From Bacteroidota bacterium (GTDB lineage Bacteria; Bacteroidota; Ignavibacteria; Kapaibacteriales; NICIL-2), in assembly GCA_019695345.1 (NCBI GenBank), contig JAIBAE010000046.1, positions 1 to 34,577 of the forward strand: 34,577 nt of DNA. The letters are read 5' to 3'. Below, piece by piece: positions 1-34,577 of this stretch. The position numbers and the translations under genes were made by a program. How positions within the stretch are numbered: position 1 is the stretch's first letter; each line of letters opens with the position of its first letter. The notes below the pieces were generated by a model that was not told where the DNA came from, did no database searches, and worked only from the letters and a program-made list of their open reading frames with translations.

Positions 1-43
1 ATATCGCTAACAAAATTATTCACAGGATTTGTGTGGCTATGCA

Positions 44-96
44 CATAAACGGTGTTTATGATAAAGAAAGCGACAGAATAGTTCCTGTCGCTTTCT
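44..96. terminator. Two adjacent hairpins before the first gene
   Basis: Two perfect inverted repeats follow each other. Positions 44-50 pair with 54-60 (7 bp, 3-nt loop), and 65-76 pair with 85-96 (12 bp, 8-nt loop). The second is strong enough to be a transcription terminator for a gene outside the window. The plus-strand T-tract is absent and the minus-strand one is short (TTTAT), so the direction is unclear. Confidence 0.5.
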
Positions 97-127
97 AAAA
101 ATATCTCTTGTTTTAACCAGAGAAATC

Positions 128-153
128 TGGCGATAGCAAAAAGAAATACCGTA
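128..153 (+). repeat. Intergenic repeat copy J (core end only)
   Basis: An exact core, GCGATAGCAAA, lies at 130-140 and is followed by TACCGTA at 147-153. The same TACCGTA-like tail follows copies A and D. The box module seen in other copies is not recognisable upstream. The core end points at the MFS gene that starts at 185. Confidence 0.6.
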
Positions 154-184
154 TCCATTGCAATGTTGTTTGTTATTTTGTTGT

Positions 185-1501
185 ATGAATACAGAACAAA
201 CATCCAACAAACGCGAGAGAATTGGCTGGTATTTTTACGACTGGGCTAACTCGGCGTATCCGTTAGTTATTAATACCGCAATCTTCCCTATTTATTACGG
301 CGCAATTACAACTAATAATAACAACACGCTTGTGCAGTTGTTTGGTATTACGTTTCAGAACGAGGCATTGTACTCGTTTGCAATTGCGCTGGCGTACGGA
401 CTTGTTTCCATAATTACGCCGCTGCTTTCGGGCGTTGCCGATTACTCCGGTAAAAAGAAAATGTTCTTGCAGATATTCTGTACGTTGGGTTCGCTTAGTT
501 GTGCCGGACTGTTTTTCTTTACGCGCGATAACCTTCCGTTTGGTTTGTTGTGTGTGATACTTTCTACTATTGGCTTTAGTGGCTCGTTGGTGTTTTACAA
601 TGCGTTCCTTCCGGAAATTGCACCGGTAGAAGAACAAGATGCAGTTAGTGCGCGTGGCTTTGCAATGGGCTATGCAGGTTCATCTATCTTGTTAATTACC
701 TGTTTACTACTTGTAATAAAACCCGCACTGTTTGGTATAAACACAACCGGTTTAACCGATGTCGGTATCTTCATGATGCTAGCTCCGTACACGTTTGTAC
801 TTGTTGCTATGTGGTGGCAAGGGTTTGCACAAATTACGTTCAACCGTTTACGTTCGGGAACTGCCCGCCAAGTTAAGGGGTCGTTGTTATCATCTGGCTT
901 CCGCGAGTTGCAACATGTGTGGCAGGAACTTCAGCATCAACCGCAACTCAAGATATTTCTCGGTGCTTTTTTTGTGTACTCTATGGGTGTGCAAACCGTA
1001 ATACTCATGAGCACACTGTTTGGCAAACAAGAAATTCATCTTGCCGATGGACAACTTATTGTTACCGTTCTTATACTCCAGTTTATAGCAATAGCCGGCT
1101 CGTATTTGTTCTCGTGGTTATCAGGCAAAGTTGGTAACATCCGCGCATTACTGATTGCACTTGTTGTTTGGATTGTTGTCTGCCTTAGCGCGTACGTTAT
1201 AACCGATGCTTACTCGTACTACGCGCTTGCTGCATTAGTCGGGTTAGTGTTAGGCGGCATACAATCGTTATCGCGTTCAACGTACTCTAAGTTATTACCC
1301 GCAACGCAAGACCACGCCTCGTACTTCAGCTTCTACGACATCTGCGAGAAAGTTGGAATAGTAATAGGTATGTTTAGTTATGGATGGATTGCCAACATCA
1401 CCGGAAGCACGCGTAACTCTATTGTTGCACTCATTACCTTTTTTATAACCGGTTTTGTAATTCTCTTTCAACTTCGCAAACATAGCGGTAGTAATAAATA
1501 G
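185..1501 (+). CDS. MFS transporter, UMF1/Atg22-like family
   Basis: This is a 438-residue integral membrane protein with about 12 hydrophobic segments. The N-terminal signature (WYFYDWANSAYP, within the first 30 residues) is typical of the UMF1 family of major facilitator transporters, related to fungal vacuolar Atg22. The substrate cannot be told from sequence; family members are proposed to export amino acids or other small solutes. I chose the ATG at 185 because it leads directly into the family N-terminus; an in-frame ATG at 158 would add nine residues rich in Cys and Leu. No Shine-Dalgarno is evident. The gene stands alone, bracketed by inward-facing repeat copies J and F. The fold and family are secure, the transported molecule is not. 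Confidence 0.9.
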   Translation: MNTEQTSNKRERIGWYFYDWANSAYPLVINTAIFPIYYGAITTNNNNTLVQLFGITFQNEALYSFAIALAYGLVSIITPLLSGVADYSGKKKMFLQIFCTLGSLSCAGLFFFTRDNLPFGLLCVILSTIGFSGSLVFYNAFLPEIAPVEEQDAVSARGFAMGYAGSSILLITCLLLVIKPALFGINTTGLTDVGIFMMLAPYTFVLVAMWWQGFAQITFNRLRSGTARQVKGSLLSSGFRELQHVWQELQHQPQLKIFLGAFFVYSMGVQTVILMSTLFGKQEIHLADGQLIVTVLILQFIAIAGSYLFSWLSGKVGNIRALLIALVVWIVVCLSAYVITDAYSYYALAALVGLVLGGIQSLSRSTYSKLLPATQDHASYFSFYDICEKVGIVIGMFSYGWIANITGSTRNSIVALITFFITGFVILFQLRKHSGSNK

Positions 1502-1503
1502 TT

Positions 1504-1569
1504 TTTGCTAACGCCGGACGGCGCCGCATGTTGTTGTAATCAACACACCATCATCTGCCGAAGAGAACC
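1504..1569 (-). repeat. Intergenic repeat copy F
   Basis: The core at 1504-1514 is TTTGCTAACGC, one mismatch from the inverted consensus, and starts two bases after the MFS stop codon. The box (on minus, GGTTCTCTTCGGCA) is at 1556-1569. The box TTCTCT starts 53 nt from the core, as in the other copies. GCCG (1557-1560) can pair with CGGC (1519-1522). Confidence 0.65.
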
Positions 1570-1591
1570 TTTGGCTTATTCTTTCACCTCT

Positions 1592-1633
1592 TTCCCCCTT
1601 TCAAAAATGGGGATGTCCGCAGGACAGGGGGAA
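1592..1633. repeat. G/C-run palindromic intergenic repeat
   Basis: An imperfect palindrome has outer arms TTCCCCC (1592-1598) and GGGGGAA (1627-1633). Inside it is a perfect small hairpin, TGTCC-GCA-GGACA (1614-1626). It looks like a short repetitive palindrome rather than a gene. It could help insulate the convergent MFS and purM genes. Confidence 0.45.
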
Positions 1634-1647
1634 TAAAAACACCTTAA

Positions 1648-1674
1648 ACAAAAACCGCCGGACGTGCCGGCGGT
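1648..1674 (-). terminator. Intrinsic terminator of purM
   Basis: A perfect 8-bp GC-rich stem, ACCGCCGG (1654-1661) with CCGGCGGT (1667-1674), has a 5-nt loop. On the minus strand it is followed by a T-rich tract (TTTTGTTT). It lies 29 nt past the purM stop codon, so it is a textbook Rho-independent terminator for that gene. Confidence 0.85.
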
Positions 1675-1702
1675 GTGAACTACAATAATCTTTTCAACTA
1701 TA

Positions 1703-2692
1703 TCACTCTTTCCCAATTCTCCCCATTACCACCGGGTGCTCGCTTGCAGTTTGGCGGAGAACTTCATCAACGTGTTCTTGTTTACAAACTATAATCAATC
1801 CAATACCCAGATTAAATACGTGGCGCATTTCTTCTTCTGCAATTGCGCCTGCCTGCTGAATCAACTTAAATATCGGCAACCACTCCCACGAGTTCCAATC
1901 AATATCTAACGTTAAACCATCGGGCAATACACGCGATGTATTACCAACAATACCGCCGCCTGTTATATGCGATAACGCCAATACTTTGTCTGACTCCAAC
2001 AATGGCTTACACACGTTAAGGTATGAGCGGTGTACGGCAAGTAAACTCTCGCCAACGGTTGTTCCAAGTTCATCTACATGTTGTGTTGCGCTGTATGTTG
2101 GGAACAACACTTTCCGCGCTAACGAGAAACCATTCGTATGTAATCCTGTAGAGCGTAAGCCAATCAATACATCGCCTTCCTGGATTTTCTTTCCATCCAA
2201 TACTTTCGATTTCTCCACAACACCAACAATGGTGCCTGCCATATCGTATTCACCTTGGCTATACATCGAAGGCATTTCGGCAGTTTCGCCGCCAATTAAG
2301 GCACAACCGTTTTCGCCACACGCTTTTACCAACCCGCTAATTACTTGCTCGCCAACTGCGGGGTCTAGCTTGCCCGTTGCAAAGTAATCTAAAAAGAACA
2401 ACGGGTACGCGCCACACGCCAGAATATCATTTACGCAGTGGTTAACTAAGTCCTGACCAACCGTATCGTGTTTATCCATCATAAATGCAACTTTAAGCTT
2501 AGTACCAACGCCATCGGTACTGCTAACAAGCACCGGATGATTATACTCCGGAAACTTTGCATCATACAATGCACCAAACAATCCAATATCGGCTAACACA
2601 TTATTATTAAACGTAGAACGAACTAACGGTTTGATACGCTTTACAAGGTTATCCCCTGCTTCAATATCAACACCGGCTGATTTATAATCCAT
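1703..2692 (-). CDS. purM: Phosphoribosylformylglycinamidine cyclo-ligase (AIR synthetase)
   Basis: PurM carries out the ATP-dependent ring closure of FGAM to aminoimidazole ribonucleotide, the fifth step of de novo purine synthesis, in the cytosol. The 329-residue protein has the family motifs SSTDGVGTKLK (residues 57-67), DLVNHCVNDILACGAYP (81-97), a GGETAEMP segment near residue 135 and HITGGGI in the C-terminal half. The open frame continues upstream to 2818. The ATG at 2692 is chosen because MDYKSAGVDI is the normal start of the family and the 42 residues before it look non-coding and overlap a terminator hairpin. The gene has its own terminator and is separated from the lipoprotein gene by another, so it probably has its own promoter in 2693-2788. 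purN is elsewhere (16270-16893). Confidence 0.96.
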   Translation of the reverse strand: MDYKSAGVDIEAGDNLVKRIKPLVRSTFNNNVLADIGLFGALYDAKFPEYNHPVLVSSTDGVGTKLKVAFMMDKHDTVGQDLVNHCVNDILACGAYPLFFLDYFATGKLDPAVGEQVISGLVKACGENGCALIGGETAEMPSMYSQGEYDMAGTIVGVVEKSKVLDGKKIQEGDVLIGLRSTGLHTNGFSLARKVLFPTYSATQHVDELGTTVGESLLAVHRSYLNVCKPLLESDKVLALSHITGGGIVGNTSRVLPDGLTLDIDWNSWEWLPIFKLIQQAGAIAEEEMRHVFNLGIGLIIVCKQEHVDEVLRQTASEHPVVMGRIGKE

Positions 2693-2788
2693 GATGAGTT
2701 CTAAAAAGGTAAGAATAAACGTCTGCAAAAATAGGACAATGCCGCAAAACCATGCCGCACCTTTTTCCCACAACGCCGGGTTGGGGTA

Positions 2789-2830
2789 TAAAAAAAGAGT
2801 TACCGCATATCTAAACACAGTAACTCTTTT
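2789..2830 (-). terminator. Intrinsic terminator of the lipoprotein gene
   Basis: A perfect 11-bp stem pairs AAAAGAGTTAC (2793-2803) with GTAACTCTTTT (2820-2830). Read on minus it runs straight into a T-tract. It lies about 20 nt past the lipoprotein stop codon and isolates purM from upstream transcription. Confidence 0.85.
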
Positions 2831-2850
2831 ACTATAACAAAGTGTAATAC

Positions 2851-3555
2851 TTACTTCTTAACCGCCTTCACCGCAACTTTAATATAATTATCAATATCGC
2901 TTTTGTTCTTGGTGTCGGTTGGGTCTAACACACCCGAAGTACCTTTAAAAACAATTAATGGTTGGAATTGCAACACAATATTACCTGTTCCGCCACTTGC
3001 AACGGAAATTGCTGTTTGTAAATCTAACGAAAGATTAGAGTTAACATCCGAATTATACACAAACGCCTTTTCTACGCCACCTTTGTAACTTGTTCCTTCC
3101 AAAATTACGCTGTATCGGTTGGTTGTAACAAACGGAGCAAAGTTCGCATCGGTTAAATACTGTTCCACTTCCGAAGAACTGAACTTATGTAATTCGTACT
3201 TAATATTTTGGTACGACCCCGCCGGAATCTCTGCCGATGTAATTACCGTTGTGCTCCCGGCTTTGGCATCCAACAAAAACGGACCCGCTTTTACCGTAGA
3301 AGACCCACCAGATGTATCTTGCGATGATTTATGTAAAATCAAACGGCTTAACAACATTCTCACGCGAGTAATCTTCACCGAATCCACGGTACTGCCTGCT
3401 TGTACGCTATTCCCTTTTTGCTGTGCCGGTGCAGAAACAACCGGATTTGTAATCTCTGCACTAAACTGCATGGTGGTAGATGTAGAAGTACTATCGCTAC
3501 AACTTTGCAACAAAAGCAATGCACTTGCACACACAACAACAAACAATGTTTTCAT
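2851..3555 (-). CDS. Putative lipoprotein, DUF4382-like
   Basis: This 234-residue exported lipoprotein has an N-terminal signal with a lipobox (LLLLQSC, Cys at about residue 19) followed by a Ser/Thr-rich linker. The rest looks like one beta-rich domain. A segment predicted to pack as strands (VDSVKITRVRMLLSRLIL) and the later YQNIKYELHKF stretch recall DUF4382-type lipoproteins, but that assignment is from memory of the pattern. A strong Shine-Dalgarno, AAGGAGT (3561-3567), supports the ATG at 3555. The gene has its own terminator downstream and repeat copy A upstream, so it is probably a single-gene unit. Function unknown. The sequence after the lipobox (Ser-Asp) does not settle inner versus outer membrane placement. 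Confidence 0.8.
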   Translation of the reverse strand: MKTLFVVVCASALLLLQSCSDSTSTSTTMQFSAEITNPVVSAPAQQKGNSVQAGSTVDSVKITRVRMLLSRLILHKSSQDTSGGSSTVKAGPFLLDAKAGSTTVITSAEIPAGSYQNIKYELHKFSSSEVEQYLTDANFAPFVTTNRYSVILEGTSYKGGVEKAFVYNSDVNSNLSLDLQTAISVASGGTGNIVLQFQPLIVFKGTSGVLDPTDTKNKSDIDNYIKVAVKAVKK

Positions 3556-3618
3556 CTATAACTCCTTATGGTATTGATAACAACGTGTACTTGGTACAAA
3601 TGTACAAACAAATTGGGG

Positions 3619-3771
3619 TTCCCCGCCTCTGCCGAAGCAACCGTGCCAGCGCGGCAACCCGGTCCGAGCCAACCGTTGTGCGGCGCGGGGGAAAATTCTC
3701 TCCGGCAAGTGGTTGGTTGGGTTGGTGGAAATGGTGCGGTGCCGTCATGCGATAGCAAAAAATACTACCGT
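3619..3771 (+). repeat. Intergenic repeat copy A (long form)
   Basis: The left end, TTCCCCGCCTCTGCCGAAGC (3619-3638), is shared exactly with copy B. It is followed by a shared stretch with CGGCAACCC and GTCCGAGCCAA. Then come the box TTCTCTCCGGCA (3696-3707) and the exact core GCGATAGCAAA (3749-3759). CGGCA (3703-3707) can pair with TGCCG (3740-3744). The tail CTACCGTAC (3765-3773) runs into the end of the glycosyltransferase gene and is also present after copy D. Confidence 0.85.
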
Positions 3772-4577
3772 ACAGGTTCCCATTCTTTGCTGATGCTTTT
3801 GTTAAGGAAGAGCGCGCCAAGCCAGTTCATAAACCAGCTCCACAAAATACGTGCATACCCAAACTTTCGATACCGTCGTGGGGATTCGTACACCAGAAGT
3901 TCGTTGGCAATGGCAATGCGGTGATGCTTTGCAATACGGTTGAATAAATCGAAGTCCTCGCCTGCGGCAAGTTCGTTTTTATAACCGCCCACTTGCTTAA
4001 ATACTGCGTTGCGTATAATCTGGCATTCGCCGCGCCCAACGCCAAAGCCCATCATACTTATTAGCTTTAAATAGTTGTTGAAGAAGTTGTGGAAGATAAC
4101 GTCGCTCCATTTGCGCTCAGATGGCGTTACCTCTACGGGGCTTGCCATTGCGCCGTAGTTGGCGTATTTACCCTTACTGTGTACCCAATCTTGCACAAAG
4201 GTAAAAAACACTTTTGGCTCGGCGGGAATTGTATCGCCGTTTATAAACACCAAACATTTTCCGCGTGCTTGTAGTGCGCCTTGGTTTCTTCCTTCGCTAA
4301 TAGTTTGCCGTCGGTTTTCTTTGTGTTGTACAATTACATCGGCGTATTCTTGTGCAATGCCAATGGTGGAATCTGTACTACCGCCATCGCTAACAATAAG
4401 TTCTATTTCAAACTCAGCACATAACTCCGGTGTAAATACTCCTAAGGTTCTGCGAACTATTTTTTCTTCCTGTAATACAGGTACAACAACACTGATAGCC
4501 GGTTGTTTGGTACTACGTGGATTTGCAGTATGCCACACTTCGATATGCGTGTTTTGTATGTGCAATGGTTGTGGCAT
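3765..4577 (-). CDS. Family 2 glycosyltransferase (GT-A fold)
   Basis: This 270-residue protein probably transfers a sugar from a nucleotide- or lipid-linked donor at the cytoplasmic face of the membrane. Visible GT2 features are the SVVVPVLQEE strand (residues 29-38), SDGGSTDST (63-71), a donor/metal site FINGDT (111-116, in the DxD position) and GGYKNELAAGEDFDLFNR (197-214) with the acceptor-side ED. A hydrophobic C-terminal stretch (about 244-258) may anchor it to the membrane. The start codon overlaps the stop of the upstream DUF2279-like gene by one base (TAATG), indicating translational coupling. The last codons, reading V-R-stop, coincide with the CTACCGTAC tail of repeat A. Acceptor and pathway unknown. 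Confidence 0.88.
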   Translation of the reverse strand: MPQPLHIQNTHIEVWHTANPRSTKQPAISVVVPVLQEEKIVRRTLGVFTPELCAEFEIELIVSDGGSTDSTIGIAQEYADVIVQHKENRRQTISEGRNQGALQARGKCLVFINGDTIPAEPKVFFTFVQDWVHSKGKYANYGAMASPVEVTPSERKWSDVIFHNFFNNYLKLISMMGFGVGRGECQIIRNAVFKQVGGYKNELAAGEDFDLFNRIAKHHRIAIANELLVYESPRRYRKFGYARILWSWFMNWLGALFLNKSISKEWEPVR

Positions 4578-5989
4578 TAAAACTTGAATGAACCGATTCT
4601 GATTTTAAATGGATACAACAGATTAAAACGCGTCATGCCGCTCTCGCCAAACTCTAACGCAGGCGATGGAAACTTAAAGTAATTACACGATTGCTTTAAC
4701 CAGTTTAAGATGTTTCCTAAATTACCGCCAACGCATTTGCTGAAGTCCGGTAACATTTCTACTAAATCGTAATCGAGCGCAATAATCAGCTTGCGGTCTT
4801 GCAAGTAGTTTTTGGGGTCTATCCATCCTAAGTTTCGTGCGGCATAGCCAACATCAAGGGTAATCCACTTTGGCCAATACTCTTTCCAACCTTCGGGCAA
4901 CAGGTTGTGCATTTTCATAGAAAGGAAAAACGTTGAGGAAGAATAGTCGTCGTTAAAGTTATCTGCTTCGTGCATGGTGTGGTAATCTGTAAGGCGGCGG
5001 TGTTCGCCAATAAGGTTCGATGGCATGTAAATCCACTTGGGCGTGAAGTTCTGCAACACAGGCACATAACTTTGCAACAGATGATAGGTTGCCCCGGTAA
5101 CGTTCCAATAAAAATCGGATGGACTGAACGACCATCCGGTTGCAAAGCCATCTTCGGCTTCTATGTACCCCATGTACATAATACCCATCAATGTTCCCCA
5201 CACTCGTGCAGGTTGGTAACTTACTCCGGAACTTTGCAGTATCTCGCTTGCGTAGTAACTCATTATGTAACCACCAAAGAAGTGACCACATTTATCTACA
5301 TGTAATGCGTAATCACCGTCTTCTGCAACATGAAATCTATCAGAGCGTTGATTCCATAACGTCTGCTTTTGGTACACATGTAAACCCCATATTGCGCCGG
5401 CATACAAGCCGCCGGTTAATATCATTGGTATTGGTTTGATTTTACTAAACCGCAATGGTGCAGAACCATCCATTGTGTACCGCAGATGTTGAGCATACTG
5501 AAATTCATCTTCCGATAACGTATCAGAGATTGCATCTGAAGTTGGTACAGGTGTAATCTGAGCATCAACAATAATATTTTCTATTGGGTTACTTGCGTAG
5601 GGAACATGTTGTGAGGTAGGCACAAAAAAAAACTCGCTTTGAAAATCAGAAGCGAGTGGAAGATCGCGAGTTGAAATCGAAATTTCGTTAAACACAGAAT
5701 GTGCTTTATAACTCGTTGCCGGTGCAAAGTATGTTGCGCAATCCTGCCCCCAAGCATAGCACTGTATAATGCTAATGAATTGCATAAGCATACCTACAAC
5801 CAAATATCTATCAGATGTTAGCAACCGACGCCCGGAGGTAAATCGTGTGGAAGCTTTACCTACGAATGCATTACGCAATATTACGAGCAATCGGTTGGTA
5901 ACAGCCGAGAGATGATGCATAACTACAAGAGTTATACTATCAAGTTTGGTTGTTACCAACAATTTTGTGCAAATATAAAAACTCATCAT
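4577..5989 (-). CDS. DUF2279/YfiM-like exported protein
   Basis: The protein has up to 470 residues. A C-terminal domain carries the YfiM/DUF2279 pattern: HVDKCGHFFGGYIMSYYASE (residues 230-249), then an acidic EAEDGF (277-282) and FSPSDFYWNVTGA (288-300). The first 60 residues look unlike coding sequence, and a plausible signal peptide begins only around residues 60-80 (hydrophobic run ending near YAWGQDCA). The true start may therefore be an internal Met (about residue 67 or 69). However, the ATG at 5989 overlaps the AtuA stop as ATGA, the usual coupling geometry, so the start is unresolved. Family members are predicted envelope proteins of unknown function. Its place between AtuA-like and GT2 genes suggests an envelope or lipid role, which is inference. 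Confidence 0.72.
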   Translation of the reverse strand: MMSFYICTKLLVTTKLDSITLVVMHHLSAVTNRLLVILRNAFVGKASTRFTSGRRLLTSDRYLVVGMLMQFISIIQCYAWGQDCATYFAPATSYKAHSVFNEISISTRDLPLASDFQSEFFFVPTSQHVPYASNPIENIIVDAQITPVPTSDAISDTLSEDEFQYAQHLRYTMDGSAPLRFSKIKPIPMILTGGLYAGAIWGLHVYQKQTLWNQRSDRFHVAEDGDYALHVDKCGHFFGGYIMSYYASEILQSSGVSYQPARVWGTLMGIMYMGYIEAEDGFATGWSFSPSDFYWNVTGATYHLLQSYVPVLQNFTPKWIYMPSNLIGEHRRLTDYHTMHEADNFNDDYSSSTFFLSMKMHNLLPEGWKEYWPKWITLDVGYAARNLGWIDPKNYLQDRKLIIALDYDLVEMLPDFSKCVGGNLGNILNWLKQSCNYFKFPSPALEFGESGMTRFNLLYPFKIRIGSFKF

Positions 5990-7344
5990 ACTTCTTCAAC
6001 TACAACTTTGTAGTTTACTGTTTCTTTTTTTAACAATGCCGGAAAATAGGCAACTACTTCGCTTGGTTTTGGGCGACCGCCTGCAAAGCCAGTAACACCC
6101 GGAGGTCCGGTTAAGATTAACGGTGCAATCTCTTTACCAAATCGTTCAACCGATTTGTAATCACGTGAGCGAACACCAATACGCATCATAACCTCGTTAG
6201 GTTCAATAGCTTTAGCAAGCGGTCCGTGGCATGCGTTCATACCAACAAACTCTGTGCGTATTTCATCGAACTGTAAGCCTAGTTGTTCTAACCGTTGGCG
6301 TAATATTTTATCGCCATGTTGTGCACGTACCAATGCTTCGGGTGCAGAATACGTTAACGAACTAAATGCGACATAACCATCTGCATAACTTGCACTTACT
6401 TTATAAAATGGAGTTGCAGGTTTGCCTTTAATTCCAAACACTCGTACTCGGTTGTTCCCTTCATCTTTTAATTGGATTGATGAGAAATCGGCAACACAAT
6501 CTGGTGTGATGTATTCTTCCGGATTACCAATTTCGTATAACAACTGTTCACTAACTGTTTCACGTGTTACTGCTCCGCCGGTGCCTTCGTGTTTGGTTAC
6601 GATAAATGAGCCATCGGGGTATGCTTGTATAATTGGGAAGCCAATGTTAGCCATATCCGGTAACGATTTCCAATCTCCTAAAAAGTTTCCGCCGCTTGCC
6701 TGAGCGCCACATTCATTAATATGTCCGGCAACGGTACCCGCAGCAATCTTATCCCAATCTTCCATACTCCATCCAAACTCATGAATCATTGGTGCAAGCG
6801 TTAAGCCGGTATCGGTAACACGTCCGGTTAATATTATGTTTGCACCTTGTTTCAACGCTTCTACAACGCCTGCTGCACCCAAATACACATTTGCCGAAAG
6901 TAGTTTATCTTTTACCTCGGCAATAGGTGTTCCGTCTTCCATGTTACGCATCTCATTGCCTTCGGCAATCAGTTCATCCATTCGCGGAAGAATATTATCG
7001 CCGGTAACAATTCCAACTTTTACTCCTTTTATACCAAGTTTCCTTGCTACCTCAAACACGGCATCGCGAGCGGCTTCGGGGTTAACACCGCCACCATTGG
7101 TTATCATAACAATGTTACGCTCCATTAAGTACGGCAGAACTTCTTCAACGGTACTAATTAAATCCTTGGCGTATCCTAAAGCTGGATTTTTAAGTTTTTG
7201 CTTTTGCAAAATGGACATTGTTACTTCTGCAAGGTAATCAAGCATAAGGTAATCAACTTGTCCCTTACTTACTTGTGCCAAAGGGGCAGAAAGTAAATCT
7301 CCCCAAAATCCCTGACCCGATGCAATTCTAATTGATTGTTTCAT
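5986..7344 (-). CDS. AtuA-family protein (DUF1446)
   Basis: This 452-residue, probably cytosolic protein matches the DUF1446/AtuA N-terminal family along its length. Motifs include IASGQGFWGD at the start, TNGGGVNPEAARD, ILTGRVTDTG, AGHINECGAQASGGNF and a Gly/Pro-rich PPGVTGFAGGRPKPSEV close to the C-terminus. AtuA is needed for acyclic terpene (citronellol/geraniol) use in Pseudomonas, but its biochemical activity is not established and most homologues lie in unrelated contexts. No other atu genes (for example a geranyl-CoA carboxylase) are nearby, so terpene catabolism should not be assumed. It overlaps the next gene as ATGA and follows the membrane-protein gene by 31 nt, so it belongs to a four-gene operon. 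Confidence 0.88.
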   Translation of the reverse strand: MKQSIRIASGQGFWGDLLSAPLAQVSKGQVDYLMLDYLAEVTMSILQKQKLKNPALGYAKDLISTVEEVLPYLMERNIVMITNGGGVNPEAARDAVFEVARKLGIKGVKVGIVTGDNILPRMDELIAEGNEMRNMEDGTPIAEVKDKLLSANVYLGAAGVVEALKQGANIILTGRVTDTGLTLAPMIHEFGWSMEDWDKIAAGTVAGHINECGAQASGGNFLGDWKSLPDMANIGFPIIQAYPDGSFIVTKHEGTGGAVTRETVSEQLLYEIGNPEEYITPDCVADFSSIQLKDEGNNRVRVFGIKGKPATPFYKVSASYADGYVAFSSLTYSAPEALVRAQHGDKILRQRLEQLGLQFDEIRTEFVGMNACHGPLAKAIEPNEVMMRIGVRSRDYKSVERFGKEIAPLILTGPPGVTGFAGGRPKPSEVVAYFPALLKKETVNYKVVVEEV

Positions 7345-7375
7345 GATAATGCGTTAGAATACGTGATAGTATAAA

Positions 7376-7957
7376 TTATTTTTCAATTTCAACAATGCAG
7401 TGTGTATATCCATTAATAGTGTTCAACAGTTTGTCTAACCCCTTACCGGAAACTCTACACACAGTAAAGACATCTACAGAATCGGTATAAAACAGTACAA
7501 CACACCATAACGATTCGCGCTGTACATGTATCTTGGTAATATCTTCAAACGGAATATCGGCAACGTCCTCGGTTAACATTCGCCGTATTATAATCCCACC
7601 TGTACGCACGGATGTTCGTTGCCAGTATGCCCTTAGATACAACTGAACTGCACTAACTATACAAACCGCCGGAATAACAAAATAAATCAGCCCCGGAACA
7701 GTGTTATGTACATCAGCATAATACACATCTTTTGTACTGATTATTATGGCAACAAAGATACTGAAAAACAAAAACAACACAGTAATTACAACAAACACGC
7801 GGGGGTCGAACAATAAATATCGCTCCTCGCCAAGCGAAATCGTTTTTATATATTGGTTGTCGATAATTTGCCGATACGCCAACGCACCAAATGCCAGCAC
7901 TGCATACACAAATGCCACATACATACCGCTCACTACATATTGCCAGAATAAACTCAT
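7376..7957 (-). CDS. Membrane protein with probable PH-like C-terminal domain
   Basis: This 193-residue protein has three clear hydrophobic segments (about residues 6-27, 54-73 and 88-108). A soluble C-terminal part of about 80 residues follows, with alternating short strands (GGIIIRR, DIPFEDITKIHV, VVLFYTDSVDVFTV) ending in a helix. That pattern resembles bacterial PH-like membrane proteins, where a DIPxxxI segment is common, but I cannot confirm the family. It is the first gene of the minus-strand operon that continues with AtuA, the DUF2279-like protein and GT2, and repeat copy C lies just before its start. Function unknown. Confidence 0.7.
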   Translation of the reverse strand: MSLFWQYVVSGMYVAFVYAVLAFGALAYRQIIDNQYIKTISLGEERYLLFDPRVFVVITVLFLFFSIFVAIIISTKDVYYADVHNTVPGLIYFVIPAVCIVSAVQLYLRAYWQRTSVRTGGIIIRRMLTEDVADIPFEDITKIHVQRESLWCVVLFYTDSVDVFTVCRVSGKGLDKLLNTINGYTHCIVEIEK

Positions 7958-8367
7958 GCTGTTATGTACACAGTTATAATTATCTGCTATCGCCCGACGG
8001 CACCAAACCTTAGTTAAGCTACATCCTTACTCTGCCGGATTGAGCCTTGGATTACAGTTCATCACGTTTATACGATAACCCTGAATTTGGAAGTACATTG
8101 TTTTGTTCTGCAGTAACAAGGTGCGGCGCTTTATACCCGTTGGGTGCGGTCTGCGTAAGCAGAAAACATAGAACAACATACAAACAGTAAGAACTAAATA
8201 GCGTTAACAAATGTTCCTTGGTGGAATAAAACATCATAAGATTATGACAGAACTAATATAAAATATTTGCTCTATCGGAAAAATATGATAATTTTCGGAG
8301 AATGCTACAATTCTCTCTTGTTGTTATACCATATACTCTATCACTTGGATAAGGTAATCTTTACTGC
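7958..8367. other. Divergent intergenic region
   Basis: This 410-nt gap separates the divergent membrane-protein and RodZ-like genes and must hold promoters for both. It contains repeat copy C (7983-8050). An open frame on minus at 8052-8237 (61 codons) has a hydrophobic N-terminal stretch like a signal peptide, but it has no homologue I recognise and no strong ribosome site, so I do not call it a gene. A small hairpin (GAGAAT 8298-8303 with ATTCTC 8310-8315) precedes the RodZ-like gene. Confidence 0.5.
7983..8050 (-). repeat. Intergenic repeat copy C
   Basis: The core at 7983-7993 (TCTGCTATCGC) has one mismatch to the inverted consensus. The degenerate box (plus strand TGCCGGATTGAGCC) is at 8033-8046. 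Core-to-box spacing is about 51 nt. CGGCA (7998-8002) can pair with TGCCG (8033-8037). The core points left, towards the operon 3765-7957, opposite copy A at the operon's other end. Confidence 0.7.
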
Positions 8368-9756
8368 ATGGATTCTGAAAACCCAATAAGTGTACTGCTA
8401 CGTACTGCACGCGAATCTGCTCGTTTGTCGGTAGCAGAGCTTAGTAAATTAACTAGCATCAGAACGCATGTCATCAACGCAATTGATGAAGGCCGCTTTG
8501 CGGATTTACCACAGGTGTATATGCGTTCTTTTATCAGGTCGTACGCAAAAACGGTAAAGATTAACGAGCAGGAAATTGAGCATTTGATGAATACACATCT
8601 TGCCGAGCTAACAAAAGCAAAACATACAAACTCAACCCCTATAAGTCCGCCCAAAAATATACCACCGCCACAAAAGCAACAATCAAAACCGGCAGTACCT
8701 GTTCAGAATAGAAACCTTGCTCACATTGGTGAAACCAAGAGTTCACACAGACTTAAATGGATACTTGGAGTTTTTGCTTTGTTAGCTACTTCTGTTGCAG
8801 CATACTTTATGTATTTCAAGCAACCAAGTAATCCTAATGCTATTCAACCCGGAAGTTTACCTCCGGGTGTTGTAGGCACAAAAGACTCCACAGGTACAAA
8901 CAATTCGGGTGGCGGGTTACTCAATTATTTTGGTGTAAACACAACAGCATCTGCCGATAGCATCATTTTAGAAGCAAATGCGATAGATACTTCATGGATT
9001 AGCATTACCATTGATGGTAAACGGAATGAACAAGTTACGCTGATGCCACAAACCTCTAAGCGTTGGAGTGGTATGGAAAAGTTAGTTTTATCTGTTGGCA
9101 ATGCAGGTGGTGTTACCTTGGTTCGCAACGGTACACCTTTGCCGGTATTAGGCAAACGAGGCGAAACCGTCAGAATGGTGCGAGTAACTCGTAACGAGTT
9201 TGTAACCAGTGCTACACCTAACAAACCAAAGATTGATACAGCCCGTAAGAAAATAACCTTAACACCCACTACAAATAAAGCTCCGCAAGTTGTTCCAAAG
9301 CAACAGCCATCAACTCAACCTAAGGAACAACCACGAGCACAGATTACTCCTAAACCTGTGCCATCTACAACCAAACCAGCAACATCTGCTTCGCAGCAAA
9401 CAGCAGGTACACAGTCTGCTTTACACACTAAACCTCAGCAAACCAAACCTGTTATATCCAACAGTACTCCGGTGACAACATCCACTGTACCTAAACCTCA
9501 AACACCCAAACCCGGTACTACAACGGGAGTAACAACGGTTAACGGAAAGCCGGCTATAAATACATTAAAACCAACAACACCTACAGCTACAACTACCCCT
9601 AAACCAAAGCCTTCGGTAACAGCCAAAGAAGCCGCTGAAGCAAAAAAGCGACGCGATGAAATGCTAAAAAGAGCCAGACAACTTGATATTACACCGGTAG
9701 ACTTAAAACCAATAACACCTAAAGAAGAGAAAAAACCGGCAACTACAAAACCCTAA
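8368..9756 (+). CDS. RodZ-like protein: HTH, one membrane segment, DUF4115
   Basis: The 462-residue protein has the bitopic RodZ layout. An N-terminal helix-turn-helix (HTH_25 type, residues 8-75, containing DLPQVYMRSFIRSYA) is followed by a Pro/Gln linker, a single membrane span (130-149, WILGVFALLATSVAAYFMYF) and an outer domain of DUF4115 type (about 199-275, with WISITIDGK and GKRGETVRMVRV). RodZ links MreB to the wall-elongation machinery through its HTH. Here a 185-residue tail (278-462) rich in Thr, Pro, Lys and Gln follows, unusually long for the family, ending in a charged helical stretch. No mre or rod genes are adjacent, so a shape role is only suggested. It converges on kdsD with the two stop codons overlapping (9753-9756). 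Confidence 0.85.
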   Translation: MDSENPISVLLRTARESARLSVAELSKLTSIRTHVINAIDEGRFADLPQVYMRSFIRSYAKTVKINEQEIEHLMNTHLAELTKAKHTNSTPISPPKNIPPPQKQQSKPAVPVQNRNLAHIGETKSSHRLKWILGVFALLATSVAAYFMYFKQPSNPNAIQPGSLPPGVVGTKDSTGTNNSGGGLLNYFGVNTTASADSIILEANAIDTSWISITIDGKRNEQVTLMPQTSKRWSGMEKLVLSVGNAGGVTLVRNGTPLPVLGKRGETVRMVRVTRNEFVTSATPNKPKIDTARKKITLTPTTNKAPQVVPKQQPSTQPKEQPRAQITPKPVPSTTKPATSASQQTAGTQSALHTKPQQTKPVISNSTPVTTSTVPKPQTPKPGTTTGVTTVNGKPAINTLKPTTPTATTTPKPKPSVTAKEAAEAKKRRDEMLKRARQLDITPVDLKPITPKEEKKPATTKP

Positions 9757-10724
9757 TGTATATGTAGTAAATCATGGATTCTAACAATCCCAACAACAGA
9801 CTTATCTTCGGGATGCACAACCGGCAACACACTAATTTGTGTATTGCGTTTTTCCATTATCTCTAATGCTTTCCCAACCAACATCGTTTGTTCAACAACT
9901 ATTGGATTCTTCGTCATTACTTGGCTTACTACTACTTCATGCAGATTCATCGTAGTCTGCAATATTCTACGAACATCCCCATCGGTAATAATTCCTATCA
10001 ACTCATTTTTTTCATTTACTATGCACACACAACCAAGCTGTTTCTCCGTCATAACAATTAATGAATCATAGAATGTTTTGTCTGCCTTTACCACCGGAAT
10101 AGCATCATTTGACTTCATCACATCACTTACTCGCAGCGTAAGGTTTCTTCCAAGTTGTCCTAATGGGTGCGATTCGGCAAAATGTTCCGGTGTAAACTGT
10201 TTAACTTTCATGGTAGTTAACGCAAGTGCATCGCCTATTGCCATAGCCACTGTTGTACTGGCACTTGGAGCTAAATCGTACGGACATGCCTCTTCATCAA
10301 CAGAAGCATCTAAAGTAACATCAATACTTTTTGCAATTTCCGAATCGGGATTTCCTAATATGCCAATAATACTTGCTAAACGTTTCTTTAGATGCGGAAT
10401 CAACGTAAGTAACTCCACTGTATTACCACTTTTGGAAAGTACTATCACTGCATCTCCCTGTTGTATGGCAGCAACATCACCATGTAGTGCCTCCACAGGA
10501 TGCATAAAATATGCAGATGTACCAACGCTTGTCAGCGTAGCAGCAATTTTCTTCCCAACTAAACCAGACTTCCCGATTCCGGTAACATACACCCGCTTTG
10601 CATGCTGAAGTAATTCAACAGCCCGAACAAATCTTGCATCCATTTTACCAATACTATCTGCTACTGCCTTTCGCTCTACTTCAAGTATTCTCGTTCCTTC
10701 ATGTAAAATCTCAGTATGTGTCAT
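9753..10724 (-). CDS. kdsD: Arabinose-5-phosphate isomerase, KpsF/GutQ (KdsD) type
   Basis: The enzyme interconverts ribulose-5-phosphate and arabinose-5-phosphate, the first step to KDO for lipopolysaccharide, in the cytosol. The 323-residue protein has the full family layout. A SIS sugar-isomerase domain (about residues 33-170) carries GIGKSGLVGKK (49-59), LSKSGNTVE (96-104) and HPVEALHGD (75-83). The conserved SHPLGQLGRNL (185-195) follows, then two CBS domains (about 200-258 and 267-323). It indicates an outer membrane with KDO-containing lipid A. The start ATG at 10724 gives the usual N-terminus. Its final codons overlap the convergent RodZ-like gene by four bases, with no room for a separate terminator. 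Confidence 0.95.
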   Translation of the reverse strand: MTHTEILHEGTRILEVERKAVADSIGKMDARFVRAVELLQHAKRVYVTGIGKSGLVGKKIAATLTSVGTSAYFMHPVEALHGDVAAIQQGDAVIVLSKSGNTVELLTLIPHLKKRLASIIGILGNPDSEIAKSIDVTLDASVDEEACPYDLAPSASTTVAMAIGDALALTTMKVKQFTPEHFAESHPLGQLGRNLTLRVSDVMKSNDAIPVVKADKTFYDSLIVMTEKQLGCVCIVNEKNELIGIITDGDVRRILQTTMNLHEVVVSQVMTKNPIVVEQTMLVGKALEIMEKRNTQISVLPVVHPEDKSVVGIVRIHDLLHIH

Positions 10725-10761
10725 CTCAAGTATAAGATTATTTGTTTATTGAGTTCACCAC

Positions 10762-10808
10762 TTTTGCCGTAGCCACCCTACTGCGCGGCAACGAGTCCGC
10801 TCCAAGCC
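10762..10808 (+). repeat. Degenerate intergenic repeat copy I (left part only)
   Basis: GCGCGGCAACGAGTCCGCTC and the following CAAGCC (10783-10808) resemble the left half of copies A and B, which have CGGCAACCC and GTCCGAGCC. TTTGCCGTAGCC before it resembles their CTCTGCCGAAGC. No box or core end is recognisable downstream, so this is a decayed or truncated copy. Confidence 0.4.
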
Positions 10809-10856
10809 ATATACAGGCGCATTATGTAAACAATTATCAAATTGTCCCACAGCTGT

Positions 10857-11204
10857 TTAATCGGGTGTCCATCCTAATTTCTTACCACCAAGCATATGGC
10901 AGTGTAAATGCCAAACTGTTTGTCCACCAAAATCATTACAGTTCATTACCAATCTGTAGCCATCATCTGCTATTCCTAATTGTATAGCAACTTGCTTAGC
11001 TGCGGCAATTATCTTTCCCATTAAAGGAATATCTTCGTCGGCTATATCATTGATGGTGGCAATTTGCTTTTTAGGAATAATCAATATGTGCACAGGTGCT
11101 TTTGGTGATATATCATTGATTACGATAATATCATCAGTTTCAAATACAATTGATGCAGGTATTTCCCTATTAATAATTTTTGTAAAAATTGAATGCTGTT
11201 CCAT
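10857..11204 (-). CDS. HIT-family nucleotide hydrolase, HINT type
   Basis: This 115-residue, complete histidine-triad protein carries the signature HLHCHMLGG (residues 99-107), where H101, the middle His of the triad, is the expected nucleophile. IPASIVFETDDIIVINDISPKAPVHILIIPKK (from residue 15) is the usual N-terminal half. HINT enzymes hydrolyse AMP-lysine-type phosphoramidates and related adenylates in the cytosol; the physiological substrate is not settled. A Shine-Dalgarno GAGGAG (11209-11214) fixes the start. It lies downstream of the giant T9SS gene on the same strand, but a strong terminator stands between them only 29 nt before its start codon. It therefore depends on read-through or on a promoter overlapping that terminator. 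Confidence 0.95.
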   Translation of the reverse strand: MEQHSIFTKIINREIPASIVFETDDIIVINDISPKAPVHILIIPKKQIATINDIADEDIPLMGKIIAAAKQVAIQLGIADDGYRLVMNCNDFGGQTVWHLHCHMLGGKKLGWTPD

Positions 11205-11220
11205 ATCACTCCTCTTTTTT

Positions 11221-11263
11221 ATTACAAAAATAAAAACCCCCTGTTGATAACAACAGAGGGTTT
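11221..11263 (-). terminator. Intrinsic terminator of the giant T9SS gene
   Basis: A 13-bp stem with one mismatch (11234-11246 with 11251-11263, 4-nt loop ATAA) is followed on minus by a T-rich run complementary to 11221-11236. It sits 26 nt past the stop codon of the 1,555-residue gene and is the strongest terminator in the window. Confidence 0.92.
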
Positions 11264-11288
11264 AAGATAACTGTACAACTAAATAATA

Positions 11289-14200
11289 TTAGCGTACAAC
11301 CGACATTTTGATTGTTTCAACACGGTCACCAATTGTTAAGCGGCCAACATATGTACCGCTAACAAGTGCAACACCATTGTTATCTGTTCCGTCCCATACT
11401 GCTACTTGGTTACCTGCGTCTACAACGCTATTAACCAAAGTGCGTACAACATTACCCATAACATCTACAACTTCTAAGCGAACTTGCGCTTTAGCAGCAA
11501 CAGTGTAAGGAATGTTTGTTGTTGATTCAACTGGGTTTGGACTATTTTGTGATAACATAGTATTATCACCATCAATAGTAAAGTGCAACACATTACTATG
11601 CGTGAATGAACCATCTAAGTCTACCTGACGTAAACGATACTCATATGATGTACTTTTTACAACATTGTTGTCTGCATAGGCATAACGTAATGGTGAAGCT
11701 GAAGTACCATTTTGAGCTGATGTCTGAACAAATGTAATATCTTTCCATTGTTCCTCGTTCTCCGAGCGGCGCTCAACATAGAAACCACTATTGTTTTTCT
11801 CAGAAGCAGTTTCCCACCATAAGTTAATTTGATTGTCAGTTTTCTGACCATCAAATTCTGTTAACTCAACAGGAACAGGACCATCTTTTGGAGGATCATA
11901 ATATTTTCTAGGACCAAATTTTCTGTTACCTAAGTAAGGACGTAACATTGGTAACCAAGTACCACGTGTATAACTGTTAGCACCGGCACCAAGGAATCCA
12001 CCATAGTTTAGGTGGGGGTATCCAACGTTTCCTGTAGTAGGTGCAAATTGTTGCCACTGTCCACTACCCATTGAGTTTTCAAATGCAAAACGGTTATCAT
12101 TGATAAGATTGCCGGAACGAGTACGAACCCGCATATTTTTATCAAGATACAAGTTGATGTTAGTTGCCCCGTTTGTTGGTGAAACGTTGTAGTTCCCTAA
12201 TTGAAACCCTGAACGAGCACCTGTTGCACCTAATTCCATACCTACAGTACTCAACTGAGCAACCGATATCCAATATGTACCCGGTTGTAACACCAATGGT
12301 TTAGGATACAAATACGTTGTATAAGCATCGTACGTAGGTTGTCCATCATTTTCAATTCCTAAACCACGTTGTGTGTACATAACACTACCATTAATTGGAG
12401 ATGTTGCAGGTACAGATGCCTGATCTACATACACAGCAAAACGTGTATTGTTTTGGTCTGAGTTTAAGGAGCAGAAATATGCCTGGAATCCAAACAATGT
12501 ATCCTGTGTAGATAAATTGAAGCGTACTGCAATCTGACCTGAACCGCTACCGCCATTTGCGCCAAAGGCTGTTTCTTGAGTTGATACGGAAGATGCAAAA
12601 CCTAAAGTATTCAAACCTTTACCTACTAATGTTTGTCCGAAGAATGGAGTTGTAAACTGAGGAACTTGGTTTGTCTCATTTGGGTCATGATAACTGAACG
12701 AAGGACCAAATCGCATTGTGAAACGTGAATATGTTTCATCATTTAATGGTTCTAAGTCACCGCCTGGATATGTAATTTTTGTAGCAATATAGTAATTGTT
12801 ACTTGCAGCGTTGTTCGACTCACGAGCATTCCATGATGGGAAAGGTACCTCAACGTCACGATTACCACCTAAAAACGGAATCGTCACACTACGTGCATAC
12901 ACATATTTCTGTGTTGCCCAATCAATCGGAACTGGCTTCTGTACTTCACTTTCATCCATTATATATACTTCAACTTTAAATGCTTGTGCATCACGGCCTG
13001 TATTATTTGCAATTCGCACACGCAATGGAATATTTGTTCCTTGGCTTGCAGGTGTTTCGCGGTATGGCCATGTAGCTATTACTGACAATGCTTCAATATC
13101 TGTAACTTCAGATGGGAAAAGAATACGAATGTTTTTGAAGAAGAAGTTATCCTGATCGTCACTTGGGCCTTGAGGTATTGCATGGCGATAAGCACGCACA
13201 TTCAAACGGAAACGGAAGTTACGTGCACCATCATTTGGAGCATTTATAACTGTATCCGGAATTGGAACATAAACTTTTCTCCATTCAAAATCTTTACCGT
13301 CATCATACAAGTCAACAAACAAGCCTTGTGCTTTTGTTAAAGCTGTATCTTTATCTGCTGCACTAAATCCACGACGATATCCGCCACCGCCAAAGATTGA
13401 CCATGCAGGGTTATCAGTAATTGCTGCCTGATTACAGCATTTTGGATGGAAATTCCATTCGAATGCAGAAGCACCAGGTACAGAACTAACCACAATATTA
13501 TTTACCTGATCGCGGCTAGGACGAGCAAACTCAACCCAAACCTCGTCAATACCTGGAGATTGAGTACCACCACCAGCTTGTGCTGTAGTACCACCTTCTA
13601 AGTAAGCAACACGTGGCTCTGGACCAACCAATGTATTATCTGCCCAACCACGAGGGTAATCATTTTGTTTCTCAGTTCTGTGATAAGCTAAAGATAATAC
13701 GGCACCTTTGCGTCCACGAATATCAATTGGGAATGAACGAAGTTCATCACCACCCGGAGATGTTGGAGGTTCTGCATTATCAATAATACGGTTCAGTTGT
13801 ACTACCGGTGTTTGGAGTTTAAAGAACGTGTTGTTTGCGGCAGCATACTCACCACGTGGAGGTGGTGGGTTATTTGTTGTAGCATCACCATCGTTAACTT
13901 CACCACCAATATTTACAAACTTTAATACAGATGGCATTGGCACACCGCTAATAACATGATATTCACGGATATCTTCATTAAATGATGACAAACGACGCAT
14001 TACAAATAATGTAAATGTTGTAGTATCATCGAATGGCCATGAATCGCGGAAACCTTGACCTGATGAATCAACAGGCTCTGCAATAATGAATGCCCGAAAA
14101 CGCCCAATTTGGTTATCAATGAATTCATTTGGCTCAAATGGTGAAAATTGCACTTGTACATATGCATAAGGCGGAACACCATTAGATGTTGGTGCAGGTG

Positions 14201-15956
14201 TAGTTGCAGAGAACACAGGAGGTGTTGCAGCGCTAAATGTTCCTAAACGATACCCACCAACGGTAAAGTTTGAGTTATCACTAAAGAACGAGTTAATATT
14301 AACTAAACGATTGTACACTGTACCGCCTGTTGCTTGATTAACAATACGGAAACGTGCACGGAATTTAATATTCTGTGGTTGGTAATTAACACCTACCGGG
14401 CTTTGAATATCATTTGATAAGTTTTGGAATACTGCAATTGGAACAATACCACCTAAGCGTTGGTCACCAGCTAAAATCTCAAAATTATTAACGTTTGCTG
14501 ATGGAACTGTAACTGTATAATCTAATGCAGCATTTGGATCGCGTGGCTTTACTTTATACTCTGTTGTTACAGCACGAACAGTATTTTTCCATTGTTTGAA
14601 GCATACAATCAACCCTGTTGAAGGAGTTTGTAAATCTTCTTGAGCTGAACCTGAACTATAAACAGTATTGTTTGTATAATATACTGTATACTGTGCGTAA
14701 TTTGTTCTTGAACCACCAGTACTTGTTAAAGAGTTATAATTATAGTGACGGGCAATACCACGAACACCTAATGTTGTGTTCATACGGAACATATTAGCAG
14801 CAGTAAATGGGCGGTTGTTGATAAAAGCAACACCTTGGAAGTCAGTAAAATATACACACACTGATGAATCTAAACGGTTCATCACAACAGCTGCACTACC
14901 TTGAATAAAGTTTGTACTGCCAGGACGGATATTCGCGTTATATGTGTAGGTTCCCCAGACTGCACCATTTAAATAAGCCGTCCATGTTCCTCTTGGAGTA
15001 ACATTCTGGAACCAAATGATAAGTTTATCACCGCTAACTGATCTTTTATAGCGTACACTTGCAAAGTCATCAATAAAGTTAACATTTGAGTTATATACCG
15101 ACATTTGGGTACTTCCCCAAAACGGAGCGATAACCGGAGCACCATTTGTAAAGTTTGCAAAGCCGTTTAATCCACCATTAGCTGGATTTCGTAAACCACC
15201 GGTTGCACTACCAGTCCCCCAGTTAGTAGCACCTATACCAGGTGCTAATCCTAAAGCAACACAACGGTATCCCCAATCGTCCGGTGTTGGGTCAGTAGCA
15301 CCACTTGCACCTTGAGGTGCACGTGAATCTTCAGCTTCTGGGTCATAGAATGATTGACCTGATGGTGTATCACGTTGAACGCGAGAACCGTCATCTCCAT
15401 AGAAATAGCGACGATTACTTAAAGCCATCATACCATTAGTTGACACATAGAAACTATCATAACGGATACCATTAAAGTAAAATGGGAACCCGATAGGAAT
15501 TGGTCCAGCAAATGCATCGTCTGTAGAGTCAATACCATTAGGTAATGCCGCAGTAACGTTTGCAGGATTCTGAAAATATGGCAATCCCTCAGCCGTATTT
15601 GTTACCCAGTAACTAGGTGGAAATTGGTGAGGTCCTGAAACTACCTTACGCCATGTTTCCGGCTGGTAATTGAGATCAACCTCGTTATTAGGTGATATAA
15701 AACCATAGGGCTTCCAGTATGTGTCTGCATTATCATCGCTATCAACGATATAATAACCAGTAGACACTGCAGGAGCAATTGTAGTTTTAGTAATAGTTGC
15801 CGGTTCAGCCGAGAATGGTCTCGGATATGAACCAGGTGAACCATTTTTGTACAGATTACTCCGTCTCTGGGCTTCATTCCCTTTACCGCTATCACCAGCG
15901 TATACCGCAACCGCTAAGGCGCAGGATACTAAAAGCAGTAACACTTTAAACCGCAT
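11289..15956 (-). CDS. Very large secreted protein with T9SS type-A sorting domain
   Basis: This is a 1,555-residue exported protein. The ATG at 15956 starts a clean signal peptide (RFKVLLLLVSCALAVAVYAG) and has GGGGGA just upstream as a ribosome site; an ATG four codons earlier is less likely. The long middle is rich in Asn, Thr, Gly and aromatic residues, typical of beta-sandwich surface proteins, and shows no enzymatic motif I recognise. Near the end, PVPVELTEFDGQ begins a fibronectin-III-like domain (ASEKNNSGFYVERR, YEYRLRQVDLDG). The last 85 residues form a FlgD-Ig-like sorting domain (SPNPVESTTNIPY, VRTLVNS, VSGTYVGRL, final MSVVR). It is predicted to cross the outer membrane by T9SS and be attached or released. 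Role unknown, perhaps surface layer or adhesion. Confidence 0.9.
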   Translation of the reverse strand: MRFKVLLLLVSCALAVAVYAGDSGKGNEAQRRSNLYKNGSPGSYPRPFSAEPATITKTTIAPAVSTGYYIVDSDDNADTYWKPYGFISPNNEVDLNYQPETWRKVVSGPHQFPPSYWVTNTAEGLPYFQNPANVTAALPNGIDSTDDAFAGPIPIGFPFYFNGIRYDSFYVSTNGMMALSNRRYFYGDDGSRVQRDTPSGQSFYDPEAEDSRAPQGASGATDPTPDDWGYRCVALGLAPGIGATNWGTGSATGGLRNPANGGLNGFANFTNGAPVIAPFWGSTQMSVYNSNVNFIDDFASVRYKRSVSGDKLIIWFQNVTPRGTWTAYLNGAVWGTYTYNANIRPGSTNFIQGSAAVVMNRLDSSVCVYFTDFQGVAFINNRPFTAANMFRMNTTLGVRGIARHYNYNSLTSTGGSRTNYAQYTVYYTNNTVYSSGSAQEDLQTPSTGLIVCFKQWKNTVRAVTTEYKVKPRDPNAALDYTVTVPSANVNNFEILAGDQRLGGIVPIAVFQNLSNDIQSPVGVNYQPQNIKFRARFRIVNQATGGTVYNRLVNINSFFSDNSNFTVGGYRLGTFSAATPPVFSATTPAPTSNGVPPYAYVQVQFSPFEPNEFIDNQIGRFRAFIIAEPVDSSGQGFRDSWPFDDTTTFTLFVMRRLSSFNEDIREYHVISGVPMPSVLKFVNIGGEVNDGDATTNNPPPPRGEYAAANNTFFKLQTPVVQLNRIIDNAEPPTSPGGDELRSFPIDIRGRKGAVLSLAYHRTEKQNDYPRGWADNTLVGPEPRVAYLEGGTTAQAGGGTQSPGIDEVWVEFARPSRDQVNNIVVSSVPGASAFEWNFHPKCCNQAAITDNPAWSIFGGGGYRRGFSAADKDTALTKAQGLFVDLYDDGKDFEWRKVYVPIPDTVINAPNDGARNFRFRLNVRAYRHAIPQGPSDDQDNFFFKNIRILFPSEVTDIEALSVIATWPYRETPASQGTNIPLRVRIANNTGRDAQAFKVEVYIMDESEVQKPVPIDWATQKYVYARSVTIPFLGGNRDVEVPFPSWNARESNNAASNNYYIATKITYPGGDLEPLNDETYSRFTMRFGPSFSYHDPNETNQVPQFTTPFFGQTLVGKGLNTLGFASSVSTQETAFGANGGSGSGQIAVRFNLSTQDTLFGFQAYFCSLNSDQNNTRFAVYVDQASVPATSPINGSVMYTQRGLGIENDGQPTYDAYTTYLYPKPLVLQPGTYWISVAQLSTVGMELGATGARSGFQLGNYNVSPTNGATNINLYLDKNMRVRTRSGNLINDNRFAFENSMGSGQWQQFAPTTGNVGYPHLNYGGFLGAGANSYTRGTWLPMLRPYLGNRKFGPRKYYDPPKDGPVPVELTEFDGQKTDNQINLWWETASEKNNSGFYVERRSENEEQWKDITFVQTSAQNGTSASPLRYAYADNNVVKSTSYEYRLRQVDLDGSFTHSNVLHFTIDGDNTMLSQNSPNPVESTTNIPYTVAAKAQVRLEVVDVMGNVVRTLVNSVVDAGNQVAVWDGTDNNGVALVSGTYVGRLTIGDRVETIKMSVVR

Positions 15957-15968
15957 GGGATCCCCCAT

Positions 15969-16269
15969 AAAAAATGTGGTACAAATTGAATATTATTAAG
16001 ATGCCTTTTCTTGTTGATTTCATTTACAATAATCTACAATGTAAAAACTTGTTTCACCTTATAGTATTATAATATTTGTGATTGTACTGTGTTAATTAGA
16101 TAACTCACTCAAGGAAGTTACGTGGAAGAATCCCCTATACACTCCACAAATATCTTGTGAAAAGATAAATTTTCACTACGCCGTAACGTAAAGTTGAGAA
16201 ATTCTTTTTAAAAAGCCAAAGAATTTCTTTTCAACATCCCCAAATACTCTATTTTTTCCATTAAAAAAG
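15969..16269. other. AT-rich intergenic region upstream of the giant T9SS gene
   Basis: About 300 nt without a gene lie between purN and the giant T9SS gene, both on minus. The right part holds a hairpin listed separately. The left part is very AT-rich and presumably contains the T9SS gene promoter, but I cannot point to boxes with confidence. Confidence 0.5.
16193..16235 (-). terminator. Probable terminator of purN
   Basis: AGAAATTCTTT (16197-16207) pairs perfectly with AAAGAATTTCT (16218-16228). GTTG (16193-16196) can add pairs with CAAC (16232-16235) across a bulge. It lies about 35 nt past the purN stop codon. The T-tract on minus is short (TTT), so it is a weaker candidate than the others. 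Confidence 0.55.
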
Positions 16270-16893
16270 TTATTTATAGCTGCAAAACTCATTAATTACA
16301 AGGGGATATTCAGAATGCTCTACAGCCAAAATTCTACTTGCAAGTACTTCAGGTGTATCAGTTGGCAATACGTTCACTCTAACTTGCTTAAGATGCTCAC
16401 CTTTGTCGTATTCACTATTTACTATATGAATAGTAATTCCAGACTCATCTTCTCCTGATTCGATTACTGCCTTGTGTACATGCATTCCATACATTCCCTT
16501 TCCACCATATTTTGGCAGCAGTGCAGGATGAATATTTAATATTCTACCATCATACTTCTCAACTAACTCAGCTGGTACTTTTCGTAAGTATCCAGCCAAA
16601 ACAATTACATCAATGTTAGAGTTACTAAGTTCTTGCAATAGAACCTTAATATACTCTTGAGAATCAGTATATTCTTTATCATTGATAGTTATGCTATTGA
16701 TTCCAAAACGTTCGGCCACCTGATGTACCTTTGCTGTAGCAAGATTGCTAATAATAAGTACAACCCGAAATGTGCTATCTGGGTGCTCAAGCGAGAATTT
16801 TATTATAGCTTCTGCATTACTCCCTGCACCAGAGGCAAAAATCGCAACCCTTCGTTTTTGTTTATCTTTTAACACGTCCACCACGTTCCTCAT
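16270..16893 (-). CDS. purN: Phosphoribosylglycinamide formyltransferase (GART)
   Basis: PurN transfers a formyl group from 10-formyl-tetrahydrofolate to GAR, the third step of de novo purine synthesis. The 207-residue protein has the phosphate-binding loop ASGAGSN (residues 20-26). The catalytic set is N120 and H122 in ILNIHPALLPKYGGKGMYG, plus D163 in the segment after GITIHIVNSEYDKG. The usual E. coli enzyme is 212 residues, so length is normal. The ATG at 16893 lies inside the upstream Rossmann-fold gene and overlaps it by 32 nt; in-frame GTG codons a few residues later are possible alternatives. The overlap implies co-translation with that gene. Confidence 0.95.
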   Translation of the reverse strand: MRNVVDVLKDKQKRRVAIFASGAGSNAEAIIKFSLEHPDSTFRVVLIISNLATAKVHQVAERFGINSITINDKEYTDSQEYIKVLLQELSNSNIDVIVLAGYLRKVPAELVEKYDGRILNIHPALLPKYGGKGMYGMHVHKAVIESGEDESGITIHIVNSEYDKGEHLKQVRVNVLPTDTPEVLASRILAVEHSEYPLVINEFCSYK

Positions 16894-18550
16894 GATGTAG
16901 TATCCACGCAGCTACCTTACCTTCATCAATTGAAGTAAAGCCACCCCAATAATGTGAGTTAAACTCATATCTCGATCCGGTTTCATTTGCATCTATTGAA
17001 GATGCTTGTTCCAAAATCTTTTTAATTCTATTCTGCCAAGCTGTAAAGTTCTGAATACGTAAATCAACCCATCCATCATAACACCATTTTTCAATATTAT
17101 TATCATTAATTGTTAATGATGCTTTGCCTCTTTGTAATGGAATTAATATCTCCTTACCCCGAAGATATGTAGCTCCATCCTTCAATAGAATAGGTAATCC
17201 AACAGATAGTATTGTCGACCGAACTGTTTGATTTACTTGTAGAAACTCTTCTGCTTTTTTAGCTAACTCATCGGGTGTGGTGCTAAGAACATTTTGATAA
17301 CTGCCACAGACATGCTTTAATATGTTTGCTTCGTATAAAAGCTTTGTAAGACGAGGGGGTCCCAACATTTCAAAGCCAATGCTTTCAGTATTATTCTGCT
17401 GTTCCAATACACGCAACATTTCAAGTGCATTATCTTTTAATGCGCCGCCTCGGTATGTTGGTCCCATCACACTGGAATCTAGTCCTTGCATAACATCAAA
17501 GCCAGTATTACTGCCACGTAACTCATTTACAGCAACATGGGCAATTTCTTCGGGTGTTACAATTTCCATCTGACCAACCGAACTCACTGTTTCAAATTCA
17601 GCTCGGGAGAAAATTCCGTTTTCACCTGTATCAATATAGACCGACTGAATCATATCGCTTATATGTTCAACATTTGAGTAGTCTGCAAATGTTAAATCTC
17701 CGATACAGGAAAGCGCATTTTCGGTTTTCATATCTACGTGCTCTAATGGCTTACCTTTGCGACGTATGCCGCCATAGGCAACTTTTTTCCACGCTATTGC
17801 CGCACTTGGTTTAATCTCTTTAACAATCGGTCCTTCGGGCGTACGTGCCATCAAAAACAAGAGTAACGATTGCGCCCCTGCAATTGCACTTTTGGAGAGT
17901 AATACACGCGAGGGTTTTTCTTCGCTGTGGGTGTAAGGGATATTTAATCCCATTCCACCGGTACCGCTAGTACCTATTTTAATGTACATCTGCGTGCCGG
18001 CATCGCGTAATGATTTGTGCATTATCTGTATATGCCGTACCAGTTGTGGGATGTACAAACTTGCAAGCAGTCGCTCAACTGTTTCTCTGCCTAAGGTCCC
18101 ACTTTCTAAATCTGCCAAGATTGACCGTGAGGTTGTATAAATATCCTGATATGCAATTGCTGTAGCGGTATTAATACAATCTATTACTGCATCAGGTTTG
18201 TGTTCTGTTATCAGGGAATACAGTGCCTGACCAGATAGTACAGATTCGGTTAAATCATCAACAATATCGGCAATAAATTCAAGGCGTTGTTTGGGGTCGG
18301 ATAGGATTTTTTCGCGGGGAGTGTCTTTCCATGCGGTGCGGGTAAAAATATTCCCCCACCACGGAATAAACGTTATACCTCTCCCTTCATATTCCTTACT
18401 GAATTGAGCTACAGCATCCTTTGCTTCACTTTCAGAAAGTGAGCTGACAATGATTGCTTTAGGTTGATGTTTTACAAGTTTGTGTATTATTGCCGAGCCG
18501 ACAAGTCCCCAGCCGCCCAGCACAAGAATCGTGGAGTTTTTAATTGTCAT
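16862..18550 (-). CDS. Large NAD(P)-binding Rossmann-fold protein, SDR-like
   Basis: The 562-residue protein begins with a strand-loop-helix dinucleotide site (ILVLGGWGLVGSAI) matching the GxxGxxG of extended short-chain dehydrogenases (G12, G15, G18). About residues 95-200 keep the SDR rhythm: PDAVIDCINTATA resembles the fourth strand, and IKIGTSGTGGMGLNIPYTHSE resembles the active-site region, although a canonical YxxxK is not obvious. The C-terminal 250 residues have no family I recognise. It overlaps purN by 32 nt, and it is separated from metH by repeat D and a hairpin. A link to purine or one-carbon metabolism is possible only by context. Substrate unknown. Confidence 0.75.
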   Translation of the reverse strand: MTIKNSTILVLGGWGLVGSAIIHKLVKHQPKAIIVSSLSESEAKDAVAQFSKEYEGRGITFIPWWGNIFTRTAWKDTPREKILSDPKQRLEFIADIVDDLTESVLSGQALYSLITEHKPDAVIDCINTATAIAYQDIYTTSRSILADLESGTLGRETVERLLASLYIPQLVRHIQIMHKSLRDAGTQMYIKIGTSGTGGMGLNIPYTHSEEKPSRVLLSKSAIAGAQSLLLFLMARTPEGPIVKEIKPSAAIAWKKVAYGGIRRKGKPLEHVDMKTENALSCIGDLTFADYSNVEHISDMIQSVYIDTGENGIFSRAEFETVSSVGQMEIVTPEEIAHVAVNELRGSNTGFDVMQGLDSSVMGPTYRGGALKDNALEMLRVLEQQNNTESIGFEMLGPPRLTKLLYEANILKHVCGSYQNVLSTTPDELAKKAEEFLQVNQTVRSTILSVGLPILLKDGATYLRGKEILIPLQRGKASLTINDNNIEKWCYDGWVDLRIQNFTAWQNRIKKILEQASSIDANETGSRYEFNSHYWGGFTSIDEGKVAAWILHHEERGGRVKR

Positions 18551-18628
18551 TGGTCTGTATTACTTCAGTAGCCAAATCATCTATATATTATTGGTGCGAA
18601 GATACAACTCCACACCTCATTTCAACAA

Positions 18629-18675
18629 ATGGTAATTTGACTTTTATATACTTATTTTTCTTTACAAATTACCAT
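18629..18675. other. Perfect inverted repeat upstream of the Rossmann-fold gene
   Basis: ATGGTAATTTG (18629-18639) and CAAATTACCAT (18665-18675) are perfect 11-bp inverted arms around a T-rich 25-nt loop. It lies between the metH stop codon and the start of the next gene on the same strand. It could be a terminator, although no T-tract follows, or a regulator-binding site. Confidence 0.45.
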
Positions 18676-18708
18676 CCGGTCACGATACACCAAAATTCCA
18701 TCCGGCAA

Positions 18709-18780
18709 GGTTCTCTCCGGCATTGTGATTGGTGTTTGAACAGCTATTGTTTGGTGCCGATTGCGATAGCAAACACTACC
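18709..18780 (+). repeat. Intergenic repeat copy D
   Basis: The box TTCTCTCCGGCA (18711-18722) and exact core GCGATAGCAAA (18763-18773) are 52 nt apart. CGGCA (18718-18722) can pair with TGCCG (18755-18759). CTACCGTAC after the core overlaps the last codons of metH, exactly as copy A does with the glycosyltransferase gene. Confidence 0.85.
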
Positions 18781-20644
18781 GTACATTAAAGTACTTTGCC
18801 TCTTTGTGATGACACACAATGGCACTTGTGGACTGCTCGGGGACAAGCTGAAACTCCTCGGTAAGCGTTACGCCAATTCGCTCGGGTTTAAGCAGCTGGA
18901 ACAACTTTGCCTGGTCATCGAGATTTGGGCATGCCGGGTAACCAAAGGAATACCGTGAACCCTGATACCCCTGAGAGAACAGTCTGCGGATGTCGGGTGC
19001 ATCGTTTACAGCTATCCCAAGTTCCGTGCGAACCATTTTGTGCCAATATTCGGCAAGCGCCTCTGCTACTTCTACGCTTAATCCGTGGAAAAACAGATAG
19101 TCTCGGAAATCACCTTTTGCAAACAGCTGATGAGCATAATCGCTGGCTACCGAACCAACAGTAACAACCTGAAATGCTACTACATCAAACTCGGTTGAGT
19201 GAGTTGTACGAAAAAAATCAGATAGACATAGATGGCGACCATCCGCTTGACGTGGAAAGGTAAATCGCAGCCATTCTGCGGTGTTTTCCGGAGTGATGGT
19301 TGTTGGAGTTACAGAAGTCCATTCAGTATAAACATCATCTTGTTGTTTGGGACGGTAGATAATCAAATCATTCCCAACTGCTTTGCATGGGAAATATCCA
19401 TACACAACTTTAGGAGATAGAAGGCGTTCACGTTTACAACGAAGCTTTAATTCGTTTAATGCAGGGTAAGCTTCTTCAGCCATGATTTTGTTGTACTCTT
19501 CATCGGTTCTTTTACCGCGCTTAAACTGCCATTGTCCGCGTATTAACGCTACTTCATTTATATATTCAAATATCTTATCAAGAATGTGATACTCTACTAC
19601 TTTACTTCCAAAGAATGGTGCAACAGGAATTGGTTGATTCCTATCAACATCCGATGTCAGTTCAAGAATTTTCTGATGAGAACCATCATCGTGTACCGTA
19701 ACGTTTACACCAAAGTTGGCTAAAGAATCTTGCTCACGTTGTAGTTTAAGAGAAGTATCAAGCGAGCCACCTGCGTCCGAAACTTGCTGATAGACATCAT
19801 CTGCCGCTCGTTGTTCAATAGATTCAGTACGTAATAACTCCTGTTCAATCTTCGCTTCTTGCCCTAACTTTGTTTCCTCTGTAATTACTTCTCGCTCAGT
19901 AACAGTACCCTCGGCAAGTTCACGCATAAAGTGTAGTCCATCAAAAGCATCCTGCGCATAAGCAAGTCTTCCGTTGTAGATTGCCTTCAAATCTTTATCA
20001 ACAAATCTTCGGTTTAATGCTGCTCCACCAAGTACAACAGGAATATCTACTCCGCGTGCTTGCATCACTTCAAGGTTTTCCTTCATTATAGCTGTAGACT
20101 TCACCAACAACCCGCTCATACCAATGGCATCGGCATTGTGTTCTTCTGCGGCATGGAGCATAGTTTCCAATGGAACTTTTATTCCAAGATTTACTACTTT
20201 ATAACCATTGTTACTAAGAATAATATCAACTAAGTTTTTACCAATGTCGTGCACATCACCTTTCACAGTAGCAAGCACCATTGTCCCCTTAGAGTTATTC
20301 CCTTCTATCTTATCCATAAATGGTTCTAAGTAAGCAACAGCGGTCTTCATGGTTTCGGCAGATTGTAATACAAACGGAAGTTGCATCTGCCCGGAACCAA
20401 ACAACTCACCAACTACTTTCATGCCCTCCAACAATATATCATTGATTATCTCCAACGCGGAATATGTTTCCAACGCTTTTTTCAAGTCGGAATCAATGCC
20501 AAGCTTGTCACCATTAATAATTCTGTTCTTTAATCTTTCTTCAATGGTTGCATTATCGCTTACGGCAATGGTTTCAACCGAAGCGGCATCTGCATAATAT
20601 GCCATCAACTCTACTAAAGGGTCAAATACTAAACGTCGTTCCAT
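18776..20644 (-). CDS. metH: Methionine synthase, C-terminal half only (cobalamin and activation domains)
   Basis: The 622-residue protein matches the second half of cobalamin-dependent methionine synthase. A helical cap domain (about residues 30-115) comes first. The B12-binding domain (about 118-255) carries the lower-ligand motif GDVHDIGKN (129-137; axial His132, Asp130) and SGLLVKST/GGAALNRR. After an Arg/Glu-rich linker comes the AdoMet activation domain (about 350-610) with SRYSFGYPACPN and the ending QSTSAIVCHHKEAKYF. The homocysteine- and folate-binding halves are absent, and the 121 nt upstream hold only a repeat. It presumably works with a separately encoded N-terminal half, as in lineages with split MetH. 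It is bracketed by inward-facing repeats D and G. Confidence 0.92.
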   Translation of the reverse strand: MERRLVFDPLVELMAYYADAASVETIAVSDNATIEERLKNRIINGDKLGIDSDLKKALETYSALEIINDILLEGMKVVGELFGSGQMQLPFVLQSAETMKTAVAYLEPFMDKIEGNNSKGTMVLATVKGDVHDIGKNLVDIILSNNGYKVVNLGIKVPLETMLHAAEEHNADAIGMSGLLVKSTAIMKENLEVMQARGVDIPVVLGGAALNRRFVDKDLKAIYNGRLAYAQDAFDGLHFMRELAEGTVTEREVITEETKLGQEAKIEQELLRTESIEQRAADDVYQQVSDAGGSLDTSLKLQREQDSLANFGVNVTVHDDGSHQKILELTSDVDRNQPIPVAPFFGSKVVEYHILDKIFEYINEVALIRGQWQFKRGKRTDEEYNKIMAEEAYPALNELKLRCKRERLLSPKVVYGYFPCKAVGNDLIIYRPKQQDDVYTEWTSVTPTTITPENTAEWLRFTFPRQADGRHLCLSDFFRTTHSTEFDVVAFQVVTVGSVASDYAHQLFAKGDFRDYLFFHGLSVEVAEALAEYWHKMVRTELGIAVNDAPDIRRLFSQGYQGSRYSFGYPACPNLDDQAKLFQLLKPERIGVTLTEEFQLVPEQSTSAIVCHHKEAKYFNVR

Positions 20645-20666
20645 AATATTCTATATGTAATAATTT

Positions 20667-20728
20667 TCTGCTTCGCAAGCGGCTCCAACCAACAGTTTTT
20701 GTAAAACCTCCAACTGCCGGAAAGAACC
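20667..20728 (-). repeat. Intergenic repeat copy G (degenerate)
   Basis: On minus the sequence reads GGTTCTTTCCGGCA (box, 20715-20728), then TTGGAGCCGCTTGCGAAGCA, clearly related to TTGGTGCCGATTGCGATAGCA of copy D. Spacing is about 50 nt. CGGC (20680-20683) can pair with GCCG (20716-20719). The copy forms most of the leader of metH. Confidence 0.6.
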
Positions 20729-20765
20729 TCTCAATTCTAAGAACATCTATCGTGATAGTATATTT

Positions 20766-21245
20766 TCAAAATATATAACTCACCACAAAAACTGCAATCA
20801 TACTAAATGCTAAAACATACTTCATTGCCGATGAAATCAAGATACCAAGCCAAGCACCCAACCCGGCCTTTAGTGCTTGTTTATGGTCTTTACCGTACAA
20901 TACCTCTCCCAGCGCACCACCAATAAACGGACCCAATAACAATCCCCACGGACCAAAAAACAAACCAACTATGCTGCCAAGTATTGCACCGTATGTTGCC
21001 CATCGGGAAGCACTGACCTTTTCCGTACCGTACTTCGTACCCACTATATCAGCACTAACCGAAACAACAGCGACCACTGTTACCACCACACACGGAAACC
21101 ATCCAATATGTTCATAGCCATCGGCATAAGCACCAACCATTAACCCACCCCACACTAACAACATCCCCGGCATGACGGGAAGTATAATTCCAACCAACCC
21201 AGCAAGTATAAGTGCTACTGCAAGTATATATAAAAGTGTTTCCAT
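20766..21245 (-). CDS. DUF456 family membrane protein
   Basis: This 159-residue protein is almost entirely hydrophobic, with about four or five membrane spans. The glycine-rich LAGLVGIILPVMPGMLLVWGG at the N-terminus and the internal ILGSIVGLFFGPWGLLLGPFIGGALGEV (roughly residues 88-115) match DUF456, an uncharacterised family of small inner-membrane proteins. The start codon follows the cytidine deaminase stop by one base, so the two are co-transcribed and probably translationally coupled. Function unknown. Confidence 0.85.
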   Translation of the reverse strand: METLLYILAVALILAGLVGIILPVMPGMLLVWGGLMVGAYADGYEHIGWFPCVVVTVVAVVSVSADIVGTKYGTEKVSASRWATYGAILGSIVGLFFGPWGLLLGPFIGGALGEVLYGKDHKQALKAGLGAWLGILISSAMKYVLAFSMIAVFVVSYIF

Positions 21246-21246
21246 A

Positions 21247-21843
21247 CTACTTCATTAATTGGTTATCCGAAAAACCAAATGGGAGTAGGTGTTTTGTAAA
21301 CACAATTTGTTCATCACCGTTAAGGTTCCTCATTATTACTAACGATTCCGGCGCATAATCAAACAATAACTGCCTACATGCACCACAAGGAGATGAAGGT
21401 ACATCGGTATCTGTGCAAACAACAACCACATCAATCCCGGTTTTACCTGCCGATAACACAGAAGTTAATGCACTCCGTTCGGCACAAATGGTAAGCCCGT
21501 AACTACTGGATTCCACGTTAGTACCAACCACTATAGAGGAATCGGAACATAGCAGTGCACTCCCTACCCTAAAGTTGGAGTACTTTGCCTGAGCAAATGC
21601 CCGGACATTCTCTGCCGCAACAATTGCATCCTGAATCATAGACGTATCACAACCTTCATTCTGCTCAAGTGTTTGCATCAGTACCGCAGGTATATTTTCT
21701 TCACCAATTAACAACCTAAATCTTTGCAACGAATACACTAAAGCTGTCCTCAGCATAGCACTATTCTCAGTCTGTAAAGACTTCAAGTAGTACTCCTGTT
21801 TATGTTCCATCAGATATAAAATGTATTCGTAATATGATAACAT
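21247..21843 (-). CDS. cdd: Cytidine deaminase with N-terminal extension
   Basis: The enzyme deaminates cytidine and deoxycytidine to uridine forms in pyrimidine salvage. The catalytic core is complete: CAERSAL (residues 120-126) holds the first zinc Cys and the proton-shuttling Glu122, and PCGACRQLL (152-160) holds Cys153 and Cys156. The usual tetrameric enzyme is about 130 residues. Here the core begins near Met69, and about 68 residues precede it with no match I recognise. A start at Met69 (21639) would give a normal-length protein. The upstream part is open and fairly charged, so it may be real. First gene of a cdd-DUF456 pair, perhaps also reading into metH. Confidence 0.92.
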   Translation of the reverse strand: MLSYYEYILYLMEHKQEYYLKSLQTENSAMLRTALVYSLQRFRLLIGEENIPAVLMQTLEQNEGCDTSMIQDAIVAAENVRAFAQAKYSNFRVGSALLCSDSSIVVGTNVESSSYGLTICAERSALTSVLSAGKTGIDVVVVCTDTDVPSSPCGACRQLLFDYAPESLVIMRNLNGDEQIVFTKHLLPFGFSDNQLMK

Positions 21844-22007
21844 GTTTAGGTGAATTACAATTACAAACAGATTCTAAAATTGTCTTGAATAAGGAAACAA
21901 AACAGCAAAATTGGTTTTATTCTTGCAAGATTTCAGAAATAAAAAGATTTTGACGGGTCTTTAACATTTCGTAATTCGCAAAAATTTTCAGCACAAACCT
22001 CACAAGA

Positions 22008-24932
22008 ATGAAGACATTTCTACTTAGTATATATCTGTTGGTGGCTGTTTTTGGAGTTTCCTTAGCGCAGCAAAAATCGGGAATAAAACCCGGAACTATC
22101 GTTATTAAATTCAAAACAGGGTCAACTGTATATCAACAATGGTACGCAAATGGTAGAAGTGGCTCCATTAACGAATTCAAAACATACCTTGGCACAAACA
22201 CTTCCAGAGCATATCTCAGTGAAGAGTTAATAAGAACATTAGAGAACCGCCATAACGCGCAATTTAATGCAAAGGGTACCGGAACAGTTTTCAATAATTT
22301 ATACAGGTTAGCAATTGTCAATTTCTCTAGTGCTGTAGACCCAGCGTATGCCGCAAGAAAAATATCAACGCTTGCCGATGTAGAATACGCAGAACCAATG
22401 TATGAACGATACATTACCTATACGCCTAACGACACCCTATATTCTTTTCAATATCACCTGGCAAAAATTAAGGCTACAGATGCCTGGGATATAGTGAAGA
22501 ATAGTACAGACTCTGTATTAGTTGGGGTTGTTGATACAGGTGTGGAGTATGCACACGAAGACTTAAAAGACGTCATATATTTTAACCAAGGTGAAATGGG
22601 TTTAGATAAGAATGGAAAGGATAAATCCACAAACCGCGTTGACGACGATAACAATGGTTACGTTGATGATTTTAGAGGTTGGGACTTTATAGGTTTTGGT
22701 ACACCCTATCAACAAGATAACGACCCACAACCGGGTAATGGGCACGGCACACACGTTGCAGGGCTTATAGGGGCTAAAGTAAACAACATTACCGGTGTAG
22801 CCGGAGTATGCGACCACGCACGAATTATACCTATAAAGTGTGGTGGCGATCCATCTTTTTCAAGTTCTGTAGATAGTGGATATGCCGGGATTGCATACGC
22901 TGCCGCATTAGGCGCAAAGATTGTTAATTGCAGCTGGGGTGGTCCAAATCATTCCGAAGCAGAGCAAGAAGTAATTACCGCTGTTCATTCAATTGGAACA
23001 TTGGTTGTTGCAGCTGCCGGTAATGACAGCAAAGATCAAGCTTTCTATCCTGCTGCATATACCGGAGTATTATCAGTAACCGCCTCCGACGGTTTAGACA
23101 GAAAATCATTCTTCAGTAACTATGGGTATTCAAGTGGGATTGCTTCACCGGGTTCAAACATTTTTTCTACCTACCGCGATAATACTTACCAATCCGAAAA
23201 CGGTACTTCCATGGCTTCCCCAATTGTTGCAGGTGCAGCGGCAATGGTGAAGTTAAAATTTCCAACATACTCGCCTAATCAAATTAAGTCTCTACTTATG
23301 GCAACTGCCGATAACATAGACACCATTAAAAGTAATGCTGGAAAATTCTTTACTGAAAAAATGGGAACTGGCAGAGTTAACGTACTAAAGGCATTAACAA
23401 CTACAAATACACGTTGGGTAAACCTGACTCAAAATGCAATTACCGACGAAGATGGCGATGGTGCGTTTAACAAAGGAAATACTGTTTTTATACAACCAAC
23501 ATACACAAATGTTTTAAGCCCAATTGAAAACGCCATTGTAAAGGTTAAAGCACTCTACTCTGGTAAGAGTATTCAATTTACAGATACAATGTTTGTGCTG
23601 GGCGCATTATCACAAAATGAGACTAAACAAGTACCGGGTAAATTCAGCTTTAAAGTACCTAATAACTTTAGTGCAGATACAGTAATTAGCTTAGCTTTAA
23701 GTGTGTATGATGGAACAACATTAGTTGGGCACGATGTGTTAGACTTTACTATTAACCCAACCTATGTTACGCTTAAAGCCAACAATCTCTGGGTAACAGT
23801 AAATAGTAATGGTAATTATGCATACAACGACTATCCTTCAAACAATCAAGGCGAAGGATTGAAATACAAGCAAAGCAGTAACCTCCTCTTTGAAGGTTCT
23901 TTAATGATTGCTTACAGTCCTGCCGGCTTATCAAATGTAGCTCGTGACGAAACAGGAAATGCTCAAAGTAAATCATTCAACAGAGACATCCCTATTTCTA
24001 TCAAACGTCCCGGTATAATGTCAACAAACGATGCCGATTGCCAATTCTCCGATAACGGTTTTGTTGGCGAGGCAAATGTATCAGTTCACCAAAAAATGTT
24101 GCAGTATAATGATTCAGGTCGCGAAGATTTTGTGATTGCAATGTACGATATCGTGAATATGAATAAATACTCAGTGGACTCAATGTATTGTGGTATCTAC
24201 TGCGATTGGGATTTGGGTCCGGGTGGCAAACCGAACCTTACTAAGTTTGATGTTTCCGACGGTATAATGTACGCCTATAATACAGCACTTAGTTCGTTGC
24301 CATACGTTGGTATGCAACTTATCAGTAACCAGCAGGTAAACGCCTTCATGATGGATAACGATGGCACCACTGCCGAGAACCCCGGCGTGTACGATGGTTT
24401 CACGTATGCAGAAAAATGGCAAACCCTAAGTAGTGGTATCGGACGCGTACAAAGTAACGAAACCGACGCTTCCTCTGTTATTAGTGCCGGACCAATGAAA
24501 ATGAAATCAGGTGATACTGCACGTGTTGTGTTTAGTATATTTGCGGGGCAAACGTTGGCAGAGCTAAAAACAGCAGCTGAAAAAGCTCGGAAAACCCTTA
24601 AAGACCTTACCGGTATTAACCCCGGTTATACGCCGCCGCCGCCGTACCTTGCTGTTACAGTTAATCCAAACCCGATTAACGATATCGAAACCGCAACTAT
24701 TACATTAAAACTCCCAAAACAATCGTACGTATCGTGTGATATCGTAGATTTGTTCGGGAATACAGTATCAACATTATTGTTAGAAGACTTCCGTAGCCAA
24801 GGGGAACATACGTTAGAATTAGAAAGTGCCGCCCCCTGCATCTGCGGAAATACTTTAGCACAAGGAACTTACTTAGTTCGCCTCCGCACCACTTATGGTA
24901 CGGTTGTTGAGCCATTCATTATTATTCGTTAA
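22008..24932 (+). CDS. Subtilisin-like serine protease with T9SS sorting domain
   Basis: This is a 974-residue secreted S8 peptidase. A signal peptide (residues 1-20, ending SLA before QQ) is followed by an I9-like propeptide (about 25-135). The catalytic domain (about 140-445) carries Asp176 (VGVVDTGVE), His246 (GHGTHVAG), oxyanion Asn339 (VVAAAGND) and Ser401 (NGTSMASPIVAG). An Asp-rich insertion (VDDDNNGYVDD, 211-221) is typical of the family in this phylum group and may bind calcium. A long beta-rich region follows, and the last 90 residues form a T9SS type-A sorting domain (NPNPIND, LAQGTYLVRL, ending FIIIR). It is probably exported across the outer membrane and matured by propeptide removal. 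The Hc1-like gene follows by 21 nt. Confidence 0.94.
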   Translation: MKTFLLSIYLLVAVFGVSLAQQKSGIKPGTIVIKFKTGSTVYQQWYANGRSGSINEFKTYLGTNTSRAYLSEELIRTLENRHNAQFNAKGTGTVFNNLYRLAIVNFSSAVDPAYAARKISTLADVEYAEPMYERYITYTPNDTLYSFQYHLAKIKATDAWDIVKNSTDSVLVGVVDTGVEYAHEDLKDVIYFNQGEMGLDKNGKDKSTNRVDDDNNGYVDDFRGWDFIGFGTPYQQDNDPQPGNGHGTHVAGLIGAKVNNITGVAGVCDHARIIPIKCGGDPSFSSSVDSGYAGIAYAAALGAKIVNCSWGGPNHSEAEQEVITAVHSIGTLVVAAAGNDSKDQAFYPAAYTGVLSVTASDGLDRKSFFSNYGYSSGIASPGSNIFSTYRDNTYQSENGTSMASPIVAGAAAMVKLKFPTYSPNQIKSLLMATADNIDTIKSNAGKFFTEKMGTGRVNVLKALTTTNTRWVNLTQNAITDEDGDGAFNKGNTVFIQPTYTNVLSPIENAIVKVKALYSGKSIQFTDTMFVLGALSQNETKQVPGKFSFKVPNNFSADTVISLALSVYDGTTLVGHDVLDFTINPTYVTLKANNLWVTVNSNGNYAYNDYPSNNQGEGLKYKQSSNLLFEGSLMIAYSPAGLSNVARDETGNAQSKSFNRDIPISIKRPGIMSTNDADCQFSDNGFVGEANVSVHQKMLQYNDSGREDFVIAMYDIVNMNKYSVDSMYCGIYCDWDLGPGGKPNLTKFDVSDGIMYAYNTALSSLPYVGMQLISNQQVNAFMMDNDGTTAENPGVYDGFTYAEKWQTLSSGIGRVQSNETDASSVISAGPMKMKSGDTARVVFSIFAGQTLAELKTAAEKARKTLKDLTGINPGYTPPPPYLAVTVNPNPINDIETATITLKLPKQSYVSCDIVDLFGNTVSTLLLEDFRSQGEHTLELESAAPCICGNTLAQGTYLVRLRTTYGTVVEPFIIIR

Positions 24933-24953
24933 CATTTTATCAGGAGAGATAGC

Positions 24954-25136
24954 ATGAACCGTCACGAACAACTTCAAAACTTAGTTGCTTCAATGGCTGC
25001 AGATTTCGACAAATTTTATGGCAAAGGAAATAAAGCCGCTGGCACTCGCGTTCGCGCACATATGCAAGAATTGCGCAAAGTTGCACAGGATATCCGTGCT
25101 GAAGTTCAAACCATGAAATCAGCCGACAAAGAATAA
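24954..25136 (+). CDS. Hc1-like small basic DNA-binding protein
   Basis: This 60-residue, highly charged, all-helical protein has the pattern ADFDKFYGKGNKAAGTRVRAHMQELR typical of short histone H1-like (Hc1 family) proteins of Bacteroidota and relatives. These are presumed nucleoid-associated. It lacks the long Lys/Ala tail of chlamydial Hc1. A strong Shine-Dalgarno AGGAGA (24942-24947) is 6 nt before the ATG, and a strong terminator follows, so high expression is likely. It may be co-transcribed with the protease, or have an internal promoter in the protease gene. Confidence 0.9.
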   Translation: MNRHEQLQNLVASMAADFDKFYGKGNKAAGTRVRAHMQELRKVAQDIRAEVQTMKSADKE

Positions 25137-25160
25137 TACCCCACCAGTTGAATTATTCAT

Positions 25161-25195
25161 ACTCCCGATGTACGCTGTGTATATCGGGAGTTTTT
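25161..25195 (+). terminator. Intrinsic terminator of the Hc1-like gene
   Basis: A perfect 9-bp stem, ACTCCCGAT (25161-25169) with ATCGGGAGT (25183-25191), has a 13-nt loop and a plus-strand T-run 25191-25195. It lies 24 nt after the stop codon. Repeat copy E begins directly after the T-run. Confidence 0.92.
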
Positions 25196-25196
25196 G

Positions 25197-25354
25197 TTTG
25201 CTATCGCCTGACGGCACCTTACAACAGTTCTCAGAATACCCGCCACTTGCCGGGCAGTACCTTTCACGATTTACGCACGTTTAAAGCTATCGGTTTTATC
25301 TGCACAATAAGGATGTGTCTAGCAAAACATTCGGTGCAGTCCCGCGATAGCAAA
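25197..25354. mobile_element. Complete MITE-like element, repeat copy E
   Basis: This 158-bp element is bounded by inverted repeats 25197-25218 and 25333-25354 that match at 19 of 22 positions. The outermost 11 (TTTGCTATCGC / GCGATAGCAAA) are identical. The left half also has the family box (TGCCGGGCAGTACC, 25248-25261) at the standard spacing and CGGCA (25212-25216) able to pair with TGCCG (25248-25252). There is no coding sequence of its own. I see no convincing target-site duplication. Confidence 0.8.
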
Positions 25355-25412
25355 AACTTAGCAACATGAAACTGTTTTGTGCGTTATATTGTGTACCAAC
25401 TACGGAGGTTCT

Positions 25413-26498
25413 ATGCAGATTCAATATTCCCGCTGGCGCGATGACTCGGAAACAGCAGAACAGCAATTACAACGATTGCTTGGCTTGTTTACATATGTGC
25501 TTATACAACTCAATGCCGATGCAGAAGAAACGTTAGATATGATTGACCAGTTGAATATACTGGGCGACATGACTATGGATGAATACATAGAATTGCTAAA
25601 AGCCCAAGGGATGTTAAAGGATAACGAAAACGGTAAATTAGAACCAACGCAAAAAGCCCTGAAAAAAATTCGTTCCGATGCACTGAATGAAATCTTCCGT
25701 AATCTGAAAAAGTCGGATATGGGTCTGCACGAAACCCCGTACAATGGCAGCGGTGTTGAGCGTTTACCCGAAACACGGGATTACGTTTTTGGCGACCAAT
25801 CATCGAACATCGACATAACACAAACCATGAGTAATGCACTTCTGCGTGAAAGTGAACTTGACCGTTTTAACCTGCATGAAGATGATATTAAAGTGTACGA
25901 AACCGAACACCTTACCAACTGCGCAACAGTGCTGATGATTGATATTTCGCACTCGATGATTTTATACGGCGAAGACAGAATTACTCCGGCTAAACAAGTT
26001 GCGCTTGCGCTTACAGAGTTAATTACAACAAAGTTTCCCAAAGATAAATTAGAGGTGATTCTGTTTGGCGATGAAGCACGCAGAGTTGATAAAGGCGATA
26101 TTCCGTTTATTCAGGTTGGCCCTTTCCATACCAACACACGCGATGGCTTACGCATGGCGCGCCAGTTATTAAAACGCACAAAAGGTATGAACAAACAAAT
26201 CTTTATGATAACCGACGGCAAGCCATCTGCTATGTTCGAAGATAACGGACGGTTGTATAAAAACTCGTTTGGTTTAGACCCGCGTATCATAAACAAAACT
26301 CTGGATGAAGCTGTTGCCTGCCGCCGCGAAGGAATTACCATTAGCACATTTATGATTGCACGAAATCAATACTTGGTAAACTTTATAGAAGAGCTTACCC
26401 GTGCAAATAATGGTCGTGCATTTTTCTCGGGATTAGACAACCTTGGCGAAACCATTTTTGTGGATTACATAAACAATCGTAAAAAGAAATTCAGATAG
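25413..26498 (+). CDS. VWA-domain protein (CoxE/Mg-chelatase-D-like)
   Basis: This 361-residue, apparently cytosolic protein has a mainly helical N-terminal half and a C-terminal von Willebrand factor A domain (about residues 168-340). The metal-ion adhesion site is visible as DISHS (Asp177, Ser179, Ser181), with the downstream ITDGKPS supplying the last Asp. Such proteins normally work with a MoxR-type AAA+ ATPase to remodel or insert metal into a target, but no such ATPase is adjacent. The Shine-Dalgarno GGAGGT (25404-25409) places the start at 25413, twelve codons inside the longest open frame. Repeat E is upstream. Confidence 0.88.
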   Translation: MQIQYSRWRDDSETAEQQLQRLLGLFTYVLIQLNADAEETLDMIDQLNILGDMTMDEYIELLKAQGMLKDNENGKLEPTQKALKKIRSDALNEIFRNLKKSDMGLHETPYNGSGVERLPETRDYVFGDQSSNIDITQTMSNALLRESELDRFNLHEDDIKVYETEHLTNCATVLMIDISHSMILYGEDRITPAKQVALALTELITTKFPKDKLEVILFGDEARRVDKGDIPFIQVGPFHTNTRDGLRMARQLLKRTKGMNKQIFMITDGKPSAMFEDNGRLYKNSFGLDPRIINKTLDEAVACRREGITISTFMIARNQYLVNFIEELTRANNGRAFFSGLDNLGETIFVDYINNRKKKFR

Positions 26499-26558
26499 AG
26501 ATAGTGCAGTAACTTTCCAATACAAACAATCAGCTTTGAACACTAACAAAATAACAAA

Positions 26559-26596
26559 CTCTCTCTCCTTTGGAGAGGGAGAGGGATAGGGTGAGG
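26559..26596. repeat. GAGAGG-type short palindromic repeat
   Basis: CTCTCC (26563-26568) pairs with GGAGAG (26572-26577) across a 3-nt loop and is followed by a G/A-rich run ending GGTGAGG. This resembles a short intergenic palindrome common in many bacterial genomes. It lies just before the YdjM-like gene and has no obvious T-tract. Confidence 0.45.
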
Positions 26597-26606
26597 TTAG
26601 AATAAT

Positions 26607-27149
26607 ATGGCATCAATAATCACACACGCAATTGCCTCATCTACTGTAGGCACGGCAGTATTCGGTACTACAAAACAACCAATGTGGTTTTGGATAATAA
26701 CTGCTATCCTTGGCATGTTACCGGATGCCGATGTAATTACTTTTAAGTTTGGTGTTAAATACGCGGATATGCTTGGCCACCGTGGATTCTTTCATTCGCT
26801 GTTGTGGTGTTCAATCACAGGAATATTAACAGCATTTCTTTACCGAAAAATAATCAAGCAAGAAATCTCATTACTACGCTATAGTGCATTCTTTGCGTTT
26901 GCAATGTCAACACACCCAATACTCGATGCACTTACAACAGGCGGACTTGGTATTGCCTTCTTTTCTCCGTTTGATACAACCAGATACTTTTTTCCGTGGC
27001 ATGTAATTGTTGTATCGCCTATAGGTATAAAAGAGTTCTTTGGTACATGGGGTATAAAAGTGATTCTGAGTGAGATTGTATGGGTGTGGGTTCCTTGTGC
27101 ATTTATCTTTACAATACAGAATGTTGCTCGTAAAAGATTTCCGTTATAG
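26607..27149 (+). CDS. YdjM/DUF457-type membrane metal-dependent hydrolase
   Basis: The 180-residue protein has about four membrane segments and the conserved polar signature of the YdjM family: ITHAIASS at the start, GMLPDADVI (about residues 36-44), HRGFFHSLLW (58-67) and STHPILDALTTGG (101-113). The His/Asp clusters are thought to bind a metal, and family members are annotated as membrane-bound hydrolases. Substrate and role are unknown; E. coli YdjM is LexA-regulated, which need not apply here. It lies 108 nt after the VWA gene with a repeat between. Confidence 0.88.
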   Translation: MASIITHAIASSTVGTAVFGTTKQPMWFWIITAILGMLPDADVITFKFGVKYADMLGHRGFFHSLLWCSITGILTAFLYRKIIKQEISLLRYSAFFAFAMSTHPILDALTTGGLGIAFFSPFDTTRYFFPWHVIVVSPIGIKEFFGTWGIKVILSEIVWVWVPCAFIFTIQNVARKRFPL

Positions 27150-27198
27150 TTATTTGTAAAGTACTTTTGCAAACAAAAAAATACTATCATTCAAGCTT

Positions 27199-27390
27199 AT
27201 GATAAAAAAGAAAGTAGAAATCTATACTGTTCAAACTCAGCCCAAAGACTATGAGTATTGGTTAACTAAAACCCCGGTAGAACGTTTAGAAGCAGTGGAG
27301 TATTTACGACAACAATACGGAAATGCAAGCAATGAGAATGAGTCCAGATTTCAAAGAGTTTTTCGAGTTATTAAACGAACGAAACGTTGA
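27199..27390 (+). CDS. Small hypothetical protein paired with nucleotidyltransferase
   Basis: The 63-residue protein has a short basic start, then TPVERLEAVEYLRQQYG (residues 29-45), a pattern I associate with small proteins encoded just before AbiEii/DUF6036-type nucleotidyltransferases. The C-terminal 20 residues are basic (FQRVFRVIKRTKR). The gene overlaps the nucleotidyltransferase gene by up to 68 nt in another frame, so the two are expressed together. It could be an antitoxin-like partner, but nothing in the sequence proves it. Real coding is supported by the recurrent pattern, not by the length. Confidence 0.75.
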   Translation: MIKKKVEIYTVQTQPKDYEYWLTKTPVERLEAVEYLRQQYGNASNENESRFQRVFRVIKRTKR

Positions 27391-27772
27391 ATACCTTGTA
27401 GTTGGCGGTTATGCCGTTGCCTTCTACGGGTACCCACGGTATACCGGTGATATAGATATATGGATTGCGGCTTCACACATAAATGTGGAGAAAGTAATTT
27501 ATACACTAGGAGAATTTGGATTTGCATCACTCAATATATCTATCGAAGACTTAGCAGCCGAAGACGTGGTTATACAATTAGGGTATCCTCCAAATAGGAT
27601 TGATATTATGACATCTGTAACTGGTCTTACTTTTGAAGAAAGTTATAAACTTTCGGTAACTACTACCATAGATGGTGTTAATGTCCGGTTTATAGATGCA
27701 CAAAGTTTGAAGAAGAATAAACTTGCTACAAACAGACATCGCGATTTGGATGATCTTGAAAATTTACCATGA
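27323..27772 (+). CDS. Nucleotidyltransferase, DUF6036/AbiEii-like
   Basis: A 149-residue minimal polymerase-beta-fold nucleotidyltransferase. The catalytic signature is complete: VVGGYAVAFYGYPRYTGDID (residues 26-45), with GG at 28-29 and metal-binding Asp43 and Asp45, followed by a third acidic candidate in RIDIM. Relatives include AbiEii/MenT-type toxins that add nucleotides to tRNA, and many uncharacterised proteins. Starts at 27323, 27332 and 27338 are all ATG and cannot be separated. It overlaps the 63-aa gene upstream, and its stop overlaps the glycosylase start as ATGA (27769-27772). Toxin activity is a hypothesis. Confidence 0.85.
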   Translation: MQAMRMSPDFKEFFELLNERNVEYLVVGGYAVAFYGYPRYTGDIDIWIAASHINVEKVIYTLGEFGFASLNISIEDLAAEDVVIQLGYPPNRIDIMTSVTGLTFEESYKLSVTTTIDGVNVRFIDAQSLKKNKLATNRHRDLDDLENLP

Positions 27773-28953
27773 AGCAGATCAACATCTCAAACAAACAAGC
27801 GCGCCTACTTACATTACAAGCACAAGGACTGTTGGGCAAACCATTCGAATCCCAAAAGCAAGGAACCCTACAAGCAATAGAACACGTTGGGTATATACAA
27901 ATTGATACAATATCTGTTGTTGAACGCGCACATCACCACGTATTGTGGTCGCGGGTACCAACGTACAAGCCTCAATACCTCGATGAACTTGTGGATGAAC
28001 GCAACATTTTTGAATATTGGAGTCATGCCGCGGCATACTTACCCATACGCGATTACCGCTACTCGTTAGTACGTAAACAACACTTTGCAGGTGGTAGTAC
28101 CGATTGGTTCGGCTCGGAGCCAAAAGTAAAAAAGTATGTATTAGATAGAATCAAAGTCGAAGGTGCATTATCATCTGCCGACTTTGAGCACACAAAGAAA
28201 AGTAATGGATGGTGGAGTTGGAAACCTGCCAAGCGAGCATTAGAACATTTGTTTATGGAAGGCACGTTAATGGTATCACACCGACGTGGATTCCAAAAGA
28301 TGTACGATATACCCGAACGTGTTTTACCGCCGGGTATAGATACAACACTTCCAACAAAACAAGAGTTTGCTGAGCACTTAATTAAAAGTACAATCAATGC
28401 ACATGGGTTCGCCACAGCAGAAGAAATTTCGTACTTGCGCCAAAAGATAAAAACCGAAGTAAAAAAGGTAATTCAACAACGTGTAGAATCGGGCGCATTA
28501 ATAGCACTCGCAATTCAAGACAACAAGCAACCGTATTACACCACGCCGGAAGTACTCAAAAAACTACAAACAATTAAAAGTAGTAAGAGTATATTACTTC
28601 TCAATCCATTTGATAACGTGGTAATTCAGCGTAAGCGTTTGGCTGCAATCTTTAACTACAGTTATCAAATAGAATGTTATGTGCCTGCGCCTAAACGTGT
28701 GTACGGATATTATTGTTTACCAATTCTATTCGGTTCAGAGTTTATTGGTCGGCTTGATGCAAAAGCAGTACGTGCTACAGGTGAGTTTGTTATTCACAAT
28801 TTGTATATCGAGCATCAACCAAGTTCGGATTATCTACCGGCTCTTGCAACATCTATCAAAAAGTACGCAACCTTTAACGGGTGTGATACTATATCAATTA
28901 CTGCAACATCTCCAACATCAATCAAAAAGAAACTTATCGCACTATTACGATAA
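27769..28953 (+). CDS. YcaQ/AlkX-type (HTH_42) DNA glycosylase
   Basis: The 394-residue protein matches the winged-helix HTH_42/YcaQ family throughout. The catalytic-loop motif is QID (Gln44, Asp46 in GYIQIDTI), as in the AlkX branch; the AlkZ branch has Q-x-Q. Other conserved features are HHHVLWSRVP (55-64), FEYWSHAAAYLP (81-92) and a late SILLLNPFDNVV. E. coli YcaQ opens DNA interstrand crosslinks made by nitrogen mustards, and AlkZ protects Streptomyces from azinomycin B. It is translationally coupled to the nucleotidyltransferase (ATGA). Repeat copy B begins eight bases after its stop codon. Confidence 0.9.
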   Translation: MKQINISNKQARLLTLQAQGLLGKPFESQKQGTLQAIEHVGYIQIDTISVVERAHHHVLWSRVPTYKPQYLDELVDERNIFEYWSHAAAYLPIRDYRYSLVRKQHFAGGSTDWFGSEPKVKKYVLDRIKVEGALSSADFEHTKKSNGWWSWKPAKRALEHLFMEGTLMVSHRRGFQKMYDIPERVLPPGIDTTLPTKQEFAEHLIKSTINAHGFATAEEISYLRQKIKTEVKKVIQQRVESGALIALAIQDNKQPYYTTPEVLKKLQTIKSSKSILLLNPFDNVVIQRKRLAAIFNYSYQIECYVPAPKRVYGYYCLPILFGSEFIGRLDAKAVRATGEFVIHNLYIEHQPSSDYLPALATSIKKYATFNGCDTISITATSPTSIKKKLIALLR

Positions 28954-28960
28954 TCATGAT

Positions 28961-29102
28961 TTCCCCGCCTCTGCCGAAGCGAAGCATACTGCTCGGCAAC
29001 CCTGTCCGAGCCAAACGGTGTGCGGCGCAAGATGGGGCTTGTATCCGCACCGCACACATATTGGATTTGCACTGACGCAAGGCGCGGTCAGGCGATAGCA
29101 AA
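28961..29102 (+). repeat. Intergenic repeat copy B (long form)
   Basis: TTCCCCGCCTCTGCCGAAGC (28961-28980) is identical to the left end of copy A. CGGCAACCC and GTCCGAGCCAA follow in the same order. The exact core GCGATAGCAAA is at 29092-29102. The middle differs from A and the TTCTCTCC box is not present, so the copies are mosaic. Confidence 0.85.
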
Positions 29103-29452
29103 ACATTAATTCAATACAACAGATGATATAAAGGGCTAACCATTCTTGTACTGAATTAATGCCCGGCACTAAGGGCGCCCAAAGTGCCGGCACACTAACA
29201 ACAAACAACAAAGAACTGACCAACAAGAAGTTTCATTGAAGTGATACACAATGAAATTCTTGATGCGAACTTATGGGGATTATTCTATGGAAAAAAGATA
29301 GGAATTGATTGTAATCTAAATCTGACACTTTGCAGATTTACCGGATGTGTAGTCTATACAAATGTTTGATTTTTTAATTTTTTCAAACATTTCGATAAAA
29401 GTAGTGATAGATTTTCTGATAGAAATTGATAGGACTGGTACGATAATACTGT
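29103..29452. ncRNA. Intergenic region with four hairpins; possible structured RNA
   Basis: Four inverted repeats lie in a row: 29105-29119 with 29146-29160 (14 of 15); 29163-29170 with 29183-29190 (8 bp, loop containing GGGCGCCC); 29224-29238 with 29249-29262 (14 bp, one bulge); and 29360-29369 with 29383-29392 (10 bp, T-rich loop). The one mismatch in the first becomes a G-U pair if the minus strand is the RNA. No gene is supported here. Candidates are a 3'UTR or terminator cluster of the converging genes, or a small RNA. Confidence 0.35.
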
Positions 29453-30997
29453 TTACTTCACCCTTTTCTGCAGAATTTTTTTTGATACCAACACAGAGAT
29501 TATTGTTGTTACGATATTCCAAACATCATCGTATGCAATTGGCTCTATACCTTCCATTGCACCAAACTGATTTTTCTCGTTGGGAACTAAATCGGCAAGG
29601 TACTTTGCACCTTTGCGCTCTACCTCTTGTATATCGTATTCTTTTTCTATTAATAAGTGCAACAGTTTAAGCAGTGCCGACGACCGTGGGTAATTCCCAT
29701 CCTTTAAGTATATCTGGCGGTACTGGCGTAACGATTCCGCTTTGCTGTTTGCGCCATCTATATTTCCTTCGGCTAACATCAGCAACACTTGCACAATTAC
29801 TTTTGCAATGTTCATCCCTTGCTTATCGCGGTTGATTATTGGCGAAGCACCTACAAACTCATTAACATCCAACGGAATTTTAAACGACTTAGTTTTTTCT
29901 GCCGGTGTTTTACTTTTAACAAGAAACACATAGTAGGCTAGCATCAGGTTATATTGCTCGCGCCATAAGGCAGGCACTCGGTTTCGGGCTATGTATTGCT
30001 CTAACTCTTTAACTACGCGCTCGGCATGTGTTATATCCTGCTTGCGCAATGCTAACAGTAAATCTTGCTTTAAGTGCATACTACGCTGTACTGTATTTTC
30101 TCTTACCAACTGCAATGCACGCTCGGAGTATTCGGTTGCTTCGTGATAATGGCGGAGTTCAATAAGGCAATAGCTTTTTTGTATTAACATAGAGCTCCAC
30201 AATATTGCCGTTGTTAGTTTTTTATGTGCAGTATAAAATTGCTCCATGGTGTTCAGCACCAGCAACGCTTGCGAAAAATCCTTTTTCATTTGTTGGTAAT
30301 ACAACTGAGCTTTAAGTACTAACGTGTACGTTGTAAACGAACACACCGGTTGCGAAATCTTCGTCATTTCTTTTACAACCGTTTCAACTTTTTTCAGAAT
30401 ATCCGCCGTGTAGTTTATAGTTGTGTTGGCAATCACAAAAAATTCTTCGTATAACGCCCACACCGATTTCTCAATGTTCAGCTGTTGTTCGTAGAATTCA
30501 ATTTTATCTTTCAACAAGGTAGATTTATCCGTTATCTGGCGGTTAACATAAAACTGTTCCAACGGACGTGAAGCATATAAACACAGGTTGTACATCTGAT
30601 ACTCTTCGGCAATTTTAACTCCTTGCTCCAGGTACTCTATGCCTGCATTAGCCGCCGAATAACTAATCAGAATTTGTCCTTTGGCAATGTTGGTAATTGC
30701 GCGGTGTTGGGCATTACGTGGGGCTTCAAACTCTCCTTTTGTTGCAGGTAAATCAAACAACAAGCGCGATAGTTTATTCTTCACCAACGTTTTTATTCCG
30801 TAGTGCTTTTCTTTATCGCTGGTTTGCTCTGTCTCTACAATTTCCGAAACTGTATCATCTTCCTCCGGCTTTCGTTCCAGCAGACCTTTAACGTAGTTCT
30901 TCACAACGGTTTCATCATCGTGAAACTCACGTACTATTTGTTCATCGGTCAGCCCGCCGGACTTTAACGTATCAACAATTTCAATAAGGATAGACAT
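29453..30997 (-). CDS. Large all-helical (TPR-like) protein, function unknown
   Basis: This 514-residue soluble protein has no signal peptide. The N-terminal 70 residues hold a short helical segment (SGGLTDEQIVREFHDDE) and an acidic linker. The rest is a succession of amphipathic helices with tetratricopeptide-like spacing, for example AGIEYLEQGVKIAEEYQMYNLC, CLIELRHYHEATEYSERALQL and EGNIDGANSKAESLRQY. No catalytic motif is visible. It is probably a protein-interaction scaffold. Its neighbours are a T9SS cargo gene upstream and repeats B and H on either side, so it looks like a single-gene unit. Confidence 0.7.
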   Translation of the reverse strand: MSILIEIVDTLKSGGLTDEQIVREFHDDETVVKNYVKGLLERKPEEDDTVSEIVETEQTSDKEKHYGIKTLVKNKLSRLLFDLPATKGEFEAPRNAQHRAITNIAKGQILISYSAANAGIEYLEQGVKIAEEYQMYNLCLYASRPLEQFYVNRQITDKSTLLKDKIEFYEQQLNIEKSVWALYEEFFVIANTTINYTADILKKVETVVKEMTKISQPVCSFTTYTLVLKAQLYYQQMKKDFSQALLVLNTMEQFYTAHKKLTTAILWSSMLIQKSYCLIELRHYHEATEYSERALQLVRENTVQRSMHLKQDLLLALRKQDITHAERVVKELEQYIARNRVPALWREQYNLMLAYYVFLVKSKTPAEKTKSFKIPLDVNEFVGASPIINRDKQGMNIAKVIVQVLLMLAEGNIDGANSKAESLRQYRQIYLKDGNYPRSSALLKLLHLLIEKEYDIQEVERKGAKYLADLVPNEKNQFGAMEGIEPIAYDDVWNIVTTIISVLVSKKILQKRVK

Positions 30998-31080
30998 ACA
31001 ACACGCACATTAGTTAAGGGACATCAGTAGCAGAACGCAAATTACATTCAAACTCCAAAACAATATATCAGGAATTATTT

Positions 31081-31145
31081 TCTGCTAACGCATTGCCGCT
31101 CCGTACGGCATACACATCACAACCTTCCCTTGCGGGAGAGAGAAA
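31081..31145 (-). repeat. Intergenic repeat copy H
   Basis: The core (TCTGCTAACGC, 31081-31091) has two mismatches. The box on minus reads TTTCTCTCTCCCGCA (31131-31145), with an extra CT; core spacing is about 51-53 nt. The box CCGC form is matched by GCGG near the core (plus-strand 31096-31099 with 31132-31135), so pairing is kept although the bases differ from copies A and D. Confidence 0.65.
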
Positions 31146-33083
31146 CTACCGTGCTACAACAAACCGTGTTTGGTATATGCCTTGTGTGGTTGGGAACCTG
31201 ATACTATACACACCACTTGGTACTTCGCGAATATCTATAACACTCATACCCGTAGCGGCGCGATGCCTCGCGTCGGAAACCAACACAACATTTCCCAATA
31301 CATCGGTGATTTCAATATCATGGATAATATCACCAATGCCTATTATGGTAATACTCTCGTTTGCAGGGTTTGGAAATACTTTGATTTGAGCGTCAGTTTC
31401 CTCCGGTACACTTACAGGGTTGTAGGTGTACGGTGCGGTTGTTTGTACACACCCTGTGGTGTCGAAAATTTCACACCAGTAGGTGCCGGGGGTATCTAAT
31501 TCTAATACTCGCTCATACCGTAAATATGTTTGGCTACCAAAATACCCTATCTTCTTTCCATCTCTGTACCAAAGATAATTAACAGCAAATCCTGCATCCA
31601 ATGAGTCTGGTGCTTTAATAGATTTACCTTTACGTAGTTGTAGCTCTGTTTGCTGAACTCTGGGAAATATATCATCTCCCCATTCAGTTTTATGACCTTT
31701 GTGAGTAGTTGCCCTGAACAGAAAATGTGCATACTGACTTGTGTCAATTACATTAACATGAACCTGTATTGAACGCCGTGGTACAATTGTATCATATCGT
31801 ACTGTTACATTCATACTGGCTGCTTGTATAAATTCAACCGATGTTAAGGTATCAGCAATAAACGTAGCAGTAGCATACCCACACCTGTTCATACTTGCTA
31901 TACGTTGTGGGGGCATGTACTTTACTGTATCCCGCGAACGGTAATGAAAATGACCAAGGTGTAAATGTCCATCTAACATAATGGTTATTCTATCTCTTGG
32001 TAGTGTTTGAGCTATAAAAACTGTGTCCCAAATTCGTTGTGTAAATGAATCTTCAACTCTGCTTGAAATATATGCTGTTCGATACCAAGTTCTCCCACTA
32101 TCAATAGATGTGATTATACTGCCGCTACTTCCAAGACTATACATCACACCACTTGAATCAACTATTGTAGTTATAGGTACTCTATTTGTGTCATTATCAG
32201 TGGATCCACGGATTAAATCATCACACTGTGTACCATCGTAATTACATTTAAGGAATCTATACTGAGGTCTTAAATTGTTATCACGATAAAATCCTGTTAT
32301 ATATAATTTACTATTTGTTATAAAAATCTTATTTGAATAGGAAACAGAGAGTAAATCAGTATAGTTAAAGATAAGACTATCTAGCCTGAACCAAGTTTGT
32401 CCATAATTAGTTGAACGGACTATTGATTGTAATGAAGCACCGCCACCAGTTTTTACGTACAGAGCATTTTCACTATCAAATAAAATTGATTCTATATCAT
32501 TATTTTCTTCCATGGGATGATGCACATAATTCCAACTTTTTCCTAAATCTGTAGAACGTAACATTATACCTCGTTCCAACCCAAGATACAGAACTCCTCG
32601 TCTATCAATCGCTGATGTACTTAAATATATTCCGCCTTGTATAAAGGCTTGAAACTTCCAATTTATGCCATAATCTGTTGATTCATAAATAGCTGGACCC
32701 TCCAACGTATCAGAGTCGGTACAATACAGAATTCTTTTATCAGGAAGCGCTAGCATCTCTAATGATGGTACCCTTGTTGGAAAAATATGACTTGTTGAGA
32801 TTGTTAAGTCCTTGCCGTAGTTGCTTTTTCCAACGTAACGGGCGTTTCGTTTTTGTAAAGTAACATCTTTATACCATGGTATAGACCAGTATGCTCCTGT
32901 TAAATCTCTATTCACCATAATTGCTTGTACAACAGAATCATTACCAAGGTATTGCCATGGCTTATCCTGTGCAAGTAGTTGACTTATACCTATAAGGAGT
33001 GCTATTATTACATGATATTTCAGACTATATTCCTTTACCGTAGAATAATAAATGATTTTGTTTGAACAGTTTCGGATGTACAC
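31146..33083 (-). CDS. T9SS-secreted protein with Asp-box (BNR/sortilin-like) repeats
   Basis: The 645-residue exported protein has an N-terminal hydrophobic segment (about residues 25-39, ending LLAQ before DKPW). Four Asp-box motifs mark a beta-propeller: STDYGINW, STDLGKSW, STNYGQTW and SIDSGRTW, spaced through the first 330 residues. An Ig/PKD-like domain (LDTPGTYWCEIFDTTGC) follows, then a T9SS type-A sorting domain (VFPNPANESITI, VPSGVYSIRF, ending FVVAR). Asp boxes occur in sialidases, sortilin-like and photosystem-assembly-type propellers; no sialidase catalytic set is evident, so binding or structural roles are as likely. The N-terminus has about 24 residues before the hydrophobic core, so the start is uncertain. 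Confidence 0.88.
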   Translation of the reverse strand: MYIRNCSNKIIYYSTVKEYSLKYHVIIALLIGISQLLAQDKPWQYLGNDSVVQAIMVNRDLTGAYWSIPWYKDVTLQKRNARYVGKSNYGKDLTISTSHIFPTRVPSLEMLALPDKRILYCTDSDTLEGPAIYESTDYGINWKFQAFIQGGIYLSTSAIDRRGVLYLGLERGIMLRSTDLGKSWNYVHHPMEENNDIESILFDSENALYVKTGGGASLQSIVRSTNYGQTWFRLDSLIFNYTDLLSVSYSNKIFITNSKLYITGFYRDNNLRPQYRFLKCNYDGTQCDDLIRGSTDNDTNRVPITTIVDSSGVMYSLGSSGSIITSIDSGRTWYRTAYISSRVEDSFTQRIWDTVFIAQTLPRDRITIMLDGHLHLGHFHYRSRDTVKYMPPQRIASMNRCGYATATFIADTLTSVEFIQAASMNVTVRYDTIVPRRSIQVHVNVIDTSQYAHFLFRATTHKGHKTEWGDDIFPRVQQTELQLRKGKSIKAPDSLDAGFAVNYLWYRDGKKIGYFGSQTYLRYERVLELDTPGTYWCEIFDTTGCVQTTAPYTYNPVSVPEETDAQIKVFPNPANESITIIGIGDIIHDIEITDVLGNVVLVSDARHRAATGMSVIDIREVPSGVYSIRFPTTQGIYQTRFVVAR

Positions 33084-33268
33084 AACTCGTAATAATACAC
33101 ACCATTGGGTAATGATTCAGTGTTTATTAACCACCACAAGTATTCTAAGTCCCCTAATGCACACTATCGTGCGTCATGTTCGATACTCAGAACAGCCGGC
33201 TAAACACAACACAACTAACAGAAACAATCCAACCATCACTCACGGTTATGGTTGTGCATTAATGAACG

Positions 33269-33330
33269 TTCTCTCCCGCAGAACAACGCTTTACAATGCT
33301 GGCGGTTTGGTGCGGACTTGCGATAGCAAA
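33269..33330 (+). repeat. Intergenic repeat copy K
   Basis: The box TTCTCTCCCGCA (33269-33280) and exact core GCGATAGCAAA (33320-33330) are 51 nt apart. The stem is CCGCA (33276-33280) with TGCGG (33311-33315), a compensated change relative to CGGCA/TGCCG in other copies. ACTATCG near 33168 could be a decayed left inverted repeat, giving an element of about 165 bp. The core end abuts the malic enzyme stop codon. Confidence 0.8.
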
Positions 33331-33333
33331 TGA

Positions 33334-34577
33334 TTATTCCAAATGTGTTGCAAACAATGCTTTCACACGCTCTATTACTGTTTCGTGAACTTTAGGGTTA
33401 AACGGACTTGGCACTAACTCGTAGGGCTCGGCTTGTTCTGCAATGGCAGTGGCGGCGGCTATTTTCATTTCGCTGGTAATCTTCTCGGCGCGTACTTCTA
33501 TTGCCGCGCGGAATAGCCCCGGATACGCCAACGCATTGTTTACACTTTTACCATCGGCGGCAAATGCAGCTCCGGCATCCAAAGCATCTTCGGGCATTAT
33601 TTCGGGCACAGGATTACTCAACGCAAAAATGATTTGCCCGGGTTTGATGTGTTCTTTTGTTATTAAGCCAACTCTGCCTGTTGTTGCAATTACTACATCG
33701 GCATTCATAGCTTCCTCGAAGCTGGAGATTGTACCGCCAACATCAAGCAAACGTTTGTGTGCCGATTCGTTGGGGTCGAACGCGGTTACAGTAAAGCCAT
33801 AATCAATCAGCAATTTTGCAATGGCAAATCCGGCAGCACCTAAGCCAAGTTGTGCAAACACTAACGATTTATCTCCGTAGCGGTTTACTTTTTTTAACGC
33901 GTTTAATACTGCGGCAAGTAATACGGTAGCTGTGCCGTGTTGGTCGTCGTGCATTACAGGTTTGTTCAAGCGTTTAATCAGCTCGTCTTCTATGTAAAAG
34001 CAATCGGGCGTGCGGATATCTTCTAAGTGAATTCCCCCAAATCCAACCGATACTTTTTCTACAATGTTTATAAACTCGTCGGGGTCTTTGGTGTTAATCA
34101 AAACAGGCATTGCACTAAGCCCCACAAACTGATTATACAGCATTGCCTTGCCTTCCATAACCGGCATCGAGGCAAGCGGACCAATATCGCCCAAGCCAAG
34201 CACGCGCGTTCCGTTGGTAAAAATGCCAACCATGTTACTAATGGAGGTGTAATCGCGGGCAAGGTCGGGGTTTTGCTGAATAGCTTTACATACACGTGCA
34301 ACACCGGGCGTATAAACGTAGCGCAAATCGCTTACACCTTCTACCTGGCGTGTACCTACAATCTTAATCTTTCCGTTTTTGTGATGTTCAAAAACAACAT
34401 CTTTTATTTCTATAATCTCGGCGTGGGTGCGCTCTTGTATGGCGCGTTCAATGGTACCCAAATGCGGAAGGTCGTACACAGAAACTACCAACTCGCGCAA
34501 CACATGGTCATGCCCAACTAACAAGGTTTTTACATCGCCAATCAAACCACCTTCTTCACCAATTACGGTGGTTAGTT
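33334..34577 (-). CDS. NAD(P)-dependent malic enzyme with N-terminal ACT domain (5'-truncated by window)
   Basis: The enzyme oxidatively decarboxylates malate to pyruvate and links the citrate cycle to pyruvate. At least 413 residues are visible and the frame stays open to the window edge. The upstream codons read [14 protein letters not shown], an ACT-domain start, so the real start lies outside. An ACT-like segment is followed by the malic N-domain ([58 protein letters not shown]). The NAD domain comes next ([15 protein letters not shown]) with [10 protein letters not shown]. An ACT domain suggests allosteric control by an amino acid. The cofactor preference is not clear. No phosphotransacetylase domain is fused; the protein ends at residue LE. 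Confidence 0.95.

Follow-up and report, generated by a model that had tools for sequence, protein, structure and literature searches.

Hundreds of natural variants of one short repeat, all within a single genome assigned to the Bacteroidota, show base-pair compensation in a stem, together with avoidance of cross-pairing where two halves of the repeat form a pair. These two properties suggest that a single-stranded folded form matters. We read the family as probably a REP-like mobile repeat, dispersed and non-autonomous, in which each end folds by itself as single strand. Such variants make the single-stranded form used by a REP-like element testable with simple mutants. Should the mobiliser prove not to be a Y1 protein, the family would also point to a mode of short-repeat spread that has not been described. 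The repeat was recognised in a contig of 34,577 nucleotides, hereafter the window.

Compensatory changes in the repeat stem

The first-pass annotation of the window had claimed that the two arms of the stem change together, and that the repeat works in a folded, single-stranded form. The covariation is confirmed, and is stronger than had been put forward. Arms remain complementary in the copies despite their changes: in the half-unit at 33259-33330, CCGCA pairs with TGCGG across 30 nt; CGGCA faces NGCCG in the copies at 1503, 3692, 7983, 18706, 20673 and 25197, and CCGCA faces NGCGG in those at 29038, 31080 and 33259. Three runs of the covariation test proposed in that annotation, by mutual information, on an independent data set and by a structure-pair count, all agree. 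In an alignment built from sequence alone, without structure, the central stem column pair carries 1.06 bits of mutual information, and the next pair of any kind 0.28. Within data outside the profile building, the central pair is C-G in 216 copies, G-C in 98, T-A in 13 and other in 6, being 98% Watson-Crick. The structure-pair score is 0.236 versus 0.054 in shuffles (0/500), with slid controls at ≤0.051. Arms varying independently would leave 43% of copies with all four inner pairs Watson-Crick, whereas 91% (442/486) were observed. The outermost pair is also double-changed, from C-G to G-C, A-T and T-A, the covariation comprising two stem pairs and four pair types, and RNAalifold recovers the same stem unaided.

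Nearest neighbours at 60-80% identity share their stem type at a frequency of 0.50-0.58, versus 0.51 expected. Stem type tracks the remaining sequence only in copies at least 80% identical, and a neighbour that close exists for only 46/474 copies. Since stem type varies independently of the other positions, the double changes arose many times; between nearest copies the loops differ at 47-61% of sites while the stems stay intact. A founder effect, in which two old subfamilies had come to differ at both columns without selection on pairing, would fit the C-G and G-C types making up most copies, but we leave it almost no probability, since the nearest-neighbour test rules it out as the cause of the covariation, T-A, A-T and second-pair changes are also found, and both types occur inside the hairpin-loop subfamily and in a sister genus. 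Single halves have DNA folding energies close to those of shuffles or only a little below them, so the stem would be weak unless bound.

Organisation and copy number

Our sample covers 2.06 Mb of the host genome, 45% of the total, taken in stretches. A sequence profile matched 594 half-units in it, which extrapolates roughly to 1,300 genome-wide; the reversed control of the newly read 1.29 Mb gave 2 profile matches. In each half-unit a box (TTCTYTC-CSGCA) is followed by a loop of some 30 nt, which leads to an arm (GG-TGCSG) and then to the core, GCGATAGCAAA; the foot beyond the arm reads TC, N, K, then GCGATAGC. The core has 190+192 exact occurrences (382) in the genome versus 2+3 (5) for its backward control, and 9 matches at up to one mismatch in the window versus 0.57 expected. 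It can form a GC-GNNA-GC mini-hairpin, GC[GATA]GC being predicted by RNAalifold; the core loops are GATA in 316, GTTA in 84 and GGTA in 33, the remainder being other GNNA or GNA.

Elements take the form of a lone half or of an outward-facing inverted pair of 110-380 bp, and the sample holds 94 such pairs and 406 singles. Adjacent halves no more than 420 bp apart face outward, other orientations being rare. Two thirds of the halves are single, without a hidden partner: a search for decayed partners beside single halves found none (25 versus 36 on the control side). Pairwise identity is 0.570 among paired and 0.583 among single halves, core conservation is 0.95 for singles versus 0.94 for paired halves, and the stem is intact in 0.90 and 0.96, respectively. 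The central motif ACGATAACCGT occurs in 34/94 pair middles and on 87/406 upstream sides of singles, against 14/406 in the control. An internal hairpin is present in some subfamilies only. One half subfamily has the loop hairpin GCCcTGC-N6-GCAaGGC (L039 1742-1808, L043 4944-5010, L043 8544-8610 and relatives), and another has GGGCAGAAAATTTTCTGCCC.

Eleven half-units were matched by the profile in the window. The one that the first-pass annotation had singled out (33259..33330, + strand) is of the G-C type, with its left arm at 33276..33280 (+), its right arm at 33311..33315 (+) and its core, where a GC-GATA-GC mini-hairpin is possible, at 33320..33330 (+); this core stops 3 nt short of the TAA that ends the gene at 33334-34545 (-). 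A full, heterotypic inverted-pair element lies at 25197..25355, its left half CGGCA/TGCCG and its right half, at 25286, a third stem type, CTGCA/TGCAG. A second inverted-pair element, at 7983..8164, has CGGCA/TGCCG on the left and CTGCA/TGCGG, with one mismatch, on the right. Half-units of the C-G type are found at 1503..1573 (-), with the core 2 nt past the stop codon of the gene at 158-1501, at 3692..3760 (+) and 18706..18773 (+), with a stop codon 5 and 2 nt from the core, respectively, and at 20673..20731 (-), where the match covers the core incompletely. Those at 29038..29103 (+; CCGCA/CGCGG) and 31080..31142 (-; CCGCA/AGCGG) are of the G-C type.

Rfam gave no match in the window at gathering score. 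The STAXI RNA was rejected as a candidate: its length fits 25196-25352, but it scored 12.5 bits versus the 40.5 needed and was absent from two other copies tested. A second dispersed repeat (TTCCCCGCCTCTGCCGAAGC...) lies at 3619-3686 and 28961-29028; it has 122 core matches in the 2.06 Mb, only 21 of them lying close to half-units of the main family, and its internal triplets look correlated, GCC going with CGG, and GCG with GCG or CCG.

Paired halves carry non-matching stems

Central stem pairs of paired halves were different in 30 cases and the same in 8 in the first data, versus 81 and 80 for other neighbours; the new data gave 36 and 11, versus 85 and 131 (Fisher P=4e-6). Among pairs of the 150-200 bp class, 42/48 are heterotypic. 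Only stem columns 18 and 56 among the columns tested avoid matching (z of -4.3 and -4.2; next -2.3), and arm cross-complementarity within pairs is 0.167, versus a null of 0.315 (sd 0.037), with 0/5000 shuffles as low. Because the halves are inverted copies, identical stems would permit one long element hairpin. The unequal stems favour two local hairpins; with the stems of a pair kept non-identical, each half pairs internally rather than with the other half. This within-pair heterotypy is new, and the contrast it makes with REPINs is the most surprising result of our analysis. Palindrome instability is unlikely to lie behind it, as comparable avoidance appears at no column outside the stem, and fixed left and right end lineages are ruled out, the types barely differing elsewhere.

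The repeated covariation, the heterotypic stems and the core mini-hairpin together support well the folded single strand that had been proposed, although they do not distinguish RNA from ssDNA.

Comparison with REP elements and known single-strand systems

The likeness to REP sequences that had been pointed out holds for placement and organisation, but not for tag, loop length, matching of halves or decay of singles. Like REPs, REPINs and BIMEs, the repeat is intergenic and of high copy number, occurs as singles and inverted doublets with stop codons a few nucleotides away, separates convergent genes by a single doublet, and would act as a folded single strand. In sharp contrast, the GTAG/GTGG tag of the REP foot is absent, and a 5-bp stem with a loop of about 30 nt replaces the 2-5 nt loop of the REP palindrome. 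In REPINs the two REPs pair mutually (PMC3116915), joining the halves into one long hairpin, whereas the pairs here are heterotypic, with cross-complementarity below chance. Singles of REPINs are more decayed than doublets, whereas singles here are as conserved as paired halves. Given that neither cross-pairing nor the tag was found, we file the repeat as REP-like, not as a REPIN.

For the same reasons, the repeat is unlikely to be a canonical REP/REPIN family mobilised by a RAYT (Y1 HUH) transposase that the host genome encodes: the tag is missing, the loop is 30 nt long, the halves are kept unable to pair together and the singles are well conserved. That reading would account for the dispersed intergenic singles and inverted doublets and for convergent genes often being split stop-to-stop by one element. 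Y1_Tnp matches do exist in the host genome, at three loci, and one such gene (C123:46025) sits between two outward-facing halves 1.1 kb apart; moreover, RAYT subclass 2.6 of Bacteroidetes has been linked to atypical secondary structures (PMC6006769). Yet the intact Y1 genes are flanked by their own, different repeats or palindromes, and the sister genome in which the family occurs (91% complete) yielded no detectable Y1_Tnp. Whereas REPs go with RAYT/TnpA-REP, no cognate Y1 transposase could be assigned to this repeat. The RAYT on C55 was rejected as owner, being flanked by its own palindromes in few copies. An autonomous copy was likewise rejected, as the genes between outward-facing cores look, by eye, like ordinary host proteins with no recurrent transposase. 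We observed a Y1 transposase gene (206 aa) that is nested between two outward-facing halves of the main repeat and has its own short-repeat arrays, tagctacGGAGTAGC... and ctccGATGGAGcttcgag (L031 1240-1400, 1900-2230), and a RAYT-like gene (181 aa) with the palindromes GTCAGGTGTTACACCTGAC and GGTCAGTTGTAACAACTGACC in few copies (L033 1130-1230 and 1800-1890).

Other systems resemble the repeat in part. To our knowledge, no transposase is known for the CGTC-tagged REPs, which share high copy number and the lack of a known dedicated transposase with the present family; a CGTC string arises in copies of the C-G type, but it is not a constant tag here, as its first C is a variable paired stem base. 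The ends of IS200/IS605 elements, where a Y1 transposase cuts at tetranucleotides under guidance of the hairpin foot, are comparable by analogy only, in that end-proximal hairpins are read as single strand; their hairpins are short, their two ends are not inverted copies, and no such element ends were found here. Integron attC sites likewise combine diverse sequence with conserved structure directly after stop codons, but form a one-direction array, whereas copies of the present repeat are scattered across the sampled contigs in both orientations.

Placement among genes

With gene ends taken from a simple ORF caller, which carries some error, 74/134 stop-facing halves have their core 0-9 nt from the stop codon. 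Stop codons within 16 nt are TAA in 52 cases, TAG in 32 and TGA in 1. A second group is placed exactly in the T-tract of intrinsic terminators, and 8/13 pairs between convergent genes span the gap from stop to stop, leaving ≤8 nt on either side. Some 40% of the halves point towards start codons, and 37/192 units lie between divergent genes. Convergent genes split stop-to-stop by one element have been described for REPs (PMC3733652), so the placement is not new in itself.

This placement would suit a host RNA element, one acting as a bidirectional terminator, in 3'-end signalling or in mRNA stability and selected copy by copy, which would also explain stems staying intact while the loops of nearest copies diverge. 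Few close relatives yet kept stems also fit a host function acting on resident copies. We nevertheless hold such an element to be quite unlikely, given the halves facing start codons and the units between divergent genes, the many copies that follow an existing intrinsic terminator, and the failure to detect the repeat in six relatives from another genus of the same family. Copies stand in all orientations relative to genes, divergent gaps included, and for this reason we prefer ssDNA over RNA as the folded form.

Mobility

Two recent duplicate pairs terminate exactly at the outer cores, so the inverted pair appears to move or duplicate as a unit, and single halves of one hairpin-loop subfamily occupy different loci. 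Copy number, private distribution and these few recent duplicates are the basis on which we take the repeat to be mobile. The searches found no empty site, target duplication or mobiliser, the target duplication having been looked for by eye in a few recent copies. We also considered a double-stranded MITE bounded by the terminal inverted repeats TTTGCTATCGC and moved by a DDE transposase, with the stem pairing incidental. It would match the outer 11 bp that form the inverted ends of pairs and at which recent duplicates stop, but it is very improbable: it gives strict base-pair covariation and heterotypy no role, two thirds of the halves are single without a hidden partner, and no target duplication was seen in the recent copies inspected by eye.

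For the REP-like mobile repeat that we favour, the working form would be single-stranded, most likely DNA that replication or excision leaves exposed. Each end would fold alone and be read by a putative single-strand enzyme supplying mobility in trans. Insertions would persist mainly in gene-end niches, after stop codons and in terminator T-tracts, where they may do least harm, and might later affect mRNA 3' ends. More tentatively, and with doubt outweighing belief, the family may represent a kind of mobile repeat separate from REPINs, with mutually orthogonal inverted ends under selection, each folding alone as single strand, with GNA/GNNA tip mini-hairpins and a non-Y1 single-strand enzyme.

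Distribution and the sister genus

We counted 362 occurrences of the 17-base pattern TGCSGTCNNGCGATAGC here, whereas none of 394 other genomes of the phylum had more than one. With a covariance model, 12 matches at E≤0.001 (best 2e-9) revealed a related family in G002, which represents one sister genus; the other 19 relatives, among them the six from another genus of the same family, gave no match. The full-length pattern was absent from 84,980 species, a collection that may omit the host genome and near relatives, and the repeat was not found in viral contigs. Among the genomes searched, copies are thus confined to the host lineage and a single sister genus.

The sister-genus elements have the same stem and loop and a different left part. 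Their core is mostly GCGAAGC, with the variants GCGTAAGC and GCC-GAA-GGC; d(GCGAAGC) is an extraordinarily stable DNA mini-hairpin. The G002 elements (L157-L167) have in common the left part GGTATTcTTGGAAGCGcAACGCAAGAACGCTTGGG, which may form the hairpin AAGCG..CGCTT; this part was not noticed in the window genome.
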